NCBI RefSeq assembly: GCF_029953285.1
Contig: NZ_JASAOI010000020.1
Location: 1 to 64,000 of the forward strand
Length of the DNA stretch: 64,000 bases
Source of the DNA: Yinghuangia seranimata
Lineage (GTDB): Bacteria; Actinomycetota; Actinomycetes; Streptomycetales; Streptomycetaceae
Direction: 5' to 3'
Shown: positions 1-64,000 of the stretch, piece after piece
Layout of the letters: the number at the start of each line of letters is the position of its first letter
How positions within the stretch are numbered: position 1 is the first letter of the stretch
Notes under the pieces: generated by a model
The model's input: only the letters and a program-made list of their open reading frames with translations
The model's database searches: none
Told to the model about the DNA's origin: nothing
Program-made: the position numbers and the translations under genes

Positions 1-377
1 GGCGGGGCGCGCCCCCCGGCCCCGCGGCGCAAGCGGGCTGCGTTGTGTTTTGGGCGCGCCGACCTTGCTCGGCGCGCCCAACCCCCAACCCCGGATGTGG
101 GTTGTGGGAGCGCGACGCCGTGGTGGCGACGCCGCGCAATGCGATTGGGCGCGCCAAACAGACTCCGATGCCGTTCTGTGATTAGTGAGTGGGTTCGAAC
201 GGCGCGCGCGGTCGTGGGCTGCGCTGCGTGACATGGCCGTGGTTGGGCTGGTCGGCTCGGTGGTCGATGGGCGGGGTGCTTGGGCGTGTGTCGACGTTTG
301 GCCGGTGCGTGCGACGGTCGACTCCGTACCCAGCTCACTCCGGTACTGGCGTGAGCACGTTGTCCGGGGGAAACGGC
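1..377. other. Gene-free stretch before tRNA-His terminator
   Basis: I see no convincing coding frame here: the open frames overlap one another, lack ribosome-binding sites and give low-complexity Arg/Ala translations. The notable content is a repeated GGGCGCGCC word (about 5-14, 52-60, 72-80 as its complement, and 147-155), two copies of which form the hairpin listed separately. Confidence 0.5.
50..81. repeat. 13-bp inverted repeat built on GGGCGCGCC
   Basis: Positions 50-62 and 69-81 are perfect reverse complements (ttgggcgcgccga and its complement) around a 6-base loop. Neither side carries a T-run, so it is not a canonical intrinsic terminator. It could end a transcript entering from outside the window or be a protein-binding site. 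Role unknown. Confidence 0.5.
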
Positions 378-416
378 GAAGGCCCCCGGGCGCCTTGCGG
401 CGGCTCGGGGGCCTTC
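378..416 (-). terminator. Terminator downstream of tRNA-His
   Basis: Perfect 11-bp stem: gaaggcccccg at 378-388 pairs with cgggggccttc at 406-416 across a 17-base loop. It lies just beyond the 3' end of the minus-strand tRNA-His, as expected for its terminator. No long T-run follows, which is common in high-GC actinomycetes. Confidence 0.75.
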
Positions 417-423
417 TTGGTGG

Positions 424-496
424 GGTGAGTGACGGGACTCGAACCCGCGACGTCCTGGACCACAACCAGGTGCTCTACCAGCTGAGCTACACCCAC
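424..496 (-). tRNA. tRNA-His (GTG)
   Basis: The minus strand folds as a full cloverleaf. A 7-bp acceptor stem pairs GTGGGTG (496-490) with CACTCAC (431-425). The D arm contains TAGCTCAGCTGGTAGAGC, the anticodon loop is TTGTGGT with anticodon GTG, and the T arm is GGGTTCGAGTCCC. Position 497 would supply the G(-1) typical of tRNA-His. The CCA end is not encoded. In Streptomyces a tRNA-His lies next to orn, matching this order. Confidence 0.97.
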
Positions 497-587
497 CACG
501 CTTCTGCCGATCGTGTTCGCGACCGGAGCAGCGAGAAAGAGTGTACAGGGGATCGAGGGGTGCTCGCTCCCAGGTTGTTTTTGCGGG

Positions 588-1199
588 TCAGGGGGTCGGG
601 ACCTCGGGGGTGGTGAACCGCGCCGAGATCTCTTTGGCGGTGTCGGTGTCGGGGCCGGGCTGCGGGACGAAGATCGCGTCCCGGTAGTACTTGAGCTCGG
701 TGATGCTGTCCTTGATGTCCGCGAGGGCCCGGTGGTTGCCGGTCTTCGGCGGGGACTGGAAGTAGACGCGGGGGTACCAGCGCCTGGCCAGCTCCTTGAT
801 CGAGGAGACGTCCACGATGCGGTAGTGCAGGTACGACTCCAGGTCCGCCATGTCGCGGGCGAGGAAGCCGCGGTCGGTGGCGACGGAGTTGCCGCACAGG
901 GGGGCCTTGCGGCCCTCGGGCACGTGGGCGCGGATGTAGGCGAGGACCTGTGCCTCGGCCTCGGCCAGGGTGATGCCGTCGTCGAGCACGTTGAGCAGGC
1001 CGGACGCCGTGTGCATCTTCCGCACGACGTCGGGCATGCCCACCAGGGCCTCGGCGGGCGGGCGGATCACGACGTCGACACCGTCGCCGAGGATGTTGAG
1101 CTCCGAGTCGGTGACGAGCGCCGCCACCTCGATGAGCGCGTCCTGGGCGAGGTCGAGTCCGGTCATCTCACAGTCGATCCAGACCAAGCGGTCATTCAT
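588..1199 (-). CDS. orn: Oligoribonuclease (Orn)
   Basis: This is a 3'-to-5' exoribonuclease that degrades 2-5 nt RNAs, including pGpG from cyclic-di-GMP turnover, to mononucleotides in the cytoplasm. The 203-residue product has the DEDD architecture: the first acidic pair in [10 protein letters not shown] (residues 8-17), a central [10 protein letters not shown] block, and the C-terminal [11 protein letters not shown] segment with the catalytic His and Asp. Length is slightly above the E. coli enzyme (181) because of a C-terminal tail. It begins at an ATG (ATGAATGACCGC) and lies downstream of adpA on the same strand, an order known in Streptomyces, where orn (ornA) is needed for normal growth and development. 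A 19-bp hairpin separates it from adpA, so its transcription may be partly independent. Identification is very secure. Confidence 0.96.
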
Positions 1200-1275
1200 A
1201 GCCGATCAGCCTAGGCCCTCCGCCCCACACCTTCCCCCGGAAGGAGGGGAAGGAGGGGAAGGACGCTAGGGCGCG

Positions 1276-1321
1276 GCCGTACCGCCGTACCACCTCTGGT
1301 CGGGTGGTACGGCGGTACGGC
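1276..1321 (-). terminator. 19-bp perfect hairpin between adpA and orn
   Basis: gccgtaccgccgtaccacc at 1276-1294 is perfectly complementary to 1303-1321 across an 8-base loop. It begins 27 bases beyond the adpA stop codon. The arms contain a repeated GTACC word. It is likely an adpA terminator or attenuator/processing element before orn; no T-run follows on the minus strand. Confidence 0.6.
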
Positions 1322-1348
1322 ACGGTCCGCCGTGGTGCGGGGCCCGGC

Positions 1349-2746
1349 TCAGCCCCGCTCCGCCGCCGCCTCCAGCTCGTCGTCCGCCGCGTCCGGGTCG
1401 CGGGTCCGGAACGCGTCCCGGTAGGCCGCCGGCGGGATGCCGAGCTGCTTGCGGAAGTGTCCGCGGAGCGCGACCGGCGAGCGGAAGCCGCAGCGCCGGG
1501 CGATCTCCTCGACCTGGAGCTCGGTGGTCTCCAGCATCCGCTGCGCCTGCAGCACCCGCTGGGTGAGCAGCCACTGCAGCGGCGCACTGCCGGTCAGTGA
1601 GCGGAAGCGCCGGTCGAAGGTGCGTCGGCTCATGTAGGCGCGCGTGGCGAGGACCTCGATGTCGAACTTCTCCGACAGGTTCTCCAGCGCCCACGAGATG
1701 ACCGTGGCGAGCGGGTCGCCGCTGATCTCCTCCGGCAGCGACAGGTCCATGTACGCGGCCTGTCCGCCGACCCGGTGCGCGGGCACGACGAGCCGCCGGG
1801 CGAGCGCGTTGGCGGCGTCCGAGCCGTGGTCGATCCGCACCAGGTGCAGGCACAGGTCGATGCCGGCCGCGGTGCCCGCGCTGGTCAGGACGTCGCCGTC
1901 GTCGACGTACAGCTCGCGCGGGTCGACGCGCACCTTCGGGAACGACTTGGCGAGCGCGGGCGCGTACATCCAGTGCGTGGTGGCCGGCCGGTCGTCGAGC
2001 AGGCCGGCCGCGGCGAGGACGAACGCGCCGCCGCACAGGCCGACCACGCGGGCGCCTTCGCGGTGCGCGCGCCGCAGCGCGTCGACGACGGGCGCGGGCG
2101 GGGTGCGGGACGGCGAGTGCCAGGCCGGCACGATCACGGTGCCGGCGCGGTGCAGCCCGTCGAGCCCGTGCGGCGCGATGAGCTCGACGCCGCCGGTGGT
2201 CCGCAGCGGCCCGGGTTCGGCCGCGCATACCAGTAATCGGTAGTTGGGGACCCCGGCGTCCCGCCGGTCGACGCCGAAGACCGAGATCGGGATCGAGCTC
2301 TCGAGGATCGGCGAGTTGGAGAAGAGCAGCACCGCGATGGTCTCGGCGCGGCGTCGGCCGATGAGCCCCGCGGGCCACTCGGCGTAGGTGCCGGGATCGG
2401 CGGCGTCGCGCACCGCCGGGTCGGCGTCCTCGGAGTCGTCGGCGTCGCCGTCGTACGGGTTCTGGACGGAGTACGCGGTGCGCCCCGGTGTCTCGTCGTC
2501 CTCGGGTCTGTCCCCGTGGTCGTGCTCGTCCCCGCTCCGGTACGCCTCCGGCTCGACCGCGGTCCCCAGTTCGCCGCGCGGCCCGGGTACCGGCACCTGG
2601 GCCCGGCCGGTCCGCGCCGCGGGTATGGACACCTCGGTTTCGGGCTCGGGAGAGGCCGCCACCTGCTCCGCGTCGCCCTTCTGCGTGGCCGCCGCCGTAC
2701 CCACCCGGACACGTCGATCCGCTTGCCGATCGTCGGTCCTGCTCAT
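1349..2746 (-). CDS. adpA: AdpA, AraC-family developmental master regulator
   Basis: AdpA-type transcription factor controlling morphological differentiation and secondary metabolism in Streptomyces. After a disordered acidic N-terminal region (about residues 1-130) comes a DJ-1/PfpI-like domain (about 136-290: AVLLFSNSPILESSIPISVF, VVGLCGGAFVLAAAGLL). The C-terminal AraC/XylS double HTH (about 350-445: YMSRRTFDRRFRSLTG, CGFRSPVALRGHFRKQLG) is almost identical to known AdpA. At 465 residues it is longer than the usual roughly 400: typical AdpA has a short N-terminus and a long C-terminal tail, here reversed. Codon 171 (2236-2234) is a TTA leucine codon, so translation should need bldA tRNA; the classical adpA TTA is usually reported between the two domains, but this one is inside the DJ-1 domain. 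The ATG at 2746 has GGAG close upstream; a later start near residue 120 cannot be excluded. Confidence 0.95.
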   Translation of the reverse strand: MSRTDDRQADRRVRVGTAAATQKGDAEQVAASPEPETEVSIPAARTGRAQVPVPGPRGELGTAVEPEAYRSGDEHDHGDRPEDDETPGRTAYSVQNPYDGDADDSEDADPAVRDAADPGTYAEWPAGLIGRRRAETIAVLLFSNSPILESSIPISVFGVDRRDAGVPNYRLLVCAAEPGPLRTTGGVELIAPHGLDGLHRAGTVIVPAWHSPSRTPPAPVVDALRRAHREGARVVGLCGGAFVLAAAGLLDDRPATTHWMYAPALAKSFPKVRVDPRELYVDDGDVLTSAGTAAGIDLCLHLVRIDHGSDAANALARRLVVPAHRVGGQAAYMDLSLPEEISGDPLATVISWALENLSEKFDIEVLATRAYMSRRTFDRRFRSLTGSAPLQWLLTQRVLQAQRMLETTELQVEEIARRCGFRSPVALRGHFRKQLGIPPAAYRDAFRTRDPDAADDELEAAAERG

Positions 2747-2935
2747 GGCTCCGATCGCCCCCTTCAGCCCTCCGCGGCCCCCACCGGCCGAGGACCGGGG
2801 GAGCGGGAGGGGTCGTTGATGGCGAGTCTCAGTAGTTCACACACGCCACTCAAGTCACCCAAGATCGGAACTTACTCTTTCTGGGCTTGTCTATGCATGG
2901 TGTTCTCCACGTGACGTTATGTAGATATGCCTGTT

Positions 2936-2951
2936 TGTGATGGCGGTCACA
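2936..2951. promoter_or_regulatory. Crp-type palindrome upstream of adpA
   Basis: The sequence TGTGA-TGGCGG-TCACA is a perfect TGTGA-N6-TCACA palindrome and also fits the Streptomyces Crp motif GTG-N6-GNCAC as I recall it. It lies about 190 bp upstream of the adpA start, in the 268-bp gap before the next gene. Binding by Crp is inferred, not shown. Confidence 0.55.
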
Positions 2952-3014
2952 CCCACCGTCTGAACTCTTCGCCGAGGAATGCCCGGTTTGAGGGGTGAAT
3001 TTCGTGAATGAAAG

Positions 3015-3245
3015 TTATGCCGAGTTACGTGCGGTGTGATGGGAATTTCGAATGATCACCAGCAACGCGACGGCGCCCGCGGCGAGCAGCCCGGCCGCGA
3101 CGCCCGCCGCGGCGGCGGGGCCGGCTCCGGTGGCGAGCATGGCGACCGCGGCGCAGCCCGTCGCGACGGCGTACCAGAGGCCCGCTTCGGCCAGGTCGGC
3201 CCGGGCGTCGGTCACGGGCGTCGAAGGGAGACGGGTGGGCGGCAC
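3015..3245 (-). CDS. Small two-helix membrane protein
   Basis: A 76-residue protein with no family I recognise. It has two hydrophobic stretches (about residues 21-43, LWYAVATGCAAVAMLATGAG, and 46-67, GVAAGLLAAGAVALLVII) and a short basic/polar tail (RNSHHTARNSA), so it is probably an integral membrane protein. I chose GTG at 3245 because AGGAG lies 8 bases upstream; the frame stays open further upstream but loses membrane-protein character. It sits upstream of adpA on the same strand, with the adpA control region between, and is divergent from the universal stress protein gene. GC-rich third positions support coding. Function unknown. Confidence 0.6.
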   Translation of the reverse strand: MPPTRLPSTPVTDARADLAEAGLWYAVATGCAAVAMLATGAGPAAAAGVAAGLLAAGAVALLVIIRNSHHTARNSA

Positions 3246-3628
3246 GGCGGGGTCTCCTAGCGGGCTCCTCAAGGGCGGGCCGGACCCCGCCGACCCGGGG
3301 TCGGCGTCACACGTGCGCGGGATCGCCGCCCCGGCCGGCGCGGCCGCCCGGACACGCGGTGTCGCCCTGTGCAACGCGGAGGCCGGGTGCGGGGTAACGG
3401 GCGCTCCCCCTGGCGTACCGGAACGTCCTCCGCCGATGACTTCACCCGGACGGCCGCTTGGGGGCGCTCAGGGGCTCCCGTCGGCACGCGAGGGCGGATA
3501 TCGTGCGTCCTCGACCACCGCACGGCCTGTCCGATTCCGACCGCGAGACGTAATCTGTACCCATAGGCTCTTAATTGATCCTGAGGGGCCCTGCGGCGTC
3601 CCTCCTCAGCAAAGACGCCCCGATTGCC
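3246..3628. other. Divergent intergenic region
   Basis: This 383-bp gap separates the minus-strand small membrane gene from the plus-strand stress-protein gene, so it must hold divergent promoters. The AT-richer segment at about 3550-3580 (gtaatctgtacccataggct, then ttaattgatc) is the best candidate for the plus-strand promoter. No other gene is apparent. Confidence 0.4.
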
Positions 3629-4126
3629 ATGGCTGCTTTCGACTTCAGTGACCTTCCGGACGGCACCCCGTTGCTCCGTCCCGACGCCAAGCGCCCCCGT
3701 GACCCCGCCTTCCAGCACCCCGTCGTCGTCGGCTTCGACGGCTCCGGCGCGAGCGAACGCGCGCTCGCGTACGCGGCCGGCATGGCCCGGCGGCTCGGCG
3801 GAGGGCTGGTCATCGTGCATGTCGCGAACCGCATTCCGGCGACGGTGTGGGCGGGCTGCGAACCGCCGGTCTTCATCGACGTGCCCGACAACCGCTCCGA
3901 GGCGCTCGGCCTCGAACTCGCGTGCGCGGACCACCTGAGCGACGTCCCGTGGATCCTGGTGGAGCGCGGCGGCGACATCTGCCACGAGATCGAGGACGTG
4001 GCCAAGGAGTTCGCGGCGGACGCCATCGTGGTCGGCGGCTCCTCCGGGTTCGTCAGCCGGTTGTTCGGCTCGGTGGCGTGCCGGCTCGTGAAGCACGCCA
4101 AACGCCCCGTCGTCGTCATCCCCTGA
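3629..4126 (+). CDS. Universal stress protein (UspA-like)
   Basis: A single-domain Usp fold protein of 165 residues. The first strand and following loop read HPVVVGFDGSGASERALAYA, the second VIVHVANR, and the C-terminal nucleotide-loop region is VVGGSSGFVSRLFGSVACRLVKHAKRPVVVIP-like (given in parts: VVGGSSGFVSRLFGS, then RPVVVIP). In ATP-binding Usps the loop is G-xx-G-9x-G-S/T; here only six residues separate the second Gly from the final GS, so nucleotide binding is uncertain. The ATG at 3629 starts MAAFDFSDLPDG, a natural N-terminus; a TTG at 3575 is an in-frame alternative. It stands alone, with no obvious partner. Such proteins usually respond to stress or nutrient state; the specific role here is unknown. 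Confidence 0.85.
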   Translation: MAAFDFSDLPDGTPLLRPDAKRPRDPAFQHPVVVGFDGSGASERALAYAAGMARRLGGGLVIVHVANRIPATVWAGCEPPVFIDVPDNRSEALGLELACADHLSDVPWILVERGGDICHEIEDVAKEFAADAIVVGGSSGFVSRLFGSVACRLVKHAKRPVVVIP

Positions 4127-4369
4127 CGCCCGGATTTCCCTGTTACCGCAGGTAATTCGGTACGTGCGCGAAGCCCCGACCGTTTTGTTGCCGTGCGATC
4201 CACGCCACCCCGGCGGTCACCCCGGCGCATGTTGCCTGCCCCTGACATGGGGAAGTGTCGCGCTTTGCCCGAATTATCGGGCAATCTTGCCCCCGGCTCG
4301 TGATCGAGGTTCGCGCCGACCTGCATTACTTTGCTGCCAGCCACGAAAACTGCGCAGTGCTGTGGTCAC

Positions 4370-5620
4370 GTGACAGAACAGAGATCGCGAGGCACGAGGT
4401 TGGCGGACTACCGAATCGAGGACCTCGCCCGCGAGGGCGGTACGACCGTGCGGAACGTGCGCGCGTACCAGGACCGCGGGCTGCTGCCCCGGCCGCGACG
4501 TGCGGGCCGGGTGTCGCTGTACGACGGCAGCCATCTGGCGCGCCTGCGCCTGATCGGCCAGCTGCTTGAGCGCGGCTACAGCCTGGTCAGCATCAAGGAG
4601 CTCCTCGACGCGTGGGACAACGGGCGCAGTCTCGGCGGCGTCCTCGGCCTGGTCGCCGAGGTGACCGGCCCGTGGAGCGACGAGGAGCCGGGCCGGATGA
4701 CGCGCGGCGAGCTGACCGCGATGTTCGGCGGCCTGTCCGATCCGGTGGTCATCGCGGGCGCGGTGCAGTTCGGCCTGCTGGAGCCCGAGGACGACACGCT
4801 GACGGTGTTCCGGGTGCCCAGTCCCCGCGAACTGGCGGTGTGCGCCGAGCTGCACGCGGCCGGCGTCCCCGTGCACGCGGTGCTCGACCACCTGCGCGCG
4901 CTGCGCGCGGACATGGAGCGGGTCGCCGGGCTGTTCATGAAGCTCACCGAGACCTACCTGTGGCAGAACTACCTCAAGGACTCCTCGCTCGACGAGGCGC
5001 CCGAGATGGCGGAGCTGATCCGCCGGCTGCGTCCGCTCGCGCAGCGCGCCGTGGACAGTGAACTGGCCCGGGCCATGCGCCGCCTGGCGACCCGTCAGTT
5101 GGGCGAGACGCTCGGCAGGGTGCTGGAGGCGGAGAACGCCGCCGAGTCGCCGGTGCCCGACGAGCCCGCGGCGCCTGCCATGGAGCGCTACCCGTTCATG
5201 TCGGACGAGTGGATAGCCGCGGTCTCCAGACTCAGCAGACTCATCACGCCCGACCCCGAGAAGCGCACCCCGCACCCGGCGGTCGTCGACATCGTGGTGA
5301 GCGACGTACCGGGCCGCGACGACCCGGCCGAGCTGCACATGGACGTCTTCCACGGGCGCGTCCTGGTGCGCCCCGGCCTGCTGCCGGGCCCGGACCTGAT
5401 GATCCACATGGACTACCCGACGGCGCGCAGCCTGCTCCTGGAGAACGACCGCTCGCTGCCCCGCGAGGCGCTCATCGACGGCCGCATGACGGCGCGCGGC
5501 GACCTGTTCGCCCTGACCACCTTCCGCGAGGCCATCGCCAGCCTGTCCGGATGGGACCTCGCGGGCGTGCTGACCGAGCTGACGGCGGCCGAGGACGCGG
5601 ACCCGGCGCAGGCCCAGTAG
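4370..5620 (+). CDS. MerR-family transcriptional regulator with long C-terminal region
   Basis: The N-terminal MerR winged helix is clear: YRIEDLAREGGTTVRNVRAY, then QDRGLLPRPRRAGRVSLYD, then HLARLRLIGQLLERGYSLVS. The remainder, about 330 residues, has no obvious ligand-binding signature such as metal-binding cysteines, and is far longer than in classical MerR proteins (about 130-280 total). A middle helical segment (residues about 110-260) may form the coiled-coil/sensor part. I chose GTG at 4370 (VTEQRSRGTRLADYR); there is no strong Shine-Dalgarno, and a TTG at the LADYR segment is possible. It is a lone gene, convergent with the following TetR gene. Its targets are unknown; family assignment is secure. 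Confidence 0.85.
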   Translation: MTEQRSRGTRLADYRIEDLAREGGTTVRNVRAYQDRGLLPRPRRAGRVSLYDGSHLARLRLIGQLLERGYSLVSIKELLDAWDNGRSLGGVLGLVAEVTGPWSDEEPGRMTRGELTAMFGGLSDPVVIAGAVQFGLLEPEDDTLTVFRVPSPRELAVCAELHAAGVPVHAVLDHLRALRADMERVAGLFMKLTETYLWQNYLKDSSLDEAPEMAELIRRLRPLAQRAVDSELARAMRRLATRQLGETLGRVLEAENAAESPVPDEPAAPAMERYPFMSDEWIAAVSRLSRLITPDPEKRTPHPAVVDIVVSDVPGRDDPAELHMDVFHGRVLVRPGLLPGPDLMIHMDYPTARSLLLENDRSLPREALIDGRMTARGDLFALTTFREAIASLSGWDLAGVLTELTAAEDADPAQAQ

Positions 5621-5675
5621 GGCCGTCCGCCACCGGCCGCCGTTCGCCGAACTCGGCGAGGGGGGCCGGACCCGG

Positions 5676-6347
5676 TCAGGCCCGGATCCGCTCCACCAGC
5701 GCCTCGACGTACTCGGTGAACACCGCGACCATGTCGACGCGCTCGGGGTCGAGCAGCCACTGCAGCTGCAGTCCGTCCATCATCGCCAGCACCTGGCGGG
5801 TGACGGCCTCGGGATCGACGTCCGCGCGCAGCTCGCCGGACTCGACGCCGTGCCGCAGCGCGGTCGAGATCGACGTGACGAGCGTCGCATAGCGCTGCCG
5901 CGCCCACGCGTGCGCCGGATGGTCGGTGGTGACGGCCTCGCCGGTGAGCACGGTGAACAGCTGGACGATGCCCGGCTGCCGCGCGTTGTGCTCCACGAGC
6001 GCGACGAGCGCGCGCAGCATCGGGTCGGCGCCGTCGGGGATGGCCGCGACGTCGAGGCGTTCGGCGTCCATCTCGTCGCGCAGGTCGAGTACGGCGGTGA
6101 GCAGGTCCTGCTTGCTGCGGAAGTGGTGCAGCAGCCCGGCCTGGGTGAGCTCGGCGCGCTCGGCGATGCGGGCGAGCGAGGTGCCCCGGTAGCCGTTCTC
6201 GCCGAACTCCTGCAGCGCGATGTTGAGGATGCGCGCGCGGCGGGCGTCGCCGGTCGCGTAGCCCTGGCGCCTGCCGCGCCCGGCCGGCGCGCTGCCGCGC
6301 TCACCGGTCCGCGTGGCGGCGGATGCCGTCGTCCCTGATGCGTCCAT
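5676..6347 (-). CDS. TetR-family transcriptional regulator
   Basis: A one-component repressor of about 223 residues. The N-terminal HTH is typical (RRARILNIALQEFGENGYRG, then SLARIAERAELTQAGLLHHF, RSKQDLL). The C-terminal ligand/dimer domain is helical (MLRALVALVEHNARQPGIVQ ... VTRQVLAMMDGLQLQWLLDP). It is divergent from the GH3 beta-glucosidase with a 200-bp intergenic space containing short dyads, so it most likely controls that gene and itself, perhaps in response to a glucoside or its breakdown product (inference). The start is uncertain: ATG at 6347 has GGGAGG almost abutting it, and another ATG lies 9 bases upstream. Family assignment is secure; the effector is unknown. Confidence 0.88.
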   Translation of the reverse strand: MDASGTTASAATRTGERGSAPAGRGRRQGYATGDARRARILNIALQEFGENGYRGTSLARIAERAELTQAGLLHHFRSKQDLLTAVLDLRDEMDAERLDVAAIPDGADPMLRALVALVEHNARQPGIVQLFTVLTGEAVTTDHPAHAWARQRYATLVTSISTALRHGVESGELRADVDPEAVTRQVLAMMDGLQLQWLLDPERVDMVAVFTEYVEALVERIRA

Positions 6348-6403
6348 GCCTCCCATCCTGCCGTGCGCCGCTCGCGGCGCGTCAGGGGGAAGGTCACGTG
6401 CAG

Positions 6404-6444
6404 ATAACAAAGCTACCGTGTTATAGGTTTTTACGGTTACCGTG
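6404..6444. promoter_or_regulatory. Operator-like dyads between TetR and GH3 genes
   Basis: An AT-rich island in GC-rich DNA holds ATAAC (6404-6408) paired with GTTAT (6420-6424), and the dyad ACGGT-T-ACCGT (6433-6443). The word TACCGTG recurs at 6414 and 6438. The position between divergent genes suits promoters and binding sites for the TetR protein at 5676-6347; which word is the operator is unknown. Confidence 0.4.
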
Positions 6445-6550
6445 CCGTGGAACCTGGTGAAGCGGACCGTGCGGCCCGCGGTCGCGGCGGCAGGACCGTG
6501 CCCCAGGAAACGACCCAAGCAGCGACCCAGAAAGCGACGGTAGGGCGGCC

Positions 6551-9034
6551 ATGACGACCACCAACCCTGGCGGCACCGCGCACAGCGCACCCGCCGAGAT
6601 CTCCGACGAGGAGCTGCGCGGCCTGGTCGGGCGCCTCGCGCTCGAGGACAAGGTCCGGCTCATCGTCGGCGAGGACTTCTGGTCGCTGCCGGAGCTGCCG
6701 CAGATCGGCCTGCGCAAGCTGCGCATGTCCGACGGCCCCGTCGGCGTCCGCGGCGTCCTGTGGGACGAGCGCGACACCTCGCTGCTGTTCCCCTCGCCGA
6801 CCGCGCAGGCGGCGGCGTGGGACCCCGAGGTCGCCCGCCGCGTCGGCTTCCTGATGGGCGCGCAGGCCCGCGACAAGGACATCCACGTCCTGCTGGCGCC
6901 GACCGTCAACATGCACCGCACGCCGCTGGGCGGCCGACACTTCGAGTGCTACTCCGAGGACCCGCTGCTGACGTCGAGGATCGGCGTCGGGTTCGTCGAG
7001 GGTGTGCAGTCCGCCGGCGTCGCCGCGACCATCAAGCACTACGTCGCCAACGACTCCGAGAACGAGCGGATGACGTACGACAGCCGGGTCGGCGAGCGCG
7101 CGCTGCGCGAGGTCTACCTGGCGCCGTTCGAGGCCGCCGTCCGTGAGGCGCGCGTCTGGCTCATCATGTCGGCGTACAACAGCGTCAACGGCGCCACGAT
7201 GACCGAGAACGCGCCGCTCCAGAACGACGTGCTCAAGGGCGAGTGGGGCTTCGACGGCGTCGTGGTCTCCGACTGGATGGCCGTCCGCTCCACCGAGGCC
7301 GCGTCCCTCGGCGGCACCGACATCGCGATGCCGGGCCCGAACGACCTGTGGGGCGACGCCCTGGTCGAGGCCGTCCGCGAGGGCCGTGTCGACGAGTCCG
7401 TCCTCGACGACAAGGTCACCCGCATCCTGCGCCTCGCGGCGCGCGTCGGCGTGCTCGGCGACACCGCGCCGCGCGGCGACGTCACGACCCCGGACACCGC
7501 CGACGCCGAGATCCGCGCGATCGCCGCCAAGGCGATGGTGCTGCTGGAGAACCGCGACGCGGCCCTCCCGATCGACCCGGCCGCCGTGCGCCGCGTCGCG
7601 CTCATCGGCCCCAACGCCGTGCGCCTGTCGTCACAGGGCGGCGGCTCCGCGCACGTCAACCCCGACCACGTCGTCGCCATCCCGCAGGGGCTGCGCAACG
7701 CGCTCGGCCCGAACGTCGAACTGACGGTGCGGGAAGGCGCGTTCACCCACCGCGCGCTGCCCGACCTGCCGCTCGACGCGTCCGTCGACCCGGCGACCGG
7801 CGAGCCCGGCCTCGGCATCGAGTTCGGCGCCGTGGACGGCACCTCGCTCGGCGCCGACCACCGCCTCGGCTCGAACCTGGTGTTCTGGCCCGGCACGATG
7901 CCGGAAGGCGCCACGTCCATCACGGCGCGCGCCCGCATCACGCCGACCGTCGACGGCACCCACCTGCTCGACGTGCGCGGCCTCGGCTCGTTCGACCTGA
8001 CCGTCGACGGCGCCACCCAGTCGTTCCAGCTCGACTCCGAGAGCGGCGACATCATCGAGGCGCTGCTCCGGCCGCCGATCAAGCGGTTCGAGGTGGCCGC
8101 CAAGGCCGGCGTGCCGGTCGAGGTCGAGGCGCGCTACTCCGCCGACCAGGCGATGGTGTTCGCGTCCATGGGGCTCGGCTGGGCCAAGCCGCGGCTGGCC
8201 GACGACGAGGAGCTCGCGCAGGCGGTCGCCGACGCGGCCGCGGCGGACGTCGCGGTCGTCGTGGTCGGCACCACCGACGACATCGAGTCCGAGGGCTTCG
8301 ACCGCGCGGACCTGCGGCTGCCCGGGCGGACGAACGAGCTCGTCACCGCGGTCGCGGCGGCCAACCCCAACACGATCGTCGTCGTCAACGCCGGCTCCCC
8401 GGTGCTGATGCCGTGGCGGAACGACGTCGCGGCGGTGCTGTGGGCCTGGCTGCCCGGCCAGGAGGGCGGCGCGGCGATCGGCGACGTCCTCACCGGAGCC
8501 GTCGAGCCCGGCGGGCGCATGCCGACCACCTACCCGGCCGACGAGGCCGACGTCCCGGTGCTGTCGACCGAGGTCGTCGACGGCGGGCACGTGTACGCCG
8601 AGGGCCCGAACATCGGCTACCGGCTGTGGGCGCGGCAGGGCGCCGTCCCGGCCTACCCGTTCGGCTACGGCCTGGGCTACACCGACTGGGCGTACGAAGG
8701 CCTGAGCGTGGACGGCGACGCCGCCACCGGCCTGACCGTCGAGGCCACGGTCGCCAACACCGGTGCGCGTGACGGCCGCGAGGTCGTGCAGGTGTACCTG
8801 GAGCCGGTCTCCGGCGAGCTGTTCGGCGCGCCCGAGCCGATCCGCCTGATCGGGTTCGCGGCGGTCGAGGCCGCGGCCGGCGGCAAGGCGGTCGCCCGCA
8901 TCGCCGTCGACGCGGCGACGCTGGCCCGTTGGGACGAGGCCGCCGGCGGGTGGGCGACGACGCCGGGCGCGTACCGCGTCGGCGTCGGCCGCAACGTCGG
9001 CGACCTGCGCCTGAGCACGGAGGTTTCCCTGTAA
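6551..9034 (+). CDS. GH3 beta-glucosidase with inserted PA14-like domain
   Basis: Glycoside hydrolase family 3 enzyme that removes terminal non-reducing glucose (or xylose/arabinose) from oligosaccharides and glycosides with retention. The N-terminal TIM barrel shows MSDGPVGVRG, LAPTVNMHRTPLGGRHFECY, IKHYVANDSE, and the nucleophile Asp241 in VVSDWM. The alpha/beta sandwich domain begins near residue 310 (EIRAIAAKAMVLLENRDAAL) and is split by an insert of about 140 residues resembling PA14 (about 395-540). A C-terminal fibronectin-III-like domain follows (about 720-827, VANTGARDGREVVQVYLEPV). There is no signal peptide, so it probably acts on imported sugars. It is divergent from the TetR gene at 5676-6347, its likely regulator, and is followed by a good terminator. 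At 827 residues it matches PA14-containing GH3 enzymes. Exact substrate unknown. Confidence 0.94.
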   Translation: MTTTNPGGTAHSAPAEISDEELRGLVGRLALEDKVRLIVGEDFWSLPELPQIGLRKLRMSDGPVGVRGVLWDERDTSLLFPSPTAQAAAWDPEVARRVGFLMGAQARDKDIHVLLAPTVNMHRTPLGGRHFECYSEDPLLTSRIGVGFVEGVQSAGVAATIKHYVANDSENERMTYDSRVGERALREVYLAPFEAAVREARVWLIMSAYNSVNGATMTENAPLQNDVLKGEWGFDGVVVSDWMAVRSTEAASLGGTDIAMPGPNDLWGDALVEAVREGRVDESVLDDKVTRILRLAARVGVLGDTAPRGDVTTPDTADAEIRAIAAKAMVLLENRDAALPIDPAAVRRVALIGPNAVRLSSQGGGSAHVNPDHVVAIPQGLRNALGPNVELTVREGAFTHRALPDLPLDASVDPATGEPGLGIEFGAVDGTSLGADHRLGSNLVFWPGTMPEGATSITARARITPTVDGTHLLDVRGLGSFDLTVDGATQSFQLDSESGDIIEALLRPPIKRFEVAAKAGVPVEVEARYSADQAMVFASMGLGWAKPRLADDEELAQAVADAAAADVAVVVVGTTDDIESEGFDRADLRLPGRTNELVTAVAAANPNTIVVVNAGSPVLMPWRNDVAAVLWAWLPGQEGGAAIGDVLTGAVEPGGRMPTTYPADEADVPVLSTEVVDGGHVYAEGPNIGYRLWARQGAVPAYPFGYGLGYTDWAYEGLSVDGDAATGLTVEATVANTGARDGREVVQVYLEPVSGELFGAPEPIRLIGFAAVEAAAGGKAVARIAVDAATLARWDEAAGGWATTPGAYRVGVGRNVGDLRLSTEVSL

Positions 9035-9063
9035 CCCAGGGAGGTCCGCAGGGGACCGCGAAC

Positions 9064-9098
9064 GGCGGGACGGCACTTACCGGTGGCCCCGTCCCGCC
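9064..9098 (+). terminator. Terminator after beta-glucosidase
   Basis: ggcgggacgg (9064-9073) pairs perfectly with ccgtcccgcc (9089-9098), followed by TTTCGCTTTTCC. It lies 30 bases past the stop of the GH3 gene and is one of the few T-tailed intrinsic terminators in the window. Confidence 0.8.
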
Positions 9099-9262
9099 TT
9101 TCGCTTTTCCCGGACGGGGAACGCGTGTTCGGGCTCCGGCCGGCTTCGCTCATGCGGCTGGCAATCCGGCGTAGCGGGTCCGCGGGTCCTCGAAGTGCCG
9201 TACGTTGGCCGATGAGCGACCGGTGCGGGCGTCGTCCGCCCGCCGAGAGAGGGGACCCGGCC

Positions 9263-9517
9263 ATGGCCACTCAAGAGGAGATGGACGCCGAGAAGGCCGA
9301 ACTGTACGGCCGGGACATCAGCGGCGCCGAGTGGATCAGCTATGGCGAGGACACCACCGGCGAAGGCGTCGTGCAGACCGCCGAGATCGGCGGCGGCGCG
9401 GTCGCGATGCGCAACTCGGCGCACCCCGAGGGCCCCGTCCTGCGCTTCACCAAGGGTGAGTGGGACGCGTTCGTGCTCGGCGTGCGGGACGGCGAGTTCG
9501 ACCTCGACCGGCTGTAG
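9263..9517 (+). CDS. DUF397-domain protein
   Basis: A small acidic protein of 84 residues. The C-terminal half has the DUF397 pattern: VAMRNSAHPEGPVLRFTKGE, then WDAFVLGVRDGEFDLDRL. The usual N-terminal WRKSSYS-type strand is missing, replaced by MATQEEMDAEKAELYGRDIS. In Streptomyces most DUF397 proteins are encoded beside an XRE-family regulator (as with WhiJ-type pairs) and influence differentiation; no such partner lies next to this one. The start at ATG 9263 is supported by GAGAGGGG about 8 bases upstream. The gene is preceded by the beta-glucosidase terminator, so it has its own promoter. Molecular function unknown. Confidence 0.8.
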   Translation: MATQEEMDAEKAELYGRDISGAEWISYGEDTTGEGVVQTAEIGGGAVAMRNSAHPEGPVLRFTKGEWDAFVLGVRDGEFDLDRL

Positions 9518-9681
9518 ACCTCGACCGGGTGCAGGGCGCGTCGGCCGCATTCGCCACGGCCGGCCTCGCCGAACCATCGGCGATAGTCGTACTTTTCACC
9601 CGTTTCACCTGTTTGGGCGGTCCCGATTCGGTTACCTCCCCCAGCATCCGTTCTGTCGGCTGCCCGGAGGAGGCGCGCCAG

Positions 9682-10365
9682 GTGCCTGCGCGTGGAGTGG
9701 GGATCGTCGCCGAAGGCGTCACGGTGCGCGGGCTCGAAGGCACCGTCGTCGCCGACGTCGACCTGGACGCCAGGCCCGGGTCGTTCACCGTCCTGTCCGG
9801 CCCGGCCGGCTCGGGGCGCACGGCGCTGCTCCTCGCGCTGGGCGCGCGCTTCAGGACCGCGCGCGGCACCATTACGGTCGACGGCACGCCCCTGCCGCGC
9901 GGCGCCAAGGCGGCGCGCCGCCGGATCAGCGTGGCCCGCGCGGCCCCCGCGATCGAGCTCGAGGAACGCCTCACGGTCGCGGAACTCGTCGGCGAGCGCC
10001 GGGCGATCGGCGGCCCGCACGTCACCGACACGTCGGTGGCCGACGCGTTCGACCTGGTCGACCTCGCCTGCCCGCCGCACACCCTCGCGGGCCGGCTGCC
10101 GCACGTCGAGAAGCTCCTGCTCGCCCTCGCGCTCGCCACCGCCGAGGAGAGCGGCGGCGTCCTGGTCGACGACGTCGACTCCGGCATCGCCGGGACCGAC
10201 CTGGACCGCGCGTGGCACGCGGTCCGCGCCGTCGCGCGCACTGGCCGCACCGTCATCGCCACCGCGACGGCGCCGCCGGGCGGCAGCCTGCGGCCCGACC
10301 TGGGCCTGGCCCTGCCCGGCCACCACACGCACCTGCCGGCCACCCGCCCGGGCGGGCGCCGATGA
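9682..10365 (+). CDS. ABC transporter ATP-binding protein, degenerate
   Basis: A 227-residue P-loop ATPase domain. Walker A is GPAGSGRTALL (Arg replaces the usual Lys) and a Walker B-like LVDDVDSG is present with Asp where the catalytic Glu normally sits. The LSGGQ signature is absent: the matching region reads LAGRLPHVEKLLLALALATA. This suggests reduced or no ATP hydrolysis, or a structural role. It starts at GTG 9682 with GGAGGAGG upstream, and its stop overlaps the start of the membrane gene by ATGA, so the two are translationally coupled and probably form one complex. It resembles the small ATPases encoded with YhgE/Pip-like ABC-2 membrane proteins in actinomycetes. Substrate unknown. Confidence 0.8.
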   Translation: MPARGVGIVAEGVTVRGLEGTVVADVDLDARPGSFTVLSGPAGSGRTALLLALGARFRTARGTITVDGTPLPRGAKAARRRISVARAAPAIELEERLTVAELVGERRAIGGPHVTDTSVADAFDLVDLACPPHTLAGRLPHVEKLLLALALATAEESGGVLVDDVDSGIAGTDLDRAWHAVRAVARTGRTVIATATAPPGGSLRPDLGLALPGHHTHLPATRPGGRR

Positions 10366-11723
10366 ACGCCCTGCGCCTCGCCTGGCTCGAACTGCGCCGC
10401 TTCCGCGGCCCCATCCCGCGCCTCGTGCCGATCGTGATCGCGCTGGTGCCGCTGCTGTACGGCGCGCTGTACCTGTGGTCCAACTGGGACCCGTACGGCA
10501 AGCTCAACCGCGTCCCCGTCGCGATCGTCAACGAGGACCGGGCCGTCCAGGCCGACGGCCAGACCGTCGACGCAGGCGCCCAGCTGACCGCGCGCATCCT
10601 GGCCGACCACACGTTCCAGTGGCACGCCGCCGACGCGTCCCAGGCCGCCGACGGACTCAAGGACGGCGACTACTACTTCGTGGTCACCGTGCCGCCCGAC
10701 TTCAGCGCGGCGCTCGCCTCCGCGGGCGGCCCGCAGCCGCGCCAGGCCGACCTCACCATGACGCTCAACGACGCCAACGGCTTCATCGTCGGCAAGATGG
10801 CCGAGTCGGCGAAGGTGCAGCTCCAGGCGTCGGTGTCGCAGGCCGTACAGGCGACCTTCGTCCAGCAGGCGTACGGCCGCCTCGCCGCGCTCAAGCAGAA
10901 CCTCGGCCAGGCCGCCGCCGGGGCGCGCCAGTTGCAGACCGGCATCGGCACCGCGCCCGTCCCGGAGCTGCAGCAGGGCGCGCAGCAGCTCGCCGCGGGC
11001 CTCGACCAGCTGACCGCGGCCGTGCCGGTGCCGCCCAGCCAGCAGGCGGCGCAGGCCGAGGCGGGCGTGCTCGCCGCGCCGGTCCAGATCGCCGTCCAGA
11101 ACCTGCACCCGGCGAAGGTGTACGGCCGCGGCCTCGCGCCGTTCTTCCTCTCGATCGCCATGTGGGTGTTCGGCCTGATCGCGTTCATGATGCTGCGGCC
11201 GCTCAACACCCGGGCGCTCGCCGGGCGGTCGGGCGCGCTGACGGTCGCGCTCGCGGGGTGGCTGCCGGCCGCCTTCCTCAGCATCGTCGGCGCGTACGTC
11301 CTGTACGGCGTGGTCGACCTCGGGCTCGGCCTCGACCCCGTGGACGTCGGCAAGACGCTGCTGCTGCTCGCCGTCGCGGCGGCCTCTTTCGTCGCGATCG
11401 AGCATTTCCTGACCGTCGCGTTCGGCGTGATCGGCGACGCGCTGTCGCTCGTGCTGCTGATGCTGCAGCTGACCTCGTGCGGCGGCCTGTACCCGGTCGA
11501 GACGACGCCGGCGATGTTCCGCGCGCTGCACCCGGTGCTGCCGATGTCGTATGTCGTCGAAGGCCTGCGCGTCACGATCTCGGGCGGGCAGAGTTGGGTG
11601 CTGGACCGCGCGTTCCTGGTGCTGGGGGCTTTCCTGGTGGTCGCCCTCGCGCTGTCGACCCTGACCGTGACACGCCGCAGGATGTGGTCGATGACGACGC
11701 TCAAACCGGCCATCCAGGTGTAG
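10362..11723 (+). CDS. YhgE/Pip-like ABC-2 family membrane protein
   Basis: A 453-residue membrane protein of the YhgE/Pip group. An N-terminal membrane segment (about residues 19-40, VPIVIALVPLLYGALYLWSN) is followed by the family motif LWSNWDPYGKLNRVPVAIVN-like region. A large extracytoplasmic domain of about 200 residues, rich in Gln/Ala helices, contains ARQLQTG and ELQQGAQQLAAGLDQL. Five or so C-terminal helices from about residue 255 end with TVTRRRMWSMTTLKPAIQV. Pip was described as a phage-infection protein, and related proteins include type VII secretion and efflux-like components. It overlaps the ABC gene by 4 bases (ATGA). The pair probably moves or senses an envelope compound; the substrate is unknown. 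Confidence 0.86.
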   Translation: MNALRLAWLELRRFRGPIPRLVPIVIALVPLLYGALYLWSNWDPYGKLNRVPVAIVNEDRAVQADGQTVDAGAQLTARILADHTFQWHAADASQAADGLKDGDYYFVVTVPPDFSAALASAGGPQPRQADLTMTLNDANGFIVGKMAESAKVQLQASVSQAVQATFVQQAYGRLAALKQNLGQAAAGARQLQTGIGTAPVPELQQGAQQLAAGLDQLTAAVPVPPSQQAAQAEAGVLAAPVQIAVQNLHPAKVYGRGLAPFFLSIAMWVFGLIAFMMLRPLNTRALAGRSGALTVALAGWLPAAFLSIVGAYVLYGVVDLGLGLDPVDVGKTLLLLAVAAASFVAIEHFLTVAFGVIGDALSLVLLMLQLTSCGGLYPVETTPAMFRALHPVLPMSYVVEGLRVTISGGQSWVLDRAFLVLGAFLVVALALSTLTVTRRRMWSMTTLKPAIQV

Positions 11724-11847
11724 CTCCCCGGCCGACGCCGCGACGGCCGACCCGCGTACCGTCGCATATGCACGCCACAGCGTCCGTTCTGACGGAGAAT
11801 CGGACGGGGGCGGCCGCACGAGGCAGGCCGAGGGAGGGGCTCCGGGG

Positions 11848-12864
11848 ATGGACGCTGCACGAATACAGACGTTGCACGAGAAGGCGGAGGCCGCTTTGAC
11901 CGAGCTCGGGCCGGACCACCCCGGCGCGCTGGACGCGCGCGCCGAGTGGGCGCGTGCGCTCGGCGAGGAGGGCCGCGCCGCCGAGGCCGCGGTCGCTTTC
12001 GGCGAACTCGCGGACGAGTACGCGCGGCTGCTCGGCGCCAAGCACCCCGACACCCTGCTGGCGCGCCACAACCAGGCGTTCTGCCTCGGCATGTCCGGCA
12101 ACGCGGTGACCGCCGAGTCGCTGGCCCGCGACGTCGCCACCGACTACGTCGAACTCCTCGGCGCGGACGACCCCGAGACGCTCAACGCCCGCGCGCTGTG
12201 GGGCCGCTGGACCGGCGAGGCCGGCGACCCCGGCGCGGCCGCACGCATCCTGCGCCCGGTCGTCGAGAGCTGCGGCGACGTCCTCGGCCCGGTGCACGCC
12301 GAGACGCTCACCAACCGGCACCAGCACGCCCAGTGGGTGGGCCGGGCCGGAAACCCGGCCGAGGCCGCGCGGCTGCTCGAGGAGATCGCCGGCGAGCGCG
12401 ACGCCGTCCTGGGCGCCGAGCACCGCGACACGCTGCTGGCCCGCCACGACCTCGCCCAGTGGGCCGGCGAGGCCGACGACGCCGTACGCGCCCGCGACCT
12501 ACTGCGCGCCCTCGTGACCGACGCCGTGCGGGCCCTGGGCGCCGGCCACCCCGACACGCTGGTCATGCGCCACAACCTCGCGCACTGGACGGGCGAGGCG
12601 GGCGACCCCGGTACGGCCCGCGCCCTCCTGGAGTCCCTGTGCGCGGACTGCACGCGCATCCTGGGCGCGGAGCACCCGGACACGGAGAACTGCCGCCGTG
12701 CCCTGGACTGGTGGACGTACGGCCCGAAGGCGGGGGCCTCCGCGCGGCCGGCCAAGGCGGCCAAGGCCGAGAAGACGCGCAAGCCCAAGCGGTTCAAGCC
12801 CGGCAAGGGCGGAAAGGGCGGCGACGCCGAGAACGCCGACGCGTCCGACGCCGACGCGGCCTGA
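11848..12864 (+). CDS. Tetratricopeptide repeat protein
   Basis: A 338-residue helical repeat protein. About six degenerate repeats of about 42 residues carry the motif H-P-D-T-L-x3-H-x-L-A-x-W-x-G-x-A-G-D, for example GAKHPDTLLARHNQAF, GAEHRDTLLARHDLAQW and GAGHPDTLVMRHNLAHWTGE. This is the TPR_10/12 style seen in actinomycete signalling and NTPase-associated proteins. The tail from about residue 295 is very basic (KAAKAEKTRKPKRFKPGKGG) and ends acidic, suggesting nucleic-acid or membrane contact. There is no signal peptide. The ATG at 11848 is preceded by GAGGGAGGGG. No partner is evident: it stands between the ABC pair and a convergent SnoaL-like gene. It probably acts as a protein-interaction scaffold. 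Confidence 0.85.
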   Translation: MDAARIQTLHEKAEAALTELGPDHPGALDARAEWARALGEEGRAAEAAVAFGELADEYARLLGAKHPDTLLARHNQAFCLGMSGNAVTAESLARDVATDYVELLGADDPETLNARALWGRWTGEAGDPGAAARILRPVVESCGDVLGPVHAETLTNRHQHAQWVGRAGNPAEAARLLEEIAGERDAVLGAEHRDTLLARHDLAQWAGEADDAVRARDLLRALVTDAVRALGAGHPDTLVMRHNLAHWTGEAGDPGTARALLESLCADCTRILGAEHPDTENCRRALDWWTYGPKAGASARPAKAAKAEKTRKPKRFKPGKGGKGGDAENADASDADAA

Positions 12865-12929
12865 CGCGGCCCGACACCGTCCGACACCGTCCGACCGGCA
12901 TGACGCAGGCGTGCGTGACGCAGATGTAG

Positions 12930-12953
12930 GGGACCGGCGGGTCGGCCGGTCCC
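12930..12953. terminator. Bidirectional terminator
   Basis: gggaccggc (12930-12938) pairs with gccggtccc (12945-12953). It lies between the convergent TPR and SnoaL-like genes, 10-65 bases from their stops, so it can serve both. Confidence 0.6.
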
Positions 12954-12962
12954 GTCAGGCCG

Positions 12963-13358
12963 TCAGCCCCAGAACTCGTTCCCCAGGTCGAGGTCCTCGA
13001 CGCACTCGTCGATGTCGCTCATCTTGCCGCCGACGATGGTGAAGAACAGCGAGCCGAGGGTGTCTATGCTGCGGCCCTCACGCGTCGCGGTGATCCGGTG
13101 AACGGAGATGGCGTGGCCGCGCCCGTCGGGCATCACCGACTGGAGCTCGACCTTCATCGTGCCGTCGGTCATCATGCCCATCTTCATGTAGTAGTCCAGG
13201 CAGGCGTCGACGCCCTTGTGGTGCCCGGACAACTGGTGGAGACCGGGGACATGGTGCACGCAGTCCGTGGTCAGCATCCCCCGGAGGGCGTCCATGTCGC
13301 CTCTGTTGAACGCGGCGTAGCCGTTCTTGACCAGCGTGACGTCGGGGTGTTCAGCCAT
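12963..13358 (-). CDS. SnoaL-like / nuclear transport factor 2-fold protein
   Basis: A 131-residue protein of the SnoaL-like NTF2-fold group. It has the characteristic N-terminal helix followed by a substrate-pocket loop (VKNGYAAFNRGDMDALRGML, then TTDCVHHVPGLHQLSGHHKG), a sheet region (MKVELQSVMPDGRGHAISVH) and the closing strand FFTIVGGKMSDIDECVEDLD. These proteins are cyclases, isomerases or ligand binders and the family does not fix the reaction. The ATG at 13358 has AGGTGA upstream; an extended frame adds 14 residues. It follows RidA on the same strand, but a strong 20-bp hairpin separates them, so co-transcription is doubtful. Whether it handles a product of the neighbouring oxidase is speculation. 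Confidence 0.82.
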   Translation of the reverse strand: MAEHPDVTLVKNGYAAFNRGDMDALRGMLTTDCVHHVPGLHQLSGHHKGVDACLDYYMKMGMMTDGTMKVELQSVMPDGRGHAISVHRITATREGRSIDTLGSLFFTIVGGKMSDIDECVEDLDLGNEFWG

Positions 13359-13405
13359 GACTGATTCACCTGCTATGTCGTGATTGTCCCGAGGTTTCAT
13401 CGTCT

Positions 13406-13450
13406 CTCTCCCGCGCCCGGCCCGGCAACACCGGGCCGGGCGCGGGAGAG
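13406..13450 (-). terminator. Strong 20-bp hairpin after RidA gene
   Basis: ctctcccgcgcccggcccgg (13406-13425) is perfectly complementary to 13431-13450 with a 5-base loop. It begins 5 bases past the RidA stop and should end the oxidase-RidA transcript before the SnoaL-like gene. Confidence 0.8.
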
Positions 13451-13454
13451 CCGG

Positions 13455-14177
13455 TCAGCGCCGGGACTTCGGATAGACCGCGGTGACCTCGACCTCCACC
13501 AGCCAGCCGGGCACCGCCAGCGAGACCACCTCCGTGGTGGCCCGCGCGGGCCGGGCCGGGTTGGTCAGCAGCGGGGCCTTGGCGGGGGAGGTGCCCATCG
13601 GGACCGGAACCGGCTGCTTCGTCGTCAGGTCGGTGTTCGCGAAGAACTGGCGGTACGCGCGGTTCCAGCCCGCGTAGTCGGCCGCCGCCGCGCCCGGGGG
13701 CCGGACGAGGTAGCACTTCATGGTGACCACGTCGGCCGGGGTGAGCCCGGCCGCCTTCAGGTTGTCCTGGATCGCCTTCAGCACCACCAGGGACTGCGCC
13801 TCGGTGACCGTCACCCCTTGCGCGCCCGCGGTCGTCGCGGGGTCGGTGAACATCTCCGGGGACCCGGCGGGCGCGCCCGGGTTGAGCGCGCCGGGGCCCA
13901 GCCCGCTGCTCTGGTAGACGGCGACCTCGCCGCCGAGGCCGACCCCGGTGGCGATGGCGGGGTTCGACTGGCCCGCGGGCAGGGCGACCCGCACCTCCTT
14001 GTCGCCGATCCGCTCGTCGTGGGCGTCCGCGGCGCCGACCCCGGTGACGGTCGCGCACGCGACCGCCAGGACCGCGGCGGCGACAGCGAGCCCGCCCTTG
14101 CGGCGGGCGGTGGCCCGGCCGAGGCGCCGGGCGGGGTGGGCGGCCGGGCCGCTGCTCACTCGATTCAGCTCGCTCAT
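13455..14177 (-). CDS. Exported RidA/YjgF-family protein
   Basis: A 240-residue protein with an N-terminal export signal and a RidA-type domain. The signal has a basic region (RRLGRATARRKGG) and hydrophobic core LAVAAAVLAVACATVTG near residues 28-45; a cysteine there could be a weak lipobox. The mature part shows the trimeric RidA fold: AIATGVGLGGEVAVYQSSGL, QSLVVLKAIQDNLKAAGLTP, DVVTMKCYLV and the C-terminal LVEVEVTAVYPKSRR. RidA proteins hydrolyse reactive 2-imino/enamine acids made by PLP enzymes or amino-acid oxidases; most are cytoplasmic. The ATG at 14177 overlaps the stop of the upstream amine oxidase (ATGA), so the two are translationally coupled. An imine scavenger exported with an exported oxidase makes functional sense (inference). 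The usual catalytic Arg should be checked by alignment. Confidence 0.82.
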   Translation of the reverse strand: MSELNRVSSGPAAHPARRLGRATARRKGGLAVAAAVLAVACATVTGVGAADAHDERIGDKEVRVALPAGQSNPAIATGVGLGGEVAVYQSSGLGPGALNPGAPAGSPEMFTDPATTAGAQGVTVTEAQSLVVLKAIQDNLKAAGLTPADVVTMKCYLVRPPGAAAADYAGWNRAYRQFFANTDLTTKQPVPVPMGTSPAKAPLLTNPARPARATTEVVSLAVPGWLVEVEVTAVYPKSRR

Positions 14178-15775
14178 GCCGCCATCACCCTCGTGTGCAG
14201 ATCCGTCACGACCTTGCGCGCCGACGAGAACGCGCCGTGCTGCCAGGCGATGACGTGGCTCAGCCAGTCGCCCGCGAAGTAGACGTTCCCCTGGGCCTGG
14301 TTGAGCAGCTTGTACTCGGGCCCGTTCTGGTCGCGCCAGCCGACCCAGCCGCCTTCCAGGTACGGGGTGCGGTGCCACGCGACGCTGAACGACGCGTCCA
14401 GTTCGGTGCGGTACCGGTCGCCGAAGATCTTCACCCCCTGGTCGACCGCCCGCTTGGCGCGCTCCTCGTGCGCGAGCCTGCCGTACGCCTCGGCGTTGGC
14501 GCCGTAGTTGTAGTAGCCGATGACCGTGCCGCGCCGGCCCTGGAAGCCGTACGACGGGAACCACATGTTGCTCAGGTCGAGCGTCGTCGGCACCACGCCG
14601 CCGTACATGCGGTCGTCCAGCTCCCACCAACGGCGCCGGTACTCGAGGCCGATCTTGCCGACCGCGAACGGCACCGGCGTTTTGAGCGCTCCGGTGACCG
14701 CGTCGCCGAGGTTGTGCCGCAGCCGCGCGGCGATGTGCGGCGGGGTCGCGACGACGCAGAAGTCGGCGCGTTCGGCGTGCTCGCTCCCGTGCGCGTCCTT
14801 CCAGGTGACCTCGACGCCGCCGGGCACGTTGGCGACGCCGGTGGCGGCCGCCTCGTACTGGATCCGGTGCCGTCCGACGGCCTTCTCCAGCGCGCGCGGT
14901 ATCGCGTCCATGCCGCCGACCGGCTGGAACATCATCATCGCCTGGTCGTAGCCGAGTTCGAACGAGAACCGCATGCCGACACCGCTCGCCAGGACGTCGG
15001 ACAGCGACGGCACCGGGCCGAGCACGGTGCCGGCGTTCTCCGCCGCCCCGGGTTCGACCGTGTAGCCGCGCCGGTCGGAGCCCGCGTACTTCCAGCCGTC
15101 TGCCTTGCCCTTGATGGCGCCGAAGTCCTGCAGGAAGGCGAGCAGCCGGTCCTTGTCGTCCTTGGTCAGCGCGGTGTCGAGCGCGCCCTGGTCGGTGGCC
15201 TTGGCGAGCAGTTCGGAGACGTAGCCGTAGACGTCGGACTTGGCGGTGCGCCAGCGCATCGGCTTGCCGCTCAGCGGCCCGGCGTCCTCGTGGTAGATGT
15301 ACGCGTCCGCGTTGGCGTTGACGAACGGCTGGAGTTCGACGCCCAGTTCGCGGCAGTAGTCCAGGGTGACGTGCGACTGCGGCAGCCGCCCGGGCCCGCA
15401 GTTCATGTACTGGCCGTCGGAGAACCGGGCGCGCTGGGTGCGCCCGTCCAGGTCGGTCTCGACGGTGCCGCCGCGCGCGGTCCAGTTGCGGCCGCCGGGG
15501 CGGTTCTTGGCCTCCAGGATCCGGCAGTCGTAGCCCGCCTTGCCGAGCTCGTACGCGGTCGCCAGCCCCGCGATGCCGGCACCCAGCACGACCACCTTCT
15601 TGCGGCCGCGCCCGGTCAGCCGGAAGTCGGACTCCTGCGGCGCGCGGTACGGCTCGGCTCCGGCGACCGGCACGGGAGCGAGCCCCAGCGCGCCCATGGC
15701 GGAGTACATGACGCCGGCCCCGCCGGCCAGGCCGACACTGCGCAGGAAGCCGCGGCGTGACGTTTCTTCGAGCAT
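14174..15775 (-). CDS. Tat-exported flavin amine oxidase (L-amino-acid oxidase type)
   Basis: An FAD-dependent amine/L-amino-acid oxidase of 533 residues. The N-terminal twin-arginine signal is TSRRGFLRSVGLAGGAGVMY. The Rossmann FAD motif is VVVLGAGIAGLATAYELGKA followed by the second arginine motif RPGGRNWT. A substrate domain lies in the middle (about residues 150-350). The C-terminal FAD segment reads VYFAGDWLSHVIAWQHGAFS. Such enzymes oxidise amines or amino acids to imines plus hydrogen peroxide; the imine then hydrolyses to a keto acid and ammonia. ATG 15775 is preceded by GGAGGAC at ideal spacing, and a longer frame upstream lacks a Tat-like start. It is coupled by ATGA to the exported RidA gene. 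Substrate unknown; L-amino acids are likely from overall similarity. Confidence 0.9.
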   Translation of the reverse strand: MLEETSRRGFLRSVGLAGGAGVMYSAMGALGLAPVPVAGAEPYRAPQESDFRLTGRGRKKVVVLGAGIAGLATAYELGKAGYDCRILEAKNRPGGRNWTARGGTVETDLDGRTQRARFSDGQYMNCGPGRLPQSHVTLDYCRELGVELQPFVNANADAYIYHEDAGPLSGKPMRWRTAKSDVYGYVSELLAKATDQGALDTALTKDDKDRLLAFLQDFGAIKGKADGWKYAGSDRRGYTVEPGAAENAGTVLGPVPSLSDVLASGVGMRFSFELGYDQAMMMFQPVGGMDAIPRALEKAVGRHRIQYEAAATGVANVPGGVEVTWKDAHGSEHAERADFCVVATPPHIAARLRHNLGDAVTGALKTPVPFAVGKIGLEYRRRWWELDDRMYGGVVPTTLDLSNMWFPSYGFQGRRGTVIGYYNYGANAEAYGRLAHEERAKRAVDQGVKIFGDRYRTELDASFSVAWHRTPYLEGGWVGWRDQNGPEYKLLNQAQGNVYFAGDWLSHVIAWQHGAFSSARKVVTDLHTRVMAA

Positions 15776-16024
15776 GTGTCCTCCGTTTGCGTGTAATGCG
15801 AACGGATCCTGGGTCAGGGGTGTTGCCGCGACGTGCCCAAGCGGTTTCCGAAGGGTTGTCATTCCCGCAGGGGAGGGGACGATGGAGTCCTCACGCCGGT
15901 GTCATCACTCGGCAACATGATCGAAATCGGTCGGTCGGATGATCGGACAGCCGGGTACACCGCACCCACCGGCGCCCGAACCAGCCCGAACCGATCCGAC
16001 GGATACAAAGGAGGCGGTCCCCGC

Positions 16025-16690
16025 ATGCTCTTCCGACTGCGTGTCTCGCTGCCCGACCGGCCCGGCTCGCTCGCCCGGGTCACCCAGGCCCTCGGGGCGT
16101 CGGGGGCGGACGTCCTGCAGATGACCGTGCTGGAGCGGGACACCGGCCGGGCCGTCGACGAGTTCACCGTGTCGTGCCCCGGGGAGGGCCCGGTCGGCCG
16201 GCTCGTCGAGGCCCTGGAGACGCTGGCGGGCGTGCGTGTGGACGGCTGCTGGGCGGCGGGCGAGGTGCCCGGCACGTCCCCCGAGCTGGACGTCCTCGGC
16301 CAGGTCGCCCGCGACCCCGGACGCGCCGTCGCGACGCTCGTGGACGCCGCCCCCGGGCTCTTCCACGCCGAATGGGCGGTGGCCACCCGCGGCAGCAAGA
16401 GCCGCTCGGTCGTGCACTCCAGCTGGCAGGCCCCGAACGCGCCGAAGCTGCCGCTCGTGTCCCCGCTGCGCCCGCTCGCGCTGGAGTTCGACCGGACCGC
16501 CCACGGCGCCGGCGTGTACGGCGCCGCGGCCCCCATCGGGCTGTCCTGGCTGACCCTCTTCGTGGTGCGCACCGAGGGCCCCGCGTTCCACCGCAGCGAG
16601 CTGGAGCGCCTCGGCCGGGTCGTGGACGTCATCCTGGGCGTCCTGGGCACCCGTGCGGCCCCGCGCGCGGGCCAGGCTCCGCGCGTCTGA
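16025..16690 (+). CDS. ACT-domain protein
   Basis: A 221-residue cytoplasmic protein with an N-terminal ACT domain: MLFRLRVSLPDRPGSLARVT, then QALGASGADVLQMTVLERDT. The ACT fold binds amino acids or similar small ligands to regulate enzymes. The C-terminal part (about residues 80-221) has a strand/helix pattern with LTLFVVRTEGPAFHRSELER and might be a GAF-like sensor, but I do not recognise it confidently. The ATG at 16025 has a near-perfect Shine-Dalgarno (AAAGGAGG). It is divergent from the amine oxidase gene, with a 249-bp gap between, so a joint regulatory region is possible. An amino-acid-sensing role would fit that neighbour, but this is inference. Confidence 0.8.
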   Translation: MLFRLRVSLPDRPGSLARVTQALGASGADVLQMTVLERDTGRAVDEFTVSCPGEGPVGRLVEALETLAGVRVDGCWAAGEVPGTSPELDVLGQVARDPGRAVATLVDAAPGLFHAEWAVATRGSKSRSVVHSSWQAPNAPKLPLVSPLRPLALEFDRTAHGAGVYGAAAPIGLSWLTLFVVRTEGPAFHRSELERLGRVVDVILGVLGTRAAPRAGQAPRV

Positions 16691-16903
16691 CGCCCCGCTT
16701 CCCGCCTGGGCGATTTAGCCCATATGGCCTAATACTCCTGAGTAGTTCGTGATCGCGGCTTTATGTGATTGGTGGCACAGTTGTACAAATCCGGAAACCA
16801 CGGAGGCCGTCGCGACCGTGTTCCGGAGGAGTAGCCGGGCTCCCGCCGCACCACGGGGTGGGGCCCGGCAAGGCCAGTCGGGGGCCGGACGAAAGCGATA
16901 CCT

Positions 16904-18022
16904 GTGCAGGAAGACGAGCAGGCCTCCCCGGCCGAGCCCGGCGGTCCCGCCCCCGAGGGGCGCGACGGCCGCCCCGGGCGCACCCACCGCCGGCGCGACC
17001 GCAGGCAGCGTCGCCGCAGGCGCGTCCTGATCGGTATAGCCGGCGGCATGGCCGCCCTGCTGCTGGCCGGCGGCGGCTTCGTGTGGTGGATGTACGAGCG
17101 GCTCAACGGCAACATCAAGACCGAGGACTTCGCCGCCAAGCTCGGCGACAAGGACCGCCCGGCCGCCACCAACGCGCTCAACATCCTGCTCGTCGGCTCC
17201 GACTCGCGGGAGGGCGCCAACGCCGCCTACGGCACCGACCCCGGCGACACGCAGCGGTCCGACACCACGATCCTGCTGCACGTCCCCGAGGGCCGGAAGG
17301 CCGCGCTCGGCGTCAGCTTCCCGCGCGACCTGATGGTCAACGTGCCGTCCTGCCAGAAGCCCGACGGCACCGCCTCGCGCCCGTACTTCGGCATGTTCAA
17401 CAGCGCGATGGAGGTCGGCGGCACCGCCTGCACGATCAAGACCGTCGAGAAGCTGACCGGGGTCCGCGTCGACCACCAGATCACCGTCGACTTCACGGGC
17501 TTCAAGAAGCTCGTCGACGCGCTCGGCGGCGTCCCGATCCACCTCGACCAGCCGATCGACGACAAGGCCGCCAAGCTCCAGGTCCCGGCCGGCGACATCA
17601 CGCTCAACGGCGAGCAGGCGCTGGGCTTCGTCCGCGCCCGCAAGAGCATCGGCGACGGCAGCGACATCCAGCGCATCCAGCGCCAGCAGCTGTTCCTGAC
17701 CGCGATGATCCACAAGGTCAAGAACGAGCGCCTGCTGACCAGCCCGACGCGCCTGTACAGCATCCTCGACGCCGCTACGAAGGCCATCACGACCGACCCC
17801 GGCATCGGCAGCCTCAGCGACCTGTACGACCTGCTCACCAGCCTCAAGGGCATCCCCGAGAGCGACGTGAAGTTCGATACGGTGCCCGTCACCACCTACC
17901 GGCCCGACCCCAACCGGGTGGCGCTCGTGCGCCCCGAGGCCGACGTGCTGTTCGCGCAGCTGCGCGACGAGTCGGCGGCCGTGCTGCCGTCCGGCAGCGC
18001 GACCCCCACGCCGACGCGCTAG
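16904..18022 (+). CDS. LytR-CpsA-Psr (LCP) family cell-wall ligase
   Basis: A membrane-anchored phosphotransferase of 372 residues that attaches undecaprenyl-linked glycopolymers (teichoic acid, galactan or similar) to peptidoglycan. A cytoplasmic basic N-terminus (HRRRDRRQRRRRR) precedes one transmembrane helix (about 42-63, LIGIAGGMAALLLAGGGFVW). The LCP domain shows conserved acidic and arginine residues: ILLVGSDSRE, DTQRSDTTILL, GVSFPRDLMVN, FTGFKKLVDALGGVPI and GEQALGFVRARKSIGDGSDI. GTG 16904 starts the frame; the Shine-Dalgarno is weak. In the 213-bp gap upstream, TACTC-CT-GAGTA (16733-16744) is a small palindrome that might be regulatory. It probably acts alone; the glycopolymer is unknown. 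Confidence 0.93.
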   Translation: MQEDEQASPAEPGGPAPEGRDGRPGRTHRRRDRRQRRRRRVLIGIAGGMAALLLAGGGFVWWMYERLNGNIKTEDFAAKLGDKDRPAATNALNILLVGSDSREGANAAYGTDPGDTQRSDTTILLHVPEGRKAALGVSFPRDLMVNVPSCQKPDGTASRPYFGMFNSAMEVGGTACTIKTVEKLTGVRVDHQITVDFTGFKKLVDALGGVPIHLDQPIDDKAAKLQVPAGDITLNGEQALGFVRARKSIGDGSDIQRIQRQQLFLTAMIHKVKNERLLTSPTRLYSILDAATKAITTDPGIGSLSDLYDLLTSLKGIPESDVKFDTVPVTTYRPDPNRVALVRPEADVLFAQLRDESAAVLPSGSATPTPTR

Positions 18023-18196
18023 CAGAGGGTCGCCAATCCGGGGGCGTTACCGTGACCTCGGCGTGACCCGGCGTCGTTGGAAGGTACGGTGCAGGTGACC
18101 ATGCCCACGGGTCGCGCACCGGCTCGCGGTGGGCGTGGTTACGGTGATCCCACCGGGCGAACTACGTGATACCGAGGGGTTGGTGGCAGCGACGCC

Positions 18197-20830
18197 ATGG
18201 CGGGTCGGGTTCTTCAGGTGGTGCAGAGCACCCGCTGGCGGCGGCGCTCCGGCGAGTACGCGTCGATCGGGCAGGCGCTCGGCGCGGCCACCCCGGGCGA
18301 TTCGGTCGTCGTCGCCGCCGGGACGTACCAGGAGGACGTGGTCGTCACCGTCCCCGTCACCCTCACGTGCGCGGACGGACCGGGCACCGTCGTGCTCGAG
18401 GCCGCGGACGGCGTCGCGCTGACGGTGCTCGCGGACGCCGCGGTGCACGGCCTGACCGTCAACGGCGGTGCGGGCGTGCTGTCGTCGGCCGTCGTGGTGG
18501 ACGCGTGCGCGCCGATACTCGAGGAGCTGACGGTCCGCGCCGCGTCCGTCGTCGGCGTCGAACTGCGGGGCGGCGCCGACCCGATGGTGCGCCGCTGCCG
18601 CATCGGCAACCCGCAGGGGATAGGCGTCGGCGTCACCGCGCTCGCGCGCGGCACCTTCGAGGACTGCGAGATCTCCGGCACCGGCCGCGAAGGCATGGAC
18701 GTGCGCGACGGCGGCAGCCCCACGCTGCTGCGCTGCCGGCTGCGCGACGTGTCCGGGCACGGCCTGCGGTTCAGCGGCCCCGGCAGCGGCGGCACCGCCA
18801 CCGACTGCGAGATCCACGACGGCTCCGACACCGAGCCCGCGGTGTTCGCCGGCGACCAGGCGACGCCCGAGCTGGTCGGCTGCCACATCCACGACGTCGG
18901 CGGCGGCGGGGTGTGCGTCGCGGGCGGCGCGGCCCCGCGCGTCGTCGACTGCCGCATCGAACGGGTCGGCTGGGCCGGCATCTCGGTCGGCGGCCAGTCG
19001 AGCGGCGGCACCGCCGTGCGCACCGAGATCACCGCCGTCAAGGGCACCGGCGTGCAGGTGGACGACCTGGCGTCGTTCACCCTCGAGGAGTGCCGGATCC
19101 GCGACGCCGAGGCCAACGGCGTCTCGGTCGACCGCGGCGCCACCGCGACCCTGGTCGGCTGCCGGCTGCGCGACACCGGCCGCAGCGGCGTCGACGTGCA
19201 CGGCCACTCCGAGGTCACGCTCACCGGCTGCACGCTGCGCAGCTTCGGCCGCAGCGGGCTCTCGCTGACCGACCACGGGGCCCGCGCGTCCGTCATCGAC
19301 TGCGAGTTCCACGACTCGACCGGCGGCCACCCCGCGGTGTGGGTCGGCGACGGCGCGGACGCCGCGCTGGGCGAGTGCCGCATCCACGACGTGCTCGACG
19401 CCGTCAGGGTCGGCGGCGTGGGCACCGGACTGTCGATGCAGGGCTGCGAGCTCCACGACCTGGAGGAGACGGCGATCGTCGTCGGCCAGGGCGCGATCGT
19501 GTCGGTCAACGGCTGCCACATCCGCAAGAGCACCACCGGCGTGTGGTTCACCGAGGCCGACTGCGGCGGCATCGTCGCGGACTGCGTCATCGAGGACGTC
19601 ACCGACGGCGTCTCCGTCACCGGTGCCGCCGGGCCCACCGTGCGCCGGGTCCGCGTCGACCGCGCCACCGGCGAGGGCATCCGCGTCTCGGGCGGCGGCC
19701 GCGGCGACTTCGAGGACTGCGAGATCGCCAACGGGCGCGGCTACGGCGTGCACGTGCGCGAGGGCTGCCAGCCGTCGTTCACCCGCTGCGCGACGCGCGG
19801 AAACGCCAAGGCGGGCTTCGAGTTCGCCGACGCCGGGCCGATCGCGTCCGACTGCACCTCGCAGGGCGACGGCCCCGGCGACGGCGGCGCTCCGTCCGCG
19901 GCGCTCAAGCCGGAGTCCCGGCAGGCCGGCGTCGCGACGCTGACCGAACGGCTCTCGCTGCCCGGCGCGCGGGACGGCGCGAGCCCCGGCGGCGACGACG
20001 CGCAGCACGCCTCCACCCGGAGCCCCGAGGAACTCCTCGGCGAACTGGACGCGTTGGTCGGCCTCGGCTCCGTCAAGCGCGAGGTCCGCAACCTCATCGA
20101 CCTCATCTCGGTCGGCCGCCGCCGCGAGGAGGCCGGCCTCAAGGCCCCGACGCTCCGCCGCCACCTGGTCTTCACGGGCTCACCCGGCACCGGCAAGACC
20201 ACCGTGGCACGGCTGTACGGCGAGATCGCCGCAGCGCTCGGCGTGCTGCGCACCGGCCACCTGGTCGAGGTGTCGCGCGTGGACCTGGTCGGCGAGCACA
20301 TCGGTTCGACGGCTCCGCGCACCAAGGAGGTCTTCGACCGGGCGCGCGGCGGCGTGCTGTTCATCGACGAGGCGTACAGCCTCGCGCCCCCCGACCCGTC
20401 GCGCGACTTCGGGCGCGAGGCGATCGACACGCTGGTGAAGCTGATGGAGGACCACCGCGACGACGTCGTGGTGATCGTCGCGGGCTACACGGACGAGATG
20501 GAGCGCTTCCTGTCCGCGAACCCCGGCTTCGGGTCCCGGTTCTCGCGCACCATCACCTTCCAGGACTACGTGGCCGAGGAACTCGTCGAGATCACCGGCA
20601 CACAGGTCGCCGAGCACGAGTACGCGCTGACCGACGCGGCGTCCTCGTCGCTGCTGACGTACTTCCGCCGGCTGCCGCGCGGCGCGGGCTTCGGCAACGC
20701 GCGCGAGGCCCGCCGCACGTTCGAGACGATGATCGAGAACCACGCGTCGCGGCTCGCCCGCATGCCGGAGGCGAGCATGGAGGAACTGCGCACGCTGCAC
20801 GCGGCGGACCTGCCGGACCTGCCGGCCTGA
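18197..20830 (+). CDS. Right-handed beta-helix / CbbX-type AAA+ ATPase fusion
   Basis: An 877-residue two-part protein. Residues 20-590 form many roughly 22-24-residue beta-helix coils with recurring C-R/E-I-H-D and G-V-x-V words (CRIGNPQGIGV, CEIHDGSDTE, CHIHDVGGGGVCV, CELHDLEETAIVV), like PbH1 repeats of pectate lyases and DUF1565 proteins. A polar linker (about 570-615) leads to a CbbX/SpoVK/EccA-like AAA+ domain. Its Walker A is GSPGTGKTT (residues 661-669) and Walker B is VLFIDEA with Asp724-Glu725. A sensor region (VVIVAGYTDEMERFL) and arginine-finger segment (NPGFGSRFSR) follow. There is no signal peptide or membrane segment, so the helix is cytoplasmic. CbbX/EccA ATPases remodel partner proteins; the beta-helix could bind glycan or protein clients. 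It follows the LCP gene with a 174-bp gap. Substrate unknown. Confidence 0.9.
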   Translation: MAGRVLQVVQSTRWRRRSGEYASIGQALGAATPGDSVVVAAGTYQEDVVVTVPVTLTCADGPGTVVLEAADGVALTVLADAAVHGLTVNGGAGVLSSAVVVDACAPILEELTVRAASVVGVELRGGADPMVRRCRIGNPQGIGVGVTALARGTFEDCEISGTGREGMDVRDGGSPTLLRCRLRDVSGHGLRFSGPGSGGTATDCEIHDGSDTEPAVFAGDQATPELVGCHIHDVGGGGVCVAGGAAPRVVDCRIERVGWAGISVGGQSSGGTAVRTEITAVKGTGVQVDDLASFTLEECRIRDAEANGVSVDRGATATLVGCRLRDTGRSGVDVHGHSEVTLTGCTLRSFGRSGLSLTDHGARASVIDCEFHDSTGGHPAVWVGDGADAALGECRIHDVLDAVRVGGVGTGLSMQGCELHDLEETAIVVGQGAIVSVNGCHIRKSTTGVWFTEADCGGIVADCVIEDVTDGVSVTGAAGPTVRRVRVDRATGEGIRVSGGGRGDFEDCEIANGRGYGVHVREGCQPSFTRCATRGNAKAGFEFADAGPIASDCTSQGDGPGDGGAPSAALKPESRQAGVATLTERLSLPGARDGASPGGDDAQHASTRSPEELLGELDALVGLGSVKREVRNLIDLISVGRRREEAGLKAPTLRRHLVFTGSPGTGKTTVARLYGEIAAALGVLRTGHLVEVSRVDLVGEHIGSTAPRTKEVFDRARGGVLFIDEAYSLAPPDPSRDFGREAIDTLVKLMEDHRDDVVVIVAGYTDEMERFLSANPGFGSRFSRTITFQDYVAEELVEITGTQVAEHEYALTDAASSSLLTYFRRLPRGAGFGNAREARRTFETMIENHASRLARMPEASMEELRTLHAADLPDLPA

Positions 20831-20836
20831 CGTCCC

Positions 20837-20880
20837 GTGGTGGGTGTGCGGCGAGGCGTCAGCCGCCCCACACCCACCAC
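20837..20880. terminator. Bidirectional terminator overlapping the peptidase gene end
   Basis: gtggtgggtgtg (20837-20848) pairs perfectly with cacacccaccac (20869-20880), with further pairing inside the loop. The right arm is also coding sequence for the last residues (WWVWGG) of the convergent M64 peptidase. It can terminate both converging transcripts. Confidence 0.7.
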
Positions 20881-22271
20881 GACACGGTCTGCGTCATCGC
20901 GTCGTCGCGGTACGCCTCGTCGCGGACCCACACGGTCGTGTCGCGCACGCTGGCCTGCACGCTGTGCCACGTCCCCGGGGCGAGCCCCAGGGCGCCGGTG
21001 TCCGCGCTCGTCCGCCCCGCGAGGGCGGGTACCGCCGCCCCGTCGACCGCCCACGACACCTCGAGCGACGTCGCGGGCAGCACCGTGGTGACCGTGAGGT
21101 TCTGCCGCGTTGCCACGTTCTCGGACGGGGACGACGCGTCGATCGGCTTCACCCGTCCGTAGAGGCTCTTCACCAGCGCCTCGGCGCTCGGGTAGTTGAA
21201 CGGCTGCCCGAGCGACCGCATCAGCGAGTCGGCGGTCGGCCGGTAGTAGCCGGTGTCCTGGTGCAGCCCGCCCTCGTACGTGCTGATGGCCGAAGTGTCC
21301 AGCCAGCGCCACCACTTGGCCTTGTCCTGCAGCAGGCGGGTGGGCGTGTCCACGGTGGTGACGTTCGGGAACGGCGGCTCCTCCGCGCCGCCCTCGCCGT
21401 GCCCGCCGAGGTCCTTGGGGTCGGCGTACTCGTCGCCCAACGCGCCCAGTGAGTGGCCGAGTTCGTGGGCCAGGATCTGCGCGGTCTCGGGCACGCCGCC
21501 GGCCACCGAGGCCGTGCCGCGGCCCGAGGCCAGACCGCCGTACGTCGAACTGTTGGCGACCGCGACGACCAGGTCCTGCGCGGGCGCCAGCGCGGCGTAC
21601 GACCCGACCGTTGCGTCGTCGGCGCACAGCAGCCGCTCCACCCCCTGGCAGCGGTAGTGCATGCCGAGCGGTGAAGGCGTCTTGGCGGGCCGCGCGGGGT
21701 CGTCCGATACCCCGGACCCCGGGGCGGCGATGTCGACGCGGTAGGCGGCCAGGTAGGGCGCGTAGGCGTCGAACGGCTGCGTGGCCAGGAGGGTCCGCCA
21801 CAGCGCGTCGACCTGCTGCGCGAACTCCGGGGCCTGCTCCGCGGTGTAGCCGTCCCCGACGAACACGACGGTGAAGCGGTTTGCGGTCGTGGCGCCGTGG
21901 ATGGGAGTCGCCGACGCGGGCAGCCCCGTGATGCCGCTCGACACCATGCCCGCGGGCAGCGCGCGTGTGCGGGTGATCGTGCCGTCCGGCGCGAACGACT
22001 CCAGGTACCACGGCGCGGCGGCACGGGCCTGCGGCCCCGGGTCGCCGCACGGCCCTGCCGTGCCGGGCCCGCCGCCCTGCGCGGCCAGCGCGAGCGCCGT
22101 CACCAGCACGCACGCGGCGGTCGCCAGCCGCATCGCGGGCCGGTACGACGCGCGCGCGTGCCGGACCGCGCGCCCGGCGCGGCGCCCCGCGACGCCCGCC
22201 GCGTCCAGTCCGCGCTCCGCGACCGTGAGCGCGCGCCGCGCCCCGCGCCGGACCCTGCAAATGATCGCCAT
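20859..22271 (-). CDS. Secreted peptidase M64 (IgA-peptidase-like metalloprotease)
   Basis: A zinc metalloprotease of peptidase family M64. The metal site is HELGHSLGALGDEY near residue 268 (HExxH plus the later D/E ligand), and the N-terminal fold segment RFTVVFVGDGYTAEQAPEFA is typical. A C-terminal strand-rich domain follows (NLTVTTVLPATSLEVSWAVD). It is exported: hydrophobic segment MRLATAACVLVTALALAAQG lies near residues 47-66. Two starts are plausible: ATG 22271, which gives a long basic n-region with coding-like third positions, or ATG 22133, which gives a classical short signal peptide. I list the longer. Family members were first noted in Clostridium cleaving IgA; the actinomycete substrates are unknown. 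It stands alone, convergent with the AAA fusion gene and divergent from ppgK. Confidence 0.88.
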   Translation of the reverse strand: MAIICRVRRGARRALTVAERGLDAAGVAGRRAGRAVRHARASYRPAMRLATAACVLVTALALAAQGGGPGTAGPCGDPGPQARAAAPWYLESFAPDGTITRTRALPAGMVSSGITGLPASATPIHGATTANRFTVVFVGDGYTAEQAPEFAQQVDALWRTLLATQPFDAYAPYLAAYRVDIAAPGSGVSDDPARPAKTPSPLGMHYRCQGVERLLCADDATVGSYAALAPAQDLVVAVANSSTYGGLASGRGTASVAGGVPETAQILAHELGHSLGALGDEYADPKDLGGHGEGGAEEPPFPNVTTVDTPTRLLQDKAKWWRWLDTSAISTYEGGLHQDTGYYRPTADSLMRSLGQPFNYPSAEALVKSLYGRVKPIDASSPSENVATRQNLTVTTVLPATSLEVSWAVDGAAVPALAGRTSADTGALGLAPGTWHSVQASVRDTTVWVRDEAYRDDAMTQTVSWWVWGG

Positions 22272-22474
22272 GCCGCTCACGTTCGGCGACCGCACCGGCT
22301 CCGGCAACTCAGCGCGCCCATAAGGAACCCCGGGATACGCCGAGCGGGCGTCACCCAGTACGCCGACCGGGCGACGAGCCGGCGCCGACCGGAGCGTAAA
22401 TCCGATGAGTGGCCCGCGACGCGGCCGGGCATCGGTACGTGGCGTGCACCGAAAAGCGGCCGGAACGAACGAGG

Positions 22475-23269
22475 ATGGTCGACGTGGACACCTGCCTGGG
22501 CATCGACATCGGGGGCACCGGCATCAAGGGCGCCCCCGTGGACACGGCCGCCGGACGCCTGCTGCACGAGCGCATCCGCCTGCTCACGCCGCAGCCTTCG
22601 GAGCCCGGCGCGGTGCTCGACGTCGTCCGCGAGGTGGTCGCGCGGTTCTCGTGGCGCGGCCCGATCGGCATCACCTTCCCCGGCGTGGTCGTCGACGGGG
22701 TCACACGCACCGCCGCGAACGTCGACAAGGGCTGGGTCGACCTGGACGCCCGCAAGCTGTTCAGCGAGGCGCTCCACGTGCCCGTCACGGTCGTCAACGA
22801 CGCCGACGCGGCCGGCATCGCCGAGATGCGCTTCGGCGCCGGCGCGGGGCGGCGCGGCACCGTCATGGTCCTCACCTTCGGCACCGGCATCGGCAGCGCG
22901 CTGTTCCACGACGGCGTGCTGGTCCCCAACACCGAGTTCGGGCACATGGAGCTGCACGGCCACGAGGCCGAGCACCACGCGGCGGGCAACGTGCGCGAGG
23001 AGCACGACCTGACCTGGGAGCAGTGGGCGCACCGCGTCCGGCACTACCTGCAGCACCTGGACATGCTGTTCTCACCGACGCTGTTCGTCATCGGCGGCGG
23101 GGTCAGCAAGAAGGCCGACAAGTTCCTGCCGCACATCGTCAAGCACGTGCGCGCCGAGGTCGTGCCGGCCGGGCTGCACAACGACGCGGGCATCGTCGGC
23201 GCGGCGATGGCGGCCCAGCTCGCGTGCGGCACGGCGCCGCTGCCGACGCCGGACGCGGCGTCCGCCTGA
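22475..23269 (+). CDS. ppgK: Polyphosphate glucokinase (ROK family)
   Basis: An enzyme phosphorylating glucose to glucose-6-phosphate with inorganic polyphosphate (and usually ATP) as donor. The 264-residue product shows the phosphate-1 motif [20 protein letters not shown], the polyphosphate-glucokinase motif [13 protein letters not shown], and the adenosine-side motif [17 protein letters not shown]. The sugar-site block is [20 protein letters not shown]; the ROK zinc-cysteine motif is absent, as is usual for PPGK. The ATG at 22475 has GAGG directly adjacent; a GTG nine bases later is better spaced and would remove three residues. It sits alone between the peptidase and amidohydrolase genes. 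It would help use glucose released by enzymes such as the GH3 beta-glucosidase when polyphosphate is available. Confidence 0.93.
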
Positions 23270-23316
23270 GGCCCGCCGGTCCTGGGGTGGCCCGGGCCGA
23301 GGGCGCCCGGGACGGC

Positions 23317-25068
23317 TCAGGCCAGCGGTGCGCCGTGTACCTGACGTCCCGCCAGGAACGTGGCCAGGACCTCCAGCCCGCGGACGTCCTCGGGCGGGAC
23401 CTCCAGCGGGTTCGCGGACAGCACCACCAGGTCGGCGTACTTGCCCGGGGTCAGCGAACCGGTGATGTCGTCGCAGAGCAGCTGGTACGCGGCGTCGATC
23501 GTCTCGGCGCGCAGCGCCTGCTCGACCGTCAGGCATTCCTCGGGTGCCATTACCCGCCCCTGGCGCGACCGGCGGGTCGCGGCGACCGTGATGTTGTGCA
23601 GCGGGTCCTCGGGCGTCGCCGGAGGGTCGTTGTGCAGGGAGATCCGCATCCCCGCGTCGACCGCCGAACGCGCCGCCGCCCAGTGCGCGCCGTACTTCTC
23701 GCCGAACAGGTCGTCGGTGAGCACCTCGCCCCAGTAGTACACGTGGTCGATGAAGACGCTCGCGGTGACGCCGAGCGCGGCGGCGCGCACGAACTGGTCC
23801 TGGCGCATCGCGCCGACGTGCTCCAGGCGCAGCCGGTGGTCGCGGCCCCGGTAGCGGGACAGCACGCTCTCGTACACGTCCAGCACCATGTCGATCGCCA
23901 GGTCGCCGTGCGCGTGGCAGGCGATCTGCCAGCCGAGCGGGAAGTACGCCTCGACGACCTCGGCGAGCGCGTCCCACGAGTAGTTCGTGGTGGTGCGCGG
24001 CCGACTGCCCAGGCCCATGCTGCGCGTCAGCTCGGTGTCCAGGTAGGGGAACGACACCGCGATCGTGCCGACCCACGGCGACCCGTCGACCCAGATCTTC
24101 ACGCCGACCTCGCGGATCAGGTCGTCGCCCTCGCCCGGGTGGACGCCCGGCTCTGGCGCCTTGCCGGCCGGGGAGTACAGCCGCAGGCGCAGGCTGAGCC
24201 CGTCGAGCCGGTGCTTCGGGTCGAGCAGCGCGTCCCGCCACTCCGGCAGGCACGCCATCTCGCTGATCGTCGTGACGCCGACCTGGTTGAGCCGCGCCAC
24301 CTCGCGGCGCAGCGCGGCGACCAGCTGCTCCCGCGGATGGCCCGCCGCGGGGAACAGCCGGCGGATGGCGCCCGCCTCGTACGCCGTGCCCAGCAGCGTG
24401 CCGTCCTGGCTGCGGCCGAACCGGGCGCCGGGCGGGTCCGGCGTCGTGCGGTCCACGCCCGCGCGCTCGGCGGCGCGGGTGTTGAAGAAGCCGAGGTGCG
24501 CCGACTGGGTGAGGATGACCAGCGGGGCGTCGGGCGAGACGGCGTCGAGCCAGGCGAGCGTCGGTTCCGGCAGCCCGTGGCCGTGGCCGATCGTGTCCCA
24601 GCCGATGAACGCGGCGCCCTCCGCGCCGCGCGCGGCCAGCGTCTTGCGGATGGTGTCGACCACGTCGTCCGGGGTCGGCACGGTCATCGGGCGGATGTCC
24701 ACCAGGTCCGTGCCGAACAGGCGCGCCTCGGCGACCGCGTGGCCGTGCGCCTCGACGAAGCCGGGCAGGAGGCACCGGTCGCCGAGCTCCACGGTGCGGG
24801 TGTCCGGACCGGTCCAGGCGTGCGCGTCGGCGCGGCCGCCGACTCCGACGATGCGGCCGTCCCGTACCGCGACGGCGGTCGCGCGGGGGCGGGCCGGGTC
24901 CATCGTCACCGCCGTGCCGAGGAAGACCACGTCGGCGGGCAGCACGGTCGGGCGCTCGGGGTCCAGGCCGTCCGCCGCCGGTCCGGAGCCGGCTCCACCC
25001 GCCTCATCGGGCACGGGCCCGGGGATGGGGGCGGAGTGACGGCCGGGGCGGGGGTGGTCGGTGCTCAC
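23317..25068 (-). CDS. YtcJ-like amidohydrolase (Amidohydro_3)
   Basis: A 583-residue metal-dependent hydrolase of the YtcJ/Amidohydro_3 type. The N-terminal composite domain (TAVTMDPARPRATAVAVRDG) leads to the metal-binding HxH: GFVEAHGHAVAEARL. Further ligands are probably in ACHAHGDLAIDMVL and LEHVGAMRQDQFV, with the late Asp in RISLHNDPPATPEDPL. The C-terminal strand segment GKYADLVVLSANPLEVPPED completes the fold. YtcJ-like enzymes act on N-substituted formamides or other amides; the substrate cannot be read from sequence. GTG 25068 has GGGCGGGA just upstream. The first 45 residues are a proline/glycine-rich disordered tail, longer than usual. It is divergent from nothing close: the next gene upstream (exonuclease) is on the same strand 54 bases away, so they may be co-transcribed. 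Confidence 0.88.
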   Translation of the reverse strand: MSTDHPRPGRHSAPIPGPVPDEAGGAGSGPAADGLDPERPTVLPADVVFLGTAVTMDPARPRATAVAVRDGRIVGVGGRADAHAWTGPDTRTVELGDRCLLPGFVEAHGHAVAEARLFGTDLVDIRPMTVPTPDDVVDTIRKTLAARGAEGAAFIGWDTIGHGHGLPEPTLAWLDAVSPDAPLVILTQSAHLGFFNTRAAERAGVDRTTPDPPGARFGRSQDGTLLGTAYEAGAIRRLFPAAGHPREQLVAALRREVARLNQVGVTTISEMACLPEWRDALLDPKHRLDGLSLRLRLYSPAGKAPEPGVHPGEGDDLIREVGVKIWVDGSPWVGTIAVSFPYLDTELTRSMGLGSRPRTTTNYSWDALAEVVEAYFPLGWQIACHAHGDLAIDMVLDVYESVLSRYRGRDHRLRLEHVGAMRQDQFVRAAALGVTASVFIDHVYYWGEVLTDDLFGEKYGAHWAAARSAVDAGMRISLHNDPPATPEDPLHNITVAATRRSRQGRVMAPEECLTVEQALRAETIDAAYQLLCDDITGSLTPGKYADLVVLSANPLEVPPEDVRGLEVLATFLAGRQVHGAPLA

Positions 25069-25122
25069 TCCCGCCCGATACCCAGGCGTCTGCGCACTGA
25101 AGCGGACGAATCCGCCGGTCCG

Positions 25123-25680
25123 TCAGCCGCGGCCGGTCGTCAGCAGCCCGCCGAGCAGGCCGGCGATGTTCCATGCGTCGTCGACGCCGCGGTGGTGGGT
25201 GCCCTCCAGCAGCAGGCCCGCGTGCGCGAGCGCGCCGGCCATGCCCAGCTCGTGCGGGAGGGCGTGGACGAGCGAGTAGAGCGTCTTGACGTTGAGGTGC
25301 CGGGTGCCGAACGGATAGGGCACCCCGAGCGCGGCGCACTGGCGTTCGAACTGCTGCCGGTCGTACTCGCCCCAGCTCGCCCAGACCCGCTCGTGGGAGC
25401 GGTATTCGTCACGCAGCAGGGCGCACGCTTCGGCGAACGAAACACCGCCGTCGACGTCCTCCTGGGTGAGCGTGGTCAGCTGCGTGCAGAAGGCGCTCAC
25501 GGTCGAGCGTTGAGGGCGTACCAGGACGCCTCTTTTGTCGGTACGCTCTGCGCTCGCGATGTCGAAGACGGTCACCCCGATCTCGATGATGTCGTTGCTT
25601 TGGCCTGCGGGTGCCGACCCGTCCCAGCAGGTCGCTTCGACGTCGACCACGAGTATCCGATCCAGGAGCCGTTTCGCCAT
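25123..25680 (-). CDS. DEDD-family 3'-5' exonuclease (ERI-1/KapD-like)
   Basis: A 185-residue exonuclease-fold protein. Motif I is ILVVDVEATCWDG (Asp and Glu ligands), motif II is WASWGEYDRQQFERQC (Asp) and motif III is HRGVDDAWNIAGLL (His and Asp), giving the DEDDh set. The closest type is the ERI-1/KapD group, which trims RNA or nucleic-acid ends. The ATG at 25680 (MAKRLLDRILVVD) is a natural start immediately before the first strand; a longer frame adds 52 low-quality residues. It lies upstream of the YtcJ-like gene with a 54-bp gap on the same strand, and divergent from the P-loop protein. This is the window's second DEDD exonuclease after Orn. Substrate unknown. Confidence 0.87.
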   Translation of the reverse strand: MAKRLLDRILVVDVEATCWDGSAPAGQSNDIIEIGVTVFDIASAERTDKRGVLVRPQRSTVSAFCTQLTTLTQEDVDGGVSFAEACALLRDEYRSHERVWASWGEYDRQQFERQCAALGVPYPFGTRHLNVKTLYSLVHALPHELGMAGALAHAGLLLEGTHHRGVDDAWNIAGLLGGLLTTGRG

Positions 25681-25865
25681 GGCGTGATCCAAGCACCGAC
25701 GGCGCGACGTGACGAAGGGGTTTCGGTGGTGGTCAGGTGGAACGGTTGGGTCGAATCCCCGTCCCGTATCGAGGGGTTCCTGGTGTCGCCGGTATGAACC
25801 GGCTTGACCAACGCTGGGTGGACGGCTCGGGTACAAGCAGTGACATAGCGGGAAAATTCCCGACT

Positions 25866-26540
25866 ATGACGCTGTCTCCCGAACGCATCGAGACGGCCCT
25901 CTCGGGGGCGGACACCGCGAACTTGACGGTCGCCGAACGGCTTTCCCATATCCGCTGGATCGCCGGCGGCACAGGAGCGGGCAAGAGCACGGTCGCACGC
26001 ATGCTCGGAGAACGCCACAGCGTCCCGGTCTTCCACGGGGACCCGGCGGAACCCGGCTGGATCGCGCGCTCCGGCCCGGAACACCCGAACCTGTACGCGC
26101 TCGCCCGCCTGCCACCCGGCAGCTTCTGGGCGGGACGGACGGGCAAGCAGGCCTTCAAGGCGACCCCGAGCGTGCACGGCGAGACCTTCGCCCACCTCGT
26201 CGACGACCTGCTGGTCGCCGGCCCGCCCGCCGAAGGCCCGGTCCTGGTCGACTACTTCGGCATCCCGCCGGGTCACCTGGCGCCCGTCCTGGCCGATCCG
26301 CGGCACGTGGTGTTCCTGCTGCCCACCAAGGAGTTCAAGCGCGACGTGATGTACTCCCGCCACGCCGCGACCGGCGACCTGGACGTCCTGAGGAAGCGGC
26401 TCGTCCGCGACGGCATGTGGGACGACAAGGTGCGGCGGGAAGCCTCCCGGCACGGCTACCACGTCGTGACCGTCGACGGGACGCGCCCGCTGGCGGACAC
26501 GGCCGACGAGATCGCGGAACTGTTCGGCCTGGCGGTGTGA
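25866..26540 (+). CDS. P-loop NTPase / kinase-like protein
   Basis: A 224-residue protein with Walker A GGTGAGKSTVARML near residues 33-46, preceded by RLSHIRWIAG. The pattern after it (VPVFHGDPAEPGW, then VLVDYFGIPPGHLAP, then HVVFLLPTKEFKRDVMYSRH) resembles cytidylate/shikimate-type small kinases and uncharacterised actinomycete AAA_18-like proteins. No lid or substrate motif identifies the substrate. The ATG at 25866 is favoured because it gives a compact fold, but neither it nor ATG 25794 has a good Shine-Dalgarno. A palindromic word GGGAAAATTCCC lies just upstream (25850-25861). It is divergent from the exonuclease and convergent with the secreted Leu/Pro-rich protein. Confidence 0.75.
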   Translation: MTLSPERIETALSGADTANLTVAERLSHIRWIAGGTGAGKSTVARMLGERHSVPVFHGDPAEPGWIARSGPEHPNLYALARLPPGSFWAGRTGKQAFKATPSVHGETFAHLVDDLLVAGPPAEGPVLVDYFGIPPGHLAPVLADPRHVVFLLPTKEFKRDVMYSRHAATGDLDVLRKRLVRDGMWDDKVRREASRHGYHVVTVDGTRPLADTADEIAELFGLAV

Positions 26541-26549
26541 GACGGCGGT

Positions 26550-26574
26550 GGGCGGGGCGGCCGACGCCCCGCCC
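26550..26574. terminator. Bidirectional terminator
   Basis: gggcggggcg (26550-26559) pairs with cgccccgccc (26565-26574) across GCCGA. It lies 10 bases beyond the P-loop gene and 55 bases from the stop of the convergent secreted-protein gene. Confidence 0.6.
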
Positions 26575-26628
26575 CCGGCGCGGGTCCGGTAAGACGCGCC
26601 GTGCCCGCTTCCGTGCATGCGTCGGAGG

Positions 26629-27222
26629 TCAGTTCACCGTGCCGGCGTACGTCGCGGGGTAGTTCTGCGTCGCGTCGGCCCAGAACTCCGGGGTCTGCAT
26701 GGCTTCCATGTTGCGCGGCACGCTCGAGATCTTCGAGCCGGTCCTGCCGAGGTCGCTGAACGTCGTCTGGCCCGAGCCGTACAACTCGGTGAGCGACGGG
26801 ATGTCGGGGACCTGGGGCACGTTCACGTGAGGCAGGCGGGCCTCGGGCAGCTGCGGCTCGGGCAGCTGGGCCAGGTCCAGGGAGGACAGCGTCTCCGGGA
26901 CGGCCTCCAGCCGGGTCACGCCCGGAACCGCGGAGACGGCCGGCAGCTCGGAGGCCGCGGGCAGCGCCGAGATCTCGCCGACGCGGGCCAGCTCGCCCAC
27001 GCCCGCGAGGTCGCCGAGCTCGTGGACCTGGGGGAGCTCGGGCAGCGCCGACAGGTCAGGCAGCGCGGACACCTCGGGCAGGTCCGGGAGTCCGACGGCC
27101 GGCAGGTCGGGCAGCTCGAGCGGCACCGGCAGGAGCGGCGCGGCGTCCGCGTGCGCGGCGCTCGGGACGGCGGCGGCACCGAGCGCCAGGAGCGCGGTCG
27201 CGACAACCTTGCGAGTCTTCAT
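26629..27222 (-). CDS. Secreted Leu-Pro repeat protein of unknown function
   Basis: A 197-residue exported protein. The signal peptide is clear (MKTRKVVATALLALGAAAVP, then SAAHADA with cleavage near residue 25-27). The next 110 residues are a low-complexity repeat rich in L-P-x-L/V, A-L-P and E-L (LPDLPAVGLPDLPEVSALPD, LPELPQVHELGDLAGVGELA). The last 60 residues are more varied (TELYGSGQTTFSDLGRTGSK ... FWADATQNYPATYAGTVN) and may be the folded end. No cysteine, sortase or membrane anchor is visible. Similar exported Leu/Pro-rich proteins are common in Streptomyces but I know no function. The ATG at 27222 has AGG a few bases upstream (gcaggtc). It is a single gene flanked by terminators. Confidence 0.8.
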   Translation of the reverse strand: MKTRKVVATALLALGAAAVPSAAHADAAPLLPVPLELPDLPAVGLPDLPEVSALPDLSALPELPQVHELGDLAGVGELARVGEISALPAASELPAVSAVPGVTRLEAVPETLSSLDLAQLPEPQLPEARLPHVNVPQVPDIPSLTELYGSGQTTFSDLGRTGSKISSVPRNMEAMQTPEFWADATQNYPATYAGTVN

Positions 27223-27295
27223 GACCTGCAGAACGCGCGCCGTACGGGAACGTCACGGCGTCCGGGAGAAGATCCCCCGGACACCCCGCCGCCCC

Positions 27296-27937
27296 TCAGC
27301 CCTCCGCCGCGAAGCCGCGCACCAGGATCGAGACCGCCGTCGCGAACCGGCTTGTGAAGTCGAGCCCCTCCCCGGTGGCGAGCGCCTGGGCGAGGTACGG
27401 GTACGCGTCGGCGTCGACCGGCTCCGGCTCCTGCGCGTCGGCTTCGTGGCCGGGCGTGGTGCCGACCTCCGCGAGCGTGTGGCCGATGACGAACGTGGTG
27501 AGCGCGTTGACGGTGTCCAGGGCGCGCCCGACGGGCACGCCCTGTTCGCACTGCACGGCGAGCGCGCTCTCCAGGATCCGGAACGCCGCGGGGGAGTTGA
27601 CCGGCCGGGTCGCGATCACGCCGAGCACGGCGGGGTGCGCCAGCAGCGTGGCGCGCAGCGCGTGGGCGACGCCGGTCAGCGCCTCGGGCCACGGCCGGTC
27701 GCGGCGCGCGGCGAGGTCGCCGGCGGCGCGTTCCAGCAGTCGTTCGACCATGCCGTCGAGCAGCGCGGCCTTGCTCGGCACGTAGTGGTACAGCGTCATG
27801 CCCTCGACGCCCATCGCGGTGCCGAGCTTGCGTGTGGAGAGGGCCGCGAGGCCGTGTTCGTCGACGTACGCGATCGCGGCGTCGAGCACCTTGTCGCGGC
27901 TGAGCCCGGCGCGCGGGCGCGCCCTGCGGTCGGCCAT
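27296..27937 (-). CDS. TetR-family repressor (TetR class C-terminal domain)
   Basis: A 213-residue regulator. The HTH is GLSRDKVLDAAIAYVDEHGL, LSTRKLGTAMGVEGMTLYHY, VPSKAALLDGM, the form found in TetR proteins with the TetR_C_1-type domain (similar to tetracycline repressors). The C-terminal domain includes VNALTTFVIGHTLAEVGTTP. ATG 27937 has AGGGGTGA six bases upstream. It is divergent from the 110-residue gene at 28030; between them lie two near-identical pseudo-palindromes, the likely operators, so it probably represses both itself and its neighbour. The inducing ligand is unknown. Confidence 0.9.
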   Translation of the reverse strand: MADRRARPRAGLSRDKVLDAAIAYVDEHGLAALSTRKLGTAMGVEGMTLYHYVPSKAALLDGMVERLLERAAGDLAARRDRPWPEALTGVAHALRATLLAHPAVLGVIATRPVNSPAAFRILESALAVQCEQGVPVGRALDTVNALTTFVIGHTLAEVGTTPGHEADAQEPEPVDADAYPYLAQALATGEGLDFTSRFATAVSILVRGFAAEG

Positions 27938-27956
27938 GCGGTCACCCCTTGACGAT

Positions 27957-28007
27957 TCTTGCACTGTAAGAAAGACTTCCGGCAGGTCGGAATCTTACAC
28001 CGCAAGA
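27957..28007. promoter_or_regulatory. Paired TetR operators TCTTGCACTGTAAGA / TCTTACACCGCAAGA
   Basis: Site 1 (27957-27971) and site 2 (27993-28007) are each 15-bp imperfect palindromes. Site 2 is the reverse complement of site 1 at 13 of 15 positions. Their centres are 36 bp apart in the divergent promoter region of the TetR gene and the 110-residue gene. The sequence is strongly AT-richer than its surroundings. Binding by the adjacent TetR protein is inferred. Confidence 0.75.
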
Positions 28008-28029
28008 AAACCCGTAGGGGGAGAACGTC

Positions 28030-28362
28030 ATGCTGGTCGCCGCGATGTCCCGCAAGCTCAACGAGGGCGTCGACTACGCCGAGTTCCGCAAGGCCTGGAT
28101 CCCGGCGGCGGAGGACGTCTTCCCCGACGACCCGCGCACCCGCGTCATCAGCGCCGTCAACGTCGAGGACCCGCGCGAGCTGCTGACCATCGCACTCATC
28201 CCGGACGCGACCGTCGACGACATCCCCGTGTGGATGGAGCGGCTCGCGCCCGTCGAGGAGCGCCGCCACGAGCGCATCAAGCACATGGTCGGCGAGCCGA
28301 CCCTCAACGCGGTCTACCAGGTGGTCGGGGACGACGACCTGTCGCGGCCGATCGCGGAGTAG
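28030..28362 (+). CDS. Conserved small protein controlled by adjacent TetR
   Basis: A 110-residue soluble protein that I cannot place in a named family with confidence. The pattern (MLVAAMSRKLNEGVDYAEFR, KAWIPAAEDVFPDDPRTRVI, then VNVEDPRELLTIALIPDATV, then VEERRHERIKHMVGEPTLNA) is compatible with a dimeric alpha/beta-barrel (ABM/EthD-like) fold: starting strand, helix with a Trp, and a mid strand. The ATG at 28030 has AGGGGGAGA at good spacing. It is divergent from the TetR gene with the paired operators between, so expression should be induced by the TetR ligand. A role as a small monooxygenase-like or ligand-binding protein is only a guess. Confidence 0.75.
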   Translation: MLVAAMSRKLNEGVDYAEFRKAWIPAAEDVFPDDPRTRVISAVNVEDPRELLTIALIPDATVDDIPVWMERLAPVEERRHERIKHMVGEPTLNAVYQVVGDDDLSRPIAE

Positions 28363-28387
28363 GGGCCCGCGGAACGCGGGTGCACAT

Positions 28388-28423
28388 CCCGGGCGGCGGC
28401 AGGGGGGGTGGCCGCCGCCCGGG
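28388..28423 (+). terminator. Terminator after the TetR-controlled gene
   Basis: cccgggcggcggc (28388-28400) pairs perfectly with gccgccgcccggg (28411-28423) around a 10-base loop. It begins 26 bases after the stop at 28362. No T-run follows. Confidence 0.7.
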
Positions 28424-28905
28424 ACCCGATACCGCCCCTGAGGGCGTAACGGCCAGGCGCTCGCACGCCAAGGGGGGAGTTAGGCGTGCATTGCGCCCGG
28501 GGCGCGAGGCGTGGTCAGGTCGCGTTGCGGCGATGGACCACGATGGCAGGGATGGAGGTCTCGTCTATCCACAACGTATCGCGGACGTGCGATGGTTCCC
28601 GCCTGGAGCGATGCGGTCGCGGACGCGCGTCGGCGCAGACCTCGGAACGTGCAGCGTGAATGATCACGGCGGATCTCCCCCCGGCTGTCGCGGTGACCGA
28701 CGCACCGCGCGGACAGCACCCTTCAAGAGTGGCAGATGGAACGCCCCTGGGGCATCCCGCGCGTGGAGTATTCGCGAACTGATACCTCGTTCTGACGGAT
28801 GAGCGGCGGGGTTGGGGTCCGCCGGGCGGCGGACGGCGTCGAGACCCGGCCAACCCGGCCGAATTGACACCTCGTTGCCCCGTGGCGGGCACCCTGGCGC
28901 TCCGG
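28424..28905. other. Gene-free stretch, possibly decayed sequence
   Basis: About 480 bp with no gene I can defend. Composition and codon periodicity are irregular compared with flanking genes. A minus-strand frame at 28515-28892 ends in a protein-like stretch (VRDTLWIDETSIPAIVVHRR) but its upstream part is not protein-like and it has no ribosome-binding site. The words GATACCTCGTT (28781) and GACACCTCGTT (28865) recur. It may hold a gene remnant or a long control region. Confidence 0.4.
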
Positions 28906-29847
28906 TCACCCGTCGTCCCGGCGAGACTCCGGCCGCGGACGCGCCGGCGCGAGGTCGGGGCTGTACCGGGACGCCTCGGGCGCCGACCACGCCAACCCCG
29001 TCGCGCCGGGCACCTCCACGACCGCCTCCACCGTCAGTTCGACGAGCCGCTGCGCGCCCGGGAAGGCGGCCGCGTGCTCGTGCTCCCAGACGATGCGGGC
29101 CGTGCCCGAGACGTGCAGCAGGCCGCCGGTCGACCAGTCGGGGAAGACCACGCCCGCCGCCGCGTGCACGGCGAGGTTGCCGAGCGTCATGAACATCGCG
29201 TTGCCCAGGTAGTCCGGCCACACGACGCGGTCGGGCGCGGGCGCGTGCACGAAGCCCGGGTTGCCGCCGCGGTGCGACGCGTCCGCGTGGCCCGCGTCGT
29301 CGGCGGTCGCCACGAAGAACGTGTCGGCGGACGTGACCGCGGCGCGTTGCGCGTCGGTCAGGCGGGTGCCGCGCGTGGCCTCGCCGGGCTTGGCGGCGGG
29401 GGCGGGTGCGGGTTCACGCTTGCTGATGTACTTCGGGCAGTTGCCGTACACCTGGTCCAACGCGACGGTGAGGCCTCCGCCGCTCGGCCGCGCCGTCCCG
29501 TTGAAGCGCCACCGGCGCCGCACGCCCGGCTCGAGGACGACCAGGCCGACGCGGGCCGGGCCGGCCAGCGCGGCGGCGAGCGGGTCGGCGGGCCCCGGCC
29601 GGGTGCGGATCTCGAGCGTCGTGTCGTCCACCGCGGCGAGGAAGCCGGGCTCACCGGTCAGCAGGGTCGCCCACATGCGGCCCTCCGTGTCGGCCGCCCC
29701 GAGCGCGGCCACGCGCTGGGCGGACAGGAACTCGGCGGCGGCCGCCGGAACGCGCGTCCCGACCACCTTGCCGACGCGCGCCGCGAGGGCGCCGACCCCG
29801 GCCCGGGCCTGGACGGCTAACTCGCCGGGGTGAAAGGCGTGGTCCAT
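28906..29847 (-). CDS. PNPOx-like flavin/haem-binding split-barrel protein with TTA codon
   Basis: A 313-residue protein of the pyridoxamine-5'-phosphate-oxidase-like split-barrel superfamily. It appears to be a two-lobed form with split-barrel segments near residues 45-120 (FLSAQRVAALGAADTEGRMW) and 175-285 (SADTFFVATADDAGHADASH, then RVVWPDYLGNAMFMTLGNLA). The middle motif VYGNCPKYIS is typical of this class, often annotated FAD-binding. It acts in the cytoplasm. The ATG at 29847 has AAAGGGA three bases upstream. Codon 10 (29820-29818) is TTA, so in a Streptomyces host translation should depend on bldA tRNA. It is divergent from the CGNR zinc-finger gene with a 49-bp gap, a common regulator-target arrangement. 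Substrate unknown. Confidence 0.85.
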   Translation of the reverse strand: MDHAFHPGELAVQARAGVGALAARVGKVVGTRVPAAAAEFLSAQRVAALGAADTEGRMWATLLTGEPGFLAAVDDTTLEIRTRPGPADPLAAALAGPARVGLVVLEPGVRRRWRFNGTARPSGGGLTVALDQVYGNCPKYISKREPAPAPAAKPGEATRGTRLTDAQRAAVTSADTFFVATADDAGHADASHRGGNPGFVHAPAPDRVVWPDYLGNAMFMTLGNLAVHAAAGVVFPDWSTGGLLHVSGTARIVWEHEHAAAFPGAQRLVELTVEAVVEVPGATGLAWSAPEASRYSPDLAPARPRPESRRDDG

Positions 29848-29896
29848 TGATCCCTTTCCCTTCCACATGGATAGGAGTGCGAGATAGCATTAGAAC

Positions 29897-30508
29897 GTGA
29901 CTGTGACGATCACCCCCGCAGCGACCGGCAGCGGCGCCCCGGCACTGGGCGAACCGCTCGCCGTCGAATACGGCAACACATGGCACGCCGTGCGCGGCAC
30001 CCGCGGCGGCCTGCACGACGCGCTCGCGACCCCCGAGACGCTGGCCGCCTGGCTCGTCGAGCACGGCGGCCGCTTCCCGGAGGGCGTGGCCGACGCCGCG
30101 CTGGCCGGCCTGCGCGCCGAGGACCTCCCGCGCTGGACGGCGCTGCGCGACGCCATCCGCACCGTCGAGCAGGCCGTCGTGACCGGCACGGCGCCGGACG
30201 CCGACGCGCTCGCGACCGTCAACACGGCCGCCGCCGCGGCCCCGCGCGTCCCTCGCCTGGTGCTCGACGCCGACGGCCGCCTCACCGCCGTCGAGGTCGC
30301 CGACCCGCACCCCCACGCCGCGCTCGCCGCCCTGGCCGCCTCCGCCATCGACGTCTTCGGCGGCCCCCAGGCGGCGGCACTGCGCGCCTGCGAGGGCCCC
30401 GGCTGCGTCCTCTTCTACGTCCGCAACCACCCCCGCCGGGGCTGGTGCTCCCCGGGCTGCGGCAACCGCGCGCGCGTCGCCCGCTACCACGAGCGGCACA
30501 AGGGCTAG
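29897..30508 (+). CDS. CGNR zinc-finger regulator (ABATE domain)
   Basis: A 203-residue DNA-binding protein with an N-terminal ABATE-like domain (about 20-150, VEYGNTWHAVRGTRGGLHDA ... LPRWTALRDAIRTVEQAVVT). The C-terminal CGNR-type zinc finger reads ALRACEGPGCVLFYV, then WCSPGCGNRARVARYHERHK; four cysteines bind zinc and the CGNR block contacts DNA. The start is GTG 29897, with no Shine-Dalgarno next to it; a -10-like TAGCAT lies 11 bases upstream, so leaderless expression is plausible. It is divergent from the PNPOx gene, which it probably regulates. Family members are widespread in actinomycetes and poorly studied. Confidence 0.87.
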   Translation: MTVTITPAATGSGAPALGEPLAVEYGNTWHAVRGTRGGLHDALATPETLAAWLVEHGGRFPEGVADAALAGLRAEDLPRWTALRDAIRTVEQAVVTGTAPDADALATVNTAAAAAPRVPRLVLDADGRLTAVEVADPHPHAALAALAASAIDVFGGPQAAALRACEGPGCVLFYVRNHPRRGWCSPGCGNRARVARYHERHKG

Positions 30509-30643
30509 TTCCGCTCCGACCGCCACCGCCACCGCCACTGCCGCGGCACGTCGTCCGCATCCCCGGGCCGCCTCGGCAACGCACAGGCAAAAGTCCCGCA
30601 CCCGGCCTGGGCCTCGCGTGCCCCGCGGCCCTACTGTCTGCGC

Positions 30644-31018
30644 ATGAGCAACGCATCCGGTGCCTCCGCCAAGCCGTCGTCCGGTCGTACGTCCTGGTGG
30701 GTCAGCCCGCTCGGCGGGGTGAAGCGCAAGGGCCCGTGGGAGGTCCCGGCCAAGATGAAGTCGGTGACGCTCGTCGGCGGCGTGTCCCTCGACCTCACCG
30801 AAGCCCGGTTCGCCGAGCCCGAGTTCGTGCTCACCAAATTCTCGCTCGTGGGCGGCGTGTCCGTCACGGCCCCGTACAACGTCCGCGTCGACGTCCGCGG
30901 CCTCACCCTCCTCGGCGGCCGCGACATCGAAGACGTCGCCGAACTCCCCGCGGACGCCCCGACGGTCGTCGTCAAGGCCTACGGCCTCCTCGGCGGAGTG
31001 ACCGTCAAGCGCGCCTGA
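30644..31018 (+). CDS. LiaF C-terminal-like (cell-wall-active antibiotic response) domain protein
   Basis: A 124-residue protein consisting mainly of a repeated beta motif with V-G-G-V words: MKSVTLVGGVSLDLTEARFA, FSLVGGVSVTAPYNVRVDVR, LTLLGGRDIEDVAELPADAP, GLLGGVTVKRA. This pattern matches the C-terminal 'toast-rack' domain of LiaF/YvqF proteins, which sense cell-wall stress, but here it lacks the membrane segments. The N-terminal WWVSPLGGVKRKGPWEVP is a conserved lead-in in actinomycete homologues. The ATG at 30644 has no clear Shine-Dalgarno and is probably leaderless or weakly translated. It is followed by a bidirectional terminator. It is probably a soluble domain acting with envelope-stress regulators; no such partner is adjacent. 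Confidence 0.75.
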   Translation: MSNASGASAKPSSGRTSWWVSPLGGVKRKGPWEVPAKMKSVTLVGGVSLDLTEARFAEPEFVLTKFSLVGGVSVTAPYNVRVDVRGLTLLGGRDIEDVAELPADAPTVVVKAYGLLGGVTVKRA

Positions 31019-31027
31019 ACACGGATC

Positions 31028-31054
31028 GGACCGGAGCGGTCCCCGCTCCGGTCC
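31028..31054. terminator. Bidirectional terminator
   Basis: ggaccggagcg (31028-31038) pairs perfectly with cgctccggtcc (31044-31054), then TGTTCCCC. It lies between the convergent LiaF-like and amidohydrolase genes, close to both stops. Confidence 0.75.
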
Positions 31055-31081
31055 TGTTCCCCGTGGGCGTGCGGTCACCCC

Positions 31082-32257
31082 TTATGCGGGGCGCGGGGTG
31101 TTCAGTTCCTCGGTGTTGGCGCCCATGATCTTGGCGCGGGTTTCGGGGTCGAAGTCCTTGACCTCGGTCTCGTAGTCGAGCGGGTTGGGCAGGGCCTCGA
31201 TGTGCGGCCAGTCGGAGCCGAAGACGACGCGGTCGGCGCCCATGAGCTCGACGGTCTCGTGGACGTCGTCCTCCCAGAACGGGTTGATCCAGATGTGCCG
31301 GCGGAAGGTCTCCACCGGGTCCTCGGGGAACAGGCCGGGGACCTTGCGGTTGACCGAGCGCAGCTTGCGGAACAGGTCGCCGAGGAACTCCGAGCCGTTC
31401 TCGACGGACACCACCCGCACGTTGGGGAAGCGGTGGAAGACCCGGTCGAGGACGAGCGACGCGAGGAAGTCGTAGATCGGCCGTTCCATCGTCCACAGCA
31501 TGGTGACGGACGGCTTGCCGTGGCCCTTGAAGTCCGTGGAAAGGCCCTGCTTGCGGCTGTAGCCGTTGGCTGAGTAGCCGCTGTCGCCGGCGTGCACGAC
31601 GACCGGCACGCCCGCCTCGTTGACGCGGGCCCAGAAGGGGTCGAAGACGGGGTCGCCGGGGGTGAACGGGCCGTCGGCGGTGGTCGGCGCCGCCGGGCGC
31701 ATGCAGACCACGCGGGCGCCGTTCTCCAGCGCGCGGTCGAGGTCGGCGAGCGCCGTGTCGAGGTCGGCGAGGGCGATGTAGGGGGCGGCGAAGATGCGGT
31801 CCTGGTGGTTCCAGCCCCAGTCCTCTTCCAGCCACCGGTTGAAGGCGCGGAACAGCTGTCCGACGGCGAACGGGTCGTGCTTGAGGGCGTCCTCGTAGAT
31901 CATGCCGAGGGTCGGGAACAGCCAGACCTTGTCGAGGCCTTGGGCGTCCATCGCCTGGACGCGCGCGGCCGGGTCGCGGTACTCGGGGCGGATCGGCTCG
32001 CGTTCGCGCAGGAACTCCAGCGGGTTGCGGCCTTCGGGGTTGCCGCGGAAGTACTCGGCCATGGCGCCGGCCTTCGCGATCGGGTCGAAGGTGGGGTTCA
32101 CCACGGCGTGGTTCACCTTGCCGCCGATGACGTGGTACTTGCGGCCGTTGATCTCGCACCACTGGATGACGCGGTCGCCCAGGCGCGGGTCGAGGTGGCG
32201 GGTGAACGCGTCCAGCGCCTCGTAGTAATGGTTGTCTGCGTCAAAGATGATGCTCAT
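31082..32257 (-). CDS. Amidohydrolase-2 family protein (ACMSD / resorcylate-decarboxylase type)
   Basis: A 391-residue TIM-barrel metal-dependent hydrolase or decarboxylase. The N-terminal motif is IIFDADNHYYEALDAF (D-x-N-H in place of the usual D-x-H-x-H), later ligands lie in VPVVVHAGDSGYSANGY, and the conserved Asp is in VVFGSDWPHIEAL. Amidohydrolase-2 enzymes decarboxylate aromatic acids or hydrolyse amides; the changed first motif is common in a large actinomycete/mycobacterial subgroup of unknown activity. The start is uncertain: ATG 32257 (MSIIFDADNHYY) or ATG 32266 nine bases upstream; neither has a good Shine-Dalgarno. It is a single gene, 132 bp from the secreted hydrolase upstream on the same strand. 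Substrate unknown. Confidence 0.85.
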   Translation of the reverse strand: MSIIFDADNHYYEALDAFTRHLDPRLGDRVIQWCEINGRKYHVIGGKVNHAVVNPTFDPIAKAGAMAEYFRGNPEGRNPLEFLREREPIRPEYRDPAARVQAMDAQGLDKVWLFPTLGMIYEDALKHDPFAVGQLFRAFNRWLEEDWGWNHQDRIFAAPYIALADLDTALADLDRALENGARVVCMRPAAPTTADGPFTPGDPVFDPFWARVNEAGVPVVVHAGDSGYSANGYSRKQGLSTDFKGHGKPSVTMLWTMERPIYDFLASLVLDRVFHRFPNVRVVSVENGSEFLGDLFRKLRSVNRKVPGLFPEDPVETFRRHIWINPFWEDDVHETVELMGADRVVFGSDWPHIEALPNPLDYETEVKDFDPETRAKIMGANTEELNTPRPA

Positions 32258-32389
32258 GCGCGTCATTGTGCGGCGAAGCGCGGGACGAAACAAGGTAAGG
32301 GTGTCTGTCTTTTTGTGCGGGCCCCGCCGGGCTTCCGCAGTGGTCCTGGGGCGCGCCGCCGCACGCCCCAGGACCCGGTCGTCCGACGG

Positions 32390-33394
32390 TTACTGAGTGA
32401 CCATCAGGTCCGACAGCACGCCGGCGGCGCGGTCGGCCTGCGCGTGCGCGCCGAACAGATAGGTGCCGAACTGCGTGCGCCCCTTGAGGTAGTACTCGAG
32501 GAACGCGGTCGCGTAGACGTCGCCCGTGGCGTGCTGCGAGTCGTACGACACCCCGGGCGTGCAGTCCTGCGGGACGCCGGGGATCGCGATCTGCGTCCCC
32601 TGCTCGTCCAGGAACTGCACGTGGTTGGCGCCGGCGATCTCGACGTACTCCTTGAACGCGCCGGGAACGTCGTTGTAGTAGCGCTTGCCGGCTCCAGGCG
32701 AGATGCAGTCGTTCTGGCCGCTCTCGATCAGCGTCGGCACGTGGATGTTGCGGGTGTCCGCCTCGACCCGGTTGTACGTGTCGAGGTCGGCCGGGTCGTA
32801 GCCCGGCGTCAGGGCGACCACGGCGTCGATGCGGCTGTCCTGCGCAGCAGCCGCGAGCGCGCCCGCGCCGCCGAGCGAAGCGCCCGCCGCCGCGACCTTG
32901 GTGGTGTCGACGATGCCCTTGATCGGGCTGCCGAACGCCGAGTTGTCGCTGATGACCCGCGAGATGCCCGCCTTGATGTTGGTGACGTGCATGTACGGGT
33001 CGGTGGACAGGATGTTCGGCGGGTAGTAGCTGAGCACGATGTAGCCGTGCGAGGTCAGGTACCCGATGATCCAGTCGAAGTAGTCGAACCCGACCCACGA
33101 GGCCGGGGCGAGCACGACGACCGGGTACTTGCCCTCGGTCTTGTCCGCCGGCTTGAGCCAGCCGTCGGACGTCGCCGGGTAGGACACGCGGGCGTTCTGG
33201 AAGCCGGGTCCGCCGGTCCAGTAGAGGAACTCGTAGGTGCCCACGTGGTACGGGCCGGGCTGGGTCGGCGGCACGGGCGTCACCGCGTGCGCCGGCGCCG
33301 CGCCGAACAGCAGCGCGAACACCGCGAGCAGCGCGACGAGGAACGAACCGGTGGTACCGCGCGGCCGCTTCGACCGCTGGGGGGATCTGGCCAT
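32390..33394 (-). CDS. Secreted alpha/beta hydrolase (cutinase/lipase-like)
   Basis: A 334-residue exported serine hydrolase. The signal peptide is strong (basic MARSPQRSKRPRG, then FLVALLAVFALLFGAAPAHA, cleavage near residue 37). The mature enzyme shows the oxyanion region VVLAPASWVGFDYFD, the nucleophile elbow G-A-S-L-G in KVAAAGASLGGAGALAA (Ser near residue 174), a probable Asp in SGQNDCISPG, and the catalytic His in IAGANHVQFLD. This resembles polyester/cutinase-like and dienelactone-type lipases acting on extracellular esters. The ATG at 33394 has GGAGGG at ideal spacing. It lies between the amidohydrolase and the beta-lactamase-like gene, all on the minus strand but with long gaps, so separate promoters are likely. 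Confidence 0.88.
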   Translation of the reverse strand: MARSPQRSKRPRGTTGSFLVALLAVFALLFGAAPAHAVTPVPPTQPGPYHVGTYEFLYWTGGPGFQNARVSYPATSDGWLKPADKTEGKYPVVVLAPASWVGFDYFDWIIGYLTSHGYIVLSYYPPNILSTDPYMHVTNIKAGISRVISDNSAFGSPIKGIVDTTKVAAAGASLGGAGALAAAAQDSRIDAVVALTPGYDPADLDTYNRVEADTRNIHVPTLIESGQNDCISPGAGKRYYNDVPGAFKEYVEIAGANHVQFLDEQGTQIAIPGVPQDCTPGVSYDSQHATGDVYATAFLEYYLKGRTQFGTYLFGAHAQADRAAGVLSDLMVTQ

Positions 33395-33620
33395 GGTGCG
33401 TCGCCCTCCAAAGGGGGATCGGGTGGACGTACCTTGCGATCCGGGCGCCCGGCCGGCGGGGGAGAGGAACCGGAATCGAGGGGGAGGGTTCCGGTTCCGT
33501 CGCCGACCGGGCCCCGGCCACCCGGCCCGGAGCCCCGTCCTCGGTGGCGTGGAGGAGGAGCCGGCCCTGGCCGGGAGTCTCTGGGTGGTGCGGAACGGAC
33601 GAGCGGGGAGCGTCAGCGGG

Positions 33621-34961
33621 TCATGCCGCCAGCACCCGGTACACGGCGTCGACGAGCGACAGCGCGCGCCAGTCGGTGTGCGACAGCGTCTGGCCGTTGG
33701 TCACATAGGCGAACGACAGGCCGCACGCCGGGTCGGCGAACGCCAGCGTGCCGCCGCTGCCCGGGTGGCCGAAGGCCTCGGGATTCCCCGAGACCTGGAA
33801 GAACGACGTCGAAGGTTTCATGAACCCCTGGGCGAACGCGGTCAGTTCGCCCAGGATGCGGTCCTGCCCTTCCACCGCCGTGGTGGTGGCGGCCTTGACC
33901 GAGTCGGGTGCCATCAGGCGGACGCCGTCAAGCGTGCCGCCGGCGGCCAGCGCGGCGTACACCCGCGCCAGGGCCCGCGCGTTCGTGACCCCGCACCCCG
34001 ACGGGATCTCCAGCGCCAGCACGTCCGGGTCGTGGTCGGCGCCCGGCAGCGCCAGTTCGGGCAGCGTCAGCATCGCGCGCATCATGTCGGAGTCGGGGTC
34101 CCACGCGGGTGCGCCGGAAGCCGATGTGTCGGACGTGTCGGACGTGTCGGAAGCGGGCGTGCCGGAAGGCGTGGCGGCCCCCCGGTCCGCCACGCCCCCT
34201 CTTCCCCCCGTTCCCCCCTGTGTTCCCCCCGAGCCCGCCGGATCCGGGCTTCCCCCCGGACGTGCCCCGGTTCCGGCGGTTGTCGTTCCGGCTTCCCCCA
34301 TGGCCGGAACGGCCGGTGGTGCGGGGACGAGCGTCGCGACCGTCGCCGCGACCTCGCGCGGCGTACCGATGTACGCCCGCACCCCCAGCGGTCCCGCTAC
34401 CTCGTCGTTCAGAAACGCCCCTACCGTGCGCCCGTCGATCCGGCGCAGCAGCTCGGCCGCGTAGAACCCCCACGTGACCGCGTGGTACCCGTGCGCGGTG
34501 CCCGGTTCCCAGTGCGGTCGCTGCGCGGCCAGAAGATCGGACAAGGCGTCCGGAACGGCGACGGTGGACAACGGGATCGGTTCGTCGAGGAACGGCAGTC
34601 CGGCTTGGTGCGACAGCAGTTCCCCGACCGTCACGCGCTGCTTTCCGGCAGCGGCGAACTCCGGCCAGTAACGGCAGACCGGGCTCGCGTAGTCCAGTCG
34701 GCCGCGGTCCGCGAGCATCGCGAGGCAGGTGGCGACCAGCCCCTTGGTGGCGGACCACACCACCTGGACGGTGTCGTGCTCCCACGGCCGCCCCGTCTCC
34801 GGGTCGGCGAGCCCGCCCCACAGGTCGACGACCGGCAGGCCGCGGACCTGGACCGCCAGCGCCGCGCCGACCTCGCCGCGTTCGGCGAAGTGCGTACGGA
34901 ACTCCCGCTCCACGGCGGCGAATTCCGGTGCGGCGTGACCCTGCACGGTCGCGTCTTCCAC
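33621..34961 (-). CDS. Class C beta-lactamase-like serine hydrolase with low-complexity insert
   Basis: A 446-residue cytoplasmic penicillin-binding-protein/esterase-fold enzyme (EstB-like). The S-x-x-K motif is VVWSATKGLVATCLA, the second motif region is HGYHAVTWGFYAAELL (Tyr in the YxN position), and the third is GHPGSGGTLAF (H-x-G). These enzymes are usually esterases rather than true beta-lactamases. Between about residues 215 and 285 lies a Gly/Thr/Pro-rich insert with a short tandem repeat (SDTSDTSDTS) absent from typical members; at DNA level it includes repeated GTGTCGGAC and C-runs. The insert interrupts the catalytic domain but both flanks are intact. GTG 34961 has GGAG eight bases upstream. 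It lies 110 bases downstream of the TetR gene on the same strand and may share its control. Confidence 0.88.
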   Translation of the reverse strand: MEDATVQGHAAPEFAAVEREFRTHFAERGEVGAALAVQVRGLPVVDLWGGLADPETGRPWEHDTVQVVWSATKGLVATCLAMLADRGRLDYASPVCRYWPEFAAAGKQRVTVGELLSHQAGLPFLDEPIPLSTVAVPDALSDLLAAQRPHWEPGTAHGYHAVTWGFYAAELLRRIDGRTVGAFLNDEVAGPLGVRAYIGTPREVAATVATLVPAPPAVPAMGEAGTTTAGTGARPGGSPDPAGSGGTQGGTGGRGGVADRGAATPSGTPASDTSDTSDTSASGAPAWDPDSDMMRAMLTLPELALPGADHDPDVLALEIPSGCGVTNARALARVYAALAAGGTLDGVRLMAPDSVKAATTTAVEGQDRILGELTAFAQGFMKPSTSFFQVSGNPEAFGHPGSGGTLAFADPACGLSFAYVTNGQTLSHTDWRALSLVDAVYRVLAA

Positions 34962-35070
34962 AGGTGGGCTCCGTTCGTGAGGTGCTGGTACGTGGTGCGT
35001 GGTGCGTTCGCGCCGCTCGTACCCGCTGGAGCACTGCCGGGTGGAGCCCTCCCCGGCGGTGCGGGAGGCC

Positions 35071-35718
35071 TCAGCCCTTGGTGTCCTTCCGGGCACGCCG
35101 GCCGTTCTTCGTCGGCGCCGTGCGCGGGCTCACCCCGTCGAGGACGAGGCCGAGGAACTGCTCCTCGAGTTCGGCGAGCGTGTAGCCGCTGGTCTGGTGC
35201 CATCCGACGGACAGCCACAGCGGGTAGGTCAGGTACCGGTAGGCCAGGTCGGGCGTCAGGTCGGCGCGGAAGTCGCCGGACGCCATGCCCGCTTCGAGCG
35301 TGTCGATCCACAGGTCGCGGGCCGCCATGCTCGAGACGTTCAGGTGCTGGAAGCGCGGGAGCGTCGCCAGGTACGCGTAGTCCCGCAGGTACACGGTGCA
35401 CGCGTCCGGGTGGGTCTCGATGAGGCGGAACGCCGCGTGCACGAGTCCGCGCAGCCGCTCCAGCGGCGCGGGATCCGCCGCCACCGCCTCGTGGTTCCAG
35501 GTGTCGAGGTCCTCCATGGCTCCGCGCAGGATCTCGTCGACCATCTCCTCTTTGGACTCGAACCAGTGGTAGAGGCTGCCGGCCTGGATGTCGACCGCGT
35601 CGGCGATCTCCCGGACGGTCGTCGCGGCCACGCCCTTGCGGGCGAACAGCGCGGCAGCCTGGGCGAGGATCAGTTCCCGTCGCGCGGGCGCCTCCGGCGC
35701 CGTCTTCCTGCGTGCCAT
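35071..35718 (-). CDS. TetR-family regulator (KstR2/fatty-acid type)
   Basis: A 215-residue TetR protein. The HTH is RRELILAQAAALFARKGVAA, TTVREIADAVDIQAGSLYHW, FESKEEMVDEILRGA. The C-terminal domain (LRDYAYLATLPRFQHLNVSS, YPLWLSVGWHQTSGYTLAEL) resembles regulators of acyl-CoA or steroid catabolism such as KstR2. The tail is basic (KNGRRARKDTKG). The ATG at 35718 has AGGA about 15 bases upstream. It is divergent from the Liv-type transporter, with a 379-bp gap holding two direct-repeat operator-like sites, and may also control the beta-lactamase-like esterase downstream. The ligand is unknown; the neighbours hint at a small amide, ester or amino-acid-like nutrient. Confidence 0.88.
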   Translation of the reverse strand: MARRKTAPEAPARRELILAQAAALFARKGVAATTVREIADAVDIQAGSLYHWFESKEEMVDEILRGAMEDLDTWNHEAVAADPAPLERLRGLVHAAFRLIETHPDACTVYLRDYAYLATLPRFQHLNVSSMAARDLWIDTLEAGMASGDFRADLTPDLAYRYLTYPLWLSVGWHQTSGYTLAELEEQFLGLVLDGVSPRTAPTKNGRRARKDTKG

Positions 35719-35925
35719 CAGTCCGTGTCTTCCTGCTCCGGCCGGTGAGGTAGAGCGCAGCCTAACCGCAGGCCGGGGATTTTCCGGAGGTCGTGGTTCC
35801 GCCGCAGTGGCGCACCGCCTTCCGTCTTCCGTTCGACGCCGCCGGCGGCGCGTTGCCGCCGAACGACCGGGCGTGACGCGTGGGGGAGGCCGCCCGGGGA
35901 GTGCTGGTGTGCTGTCCGGGCGAGA

Positions 35926-35963
35926 ACCTAACGAGCGTTTGTTGGCTACCTAACGCTTGTTTG
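35926..35963. promoter_or_regulatory. Direct-repeat operators ACCTAACGnnYGTTTG
   Basis: Two copies of ACCTAACGnnYGTTTG start at 35926 and 35948, 22 bp (two helical turns) apart. Each contains the dyad AACG-N2-CGTT or AACG-N2-TGTT. They sit in the divergent region between the TetR gene and the substrate-binding-protein gene and are its most AT-rich part. They are likely TetR sites overlapping a promoter. The remainder of the 35719-36097 gap shows no gene. Confidence 0.65.
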
Positions 35964-36097
35964 ATGCACCTGAACTGTCGACCCGAACGGGCTTCGCTGT
36001 CAAGGCTTGTGCGACATCGACTCGTGCCCTACGTTGTCGCGCACCATCCGTGGGGGATGGCCGGCCGGGGAGCGGACGCGAAAGGCGTTGCTCCCAC

Positions 36098-37360
36098 ATG
36101 GACCGCTCCAACAGCTCCTCGCCTCCCAGAGGCCGCGCGCTGCGCCGCCTCGCCGCGGGCGCCGCCGTCGGCGTACTCGTCCTGAGCGCCGCGGCCTGCG
36201 GTGACGACGACAAGTCCGACAAGGGCAAGTCCGCGCCTTCGTCCGCGGGTTCGTCCGGCGGGGCCGACGTTCCGGCCGCCAAGATCATCGGGCTGTGGCA
36301 GGTCAAGGGCGAGGACCCCAACGCGATCGACGACTACCAGAACGGCGCCCTGGTCGCGGTCGACGAGATCAACGCCAAGGGCGGCGTCCTCGGCAAGCCG
36401 CTGCAGTTCGAACGCGTCCCCAGCGGCCTGAACCCGACCTCGGCGCGCAGCGCCTTCCTCGCCGCCAAGGACAAGGACCCCAGCGGCATGGTCGGCTTCC
36501 CCGGCGGCACCGAGGCGGAGGGGCTGCAGCGCGACATCGACGCCGCGCGCATCCCGATCGTCAACGTCAACAACGACATCACGCTGCTGTACGGCGCCAA
36601 GAACGGCAGCGAGTGGATGTTCACCACGAACCCGTACGACGGCGCCACCGCGAAGAACATGGTCGCCCTCGCGCAGAAGAACGGCTGGACCAAGCTCGGC
36701 GTCCTCGGCAACGACCTCGGCTACGGACGTGACGGCACCGACCGCACCAAGAGGGCCGCCGAAGGCACCCCGGTCACCGTCGGCGCCACCCGCCTCGTCC
36801 CGGTCGCGCAGACCGACCTCACCGAAGCGGTCCTCGCGCTCAAGGACAGCACCGCCGTCGTCTCGTGGTCGTACCCGAACACCCTTGCCGCGCAGCTGAA
36901 GCAGATGGCGCAGAACAACATCACCACGCCTGTGGTCGGCGGCGGTTCGACGCCCGTCGTCGTCAACTACGGCCTGGCCAAGGGCAAGGAGGTGGAGAAC
37001 CTGCACGCCGTGCTCGCGTGCCTGCCGTCCACCGACCAGCGGCCCTCCACCAAGGCCTTCAACGACGCCTACAAGGCGAAGTACAAGACCGACGCCCCGC
37101 CGCTCGCCGCCGCCGCGCACGACGCGGTCTGGCTGCAGGCCGAGGCGATGAAGAAGGCCGGCACCACCACCGACCACGCCAAGATCAAGGCCGCGCTCGA
37201 GCAGCTGTCCTGGACCGAAGGCGCCTGCCAGCCCGAGTACAAGGCCGACCCGTCGCACGTCCTCGCGCACCAGCAGATCGCGCTGAAGTACGACGCGAAC
37301 GGCGTGGCAACCGTCGAAGACACCTACAAGATCCCGGAGTTGGCGAAGGGGTCGAGCTGA
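36098..37360 (+). CDS. Branched-chain-amino-acid-type ABC transporter substrate-binding lipoprotein
   Basis: A 420-residue extracytoplasmic binding protein of the LivJ/PBP1 type. The N-terminus is a lipoprotein signal (basic RGRALRRLAAG, core AAVGVLVLSAAAC with Cys near residue 29, then GDDDKSDKG). The mature part has two alpha/beta lobes: IIGLWQVKGEDPNAIDDYQN, ALVAVDEINAKGGVLGKPLQ, IPIVNVNNDITLLYG, and the C-terminal AAAHDAVWLQAEAMKKAG. LivJ-like proteins bind amino acids, amides or aromatic acids; the pocket cannot be read from sequence. It starts at ATG 36098. It is the first gene of a SBP-LivH-LivM-LivG-LivF set and is separated from the permease genes by 251 bp with two hairpins, consistent with higher expression of the binding protein. 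Confidence 0.9.
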   Translation: MDRSNSSSPPRGRALRRLAAGAAVGVLVLSAAACGDDDKSDKGKSAPSSAGSSGGADVPAAKIIGLWQVKGEDPNAIDDYQNGALVAVDEINAKGGVLGKPLQFERVPSGLNPTSARSAFLAAKDKDPSGMVGFPGGTEAEGLQRDIDAARIPIVNVNNDITLLYGAKNGSEWMFTTNPYDGATAKNMVALAQKNGWTKLGVLGNDLGYGRDGTDRTKRAAEGTPVTVGATRLVPVAQTDLTEAVLALKDSTAVVSWSYPNTLAAQLKQMAQNNITTPVVGGGSTPVVVNYGLAKGKEVENLHAVLACLPSTDQRPSTKAFNDAYKAKYKTDAPPLAAAAHDAVWLQAEAMKKAGTTTDHAKIKAALEQLSWTEGACQPEYKADPSHVLAHQQIALKYDANGVATVEDTYKIPELAKGSS

Positions 37361-37374
37361 CCTCACGCTCGCCC

Positions 37375-37413
37375 GCGCGTCCGGGAACGAGCCGTTCCCG
37401 TTCCCGGACGCGC
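37375..37413 (+). terminator. 15-bp hairpin after binding-protein gene
   Basis: gcgcgtccgggaacg (37375-37389) pairs perfectly with cgttcccggacgcgc (37399-37413) across 9 bases. It starts 15 bases past the binding-protein stop. It is likely a partial terminator or 3'-stabilising structure inside the transporter operon. Confidence 0.6.
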
Positions 37414-37432
37414 GATCCGGCCTTCCCAGGCA

Positions 37433-37490
37433 GGGTGGCGGCGTATCGGGTCGTCCCCTGGCGGCCCACTCAGCGGGTACGCCGCCACCC
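37433..37490 (+). repeat. Second inverted repeat in transporter intergenic spacer
   Basis: gggtggcggcgta (37433-37445) is complementary to tacgccgccaccc (37478-37490) with a 32-base loop. It could extend RNA structure downstream of the 37375-37413 hairpin or be an operator for the permease genes. Function uncertain. Confidence 0.45.
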
Positions 37491-37611
37491 GCTCCACCGG
37501 CGCGCTCTCGACGGCGAACGCCTCCGAGTGTTCTCGCAGTTCGCCTGTGTTGTCCGGCGGTTCGTGCTCGTCCGACCGCTCCGTCCCGACCGACCAGAAC
37601 CGGCGGTACCC

Positions 37612-38484
37612 ATGGCCACGTTCCTCGCCCTGCTGGCCGGCGCGCTCGCGTACGCCGCCGTGCTCACCCTGGCCGCGCTCGGCTTCCTGCTGCTCTACAA
37701 GGCCACCGGCGTGGTCAACTTCGCGCACGGCGACCTGCTCACCCTCGGCGGCTTCCTGGCCTGGTGGGCGATCGACGACCTCGGGCTGCCGGTGGTGCCC
37801 GGCTCGCTGCTGGCGATCGTGCTGCTGGCCGGCGTCGGCGTCGTCCTGGAACGCGTCGCGTACGCGCCGCTGCGCAAACGTCCGCAGATGACCGTCGTCG
37901 TCGCGACCCTCGCCGCCGCCCTCGTCATCCGCGCCTCGATCGGCATCTGGCAGGGCAGCGAACCACGGCGGCTGCCCAGCCCGGTCGGCGACGGCGCGTG
38001 GCACGTCGCGGGTGCCGCGATCGCGTGGCAGCGGGTGCTCATCGTCGGCGTCACCGCCGTCGTGGTCGCGCTGCTCATGTACGTCTTCCGCTACACGTCG
38101 TTCGGCCGCCAGGTCCGCGCGCTCGCCGCCGACCCCGACGCCGCCCGGCTGTGCGGCGTACGCGTGCGGCGTGTGTCGATGATCGCCTGGGCGCTGTCCG
38201 GGGCGCTCGCCGCGCTCGCCGGGATCCTGGTCGCGCCGCTGACCGTGCTCGACCTCAACTTCGGGTTCGCGATCATGCTCGGCGGCATGGCGGCGGCCGT
38301 CGCGGGCGGCTTCGGCAGCCTGCGCGGCGCGGTCGTCGGCTGCCTCGGCGTCGGCCTGATCCAGCAACTCGTGGGCGGCTACTGGCTGCGCGACTACGCC
38401 GGGGCGCTGCCGTACGCCGCACTGTTCCTCGTGATCGTGATCCGGCCGCAAGGCATCGTCGCGACCCCCGCCTCCCGCCTGTGA
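37612..38484 (+). CDS. LivH-type ABC permease
   Basis: A 290-residue inner-membrane permease with about eight transmembrane helices (TFLALLAGALAYAAVLTLAA, FLLLYKATGVVNFAHGDLLT). It has the family motif L-x-x-G near VGLIQQLVGGYWLRDYAG and an EAA-like segment (LAGILVAPLTVLDLNFGFAI, MLGGMAAAVAGGFGSLRGAV). It forms the transmembrane channel with the LivM-type protein, powered by the two ATPases downstream. The ATG at 37612 is preceded by a weak Shine-Dalgarno. Its stop overlaps a GTG (38481) that could start the next gene; I prefer ATG 38538 there. It is part of a single transporter operon, probably controlled by the TetR protein at 35071-35718. Confidence 0.9.
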   Translation: MATFLALLAGALAYAAVLTLAALGFLLLYKATGVVNFAHGDLLTLGGFLAWWAIDDLGLPVVPGSLLAIVLLAGVGVVLERVAYAPLRKRPQMTVVVATLAAALVIRASIGIWQGSEPRRLPSPVGDGAWHVAGAAIAWQRVLIVGVTAVVVALLMYVFRYTSFGRQVRALAADPDAARLCGVRVRRVSMIAWALSGALAALAGILVAPLTVLDLNFGFAIMLGGMAAAVAGGFGSLRGAVVGCLGVGLIQQLVGGYWLRDYAGALPYAALFLVIVIRPQGIVATPASRL

Positions 38485-38537
38485 ACCCGCACCCTTCGGC
38501 TTCTGAACCCGCCGTGAGCCCCAAGGACGGCCCGCGC

Positions 38538-39689
38538 ATGACCGAGACCGACAACGCCGCAGCGCCGCCTGCTTCTTCGCCGCCGGTGGCCGACTCCGCC
38601 CTGAGGAAGACGGCCTCATCGGGGTCCTCGCCGCGCTCCGACGCGCTGACCGCCGCGTTCGACGGTGTCCGCGCGCGGATCGGGGCGGGCGCGCGGCACG
38701 GCGACCGGCCACCCGCGTACCGGCGCCACCAGTACCTGGCCGTCGCGGTGTTCGTCGCCGTGACCGCCTTGACCGCCCCGCGCGTGGTCACTTCGGCGGA
38801 AGGGTCGAACCTGCTCGACCTGTGGCTCGCGTACTCGATCGCGGGCGTCGGGTTCTACTGGATCTTCGGACTCGGCGGGCGGTTCGCGTTCTGCCAGACC
38901 ACGATGATGGCGGTCGGGGCGTACAGCTCGGCGTACGCGACCGGGCACGGGCGTGCGTTCTGGCAGAGCACGCTGATCGGCGCCGCGGCGGCCGCGATCG
39001 CCGCCGCGGTGATCGGGCTGGCGCTCGCCCGGGCCCAGCACTTCGCGTTCGCGATCGGGACCCTCGCGGTCTCGCAGGTCGGGGTCGTGGTCTTCAGTCG
39101 GACGAGTGACTTCACCGGGGTGAACGGGCAGGTCACGGGGCTGCCGTACGCGTCGTTGTTCGGGCACACCTTCGACTCCGACCGGTCGGTGTTCTGGCTG
39201 TTCCTCGGCGTCCTGACCCTGGTCCTCCTGCTCGGGGTGTTCCTGGAACGTTCACCGCTGGGGCGCGAGGCGGTCGCGGCACGGGACGGCGAGACGGTCG
39301 CGCGAACCGCCGGCGTGCCCGTGCGGCGCGTACACCTGACGCTCTACGTGCTCGGCTCCACCGCGGCCGGGATCTCCGGCGCGCTGCTCGGCGACTGGCG
39401 CGGCTTCGTCGCCGTCGACGACTTCGGCCTCGACCTCGGCATCGGGATCTTCCTGATGGTCATCCTCGGCGGCGCCGGATCACTGTGGGGGCCGGTGCTC
39501 GGCGCCGGGTTCTACGTGTGGGCGCCCAAGCTCCTCGCGGACCTCGACGAGTACAAGGGCGTGGTCTACGGCGCGCTGCTGCTGGTGATGATCATGGTCT
39601 GCCCGGACGGACTCATCGGACTCGGCGGCAGGGCCCGGGCGTTGGTGCGGCGGCGGCGCGAACCCGCGGAAGGCGGCGGAGATGCCTGA
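38538..39689 (+). CDS. LivM-type ABC permease
   Basis: A 383-residue permease, the second channel subunit of the Liv-type transporter. A polar N-terminal extension of about 75 residues (proline/serine-rich, then basic) is followed by about nine transmembrane segments. Motifs include YSIAGVGFYWIFGLGGRFAF, CQTTMMAVGAYSSAY, VFLERSPLGREAVAARDGET, GVPVRRVHLTLYVLGSTAAG and ILGGAGSLWGPVLGAGFYVW, typical of LivM. ATG 38538 has AAGGACGG about 8 bases upstream; a GTG at 38481 would add 19 residues and couple it to LivH. It overlaps the next gene by 8 bases. The long polar leader is unusual and could be disordered. Confidence 0.88.
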   Translation: MTETDNAAAPPASSPPVADSALRKTASSGSSPRSDALTAAFDGVRARIGAGARHGDRPPAYRRHQYLAVAVFVAVTALTAPRVVTSAEGSNLLDLWLAYSIAGVGFYWIFGLGGRFAFCQTTMMAVGAYSSAYATGHGRAFWQSTLIGAAAAAIAAAVIGLALARAQHFAFAIGTLAVSQVGVVVFSRTSDFTGVNGQVTGLPYASLFGHTFDSDRSVFWLFLGVLTLVLLLGVFLERSPLGREAVAARDGETVARTAGVPVRRVHLTLYVLGSTAAGISGALLGDWRGFVAVDDFGLDLGIGIFLMVILGGAGSLWGPVLGAGFYVWAPKLLADLDEYKGVVYGALLLVMIMVCPDGLIGLGGRARALVRRRREPAEGGGDA

Positions 39690-40452
39690 ACACGTCCTCG
39701 AAGCCCACGGCGTCAGCGTCGCGTTCGGCGGCGTCAAGGCGGTCGACGAGGTCTCGGTCGCCGTCGGCGAAGGCCAGGTCGTCGGCGTCATCGGGCCCAA
39801 CGGCAGCGGCAAGACCACGCTGCTCAACGCGCTCACGGGCGTCGTCCCCGCACACGGGGTGCTCATGGTCGACAGGCGCCGCGTCCGGCTGGGGGCGCCC
39901 GAACGGCCGCGCCGCGCAGGGCTGGTGCGGATGTTCCAACAGCCGCAGCCCTACCGCGCGCTCACCTGCCAGGAGAACGTGCTCGTCGCGACCCCGGACC
40001 GACGGGCCCGCGGGCTCACCGGGGCCTGGCTGCTGCGGCCGCGCATGCTGCGGGTCGAACGGGCCCGCTGGGCCTCGGCGTCCGCCGCCCTCGACCGGGT
40101 GGGGCTCGCCGCGAAGGCGCAGGTGTCGGCGGCCTTTCTGACGTACGGCGAACAGCGACTCCTGGACATCGCCCGCGGCATCGCCGCCGGCCCGCGCGTA
40201 CTGATGCTCGACGAGCCCAGTGCGGGACTGAACGACCAGGAGACGCACGCCCTGCTCGTCCTGCTCCGCTCGGTCGCCGCCGACGGCGTCGCGCTCCTGG
40301 TGATCGACCACAAGATCGACTTCATCGACGCGCTGTGCGACCGCATCACCGTGCTGGAAACCGGCCGCGTCGTCGCCGAAGGCACGCCGGCCCAGGTATG
40401 GAAGGACCGCCGCGTGATGGACGCCTACTTGGGGACGGCCCAGGATGCTTGA
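39682..40452 (+). CDS. LivG-type ABC ATPase
   Basis: A 256-residue ATP-binding subunit. Walker A is GVIGPNGSGKTTLLNAL, the Q-loop lies in LVRMFQQPQPYRALTCQENV, the signature region is LTYGEQRLLDIARGIA (LTYGEQ, as in LivG), Walker B is LMLDEPSAGLNDQE, and the H-loop is LLVIDHKIDFIDALCD. The C-terminal GRVVAEGTPAQVWKDRRVMD segment, ending in DAYLG, is diagnostic for the Liv-type group. It overlaps the permease gene by 8 bases and the LivF gene by 8 bases, so translation is tightly coupled. It hydrolyses ATP to drive uptake of the ligand delivered by the binding protein. Confidence 0.93.
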   Translation: MPEHVLEAHGVSVAFGGVKAVDEVSVAVGEGQVVGVIGPNGSGKTTLLNALTGVVPAHGVLMVDRRRVRLGAPERPRRAGLVRMFQQPQPYRALTCQENVLVATPDRRARGLTGAWLLRPRMLRVERARWASASAALDRVGLAAKAQVSAAFLTYGEQRLLDIARGIAAGPRVLMLDEPSAGLNDQETHALLVLLRSVAADGVALLVIDHKIDFIDALCDRITVLETGRVVAEGTPAQVWKDRRVMDAYLGTAQDA

Positions 40453-41155
40453 ACTCACCGGACTCACCGTCGACTACGGCACCACGCGCGCCGTAAGCGG
40501 CCTCGACCTGAGCGTCTCCGCCGGCGAGGCCGTCGCCCTCCTCGGGCCCAACGGCGCCGGCAAGACCTCGACGCTGCACGCGATTTCGGGGCTCGTGCCG
40601 GTGCGCGGCACCGTGCGGTTCGACGGGACGGACATCACCGGGCACGACCCGGCGGCGATCGCGCGGCGCGGGCTCATCCACGTCCCCGAGGGGCGGCGGG
40701 TGTTCCCGACCCTGAGCGTGCACGAGAACCTGCTCATGGGCCGCATCGCCGCGGCGGGCCGGCACGGCTGGACCGAGGACGACGTCTACAGCCTGCTGCC
40801 CGCCCTCGTGCCGCTCCGCGACCGAGCCGGATACGCACTCTCCGGCGGCGAACAACAGATGGTCGCGATCGGGCGTGCCCTGGTGTCCGCCCCACGCATG
40901 CTGCTCCTCGACGAACCCTCCCTCGGGCTCGCACCCGTCATCGTCCGCGCGGTGTACGACGCCCTCGCGCAGATCGCCGCCGACGTACCGGTCCTCGTCG
41001 TCGAACAGAACACCGTAGAGGCCCTCCGCCTGTGCAGCCGCGGCTACGTCCTGACCGCCGGCCGCCTGGCCCTCGCCGGAACCGCCGCCGAACTCGGCGA
41101 CCGCGAATCCCTGCTCGCTTCCTTCCTGGGAACACGTGATGCGGCGCACGCCTAG
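40445..41155 (+). CDS. LivF-type ABC ATPase
   Basis: A 236-residue ATP-binding subunit paired with the LivG-type protein. Walker A is ALLGPNGAGKTSTLHAI, the Q-loop/LivF motif is RGLIHVPEGRRVFPTLSVHE, the signature is ALSGGEQQMVAIGRAL, and Walker B is LLLDEPSLGLAPVIV. LVVEQNTVEALRLCSRGYVL contains the LivF-type Glu-Gln in place of the H-loop His. It ends the transporter operon, followed by the mazG-like relic and a new gene. It overlaps the LivG gene by 8 bases. No separate promoter is evident. Confidence 0.93.
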   Translation: MLELTGLTVDYGTTRAVSGLDLSVSAGEAVALLGPNGAGKTSTLHAISGLVPVRGTVRFDGTDITGHDPAAIARRGLIHVPEGRRVFPTLSVHENLLMGRIAAAGRHGWTEDDVYSLLPALVPLRDRAGYALSGGEQQMVAIGRALVSAPRMLLLDEPSLGLAPVIVRAVYDALAQIAADVPVLVVEQNTVEALRLCSRGYVLTAGRLALAGTAAELGDRESLLASFLGTRDAAHA

Positions 41156-41239
41156 GAAGACCGAGGGGCCCGTCCAGTCGCTGGGGGGCGACTGACAGGC
41201 CAGGAGGCCCGGCGGCGTCCTCGTCCGATGCCGAGCCGC

Positions 41240-41303
41240 CGCCGGGCCCCCGCCAGGTAGGCGAACACGTCTGCGAACCTCCTCCCAGACGTGTTCGCCT
41301 ACC
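41240..41303 (-). pseudogene. Relic of a MazG-like pyrophosphatase gene (frameshifted fragment)
   Basis: On the minus strand this segment encodes GEHVWEEV and then, after one extra base, ADVFAYLAGA, matching the metal-binding helix AEHVREEVADVFAYLLG of the intact MazG-like protein at 42097-42447. Identity at DNA level with that gene (42207-42253) is roughly 80% over about 47 bases by eye. No start, stop or rest of the gene remains. The segment is also a perfect 18-bp inverted repeat (41256-41273 with 41286-41303), so it may now act as a terminator for the transporter operon. The relic reading is inference from short similarity. Confidence 0.4.
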
Positions 41304-41344
41304 CACCCCGAGGATCTGCCGGGGAAACCACGACAGGAGCGTTC

Positions 41345-42079
41345 ATGCCCATCACCACGCTGCAGATTCCCACCGCGGACGGCCACGCCGACGGCTTCGC
41401 GGCTTTTCCCGACCACGGCGAACGGCACCCCGGGGTGCTCATGTACGCGGACGGCTTCGGTATCCGTCCCGTAGTGCGGGAGTTGGCCCTCGAGCTGGCC
41501 GGGCACGGGTACTACGTACTCGTCCCCAACGTGTTCTACCGGCACGGCCCGGCCCCGTTGATCGAACTTCCCGCGCATGTCGGAGACGACGTCCGTCCCA
41601 AGCTCTTGGCCAAGGTGATGCCGTTGATTCAGGCGCACACCGTCGAACGCATCGTGAGTGATGCCGACGCTTACCTCAGGTTCCTCGCCGGCCGACCCGA
41701 GGTCGCCGCCGGGCCGATCGCGGTGACGGGCTACTGCATCGGCGGTCTGCTGGCCACGCGTACCGCCGCGGCCTATCCGGATCAGGTGGCCGCTGTCGCC
41801 GCGTTCCACGCTCCCGTGGGTGCGGACGGGCCCGAGGCCTTCAAAGCGATCACGGCCGAGGTCCACTTCGGCCACGCCGCAAGCGACCTGACACCCGAGG
41901 CCTTGGGCGAGCTCAACCGAGCCTTGGACGCCGCGAAGCTCGACTACACCTCGGAGATCTACCCCGGCACGGTCCACGGCTTCACCATGTCCGACACCGA
42001 CGCCTTCGACCCCGCCGGACTGCGGCGCCACTGGGACAGCCTGATTCCGCTGCTCGACCGCACCCTGTCCGGCAGCTAG
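41345..42079 (+). CDS. Dienelactone hydrolase family protein
   Basis: A 244-residue alpha/beta hydrolase. The strand and nucleophile elbow are IAVTGYCIGGLLATRTA (Cys nucleophile, G-x-C-x-G, as in dienelactone hydrolase), the Asp is probably in the FGHAASDLTPEALGELN loop, and the His is in YPGTVHGFTMSDTDAF. The N-terminal PGVLMYADGFGIRPVVRELA segment matches the family. DLH enzymes open lactone rings in aromatic degradation, but many relatives have other ester substrates. The ATG at 41345 has AGGAG at good spacing. Third codon positions are less GC-biased than in neighbouring genes, suggesting more recent acquisition. It is bounded by the 41256-41303 hairpin upstream and the convergent MazG-like gene downstream. 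Confidence 0.88.
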   Translation: MPITTLQIPTADGHADGFAAFPDHGERHPGVLMYADGFGIRPVVRELALELAGHGYYVLVPNVFYRHGPAPLIELPAHVGDDVRPKLLAKVMPLIQAHTVERIVSDADAYLRFLAGRPEVAAGPIAVTGYCIGGLLATRTAAAYPDQVAAVAAFHAPVGADGPEAFKAITAEVHFGHAASDLTPEALGELNRALDAAKLDYTSEIYPGTVHGFTMSDTDAFDPAGLRRHWDSLIPLLDRTLSGS

Positions 42080-42096
42080 CGGGCGCCGCCCGTGGG

Positions 42097-42447
42097 TCAG
42101 TTCTCCGGTGGGGGCTGAGGGGCGGGGTGTTTGGTGGCGTTCTTGATGATTTTGTCGCGGAGGGCTTGGGCGAGGTCGATGTCGAGGGTGTCGCAGACGC
42201 CGAGGAGGTAGGCGAAGACGTCGGCGACCTCTTCGCGGACGTGTTCGGCGACGTCGGGGTTGGCCATGACGTCGGCGGCCTGGTCGGGGGTGAGCCATTG
42301 GAAGATCTCCACCAGCTCGGAGGCCTCGACGCTCAGGGCCATGACCAGGTTCTTCGGCGAGTGGTACGGCTGCCAGCCGCGCTCCTCGGTGAACCGGCGC
42401 AGCGCCAGGGTGAGCTCTCGGATCGGGTCCGGGGCGGGAGATGTCAT
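42097..42447 (-). CDS. MazG-like nucleotide pyrophosphatase
   Basis: A 116-residue all-alpha NTP pyrophosphatase of the MazG/dCTPase type. Metal-binding acidic motifs are clear: LSVEASELVEIFQWLTPD (E-x2-E) and VREEVADVFAYLLGVCDTLD (E-E-x2-D). The TERGWQPYHSPKNLVMAL lead-in and the C-terminal LRDKIIKNATKHP are typical of actinomycete versions. Such proteins hydrolyse non-canonical or excess NTPs to NMP and pyrophosphate. The ATG at 42447 is chosen over an upstream in-frame start (42519) that would run into the exonuclease III promoter region. It is divergent from the exonuclease III gene, so the two share a short control region; both have nucleic-acid-hygiene roles. Confidence 0.9.
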   Translation of the reverse strand: MTSPAPDPIRELTLALRRFTEERGWQPYHSPKNLVMALSVEASELVEIFQWLTPDQAADVMANPDVAEHVREEVADVFAYLLGVCDTLDIDLAQALRDKIIKNATKHPAPQPPPEN

Positions 42448-42539
42448 GGCGACCAGTGTGCCGTCACCCGGCGGTGTCGGTCCGGCGGGGGAGAATGGGT
42501 GGGTCGGACGTACGCACATGGAAGGTCGGTCACGGTCGC

Positions 42540-43319
42540 ATGAGGGTCGCCACCTGGAACATCAACTCCGTCGGGGCCAGGCTGCCGCGTCTGCTGCAGT
42601 GGCTGGAAGGCGCCGCGCCCGATGTGGTGTGCCTGCAGGAGCTCAAGTGCGCCGCCGACGCGTTCCCGTTCGAGGCCGTGCAGGAGCTCGGGTACGAGGT
42701 CGCCGCGCACGGTGACGGGCGCTGGAACGGCGTGGCGATCCTGTCCAAGGTCGGCATCGACGACGTCGTCCGCGGGCTGGACGCCGGCCCCGACTACGAG
42801 GGCGTCCAGGAGACGCGCGCGATCAGTGCCACGTGCGGCCCGGTGCGGGTGTGGTCGGTGTACGTGCCGAACGGCCGCGAGGTCGCCCACGCGCACTACG
42901 CGTACAAGCTGGAGTGGCTCGCGGCGCTGCGCACGGCGGTCGTCGCCGACGCGGCGGCCGACCGGCCGTTCGCGGTGCTCGGCGACTACAACGTCGCGCC
43001 CACCGACCAGGACGTGTGGGACATCAGCCTGTTCGAGGGCGCCACGCATGTGAGCGCGCAGGAGCGGGCGGCGCTCGCCGAGCTGGAGAAGGCCGGGCTC
43101 GCGGAGGTCATGCCGCGCGCGCTCAAGTACGACGTGCCGTTCACCTTCTGGGACTACCGCGACCTCGGGTTCCCGAAGAACAAGGGCATGCGTATCGACC
43201 TGGTGCTCGGCAACCCGGCGTTCAACGCGGCGGTCACGGACTCTTACGTCGACCGCGAGGCGCGGAAGGGCAAGGGGACTTCGGACCACGCCCCCGTCGT
43301 GGTGGATCTGGACCTGTAG
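42540..43319 (+). CDS. xth: Exodeoxyribonuclease III (Xth family)
   Basis: A 259-residue DNA-repair nuclease of the exonuclease III/AP endonuclease family. Motifs in order: MRVATWNINSVGARLPRLLQ, VVCLQELKCAADAF (catalytic Glu), RVWSVYVPNGREVAHAHYAY, VLGDYNVAPTDQDVWD (Asp/Asn), NKGMRIDLVLGN and the final TSDHAPVVVDLDL (Asp/His). It cuts abasic sites and degrades DNA from 3' ends. The ATG at 42540 is the natural start (MRVATWNIN); its Shine-Dalgarno is distant (GGAAGG about 15 bases upstream). It is divergent from the MazG-like gene and followed by a strong bidirectional terminator. Confidence 0.93.
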   Translation: MRVATWNINSVGARLPRLLQWLEGAAPDVVCLQELKCAADAFPFEAVQELGYEVAAHGDGRWNGVAILSKVGIDDVVRGLDAGPDYEGVQETRAISATCGPVRVWSVYVPNGREVAHAHYAYKLEWLAALRTAVVADAAADRPFAVLGDYNVAPTDQDVWDISLFEGATHVSAQERAALAELEKAGLAEVMPRALKYDVPFTFWDYRDLGFPKNKGMRIDLVLGNPAFNAAVTDSYVDREARKGKGTSDHAPVVVDLDL

Positions 43320-43329
43320 AAGACATGAA

Positions 43330-43363
43330 GACGCCCGGGGCCGTTTGCGCGGCTCCGGGCGTC
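43330..43363. terminator. Bidirectional terminator
   Basis: gacgcccggggccg (43330-43343) pairs with cggctccgggcgtc (43350-43363) over 14 bp with one G-T pair; the loop is tttgcg. It lies between convergent exonuclease III and AAA ATPase genes. Confidence 0.78.
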
Positions 43364-43370
43364 GTCGTTG

Positions 43371-44555
<1,185 letters not shown>

Positions 44556-44694
44556 GCCTCGATCATCCGTGCCGTCGGGCCGCGCGTACAGCGGTTTTGC
44601 CGAACCCGCACGTCGCGGCGGACGGCGTCGGGGGCGGAATCGGGTGCGGAACGGGGTGCGGAATCGGCACGACGTCGCCCGCGCCGGTGCGCGC

Positions 44695-45066
44695 TCAGAC
44701 GTCCAGATAGGCGGCGTCCACCGCCGCCACCACCGCGGCCAGCGCCGCGTCGCGGTCGAGCCCCAGGCGTCGGGCCCGCGTCGCGTAGTCCAGTGCCGCG
44801 GCCGACGCCTCGCGCTGCGCGGTGTCGCCGACGGCCGCGATGACGGTGCCGTGCCGGCCGCGGGTCTCGACCACGCCGTCCGCCTCCAGCTCGCGGTACG
44901 CGCGGGCGACCGTGTTGGCGGCGAGCCCCAGTTCGGCGGCCAGACCGCGCACGGTCGGCAGCTTCGTCCCGACCGGCAGCGCACCCTCCCGGGCCAGCTC
45001 GGCGATCCGGGCCCTGACCTGTTCGAACGGCGGGACCGAGGAGTGCGGGTCGACGGTGATCTGCAT
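44695..45066 (-). CDS. GntR-family regulator (YtrA-type)
   Basis: A 123-residue regulator of the short YtrA class. It consists of the winged-helix domain MQITVDPHSSVPPFEQVRAR, IAELAREGALPVGTKLPTVR, GLAAELGLAANTVARAYREL, EADGVVETRGRHGTVIA and a short helical dimerisation tail. YtrA-type proteins usually repress a neighbouring ABC transporter; none is adjacent. Its start is ATG 45066. A short gap separates it from the divergent His-rich gene at 45196, so it may regulate that gene, perhaps in response to metal or antibiotic stress (inference). Confidence 0.87.
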   Translation of the reverse strand: MQITVDPHSSVPPFEQVRARIAELAREGALPVGTKLPTVRGLAAELGLAANTVARAYRELEADGVVETRGRHGTVIAAVGDTAQREASAAALDYATRARRLGLDRDAALAAVVAAVDAAYLDV

Positions 45067-45195
45067 GGCCGCAAGTGTGACGCACCGGCCCCGCGCGGGC
45101 GGCGCGGCGCGTTGCCCGCGTGTCCCATACCCGGATGAATCGTTCCCTGACTACCGGAGCGAGCGGTAATCCCAACCAGGATCGGGGAGCGACGC

Positions 45196-45498
45196 ATGGG
45201 CAGCGCGGTCGAGCACGAGGAGCACGTTCACCACAACCACGAGCACGGCGACGGCTGCGGGCACGTCGCGGTGCCGCACGGCGACCACATCGACTACGTG
45301 CACGACGGGCACATCCACCGCGTCCACGACGGCCACACCGACGAGTGCTCGCCGACCGGGCACGCGGTGCACGACGGGCACCACCACGAGCACGGTGACG
45401 GTTGCGGACATGTCGCGGTGCCGCACGGCGACCACGTCGACTACATCCACGACGGACACCGGCACGCGCGCCACGACGGCCACTGGGACGACCACTGA
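45196..45498 (+). CDS. His-rich metal-binding protein with internal duplication
   Basis: A 100-residue protein with 29 histidines, plus Cys and Asp. Two near-identical halves carry HEHGDGCGHVAVPHGDHIDY and HEHGDGCGHVAVPHGDHVDY, each followed by (V/I)HDGH-x-H-x2-HDGH. No membrane segment or signal peptide is present. The composition points to high-capacity binding of zinc, nickel or cobalt in the cytoplasm, as a buffer or metallochaperone, similar to His-rich tails of ZIP/CDF transporters. The ATG at 45196 has GGGGAGCG at good spacing. It is divergent from the GntR gene and 110 bp upstream of the SDR gene; no metal transporter is adjacent. Possible regulation by a zinc sensor (Zur) needs the promoter to be tested. 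Confidence 0.85.
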   Translation: MGSAVEHEEHVHHNHEHGDGCGHVAVPHGDHIDYVHDGHIHRVHDGHTDECSPTGHAVHDGHHHEHGDGCGHVAVPHGDHVDYIHDGHRHARHDGHWDDH

Positions 45499-45608
45499 GC
45501 CGGACGCCGGCGCGGGACCGCCGCAAGTCCGTTCACCCGAGCGCGTAATCCGTTCGCCACAAGGCGAATTCCCTTATTCCGGACGCTGAAGAGGGGCAGT
45601 CTCAGCCC

Positions 45609-46631
45609 ATGGACATTCTGGTGATCGGCGGCTCCCTCTTCCTTGGCCGGAGCATCGTCGAAGAGGCGCTCAAGCGCGGGCACAAGGTGACCACCTTCAA
45701 CCGGGGGCGGACGGGCATCGATGTCCCCGGTGTGGAGGCCGTGCGGGGCGACCGCGAGAACAAGCAGGACCTGGAGCGCCTGGTCGGGGGGCGTTCGTGG
45801 GACGCGGTGATCGACGTCTGCGGGTTCACGCCGCGCGTTGTCGGCGACTCGGTGGCGGCGCTGAACGGTCATGCGCGGGCTTACACGTTCGTCTCCAGCC
45901 TCTCCTCGTACCAGGACTGGCCGACTAAGCGCATCGACGAGTCGTCGCCGCGCAATCCGTGCGCGCCGGACGCCGAGGAGGGCGACGGCGACTACGGGAT
46001 ACTCAAGGCGGGCTGCGAACGCGCCGTCGAGGGCGACTTCGAAGGCCGCACGCTCATCGTCCAGCCGGGCCTGATCCTCGGCCCGTACGAGAACGTCGGC
46101 CGACTGCCGGCGTGGCTGTACCGGATGGCCGAGGGCGGGCGGGTGCTCGCGCCGGGCGACCCCGACCGCGCGATGCAGCTCATCGACTCACGAGACCTCG
46201 CCGCGTTCACCCTCGACCGCACCGAGGCCGGCGCCGAAGGCCGGTACGTCGTCAGCGGTTCGCCCGCGAACACGACGATGGGCGACTGGCTCGCCGACTG
46301 TGTCGAGGCCACCGGGTCGGACGCCGAACTGGTCTGGGTCGACGACGAGTTCCTGCTCGAGCACGGCGTCGAGCCGTGGAGCGAACTCCCCCTGTGGGCC
46401 CCGGCGAGCGACGACTTCGCGGGCGTATGGCTGCCGGACCCGTCGAAGGCGCTCGCCGACGGCCTCGTGTGCCGCCCGGTCCGCGAGACGGTGCGCGACA
46501 CGTGGGCATGGCTGAAGGCGGCCGGCATGCCGACCGACCTCCCGCGCTACCGAGGCCACCAGATCCAGCAGGGCATCAACCGCGAGAAGGAACGCGCAAT
46601 CCTGGCGGCCTGGGACGAGCGGTCGGCCTGA
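45609..46631 (+). CDS. NAD(P)-binding epimerase/reductase (extended SDR)
   Basis: A 340-residue extended short-chain dehydrogenase/epimerase-like protein. The N-terminal nucleotide motif is MDILVIGGSLFLGRSIVEEA (G-G-S-x-F-L-G form), followed by VTTFNRGRTGIDVPGVEAVR, DAVIDVCGFTPRVVGDSVAA, and FVSSLSSYQDWPTKRIDESS. The YGILKAGCERAVE segment takes the place of the usual YxxxK. The C-terminal region is longer and divergent (VDDEFLLEHGVEPWSELPLW). Such proteins are often annotated NAD-dependent epimerase or reductase; the substrate is unknown. The ATG at 45609 begins right at the first strand. It ends just before the 28-bp tandem repeat. Confidence 0.88.
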   Translation: MDILVIGGSLFLGRSIVEEALKRGHKVTTFNRGRTGIDVPGVEAVRGDRENKQDLERLVGGRSWDAVIDVCGFTPRVVGDSVAALNGHARAYTFVSSLSSYQDWPTKRIDESSPRNPCAPDAEEGDGDYGILKAGCERAVEGDFEGRTLIVQPGLILGPYENVGRLPAWLYRMAEGGRVLAPGDPDRAMQLIDSRDLAAFTLDRTEAGAEGRYVVSGSPANTTMGDWLADCVEATGSDAELVWVDDEFLLEHGVEPWSELPLWAPASDDFAGVWLPDPSKALADGLVCRPVRETVRDTWAWLKAAGMPTDLPRYRGHQIQQGINREKERAILAAWDERSA

Positions 46632-46633
46632 CG

Positions 46634-46689
46634 CTGTGGGGCCAGAGGGGAACCTGACGGACTGTGGGGCCAGAGGGGAACCTGACGGA
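46634..46689. repeat. 28-bp perfect tandem duplication
   Basis: Two identical 28-base units (46634-46661 and 46662-46689), each beginning CTGTGGGGCCAGAGGGGAAC and ending CTGACGGA, lie just after the SDR stop codon. It is non-coding. It looks like recent slippage or duplication; no regulatory role is apparent. Confidence 0.85.
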
Positions 46690-46775
46690 GTAGGGCGCGC
46701 GCGATGGGCCTGACGCCGAACGGACAAGGCGGGGGAGAGCCACGGGGCGTTCCGCGCTGCTGAAGTGCGGTTGAG

Positions 46776-46841
46776 TTCACACGCTCACGCGTTCACGCTC
46801 ACGCGTTCACGCTCACGCGTTCACGCTCACGCGTTCACGCG
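46776..46841. repeat. 14-bp tandem repeats TTCACGCTCACGCG
   Basis: Three perfect copies (46792-46833) of TTCACGCTCACGCG plus an imperfect first copy and a partial last copy. They lie 135-200 bp upstream of the histidine kinase start. The gap 46632-46974 otherwise holds no gene. The repeats might bind a regulator or simply be a slippage tract. Confidence 0.8.
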
Positions 46842-46974
46842 CTGCTCCTCTAGGGCCAGTTCCCCGCCTGCCCTCCCGCCCGCGCGGCGCGCTGACACGC
46901 TCGCGCCCTACTCCTCCCCCCGCGTCGCCCCTTCCCCATCCGCCTTTGCGACCGTCTGTCCGTATCGTTGCCAC

Positions 46975-48243
46975 GTGCGTCCGATACGTCTGCTGGCCGG
47001 GCTTCCCGAGCGGCTTCCCGCGCGGGTGTTCGGGGTGCCCGGGGTGGATCTCACGCTGGCCTTCGTGATGCTGCCGATCCAGTTGGTCGGCGTGTTCATC
47101 GTGTCGGTGCCGGTCTATGTGCTCGACACCGGTGGCGGGCCGCCCTCGCGGCTTGAAGGGCGTGATGTCGACTGGATGGCCTGGTGTCTCCTCGTCGTCG
47201 CAGCGCTCATGCTCGTGTGGAGGACGAAGCGGCCACGGGTCGCGCTGGTCGTGGAGAGCGGCATTCTCGCGGCGTATCTCGCGCGCGGTTACCCGGTCGG
47301 GCCGATCGTGTTGCCGGTCATGATGTGCCTCTACACGACCGCCGCCGCCGGGCGGCGGCGTCGGACGGCGTTGGCGGCGTTGGCGTTCGTCGTCGCGGCG
47401 TGCGGGTTCTGGGTGCCGCGGATCGCTCGGATCCTCGACGCGGCGGCCACGTTCGTCGGCACGGTCACGGTCTTCTACGCGGTCGTGTTGGCGATCTTCG
47501 GCGGGCCGGTGCTGTTCGGCGAGGTCGTCCGTGTGCGGCGGGAGGCCGCTGAGGCGCGGGTGGCGCAGGCGATGCGTGACGCGGAGCGGCGGGTCGCCGA
47601 GGAGCGGTTGCGCATAGCGCGTGAACTGCACGACGTCGTCGCCCACAGCATGGCAGGCATCGCGGTGCAGTCGGCCGCCACGCTGCGGCTGCTCGGCGAC
47701 CCCGACGACGAGGTCCGCGAGGCGCTCACCGCCATCCGTACCGCAAGCCGACAGGCGCTCGGCGAACTGCGGTCCACCGTCGGCATGCTGCGCGACACGG
47801 GCCTCAAGGACACCGACGGGCTCGAACGCCTCGACACGCTGTTGGAGGCGGTCCGCAAGGCCGGCGTGCCGGTCGAGCTCGACCGGTCGGGGGACGAGGT
47901 GCCGCTGCCGCCGGAGACCGGGCACGCGGCGTACCGGATCGTGCAGGAGTCGCTCACCAACGTGCTGCGGCACGCGGGCCACGGCGCGACCGCGCGGGTG
48001 CGCGTCGTGTACGGGGACGGCGACCTGCTCCTCGAAGTCGTCGACGACGGCCCCGGGTTGGCTGACGGCCACGGCGCCGGGCACGGTCTGTCGGGCATGC
48101 GGGAGCGCGCCGAGTCGGTCGGCGGCTCGGTCGTCGCGGGTACGCTGCCGGGCGGCGCGGACGGCGCGGACAGCGCCAAAGCCGGCGGCTTCCGGGTCTC
48201 GGCGCGGCTGCCGCTGACGGGCGTTCGAGGGGAGGCGCGGTGA
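46975..48243 (+). CDS. Two-component sensor histidine kinase (NarL-partner type)
   Basis: A 422-residue membrane kinase of the HisKA_3 class. An N-terminal region of about five membrane segments (VDLTLAFVMLPIQLVGVFIV, MAWCLLVVAALMLVW, FVGTVTVFYAVVLAIFGGPV) is followed by the dimerisation motif RIARELHDVVAHSMAGIAVQ with phospho-acceptor His219. The HATPase_c domain comprises HAAYRIVQESLTNVLRHAGH and VVDDGPGLADGHGAGHGLSG. GTG 46975 is chosen because the protein starts VRPIRLLAGLPERLP; there is no Shine-Dalgarno and leaderless expression is possible. Its stop overlaps the response-regulator start (GTGA), so the two are co-translated. The signal is unknown. Confidence 0.92.
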   Translation: MRPIRLLAGLPERLPARVFGVPGVDLTLAFVMLPIQLVGVFIVSVPVYVLDTGGGPPSRLEGRDVDWMAWCLLVVAALMLVWRTKRPRVALVVESGILAAYLARGYPVGPIVLPVMMCLYTTAAAGRRRRTALAALAFVVAACGFWVPRIARILDAAATFVGTVTVFYAVVLAIFGGPVLFGEVVRVRREAAEARVAQAMRDAERRVAEERLRIARELHDVVAHSMAGIAVQSAATLRLLGDPDDEVREALTAIRTASRQALGELRSTVGMLRDTGLKDTDGLERLDTLLEAVRKAGVPVELDRSGDEVPLPPETGHAAYRIVQESLTNVLRHAGHGATARVRVVYGDGDLLLEVVDDGPGLADGHGAGHGLSGMRERAESVGGSVVAGTLPGGADGADSAKAGGFRVSARLPLTGVRGEAR

Positions 48244-48950
48244 TACGCATCGGGTTGGCCGATGACCAGGCGCTGGTCCGCACCGGGTTCCGCGCGCTGC
48301 TCGGCACCGAGGCCGACTTCGAGGTGGTCGGCGAGGCGTCGGACGGCGGCGCGGCCGTCGCTCTGGCCCGCGAACTGCGCCCCGACGTCCTGCTGATGGA
48401 CATACGTATGCCGGACGTCGACGGCCTCACCGCCACACGCCGCATCGTCGGCGACCCGGAACTCGCCGGCGTGCGCGTGGTCATCCTGACGACGTACGCC
48501 GAGGACGCCAACGTCTACGGGGCGTTGCGCGCGGGCGCGAGCGGCTTCCTGGTCAAGGACGCCGAGGCCGAGGAGCTGGTGCAGGCCATCCGCGTGGTCG
48601 CGCGCGGTGACGCGCTGCTGTCGCCGGGCATCACCCGTCAGGTGATCGGGATGTTCGCGCGCTCCGACGTGCGCATCGGCACCCCGGACGCGGGCGCCGG
48701 CGACGTACCGCTGGACGCCCTCACCGAGCGCGAGCGCGAGGTGCTGTGCGAGATCGCGGCCGGTCTCGCGAACGAGGAGATCGCGCTGCGCCTCGGGATG
48801 AGCCCGTTCACGGTCAAGACGCACATCAGCCGCATCCTCGCCAAACTCGGGCTCCGCGACCGCGCGCAACTGGTCGTCGCGGCCTACGAGTCGGGCCTGG
48901 TGCGTCCTGGCCGCGAGACCTCGGGGCCGCACGAGGGCGCGGAAGGGTAG
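48240..48950 (+). CDS. LuxR/NarL-type response regulator
   Basis: A 236-residue response regulator. The receiver domain has MIRIGLADDQALVRTGFRAL with acidic pocket DD, the phospho-acceptor Asp54 in DVLLMDIRMPDVDG, the Thr/Lys switch residues in VVILTTYAEDANVYGALRAG and FLVKDAEAEELVQAI. A C-terminal LuxR HTH follows (ALTEREREVLCEIAAGLANE, EIALRLGMSPFTVKTHISRI, LAKLGLRDRAQLVVAAYE). It overlaps the kinase gene by 4 bases. It acts as a transcription factor after phosphorylation by the partner kinase; targets are not identifiable, but genes downstream on the same strand are candidates. It resembles many Streptomyces pairs of unknown stimulus. Confidence 0.93.
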   Translation: MIRIGLADDQALVRTGFRALLGTEADFEVVGEASDGGAAVALARELRPDVLLMDIRMPDVDGLTATRRIVGDPELAGVRVVILTTYAEDANVYGALRAGASGFLVKDAEAEELVQAIRVVARGDALLSPGITRQVIGMFARSDVRIGTPDAGAGDVPLDALTEREREVLCEIAAGLANEEIALRLGMSPFTVKTHISRILAKLGLRDRAQLVVAAYESGLVRPGRETSGPHEGAEG

Positions 48951-49103
48951 TGCTGCCGGAGTAGTCCTGCCGCTGTACGCCGGGCCGGAGTACAGCGCGC
49001 GCCGCAGCGCGGGGACCGTCCGCGCGGGCGACGTACGCGCCCCCTCGCGCGACGAGGATCGAGGCACGCAGACGCGCTCCCGCAGCGAGAAAGGCCCGGC
49101 CCG

Positions 49104-49637
49104 ATGTCGCGCTTGGACGAGGTCCTCCCAGCCTGGCACTTCCGAGAGCACCACACCATCGAGATGGACGCCTACGCGGACACCGTGTTCCGCGCGGTCG
49201 AGGACGTGACGTGGCGGGAAGTCCCGGTGTTCCGCACGCTGATGGCGCTGCGGATGGGCCGCGACCCGCAGTCGGACCCGCGGGTGCTCGCTTCCATGCT
49301 GGCCGGCGGCTTCGCGGTCCTCGACCGGCTCGACAACGAACTGGTGGCCGGCACGCTCGCGAAGGCCGCCTTGCGCGGCCGCGTCCCGTTGCCCGCCGAC
49401 CTGGCCGCGGACGCCTTCACGAAGTTCGAGGAGCCCGGCCATCTGAAGATCGCGTTCAACTTCCTGCGGCGCGGTTCGACGGTGACCACCGAGACACGCG
49501 TGTGGGCGACGGACGAGCGCAGCCGCCGCGCCTTCCAGGCCTACTGGCTGCTGATCAGAGGCCCCAGCGGCTTGATCCGGCGGGTGTGGCTGCGCGCGAT
49601 ACGCGAGCGCGCCGAGAACGAACCGGTCTTCCTGTGA
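49104..49637 (+). CDS. Conserved actinomycete protein, possible START-like fold
   Basis: A 177-residue soluble protein. I recognise it as a conserved actinomycete type (MSRLDEVLPAWHFREHHTIE, then MDAYADTVFRAVEDVTWREV, PVFRTLMALRMGRDP), in which the first strand and E-M-D-A-x-A-D-x-V-F-R-A-V pattern resembles SRPBCC/START-like lipid- or ligand-binding domains. The end (STVTTETRVWATDERSRRAF, QAYWLLIRGPSGLIRRVWLR) has the long C-terminal helix of that fold. The assignment is inference. The ATG at 49104 has GAGAAAGG about 11 bases upstream. It lies 18 bp before the DUF3995 gene and probably forms an operon with it; the response regulator upstream may control both. Confidence 0.7.
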   Translation: MSRLDEVLPAWHFREHHTIEMDAYADTVFRAVEDVTWREVPVFRTLMALRMGRDPQSDPRVLASMLAGGFAVLDRLDNELVAGTLAKAALRGRVPLPADLAADAFTKFEEPGHLKIAFNFLRRGSTVTTETRVWATDERSRRAFQAYWLLIRGPSGLIRRVWLRAIRERAENEPVFL

Positions 49638-49654
49638 ACGGAGGGGGAGGAGCC

Positions 49655-50224
49655 ATGACTTCGGGCACGACGGAGCACGAGGCACGGGACACGCCACTGG
49701 ACACCACCACGGACGGACCCCGCAGCGGTCGACGGTCGCGGGGCGCCCGGCGACGGCGGGTCGCGGGCATCCCGTTGGCGGTCGGCCTGTCCGGCATCGG
49801 CGGGCTGCACCTGCTGTGGGCGACCGGGGCGACCTGGCCGTACGACGACAAGGACGCGTTCGCGCGGCACGTCACCGGCACCCAGTACCCGCCCGCACCG
49901 GCGAGCGCGGCCGTCGGCGTGGCGTTGGTGGCCGGGGCCTATCTCGCGTTGAGCACGGGCGGCTTCGCACGGCGGATCGGCCCCAAGCGGCTGCACGGCC
50001 TCGGCATCGCCGGATTGACCGCGGTACTGCTGGGCCGCGGCCTCCTGGGGCCGCTGACCCATCGCGGTGCCGCCTCCGAGTACGTCCGGCTCGACTGGCG
50101 CCTCTACTCGCCGCTGTGCCTGGTCCTCGGCACCCTCGCGCTCGCCGTCGCGACCGGATACGGGCTCGCCGGGCGCGGTCCGGCGGAGCCGTCGACCGAC
50201 GCCGATGTGCGGGACTCGTCGTGA
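49655..50224 (+). CDS. DUF3995 membrane protein
   Basis: A 189-residue protein with a disordered basic N-terminus (about residues 1-37) and four hydrophobic segments: IPLAVGLSGIGGLHLLWATG, AAVGVALVAGAYLALSTGGF, LGIAGLTAVLLGRGLLGPLT and LCLVLGTLALAVATGYGLAG. The pattern GLHLLWATGATWPYDDKDAF with later YVRLDWRLYSPLCLVLG is characteristic of DUF3995. Function unknown; the proteins are integral membrane. The ATG at 49655 has GGGGGAGGAG at ideal spacing; a GTG at 49634 overlaps the upstream stop and is an alternative. Probably co-transcribed with 49104-49637. Confidence 0.83.
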   Translation: MTSGTTEHEARDTPLDTTTDGPRSGRRSRGARRRRVAGIPLAVGLSGIGGLHLLWATGATWPYDDKDAFARHVTGTQYPPAPASAAVGVALVAGAYLALSTGGFARRIGPKRLHGLGIAGLTAVLLGRGLLGPLTHRGAASEYVRLDWRLYSPLCLVLGTLALAVATGYGLAGRGPAEPSTDADVRDSS

Positions 50225-50283
50225 TCTTGTGAAGGAACCGGGGCCGCGGGACCGCAGCCCCGGACGGGGGATTGGGTGGCGAC

Positions 50284-51051
50284 ATGACCTTGAACGACGG
50301 CGGGCCCGAGCAGGCCGCACCCATCTACAACCGCATCGGCGTCGGCTACGCGGGCGTACGCAGGCCGGACCCGCGCCTCGCGGCGCTGATCGCGTCCCAT
50401 CTGGCCGGCGCGGAGACGGTGCTCAACGTCGGCGCGGGGGCCGGGTCGTACGAGCCGGAGGGCGTCGAGGTGACCGCCCTCGACCCGTCCCAGGTGATGC
50501 TCGACCAGCACCCGGGCACCCGCAAGGTGCTCGGCAGGGCCGAGGAAATGCCGTTCGACGACGGGCGGTTCGATGCCGCGATGGGGGTGCTGACGGTGCA
50601 CCACTGGAGCGACGTGCAGCGCGGCCTGGCCGAGATGCGGCGCGTGTCGCGGCGCCAGGTCCTCTACACGTGGGACCCGGGCCACGACACGGAGCTGTGG
50701 ATCGTCAGCGAGTACTTCCCCCAGGTCCGCGAACTGGAGCAGTCCCGCGTCCCGAAGCTCGCCGACGTCGCCGCCGGGCTCGGCGCGCACACCGTCGTGC
50801 CGTTCCCTATCCCGCACGACTTCACCGACGGCTCGCAGTGCGCGTTCTGGAGGCGGCCGCACGCCTACCTCGACCCGGCGGTGCGGGCGGCCAGCTCGAC
50901 GTTCCACTTCCTCACCGAGGAGCAGATCGCCGACGGCGTGGCCCGGCTCAGCGCCGACCTGGACAGCGGCGCGTGGCACCGCCGCCACGCGGACCTCCTG
51001 GAGCGCGACGCGGTGGACTACGGCTTCCGGCTCCTGATCGCGGGGGACTGA
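50284..51051 (+). CDS. SAM-dependent methyltransferase (class I)
   Basis: A 255-residue methyltransferase of the UbiE/COQ5-like Methyltransf_11 class. The SAM-binding motif I is AETVLNVGAGAGSYEP (acidic-first strand, G-x-G-x-G), the acidic end of the second strand is VEVTALDPSQVMLD, and the motif before the third strand is AEEMPFDDGRFDAAMGVLTV with HHWSDVQRGLAEMRRVSR. The C-terminal domain (HDFTDGSQCAFWRRPHAYLD) is substrate-specific but unrecognised. The ATG at 50284 has GGGTGG upstream; a TTG at 50272 would add four residues. Target unknown. It is 59 bp downstream of the DUF3995 gene and may be in the same operon. Confidence 0.87.
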   Translation: MTLNDGGPEQAAPIYNRIGVGYAGVRRPDPRLAALIASHLAGAETVLNVGAGAGSYEPEGVEVTALDPSQVMLDQHPGTRKVLGRAEEMPFDDGRFDAAMGVLTVHHWSDVQRGLAEMRRVSRRQVLYTWDPGHDTELWIVSEYFPQVRELEQSRVPKLADVAAGLGAHTVVPFPIPHDFTDGSQCAFWRRPHAYLDPAVRAASSTFHFLTEEQIADGVARLSADLDSGAWHRRHADLLERDAVDYGFRLLIAGD

Positions 51052-51094
51052 CCTCGACTCACCTCGGCCGACCGCGGCTGACGTCGGTCGGCGC

Positions 51095-51532
51095 TCAGGC
51101 CGTGGCGTACACCTTCTCGACGAACTCGGCGATCTGCCGGTCGGTGACGTTCCGGGCGAGGTCGGCCTCGGTGATCATGCCGATGAGCCGGTTGCCCGTG
51201 GTGACGTCGATGACCGGCAGACGGCGGATCTGGTGCTGCTCCATCAGATCGAGCACCTCGGTCACCGGGGTGTCCGCGTCGCACCAGTACAGCCGCCCGC
51301 CGAGGTCGCCGGCGAGCACCGTCGCGGGGTCGCGGCCCTCGGCGCAGCAGTGCAGCACGATGTCGCGGTCGGTGATGACGCCCTTGAGCTTGTCGTCGGA
51401 ACCGCAGATGGGCAGACACCCGACGTCGAGGTCCCGCATCATGCGGGCTGCGTCCATCAGGGTCGAACTTTCGGCGACGCACTGGGCCCCCGCGTGCATG
51501 ACGTCGCGGGCCTTGAGATCGGTGGAGTCCAT
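51095..51532 (-). CDS. Paired-CBS-domain protein
   Basis: A 145-residue protein made of two CBS domains: KARDVMHAGAQCVAESSTLM with DKLKGVITDRDIVLHCCAEG, and YWCDADTPVTEVLDLMEQHQ with NRLIGMITEADLARNVTDRQ. CBS pairs bind adenosine nucleotides and sense energy or act as regulatory modules. It starts MDSTDLKARDVM at ATG 51532, with GGAAGGGGG at good spacing. It is convergent with the methyltransferase gene and stands next to tRNA-Arg. Stand-alone CBS pairs are often stress-induced in actinomycetes (the hypoxic-response proteins in mycobacteria); whether that holds here is unknown. Confidence 0.9.
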   Translation of the reverse strand: MDSTDLKARDVMHAGAQCVAESSTLMDAARMMRDLDVGCLPICGSDDKLKGVITDRDIVLHCCAEGRDPATVLAGDLGGRLYWCDADTPVTEVLDLMEQHQIRRLPVIDVTTGNRLIGMITEADLARNVTDRQIAEFVEKVYATA

Positions 51533-51751
51533 GACGGGCCCCCTTCCGGCTTGCGTGGGTGGGGCTGACGCTTCGATCCCATCACCGGGCGCGGCCCGTC
51601 GCCACTCGGCGGCGGTGGCCGGTTCGGACGGGCGCGCGGCGCGTCGGGTGTGCCGGAAATCACGCATGCGGGTGAGCGCTTGGCAAAGAATCCGCGATCC
51701 GCGGGAACTCGGCAACCACGCGGCACGTCAAGCGTGTCACCAAGACGAGTG

Positions 51752-51824
51752 TGCCCCCGGCAGGAATCGAACCTGCGACAAAGCGCTTAGAAGGCGCCTG
51801 CTCTGTCCGCTGAGCTACGGGGGC
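51752..51824 (-). tRNA. tRNA-Arg (TCT)
   Basis: The minus strand forms a full cloverleaf: acceptor stem GCCCCCG (51824-51818) with CGGGGGC (51759-51753), D arm TAGCTCAGCGGACAGAGC, anticodon loop CTTCTAA giving anticodon TCT, T arm GCAGGTTCGATTCCTGC. It reads the rare AGA codon (and perhaps AGG). The CCA end is not encoded. It is a single-copy-type tRNA standing alone, the kind of site that integrative elements often use, but no integrase is present in the window. Confidence 0.97.
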
Positions 51825-51914
51825 TGGGCGTGAGGATCATGCACGGGATCCGGTCGCGGCACAACACAATAGAGCCGCTTCGCGGTGGTACTGCCCGTGC
51901 CGTCACGACCGTTA

Positions 51915-51952
51915 CCTGATCAGACGCAGTTGGCGGCCAGAATGTGATCAGG
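51915..51952. promoter_or_regulatory. Inverted repeat CCTGATCA-N22-TGATCAGG
   Basis: CCTGATCA (51915-51922) and TGATCAGG (51945-51952) are perfect reverse complements separated by 22 bases; each half also contains the palindrome TGATCA. It lies about 150 bp upstream of the Gfo/Idh/MocA gene in an otherwise gene-free 276-bp gap. It is a candidate operator; the regulator is unknown. Confidence 0.45.
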
Positions 51953-52100
51953 CGGGGTGCTTGGCCATGGGAAATTCATGGCAAAGCGGACACGGCTCGT
52001 CGCGGCGGCCGCCGGGGTGCGCTCCGGCGCCCGTGCGCGGCTGGGCGGGTCCGTGCGGCGCCCCCGGTTTACGGCCATCGACCTGCGAGGACGTACGAAC

Positions 52101-53165
52101 ATGAACGAGGCCCGCCCGGTGCGTGCGGCACTGATCGGCTACGGGCTCGGCGGCGCCGCCTTCCACGCGCCGTTTCTGGCCACCCTGCCCGAGTACCGAC
52201 TGGCCGCCGTGGTCACCGGCAACCCCGAGCGGGCCGCGGCGGCGGGCGGCCGCTACCCCGGCGCGGAGGTGCTTCCCAAGGCCGACGAGGTGTTCGCCCG
52301 GGCCGACGAGTTCGACCTCGCGGTGGTGACGGCGCCCAACCGCTTCCATGCCCCGCTGGCCCGGCAGGCGCTGGAGGCCGGCCTGCACGTCGTCGTCGAC
52401 AAGCCGTTCGCCGGCACTCCGGAGCAGGGGCGTGCGCTCGCGGCCTTGGCCGCCGACCGGGGGCGCGTGCTGTGCGTGTTCCAGAACCGGCGCTACGACG
52501 GGGACTTCCGTACCGTCCGGGCGCTGATCGACGAGGGTCGGCTCGGCGACGTGCTGCGTTTCGAGTCGCGTTTCGAGCGGTGGCGGCCCGAGCCGGCCTT
52601 GGGCGGGTGGAAAGAGGACGCGGAGCCCGCCGCGCTCGGCGGCATCCTGTACGACCTGGGCAGCCACCTGATCGACCAGGCCGTGGCGTTGTTCGGCCGA
52701 CCGGTGCGGGTCTACGCGGAACTCGACCGCAGTCGGGTGGGTGTGGCGGTGGACGACGACAGCTTCGTCGCGCTGGAGCACGCCGGCGGGGAGCGCTCGC
52801 ATCTGTGGATGAGCGCGACCGCGGCGGATCTCGGGCCTCGGATGCGGGTGCTTGGGACGAAGGCCGCCTATGTGAAGTACGGGCTCGACGTCCAGGAGGC
52901 GGCCTTGCGGGCGGGGGCGACGCCTGGCGGGCCCGGGTGGGGGAGCGAGGAGCCTTCGGCGTGGGGGCGGCTCGGGGTGCCGGGGGATTCGACGGCTGTC
53001 GAGACGCTGCCGGGGGCGTACCAGGACTTCTACCGGGAGCTGGCCGTGGCGCTCGTGGATCATGCGGCGCCGCCGGTGCCGCTGGCCGAGTCGGTGGCGG
53101 TGCTGGAGGTCATTGCGGCGGCGCGGCGGTCGGCGGCGGACGGGGCTGTGGTCCCGTTGTCGTGA
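52101..53165 (+). CDS. Gfo/Idh/MocA-family oxidoreductase
   Basis: A 354-residue NAD(P)-dependent oxidoreductase. The N-terminal nucleotide domain is VRAALIGYGLGGAAFHAPFL with G-x-G-x2-A and the family motifs ADEFDLAVVTAPNRFHAPLA and HVVVDKPFAGTPEQGRALA (E/D-K-P). The C-terminal beta-sheet domain follows (GDVLRFESRFERWRPEPALG, ILYDLGSHLIDQAVALFGRP). Typical substrates are sugars, inositols or bile-pigment-like rings; none is identifiable here. ATG 52101 has GAGG 12 bases upstream; the open frame runs back to 51957 but that part is not protein-like. It is a single gene. The C-terminal third uses more G-ending codons than the rest of the region. Confidence 0.88.
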   Translation: MNEARPVRAALIGYGLGGAAFHAPFLATLPEYRLAAVVTGNPERAAAAGGRYPGAEVLPKADEVFARADEFDLAVVTAPNRFHAPLARQALEAGLHVVVDKPFAGTPEQGRALAALAADRGRVLCVFQNRRYDGDFRTVRALIDEGRLGDVLRFESRFERWRPEPALGGWKEDAEPAALGGILYDLGSHLIDQAVALFGRPVRVYAELDRSRVGVAVDDDSFVALEHAGGERSHLWMSATAADLGPRMRVLGTKAAYVKYGLDVQEAALRAGATPGGPGWGSEEPSAWGRLGVPGDSTAVETLPGAYQDFYRELAVALVDHAAPPVPLAESVAVLEVIAAARRSAADGAVVPLS

Positions 53166-53179
53166 GGTGGCGGCCATTA

Positions 53180-53194
53180 GTCAGTTCAACTGAC
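53180..53194. promoter_or_regulatory. 15-bp palindrome GTCAGTT-C-AACTGAC
   Basis: Perfect palindrome with a single central base, in the short gap between the Gfo/Idh/MocA gene and the dynamin-like operon. It is too short-looped for a terminator and therefore more likely a protein-binding site controlling the downstream GTPase genes. Confidence 0.45.
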
Positions 53195-53261
53195 GGGCCG
53201 TCACCGAAACGGCTGGGTGATATTCCCGGAGAATCGGGGATTGTCCAGGCGTGGTGATGAC

Positions 53262-54905
53262 GTGGTGAGCCCCGAGGGCGCCGAACTGCCTCAGGCGGTT
53301 GCGCGGCTGCGGGACGCCGCTGCTGCGGCGCGGCTCCCGCTCGAGCTTCCCGGGGTCGACGAGGCGCGTCGTGCGCGTCGCGAACTCGTCGCCCAGCTCG
53401 ACGACTACGTCCTGCCCCGGCTCCGGCACCCCCAGGCGCCGCTGCTCGCCGCCGTCGGGGGTTCCACCGGTGCCGGGCGCTCCACGCTCGTCAACTCCCT
53501 GGTCGGGCGCGAGGTCAGCCCGGCCGGGGTGCTCCGGCCCACGACCCGCGTGCCGGTGCTGGTGTGCCGGGCCCACGACCGGCCCTGGTTCTCGGGGACG
53601 CGCGTGCTGCCCGGGCTGCGCCGGGTCGCGCCCGGGCCGCGCGCGGCGGACGCGGGGCCGGCGCTCGTGCTGCAGGTGGACGACCGGGTCCCGGCGGGGC
53701 TCGCCGTCCTCGACGTCCCGGACATCGACTCGATCGACGACGCCAACCGCGAGCTCGCGGTGCGGCTGCTGGGCGCCGCCGACGTCTGGCTGTTCGTGAC
53801 CACGGCCGCCCGGTACGCCGACGCCGTGCCGTGGCACCTGCTGCGCGTCGCGCGCGAACGCACTGCGGAGCTCGCCGTGGTGCTCGCCCGCGTCCCGGAG
53901 ACGGACCTCGACGAGGTGCGCGCCGATTTCCAGGCGCTGCTGGCCGGGGCGGGCCTCGGCGCCGTCCCTGTCTTCACGCTTCCGGAGACGACGCTGAACC
54001 GAGGGCTGCTCAGCCGCGCCCAGGTGGCACCGGTGCGGAACTGGCTCTACGGGCGGGCGACGGATCCCGATGCCCGGGCCACCGCCGCCCGCCGGACGCT
54101 CGGCGGCGCGCTCGACAGCCTTCCGGCCCGCTCCGCGGTGGTCGGACGCGCGGCCGAGGGGCAGCACGAGGCCGCGAGCAAGCTCGCCGCATGCGTCCGA
54201 CGCTCCTACGCCGCCGCCTCACGGCATCTCGACGCGGCTCTCGGGAACGGCGAACTGCTCGCCGGGGAAACCCTCGCGCGGTGCAGGGCCTGGGCGGACG
54301 CGGGTCGCCCGGAGGCCGGGGCCGTCGATGTCGCGCATGCGGTCGCCGGCGCCGCGGAGGACCTCGTCCGCGACATCGCCGAACGGGCCGCGGGCCTCAC
54401 CGAGTCCTGTTGGCGCGCCCGCCTCGGCGGCGCGGAACTGATCCTTGCGACCCGGGCGGGTGTCGTAGCACGCGGTGCGGACGGCACCGTGCGCGATCCC
54501 GGCGTCCCGGTCGAGGACCTGGCCGCCGAGGCCGCCGCGGGATGGCTCGAGCAGTGCCGTGCGGCCGCCTCTGAGGACGCGTCAGGCGTCGCGTCGCTGC
54601 TGGTTGCCGCAGTGACCGCCGACGCCTTCGAGACCGGGGCACCCTCCGACGTATGGGCAGGTACGTCGGCGGGTGCTCCAGCGGGAGCCGGGTCGGGCCG
54701 CGACGACGGCGACGCACTCGCGTCGCCTGACGGCGCCGTGCCGGTGGCCGACACCCCCCGCGACGCCCTGGCCGATCTGCGGCTCCGGGCCGCGACCGTC
54801 CTCGACGCCGGTCGCGACCGGCGGCTGCGGGCGGTGGCGGCGCTGCGCACCGGGCCGGGGGAAGGGCTCGGCGAGGCGGTGGACGCGATCAGGCGGGCAG
54901 GGTGA
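53262..54905 (+). CDS. dynA: Dynamin-like GTPase, first of pair (DynA-like)
   Basis: A 547-residue bacterial dynamin-like protein. The G domain has P-loop AAVGGSTGAGRSTLVNSLVG (about residues 63-82), switch threonines in VLRPTTRVPVLV, the DxxG-like LAVLDVPDIDSIDDANREL, and a helical remainder. The pair organisation (two GTPases overlapping by GTGA, followed by an SSB paralogue) resembles, as I recall it, the dynA-dynB locus described in Streptomyces venezuelae, where the two proteins stabilise FtsZ rings in sporulation septa. The assignment of A versus B rests on order and on the second protein having membrane segments. The GTG at 53262 (VVSPEGAELP) is chosen; the frame extends to GTG 53217. 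Ribosome-binding site weak. Upstream lies a 15-bp palindrome. Confidence 0.72.
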   Translation: MVSPEGAELPQAVARLRDAAAAARLPLELPGVDEARRARRELVAQLDDYVLPRLRHPQAPLLAAVGGSTGAGRSTLVNSLVGREVSPAGVLRPTTRVPVLVCRAHDRPWFSGTRVLPGLRRVAPGPRAADAGPALVLQVDDRVPAGLAVLDVPDIDSIDDANRELAVRLLGAADVWLFVTTAARYADAVPWHLLRVARERTAELAVVLARVPETDLDEVRADFQALLAGAGLGAVPVFTLPETTLNRGLLSRAQVAPVRNWLYGRATDPDARATAARRTLGGALDSLPARSAVVGRAAEGQHEAASKLAACVRRSYAAASRHLDAALGNGELLAGETLARCRAWADAGRPEAGAVDVAHAVAGAAEDLVRDIAERAAGLTESCWRARLGGAELILATRAGVVARGADGTVRDPGVPVEDLAAEAAAGWLEQCRAAASEDASGVASLLVAAVTADAFETGAPSDVWAGTSAGAPAGAGSGRDDGDALASPDGAVPVADTPRDALADLRLRAATVLDAGRDRRLRAVAALRTGPGEGLGEAVDAIRRAG

Positions 54906-56443
54906 GTGCTGTGGCCGCCGAGCGGTTCGTCCATTCCTTCTCCGCGCCCGAATACGGAACCGGGGAGGAGCCCTCGCGGTTGCTCGCCCGGCTGTCCGCG
55001 CTCGACCGCATGGTGGACGCCTCCGAGGGCCGTCTGCCTGCCGAACAGCTGCTGCCTGCAAGGGCGTTGCTCGATCGGGCCGACGTTCGGCTGCGTACCG
55101 CGCCGACCCATGCCGTGGTCGCGCTCGCCGGCGCCACGGGGTCCGGCAAGTCCTCGCTGTTCAACGCCCTCGTCGGCCTCGACCTGTCGAAGACCGGTGC
55201 GCGGCGGCCCACCACCGTCACCGCGCTCGCCTGCGCCTGGGACCCCGACGGGGCCCGGCCGCTGATGGACCTGCTCGGGCTGCCGCCGACCCGCCAGATC
55301 CCCCGGCACGGGGTGCTCGACGCGCCGGGGCCGCTGCGCGACCCGGTGCTGTCCCGGCTGGTCCTCGTCGACCTGCCGGACCACGATTCCGTCGAGACCG
55401 GGCACCGCGAGGAGGCCGACCGGTTCGTCGCGGCCGCCGACCACCTGATCTGGGTGCTCGACCCGCAGAAGTACGCAGACGCGCTCGTGCACACCCGGTA
55501 CCTGCGGCCGCTCGCCCGGCACGCCGACGTCATGACCGTCGTGCTCAACCAGATCGACCGGCTGCCGGCCGGCGGCGCCGACGCGTGCCTTGCGGACCTG
55601 CGGCGGCTGCTCGCCGAGGAAGGGCTCGCCGACGTCCGCCTCGTCGCGACGTCGGCGGTGACCGGCGAGGGGGTCCGCGAGCTGCGCGACATCGTGACGG
55701 GGGTCGCGGCGGGGCGCCGTGCGGCGATGCTGCGGCTGTCCGCCGACCTGGACCAGGTCACCGAGGGACTGGACCCGCTGTTCACCGGCGTCGTGCCGGG
55801 CGCGGAGGCGGTCTCGGTCCGGGTGCGGGGCGACCTGCTGGACAGCCTCGGGGCGGCGGCGGGGGTGACGGCGGTGGCGCGCGGTACGGCCGCCGCGGTG
55901 CCCGTCCGGCCGTACCAGGTGGACCTCGTCGTACGGCAGGCCGCGGCCGACCTGACCAGCGGGCTGCCGGAGCCGTGGGCCGCCGGGGTACGGCGCGCGA
56001 TGGGGCACGGGGCGCGGCGCGTCCCGGCCGCCCTGGAGACCGAGTTCGCGGGGATGCCGCGGGGGAGGACGGGGCCTCCCGCGCGGGTGCGTGCGGCCGT
56101 GGTCGCGCGCTGGGTCGGCGTGCTGCTCGCCGTGCTCGGCATCGTCGGCGTCGGCCTCGCGACCGCGTCGGTCGAACCGGTCGGACGCTGGCACGGCTGG
56201 TACTCGGCCCTGCTGCCGCTGGTGCTGGGCGTGGTGCTGGCGGTGACGGCGACGTACGCGGGGCGCGTGTGGCACGCCGAGGCCGTACGCGAGCGGCGCG
56301 CGGCACGGGAGGCGGCCCTGCTGGCCCGGGTGGCCGAGGTCGTCGACGAGCACCTGGTCGAGCCGGCGACGAGTGAACTGGACCGCTACCGCGAGGCGCA
56401 TGCGCTTTTCGTCGCCGCGCGGGATCCGGTGCACGTCCACTGA
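54902..56443 (+). CDS. dynB: Dynamin-like GTPase, second of pair, membrane-anchored (DynB-like)
   Basis: A 513-residue GTPase. The G domain has P-loop VALAGATGSGKSSLFNALVG, G3 VLVDLPDHDSVETGHREEAD, and G4 VVLNQIDRLPAG, with helical extensions before and after. Two transmembrane segments sit near residues 400-450 (VARWVGVLLAVLGIVGVGLA and WYSALLPLVLGVVLAVTATY), followed by an amphipathic basic helix. This architecture is that of membrane-inserted bacterial dynamin-like proteins; the pair with the previous gene resembles DynA/DynB of sporulating Streptomyces. Start GTG 54902 overlaps the previous stop (GTGA), so the two are made together. An alternative view is a YfjP/Era-like GTPase of unknown role, but the gene order favours the division role. 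Confidence 0.75.
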   Translation: MSAVAAERFVHSFSAPEYGTGEEPSRLLARLSALDRMVDASEGRLPAEQLLPARALLDRADVRLRTAPTHAVVALAGATGSGKSSLFNALVGLDLSKTGARRPTTVTALACAWDPDGARPLMDLLGLPPTRQIPRHGVLDAPGPLRDPVLSRLVLVDLPDHDSVETGHREEADRFVAAADHLIWVLDPQKYADALVHTRYLRPLARHADVMTVVLNQIDRLPAGGADACLADLRRLLAEEGLADVRLVATSAVTGEGVRELRDIVTGVAAGRRAAMLRLSADLDQVTEGLDPLFTGVVPGAEAVSVRVRGDLLDSLGAAAGVTAVARGTAAAVPVRPYQVDLVVRQAAADLTSGLPEPWAAGVRRAMGHGARRVPAALETEFAGMPRGRTGPPARVRAAVVARWVGVLLAVLGIVGVGLATASVEPVGRWHGWYSALLPLVLGVVLAVTATYAGRVWHAEAVRERRAAREAALLARVAEVVDEHLVEPATSELDRYREAHALFVAARDPVHVH

Positions 56444-56444
56444 G

Positions 56445-56482
56445 TCGTCCACAGGCGGATCGGTCGCTGTGAGTTGTCCACA
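56445..56482. promoter_or_regulatory. Two DnaA-box-like sites upstream of ssb
   Basis: TCGTCCACA at 56445-56453 and TTGTCCACA at 56474-56482 lie 29 bp apart (start to start) in the 156-bp gap between the dynamin pair and the ssb gene. TTGTCCACA is the consensus Streptomyces DnaA box; the first is a one-base variant. Both have the same orientation. They may allow DnaA to control ssb transcription. Confidence 0.55.
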
Positions 56483-56599
56483 GATTGCGCCGCGTCGGAT
56501 CCGATGTCCGATTCGTCCCTCAGTCGTGCCGGATCGTTGAGGCACGAGATCGCACGGACCGCACGAGGCGGGCGGGTCCGACGGCGGGGGAGGCCCGGC

Positions 56600-57031
56600 A
56601 TGAACGACACCTATGTGACCCTGATCGGCAACGTCGCGAGCGAGGTCCGCTCCGCGACCACCGTGGCCGGAGTGCCGATGGCCCGCTTCCGGCTCGCGGT
56701 CTCGCCGCGCCGCTTCGACCGCGAGACCGGCCAGTGGAGCGCCCGCGAGCCCAGCTTCTACAGCGTGGTCGCGTGGCGCCGCCTGGCCGAGCACACCCTC
56801 AGCTCGGTCGAGAAGGGGGACCCGGTCGTCATCGCGGGAAGACTGAGCGTGCGGGACTGGTTGCGAGATGAGAAGTGGCACACCAGCGTCGAGGTGGAGG
56901 CCGTCTCACTCGGGCACGACCTGAGCCGTGGGACCTCACGGTTCACCCGCGCCACGCGCCGCGAAAGCGACGCGGATCACATCCCCGGGCCGTCCGACGG
57001 CTCCGGTTCGCCCGAGCCCCGTGCGGCATAG
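56600..57031 (+). CDS. ssb: Single-stranded DNA-binding protein, SsbB-like paralogue
   Basis: A 143-residue OB-fold single-strand DNA-binding protein (MNDTYVTLIGNVASEVRSAT, then TVAGVPMARFRLAVSPRRFD, SFYSVVAWRRLAEHTLSSVE, KGDPVVIAGRLSVRDW). It lacks the acidic C-terminal DDxxF-type tip that recruits repair proteins; the tail ends in SPEPRAA. That, with its length, matches the second SSB of Streptomyces (SsbB), which has been linked to chromosome segregation during sporulation. The ATG at 56600 has GGGGGAGG at good spacing. It follows the dynamin-like pair and precedes EttA; the promoter region holds two DnaA-box-like sites. Its location with division proteins suits a sporulation role (inference). 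Confidence 0.85.
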   Translation: MNDTYVTLIGNVASEVRSATTVAGVPMARFRLAVSPRRFDRETGQWSAREPSFYSVVAWRRLAEHTLSSVEKGDPVVIAGRLSVRDWLRDEKWHTSVEVEAVSLGHDLSRGTSRFTRATRRESDADHIPGPSDGSGSPEPRAA

Positions 57032-57158
57032 GACACTCGAACCTGTTTGGGCGGGACCCAGGTGCTCCGCACGCCTCGGCTGTGTGGCGGCAATGCGCGT
57101 CGGCCGCCGTCGGCACTCGTGTCCGAGCCGCACATCGACAGACTCTAGGATCGGGAAT

Positions 57159-58823
<1,665 letters not shown>

Positions 58824-58838
58824 GCCACCGGATCGGAG

Positions 58839-58881
58839 CGGCCCCTCTGCGCGGGCACCACGCCCGCGCAGAGGGGCCGCG
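58839..58881 (+). terminator. 19-bp perfect hairpin after ettA
   Basis: gcggcccctctgcgcgggc (58839-58857) is perfectly complementary to 58863-58881 with a 5-base loop, 15 bases past the ettA stop. It is the strongest terminator-like structure in this part of the window; there is no T-run. Confidence 0.75.
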
Positions 58882-58913
58882 CCGCGCCGAACGACAGACA
58901 GAAAGGGCCGAAC

Positions 58914-59318
58914 GTGGCCAGGCACGTGTACCACGCGACGCTGCGGTGGTCCGACATGGACGCCTACCAGCACATCAACAACGTCCAGTACCTCCGCCTC
59001 CTGGAGGAGGCCCGCGTCGACATGATGTTCACGCTCGGCCAGCGCGAGGGCGCCAAGACGCTGTCCGAGGGCGTCGTCATCGCCCGCCACGAGATCGACT
59101 ACGTGCGCCCCATGGTCTGGCGTCCCGAACCGGTGCGCATCGAGACCTGGGTGTCGAAGATAGGCGCCGCCCGCTTCACGCTGGGCTACGAGATCCTCGA
59201 CGAGACCGTGTACGCGCGCGCCAGCTCGGTCCTCGTGCCCTACTCCCTCGACGAGCAGCGGCCGCGCCGGCTCAACGAGGACGAACGCCGTTACCTCGAA
59301 GGCTTCCTGGAGTCCTGA
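58914..59318 (+). CDS. Acyl-CoA thioesterase (4HBT hot-dog fold)
   Basis: A 134-residue thioesterase of the 4-hydroxybenzoyl-CoA type. The active-site loop is LRWSDMDAYQHINNVQYLRL (Asp-x-x-x-His pattern with D-x-D-A-Y-x-H), followed by the helix LEEARVDMMF, and the sheet strands IARHEIDYVRPMVWRPEPVR and IETWVSKIGAARFTLGYEIL. Such enzymes hydrolyse acyl-CoA thioesters; the chain length is unknown. The GTG at 58914 has GAAAGGG at good spacing. It sits after the EttA terminator and directly upstream of the conserved gene at 59327 (8 bp between), probably one operon. Confidence 0.9.
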   Translation: MARHVYHATLRWSDMDAYQHINNVQYLRLLEEARVDMMFTLGQREGAKTLSEGVVIARHEIDYVRPMVWRPEPVRIETWVSKIGAARFTLGYEILDETVYARASSVLVPYSLDEQRPRRLNEDERRYLEGFLES

Positions 59319-59326
59319 CCGCCACC

Positions 59327-60073
59327 ATGACCGCCTTGCACCTCGCCGACGGCCCCGGTGTCGCGGACCTGGCCGGATACCTGATCCGGCTGCTGCGCTA
59401 CGACAAGGCCGCGGTCGTCCATCTGCGCGCCGACGGCGCCGTCCTCGGCACGTTCGGGCGCTTGCCGTTCGGCGGCGGCACCTCGGGCGTCATCGCCCTG
59501 CGCACCACGGAACTGCGGGAACCGGCCAGGCTGGACGCGGCGGTGTCCGCCGGCCAACTGCTCGACGTCCTGGCCGCCCACGACCCGGAAGCGGTCGCGC
59601 ACGTCCACGGACACCGGCACGACGCCGGCGAGGCCGACCGGGACGAGGCCGTGGTCGACCTCCCGCCCGAGGTCACCGGGCCGCCGTGGAGCGCGATGCT
59701 GCCGCCGCGCACCGGCTGGGCCCAGCTCGCGGCGCTGCCCATCGCCGGCCTCGTCCGCGAAGTCGCCGAGGCCGTCGGCCGGTTCCGGGCGATGACCGAG
59801 GCACTGCCGGCCGAGCGGCGCACCCGGGCTGAGCTCGACCGGCTGGCCGAAGAGGTGTGGAGCAAGGCACTGCCCGGCGTTCCGGGCACCCAGCTGCCGC
59901 TGCGCGCCGCGCACGCCGCGGCGTCCCTGGGCTTCCTCGGCTCGGTCGACGCGGGCGCCGAGGCGAGCGTCCTGTCCGTCGGCGGATGGCTGCGGCTGGA
60001 CGCGCCGTACGGCTCGGTGTCGGTGCGCCGTTCCGGCGGCCCCAGCCTGTTCGTGCCGCGCCGCCACGCCTGA
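59327..60073 (+). CDS. Conserved actinomycete protein, function unknown
   Basis: A 248-residue soluble protein (MTALHLADGPGVADLAGYLI, RLLRYDKAAVVHLRADGAVL, GTFGRLPFGGGTSGVIALRT). It appears to be a widespread actinomycete type found downstream of the thioesterase, but I do not recognise a domain. The N-terminal half has strands around R-L-L-R-Y-D-K-A-A-V-V-x-L, and the C-terminal half is helical (AAHAAASLGFLGSVDAG). No motif suggests catalysis. It starts at ATG 59327, eight bases after the thioesterase stop, so translation is likely coupled. Third codon positions are strongly GC-rich, supporting coding. Function unknown. Confidence 0.75.
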   Translation: MTALHLADGPGVADLAGYLIRLLRYDKAAVVHLRADGAVLGTFGRLPFGGGTSGVIALRTTELREPARLDAAVSAGQLLDVLAAHDPEAVAHVHGHRHDAGEADRDEAVVDLPPEVTGPPWSAMLPPRTGWAQLAALPIAGLVREVAEAVGRFRAMTEALPAERRTRAELDRLAEEVWSKALPGVPGTQLPLRAAHAAASLGFLGSVDAGAEASVLSVGGWLRLDAPYGSVSVRRSGGPSLFVPRRHA

Positions 60074-60200
60074 CGCACCGGTTCCGTACGGACCGGCGGC
60101 TCGTGCCTGCCTGAATCCACGCGCGGGTGTCCCGTAACTCCGCGCCGTCTCACTCGATGGGCACGGTGCAACGGGGGCCAGCGAGCAGCCGGGTGGTGGC

Positions 60201-61415
60201 ATGAGTGCGCAGACGGCCGTCGACACGTCCCTCGCGGAGTCGGCGGCGGCACCGCCGCGCGCGCTCGGCGAGCGGCTCCCGTGGCGGGTGCGGCCCTGGG
60301 CGTTCCCGTTGCTGGCGTACGCGTCGACGTGGCTGCTCACGCTCGGCGTGTGGGCGTGGCTAGGCGACCGCAACGTCGCGCGGGTGCCGTCGGCAGAGCG
60401 GCGCAGATACCACGGCTGGCAACTGCACTTCGTCTTCAAGGACGCGTCGAACTACCTGGACGTCGCCCGGTTCGGCTACCCCGCCCACCTTCCGCTCGCG
60501 CCCGACGGCTCGGTGCGGGCCAACAACACCGCGTTCTTCCCGCTGCTGCCGATGATCGTGCGCGCGGTCGCGACGGTGCTCGGCGGCCGGTACGTGGTCG
60601 CCGCGCTGCTCGTGTCGGTCGTGCTCGGCGCGGCGAGCGCCTACGCGGTGTGGCGGCTCGCCGGGCACCTGCGCGGACGGGTCGTGGCCGACCGCGCGGT
60701 GCTGCTGTACTGCGTGTTCCCCGGCGCGTTCGTGTTCGGCTTCCTGTACTCGGAGTCGCTCGCGGCGCTGCTCGCGGCGTTCTGCCTGCTCGCCCTCGCC
60801 CGGCGGCGCTGGCTGCTCGCGGGCGTGCTCGCGGGCGTGGGGACGGCGGTGCGGCCGAACATGGTCGCGCTGTGCGTCGCGTGTGCCGTCGCCGCGGGCC
60901 TCGCGGTGCACCGCGACCGCGACTGGAAGTCCCTGTGGGCGCCGCTGCTTTCCCCGCTCGGCGGGGCCGCGTACCTGGCGTGGGGTACGCAGCGCTACGG
61001 CGACGCGCGGTTCTGGTTCAGGACCCAGGCCGAGGGATGGGACCAGCACACCGACTGGGGCGCGGCCACCGTCAAGCGCGTGCTGTGGCTTGACCCCGCG
61101 CTGAGCGCCGAGCCCGCGCAGAACCTCGTGCACACGGTGTTCTTCGTGCTGGCCGCGGTCGGCGTGGTGTGGCTGTTCCGGACGCGGCTGCCGCTTCCGG
61201 CGACGGTGTTCGCGCTCGGGGTGCTGCTGCTGTCGTTCACGGCGTCCGCCCAGGGAAGCAAGCCGCGTTTCGTGTGGACGGCGTTTCCGCTGTTCGTCGC
61301 GGCGGCCACCCGATTGCGAGGGAGGGCGCTTTTTGTTGTTTTGTTGGTATTTGCGATGGGGTTCGTGTGGCTGGCGGCGTGGTCTCCGATGCATTACAGC
61401 CGCGGTGCGCCGTGA
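60201..61415 (+). CDS. PIG-V-like mannosyltransferase family membrane protein
   Basis: A 404-residue integral membrane glycosyltransferase-like protein with about nine transmembrane helices. The first helix is AFPLLAYASTWLLTLGVWAW, and the following luminal loop holds the family motif FKDASNYLDVARFGYP (D-x2-x-Y-L-x-I-A-x-x-G-Y). The pattern NNTAFFPLLPMIVR, and later LYCVFPGAFVFGFLYSESLA with RPNMVALCVA, fits PIG-V/mannosyltransferase family proteins acting on polyprenyl-phosphate sugars. It would act at the outer face of the membrane, perhaps in lipoglycan or glycoprotein mannosylation. The ATG at 60201 has GGGTGG upstream. A more AT-rich codon stretch appears near the C-terminus (61315-61370). 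It is followed by the MMPL gene control region. Confidence 0.85.
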   Translation: MSAQTAVDTSLAESAAAPPRALGERLPWRVRPWAFPLLAYASTWLLTLGVWAWLGDRNVARVPSAERRRYHGWQLHFVFKDASNYLDVARFGYPAHLPLAPDGSVRANNTAFFPLLPMIVRAVATVLGGRYVVAALLVSVVLGAASAYAVWRLAGHLRGRVVADRAVLLYCVFPGAFVFGFLYSESLAALLAAFCLLALARRRWLLAGVLAGVGTAVRPNMVALCVACAVAAGLAVHRDRDWKSLWAPLLSPLGGAAYLAWGTQRYGDARFWFRTQAEGWDQHTDWGAATVKRVLWLDPALSAEPAQNLVHTVFFVLAAVGVVWLFRTRLPLPATVFALGVLLLSFTASAQGSKPRFVWTAFPLFVAAATRLRGRALFVVLLVFAMGFVWLAAWSPMHYSRGAP

Positions 61416-61571
61416 GGTTGCCCACGCCGTCCGCCGCCGCGTAAATCGGCTGGCGGGCTCGTGTTGTGACCTGTTGGATTAGGTTCGCGAGCTGCGCGAA
61501 CGCGGCCATGGTCTGGACCAATCCGATCAATTCTCCAACTAGCTGATTGTTTCCTTGACACCTTGCGTAAA

Positions 61572-61612
61572 CGCGATACATCGTGTCCCTGAAAAGCTCG
61601 CGACATATCGCG
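61572..61612. promoter_or_regulatory. Paired operators CGCGAnnnnTCGCG upstream of MMPL gene
   Basis: CGCGA-TACA-TCGTG (61572-61585) and CGCGA-CATA-TCGCG (61599-61612) are two related dyads 27 bp apart centre to centre; together they form a larger inverted repeat starting AAACGCGATA and ending TATCGCGTTT. They end about 14 bp before the MMPL start, an ideal place to block transcription. The regulator (probably TetR or MarR type) is not adjacent in the window. Confidence 0.65.
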
Positions 61613-61626
61613 TTTGTGGGGGCTAG

Positions 61627-63765
61627 ATGAACAGCTGGAAGACGCTTGCCGCACTACCGTGCGGGCGTCGAAGTAAATGGGTCGTCCTGATCGGCTGGTT
61701 GGTCGTCATCGTGGCGCTCTCGCCGCTCGCCATGAAGCTGGGCGACGCGCAGAGCAACGAGATGTCGTCCTGGCTGCCGGGCAGCGCCGAGTCCACCAAG
61801 GTCGTCGAGGAGCAGAAGGACTTCCGCGACAACACGATCGCCAACGCCAACGCGGTCTACCACCGCGACGGCGGGCTGACGGACGCCGACCGCCAGGCCA
61901 TCACCGCGGACATCGAGGCGTTCCGGGCGATCAAGGGCGTGACCGCGGCGGACATCAAGGGCCCGGTCTACAGCACGCAGGAGCAGGACAAGGGCGCCAC
62001 CGCCTCTGTCGAGATCCCTGTCGCGGTCGCCGACGGCGGCTGGGAGGACCTCGGCAAGGCCGTCAAGGCCATGAAGGACGCGGCCAAGGACGACCCGTCG
62101 GGTCTCGAGCACTACTTCGCCGGTCCGGCGGGTATCGCGGCCGACCAGTCCGAGGCGTTCCAGGGCATCGACGGTGCGCTGCTCGGCATCACCATCCTGG
62201 TCGTCATCGCGATCCTGCTGCTGACGTACCGCTCGCCGGTGCTGTGGCTGGTGCCGCTCATCTCGGCGATCTTCGCCATGATGGCCGCATGGGCCACCGT
62301 GTACCTGGCCACCAAGGCCGGTGTCACGGTCAACGGCCAGAGTTACGCGGTCCTCAACATCATGATCTTCGGCGCGGGCACCGACTACGCGCTGCTGCTC
62401 ATCGCCCGTTACCGCGAGGAACTGCGGAACTACGAGGACCGGCACGAGGCGATGGCGCACGCGCTGCACCGCGCCGGCCCGGCGATCGTCGCGTCCGCCG
62501 CGACCGTGGCGCTGAGCATGCTGGTGCTGCTGTCCGCCGAGATGAACTCGACGCAGGGCATGGGCCCGGTCTGCGCCCTCGGCATCGCGGTCGGCCTGCT
62601 GGTCATGATCACGCTGCTGCCGGCGCTCCTGGTCATCTTCGGCCGCTGGGCGTTCTGGCCGCGCGTCCCGCACGTCGGGACCGAGCAGGCGCACGCCGAC
62701 GGCGTCTGGGTCAAGGTCGGCAACGTCATCCAGAAGCGCTCGCGCACCGTCTGGGTCGTCACCGCCGTCATCCTCGGCGCGTTCGCGATCGGCGTCACCG
62801 GCCTCAAGGCGGACGGCCTGGAGTTCCAGGACCAGTTCACCAACAAGCCGCAGTCGATCAAGGGTATGGAGACCGCCGCCAAGGTGTTCCCGATGGGCGC
62901 CGGCGACCCGCTCGCGACCATCGCGAACTCGCCCGCCAAGGACGCCGTGGTGGCCGCGATCCAGAACACCCCGGGTGTGGTCAAGGACAGCGTCAGGGTC
63001 AACGCGGACAAGAACGGCCGCGCCGAGATCTACGCGACGCTCACCGACGGCCCCGACACCGAGGCCGCGCGCAAGACGGTCGACCGGGTCCGCGACGCGG
63101 TCCACCCGGTGCCGAACGCCGACGCCCGCGTCGGCGGCGGCCCCGCGATGACGCTGGACATGGAACGGGCGGCCCAGCACGACGACAAGGTCGTGATCCC
63201 GCTCATCCTCATCGCCGTGCTGATCGTGCTCTGCATCCTGCTGCGCGCGATCATCGCCCCGATCATCCTGATCCTCACGGTGATCCTGTCGTTCGCGACG
63301 GCGTTGGGCATCAGCTCGCTGATCTTCAACCACGTGCTCGACTACGCGGGCATGGACACCACCATGCCGCTGTTCATCTTCGTCTTCCTGGTCGCACTGG
63401 GGATCGACTACAACATCTTCCTCATGCACCGGGTCCGCGAAGAGGCGCAGCAGCGCGGCACGCGCGAAGGCTCGATCGTCGCGCTGGCCGCGACCGGCGG
63501 CGTCATCACGTCGGCCGGCCTCGTGCTCGCCGCGACGTTCGCGGTGTTCACCACGATGCCGCTCGTCACCTTCGTGGAGATGGGCTTCGCGGTGGCCCTC
63601 GGCGTCCTGCTGGACACGTTCATCGTCCGCTCGGTCCTGGTGACCGCGCTGACGCACGACATCGGCCCCAAGGTGTGGTGGCCGAGCCAGCTCGCCAAGC
63701 GGCCCGAGACGCCGCAGGGCGACGTCGGCAAGGCCGGCCGCGACCGCGACGAGGCCCTCGTCTGA
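61627..63765 (+). CDS. MMPL-family transporter (RND-like)
   Basis: A 712-residue RND-superfamily exporter of the MMPL type. It has the first transmembrane helix KWVVLIGWLVVIVALSPLAM, a periplasmic domain, and a cluster of helices containing LNIMIFGAGTDYALLLIARY (motif with the proton-relay Asp and Tyr pair). The second half repeats the topology (FVFLVALGIDYNIFLMHRVR, the D-Y counterpart). About 11-12 transmembrane segments in all. MMPL proteins export lipids, glycolipids or antibiotics in actinomycetes; this size resembles ActII-3-type exporters. The ATG at 61627 has a weak purine-rich lead (GGGGGCTAG). It has operator-like paired dyads upstream and a large terminator downstream, so it is a single transcription unit; the substrate is unknown. 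Confidence 0.93.
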   Translation: MNSWKTLAALPCGRRSKWVVLIGWLVVIVALSPLAMKLGDAQSNEMSSWLPGSAESTKVVEEQKDFRDNTIANANAVYHRDGGLTDADRQAITADIEAFRAIKGVTAADIKGPVYSTQEQDKGATASVEIPVAVADGGWEDLGKAVKAMKDAAKDDPSGLEHYFAGPAGIAADQSEAFQGIDGALLGITILVVIAILLLTYRSPVLWLVPLISAIFAMMAAWATVYLATKAGVTVNGQSYAVLNIMIFGAGTDYALLLIARYREELRNYEDRHEAMAHALHRAGPAIVASAATVALSMLVLLSAEMNSTQGMGPVCALGIAVGLLVMITLLPALLVIFGRWAFWPRVPHVGTEQAHADGVWVKVGNVIQKRSRTVWVVTAVILGAFAIGVTGLKADGLEFQDQFTNKPQSIKGMETAAKVFPMGAGDPLATIANSPAKDAVVAAIQNTPGVVKDSVRVNADKNGRAEIYATLTDGPDTEAARKTVDRVRDAVHPVPNADARVGGGPAMTLDMERAAQHDDKVVIPLILIAVLIVLCILLRAIIAPIILILTVILSFATALGISSLIFNHVLDYAGMDTTMPLFIFVFLVALGIDYNIFLMHRVREEAQQRGTREGSIVALAATGGVITSAGLVLAATFAVFTTMPLVTFVEMGFAVALGVLLDTFIVRSVLVTALTHDIGPKVWWPSQLAKRPETPQGDVGKAGRDRDEALV

Positions 63766-63793
63766 CGGTCGACCGGCGGTAACGCGCACCAGC

Positions 63794-63843
63794 AGGGGCG
63801 CGCGGTGGTCCAAGATGTGAATCTTGGTCTATCGCGCGCCCCT
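63794..63843 (+). terminator. Large terminator after MMPL gene
   Basis: A 23-bp stem with 20 Watson-Crick pairs and two G-U pairs: aggggcgcgcggtggtccaa at its left edge, loop GTGA (63817-63820), right arm ending cgcgcgcccct, then TTTGCG. It begins 28 bases past the stop. The remaining sequence to 64000 shows no gene. Confidence 0.8.
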
Positions 63844-64000
63844 TTGCGTGACATAAACTCGCCGTCCCCGGAGGCGCCGACCGTCCCGAGTGTCACCGGA
63901 TCCGCACGAACATGCGCGGCACGCAACTCCTGTGTCCTGGACAGGTAACCGCCGTTCCGTGCCCATAGCGGCGCCGCTCACGCGTCGCCAGTCTGGATCC

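Follow-up and report, generated by a model that had tools for sequence, protein, structure and literature searches.

A candidate two-gene operon for extracellular amino-acid deamination in the actinomycete Yinghuangia seranimata

The pairing of an L-amino acid oxidase (LAAO) outside the cytoplasm with a RidA-type partner is already known from Chlamydomonas, and a bacterial operon of this kind is known from Gluconacetobacter. In Chlamydomonas reinhardtii, LAO1 and LAO2/RIDA, the latter a putative RidA, occur together in the periplasm and deaminate external L-amino acids, according to the portion of PMC10805672 that was available. For Gluconacetobacter diazotrophicus an operon lao-cccA-ridA is described in the accessible part of PMC5053998, which also cites the periplasmic LAAO-RidA complex of Chlamydomonas. 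There the LAAO resembles the one of Rhodococcus opacus, has a Tat signal and is proposed to be periplasmic; a signal peptide is given in this portion for LAAO alone, and the role studied is auxin synthesis.

The chemistry of such pairs has been described as well. RidA hydrolyses imines made by LAAO, and Rid genes cluster with genes of FAD-containing amine oxidases (PMC4433059, in excerpt). Two proteins assigned to the subfamily Rid3, PFL_1385 and PSPTO_3006, were assayed together with D-arginine dehydrogenase and a venom LAAO and deaminate LAAO-made imines in vitro; the catalytic arginine is the determinant of deaminase activity in Rid proteins (PMC5619798, in excerpt). Taken together, the excerpts of these two papers state that RidA, Rid2 and Rid3 proteins with the catalytic arginine all hydrolyse LAAO-made imines. 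The terms signal, export and secretion have a count of zero in the available text of PMC5619798.

Here we describe a pair of this type from the window, a stretch of 64,000 nucleotides of Yinghuangia seranimata. The original prediction knew of no described system in which an exported oxidase has its own imine-clearing partner, a novelty which has to be given up in view of Chlamydomonas and Gluconacetobacter. Like the Chlamydomonas cluster, the locus combines genes for an LAAO and a RidA-type partner, both predicted here to act outside the cytoplasm; it differs in that Chlamydomonas is a eukaryote. With the Gluconacetobacter operon it shares the R. opacus-like oxidase with a Tat signal and a rid gene in the same cluster, but the cytochrome c gene of that operon has no counterpart at the locus. 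Judged from the sequence, what appears to be new is an actinobacterial pair lacking cytochrome c, with a Rid3-like partner that carries insertions and with separate Tat and Sec signals.

The gene pair and its two proteins

The features of the locus are the following:
14174..15775, minus strand: gene for an FAD-dependent LAAO (PF01593), 533 aa, from the open reading frame, the profile and matches to structural relatives
13455..14177, minus strand: gene for a Rid-family protein, Rid3-like, 240 aa, from the PF01042 match, with Arg212 and Glu228 kept
14174..14177, minus strand: ATGA overlap between LAAO stop and Rid start, read in the sequence, with the same junction in five relatives
15656..15775, minus strand: Tat signal of LAAO, with SRRGFLR at residues 6-12, then a hydrophobic stretch and a likely cleavage site behind AGA (residue 40)
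14022..14177, minus strand: Sec-type N-terminal signal of Rid, likely cleavage after ADA (residue 52)
13406..13450, minus strand: perfect 20-bp GC-rich hairpin directly 3' of the Rid stop, a probable terminator lacking a U tract

The two predicted reading frames, their minus-strand location and their overlap were confirmed in the sequence: the LAAO stop TGA occupies 14176-14174 and the Rid start ATG 14177-14175, with the letters ATGA in common.

The best solved relative of the oxidase is the LAAO of R. opacus (2jae, E 7.6e-149), with 236 of 471 aligned residues identical (50%). PF01593 matches residues 68-526 (7.4e-39, 134.7 bits), and the FAD dinucleotide motif VVVLGAGIAGL lies near the N-terminus. 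In the alignment R130 falls on Arg83 of the printed R. opacus chain, Y422 on Tyr370 and K374 on Lys322; Arg83 and Tyr370 presumably correspond to Arg84 and Tyr371 in the numbering of the literature. In other LAAOs, such an arginine and tyrosine bind the carboxylate, and the lysine serves the catalytic water (PMC9331233, in excerpt). Because the R. opacus enzyme is the closest match and these three residues are kept, the protein, first proposed as an amine oxidase with a Tat signal, is better read as an LAAO; the flavoenzyme nature and the Tat signal of that proposal stand. By its sequence it is an L-amino acid oxidase, with predicted activity. A cytochrome-c-dependent dehydrogenase was considered and rejected, as there is no cytochrome gene at the locus. 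A longer frame of 562 aa starting at ATG 15862 is less likely than the one from ATG 15775, since GGAGG ends 4 nt before the latter, and with this start the twin-arginine motif is close to the N-terminus (residues 6-12), where most relatives have it. This motif is present in 33 of 33 actinobacterial LAAO relatives (31 matched a pattern, and L048 and L050 were read by eye).

The partner had been called a RidA with its own Sec-type signal. Its Sec-type N-terminus and its membership in PF01042 hold (39.9 bits against a cut-off of 27.3, covering profile positions 41-120 of 121), but it stays far below the cut-off for canonical RidA (TIGR00004, 23.2 against 106.25 bits). Its two best solved matches are PFL1385 (4.3e-11) and PSPTO3006 (2.7e-6), which are both assigned to Rid3 (PMC5619798, in excerpt). 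We therefore consider it probably Rid3-like rather than a canonical RidA, a placement drawn from the nearest solved chains. In an alignment of 22 Rid rows from three phyla (alignment A1), R212 and E228 are invariant (22 of 22). R212 was equated with RidA Arg105 from the P-x-R motif in alignments with solved chains, on motif letters for Arg105 which we take to be correct. With R212 in Rid and R130, Y422 and K374 in LAAO, both proteins possess the catalytic residues on which the original prediction depended. The catalytic arginine is shared with PFL_1385 and PSPTO_3006; unlike these, the window protein has two insertions, seen in the actinobacterial Rids and having no counterpart in the other rows of the 22-row alignment. 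An AlphaFold model of the protein (mean pLDDT 41.7, from 12 closely related rows) was too poor for use.

The ATGA junction recurs in five other actinobacteria (L018, L019, L010, L024 and L045), which makes six with the window; the genes are separated by a gap of 14 nt in Nonomuraea and by gaps of 28-30 nt in Rhodococcus. A comparison with Yinghuangia soli, in which the region is syntenic with the window, gave 23, 17 and 67 differences at codon positions 1, 2 and 3 over the 182 codons of the mature part of Rid, and 24, 29 and 25 over the 53 codons of the signal part. On these counts, the third-position excess in mature Rid is a mark of purifying selection. This selection and the recurrent junction let us conclude that the pair is more than chance. 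No gene lies between LAAO and Rid, and the neighbouring genes are a SnoaL-like and then an ACT-domain gene; the SnoaL-like gene adjoining the pair (12963-13400) falls inside a gap of the Y. soli alignment. For S. jeddahensis (L019), Nonomuraea (L013) and S. mesophilus (L046) the alignment with the window is limited to the two genes.

The hairpin behind Rid folds with a z of -7.79, and 0 of 200 shuffles were equally stable. Being perfect over 20 bp and right 3' of the Rid stop, it gives the gene pair the appearance of a self-contained unit. Within 120 bases 3' of the pair, hairpins of 15-16 bp were found in three of nine relatives (L018, L045, L046), and none of at least 9 bp in six of the nine. 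A consensus scan, which demands a T run, returned no terminator; consensus promoters and terminators together gave nothing, a scan that is uninformative for GC-rich actinomycetes. The two genes are probably co-transcribed as an operon.

Distribution of the pair

A search of actinobacterial genome contigs for LAAO yielded 33 loci, two of which (L048, L050) cannot be judged for Rid, as their contigs end inside the gene. A Rid gene stands beside LAAO at 11 of the 31 readable loci; at the other 20, none was seen in the fetched flanks, which for L032 extend no further than about 1.2 kb past it. Together with the window, L010 and Nonomuraea (L013) this gives 14 actinobacterial pairs. In S. mesophilus the pair is kept with reversed gene order. 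One of the pairs belongs to the oxidase of known structure: the LAAO of R. opacus ATCC 51881 (L044) matches the crystal chain without a difference over 478 aa (100% identity), and a gene for a lipoprotein-like Rid (7594-8300) lies 29 nt downstream. The arrangement resembles that in the window in its Tat-signal LAAO (50% identity between the two oxidases) and its downstream, signal-bearing Rid; it differs in the lipoprotein-like character of this Rid and in that the two genes do not overlap.

On an LAAO tree of 36 rows (the loci without the two cut ones, plus the window, L010, L013, L015 and L017), Rid presence needs two changes, a number as low as this being reached in 0 of 500 shuffles; midpoint rooting was used, and the clustering is exaggerated by near-copies. 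This distribution would fit a pair of old origin followed by losses.

With the window Rid as query, three of 293 genomes of the order matched at 1e-10, namely Yinghuangia itself, G236, which holds the pair L010, and G096, which holds a C-terminal remnant. In the latter, a member of the same family, positions 1480-1677 of L011 encode only the C-terminal part of the Rid type, likely a remnant, and no LAAO was found in the stretch. Among 396 genomes of the phylum, the window Rid at 1e-12 and the window LAAO at 1e-50 each found one genome, Yinghuangia itself. Since scoring in these single-protein searches was limited to 3-9 first-look candidates in each genome, the pair is rare in this even genome sample to the extent that such scoring can tell. 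A profile of the 22 Rid rows matched 19 of the 396 genomes, with at most 58 bits apart from the window locus, and of the 18 matches outside Yinghuangia the 17 readable ones resemble ordinary Rids and lack signals. None of eight pattern matches in viral contigs encodes a relative of the Rid query.

We extended the search also to plasmids, where LAAO relatives occur in 39 records at 1e-40. Besides L013 and the broken locus L080, 18 plasmid loci were examined. Rid is nearby at seven of these (Ketogulonicigenium, Microvirga, Sulfitobacter, Comamonas, Paracoccus, Metabacillus and, at one gene's distance, Sphingomonas) and was absent within about 3 kb of LAAO at the other 11. LAAO and Rid are separated by a cytochrome c gene at five of these seven loci and by a gene for a TonB-dependent receptor in Sphingomonas. 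The Metabacillus plasmid (L063, 2983-6246) has the order lao-rid-tatA-tatC with no gene between LAAO and Rid; upstream, at 155-958, an annotated B1 metallo-beta-lactamase gene is located.

Relatives of the Microvirga Rid are found in 23 plasmid records, and seven further places were examined. In Proteus mirabilis (L074, 2470-4429) a gene for a Rid with a Sec-type signal follows 40 nt behind an L-amino acid deaminase gene. The deaminase matches the solved deaminases 5fjm and 5hxw and belongs to the DAO family (PF01266), unlike the PF01593 oxidases. Altogether, pairing of the LAAO-Rid type recurs in three phyla. From the 20 of 31 actinobacterial and 11 of 18 plasmid loci with no neighbouring Rid it follows that the oxidase needs no Rid gene next to its own, and an obligatory partnership was rejected on the same grounds.

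N-terminal signals of the Rid proteins

The window Rid begins with a basic n-region (RR...ARRK), followed by the hydrophobic stretch LAVAAAVLAVAC at residues 30-41, with a mean hydropathy of 2.79 over its 12 residues, and by the ADA site. An N-terminus of signal type was seen in all 22 intact Rids that were read next to a gene for LAAO or L-amino acid deaminase (14 actinobacterial, seven others with LAAO, and the one of Proteus). Signals were judged by eye on hydropathy, a basic n-region and a motif for cleavage, and start codons were chosen with the aim known. These extensions are hydrophobic and mostly basic-headed, and most end in a site like that of signal peptidase I; in Rhodococcus and Comamonas the N-termini are lipoprotein-like. 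In Comamonas (L056, 5189-5704) the lipoprotein-type signal begins upstream of position 5249, the annotated start of Rid, and is omitted by the annotation. On the co-occurrence of pair and signals, which the original prediction raised, adjoining Rids have a signal-like N-terminus throughout (22 of 22), and the pair itself is missing at 20 of 31 readable actinobacterial LAAO loci, which counts against generality.

A comparable extension was absent from all 13 other Rid genes of the Yinghuangia genome and from the 17 readable of 18 control Rids of other actinobacteria; the remaining one, L096, has no in-frame start codon. In the control L086 a hydrophobic stretch appears from the longest alternative start and none from the RidA-like start. 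Among the Yinghuangia paralogues, one frame of 382 aa (L073, 46-1194) is Rid-like at both ends, possibly double-domain, and has no signal.

Signal-like N-termini are also found away from oxidases. The Rids of Bosea and Cupriavidus have one, yet no LAAO or deaminase gene lies within about 4 kb, and none was found near the Rid loci L076-L079. The Azospirillum relative (L078) shows no signal, and the Sulfitobacter loci L079 and L080 are truncated or broken. A Komagataeibacter plasmid (L016, 3279-3770) carries a Rid frame of the pair type whose signal-like stretch lacks an in-frame start codon; transposition genes lie upstream, and the stretch covered contains no LAAO. In the PFL1385 chain, residues 12-22 (LLFAASSSWAA) line up with the signal of the Microvirga Rid and resemble the end of a signal. 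For the solved PSPTO3006 chain (144 aa), whose start may be native or that of a construct, the alignment leaves no room for one.

It is tempting to see in Rid3 mainly an export subfamily, that is, secreted or periplasmic imine hydrolases recruited for extracytoplasmic imines by at least two flavoenzyme families, namely MAO-type LAAOs in Actinomycetota, Pseudomonadota and Bacillota, and the DAO-type L-amino acid deaminase in Proteus. We hold this view tentatively and at somewhat less than even odds, since it is weakened by Azospirillum L078 and by the solved PSPTO3006 chain, which show no signal. If it is right, PFL_1385 would be a periplasmic enzyme.

Proposed function and alternatives

Our main reading, to which we give a probability of roughly two in three, is a two-gene operon for extracellular deamination of amino acids, in which an exported Rid hydrolyses the imino acids made by LAAO. 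The oxidase would be loaded with FAD in the cytoplasm and then be exported in the folded state by Tat, and Rid would be exported separately by Sec and fold outside. Beyond the membrane, where the two proteins presumably meet, LAAO would oxidise L-amino acids to 2-imino acids and reduce O2 to H2O2, and Rid would use its conserved arginine in the hydrolysis of the imino acid to a 2-oxo acid and ammonia. The effect would be faster release of ammonia and fewer side reactions of the imine. In this reading export as such, the formation of trimers, catalysis, the range of substrates and the benefit are predicted, while the gene pair, the overlap, the signal-like N-termini, the conserved residues and the recurrence are seen in sequence. 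Imines also hydrolyse spontaneously in water, which counts against a need for Rid.

Alternatively, the exported Rid might be a non-catalytic subunit that builds up or stabilises an extracellular LAAO complex, comparable to the description of the M-beta subunit in Chlamydomonas, with the two actinobacterial insertions as possible contact surfaces. We regard this as unlikely. A purely structural part would not be expected to keep an arginine and a glutamate unchanged in all 22 aligned sequences, drawn from three phyla, and the same Rid type stands beside enzymes of two families (PF01593 and PF01266), which argues against a fixed complex.

Less likely again is that the N-terminus of Rid is no export signal in vivo, so that the protein stays in the cytoplasm, or is a membrane anchor whose domain faces inward, and acts on imines of the cytoplasm. 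An n-region of 29 residues ahead of the hydrophobic stretch is indeed unusually long, and the Rid of Y. soli has no clear Ala-X-Ala site. However, by the positive-inside rule basic residues before a hydrophobic core, as seen here, place the following domain outside; short signals or lipobox-like sites are common among the relatives, and the paralogues in the Yinghuangia genome have no such extension.

That the exported Rid is an oxidant-tolerant holdase, shielding LAAO and its neighbours from the H2O2 which LAAO produces, is very improbable, as Rid also occurs beside LAAOs with an intervening cytochrome c gene, and the invariant arginine would go unexplained. Chlorinated E. coli RidA does have chaperone activity, but the Proteus L-amino acid deaminase, which is accompanied by the same Rid type, is not known to make H2O2. 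Background to this idea is the H2O2 production by Chlamydomonas LAO1 (PMC10805672, in excerpt) and a paper on hypochlorous acid stress that mentions RidA (PMC7464077).

Returning to an exported, imine-hydrolysing Rid, we found in the open-licence literature searched neither a claim of regular export for this Rid branch nor a Rid partner gene for the R. opacus LAAO or for the Proteus L-amino acid deaminase. The Rid genes described here would be natural partners for both, the former an enzyme of solved structure and the latter a biocatalyst. Discussion of Rid proteins has centred mostly on the protection of enzymes in the cytoplasm, and imines outside the cytoplasm are usually left to water. A recurrent, exported Rid branch tied to imine-making flavoenzymes would, if true, mean that metabolite damage control also takes place outside the cytoplasm.
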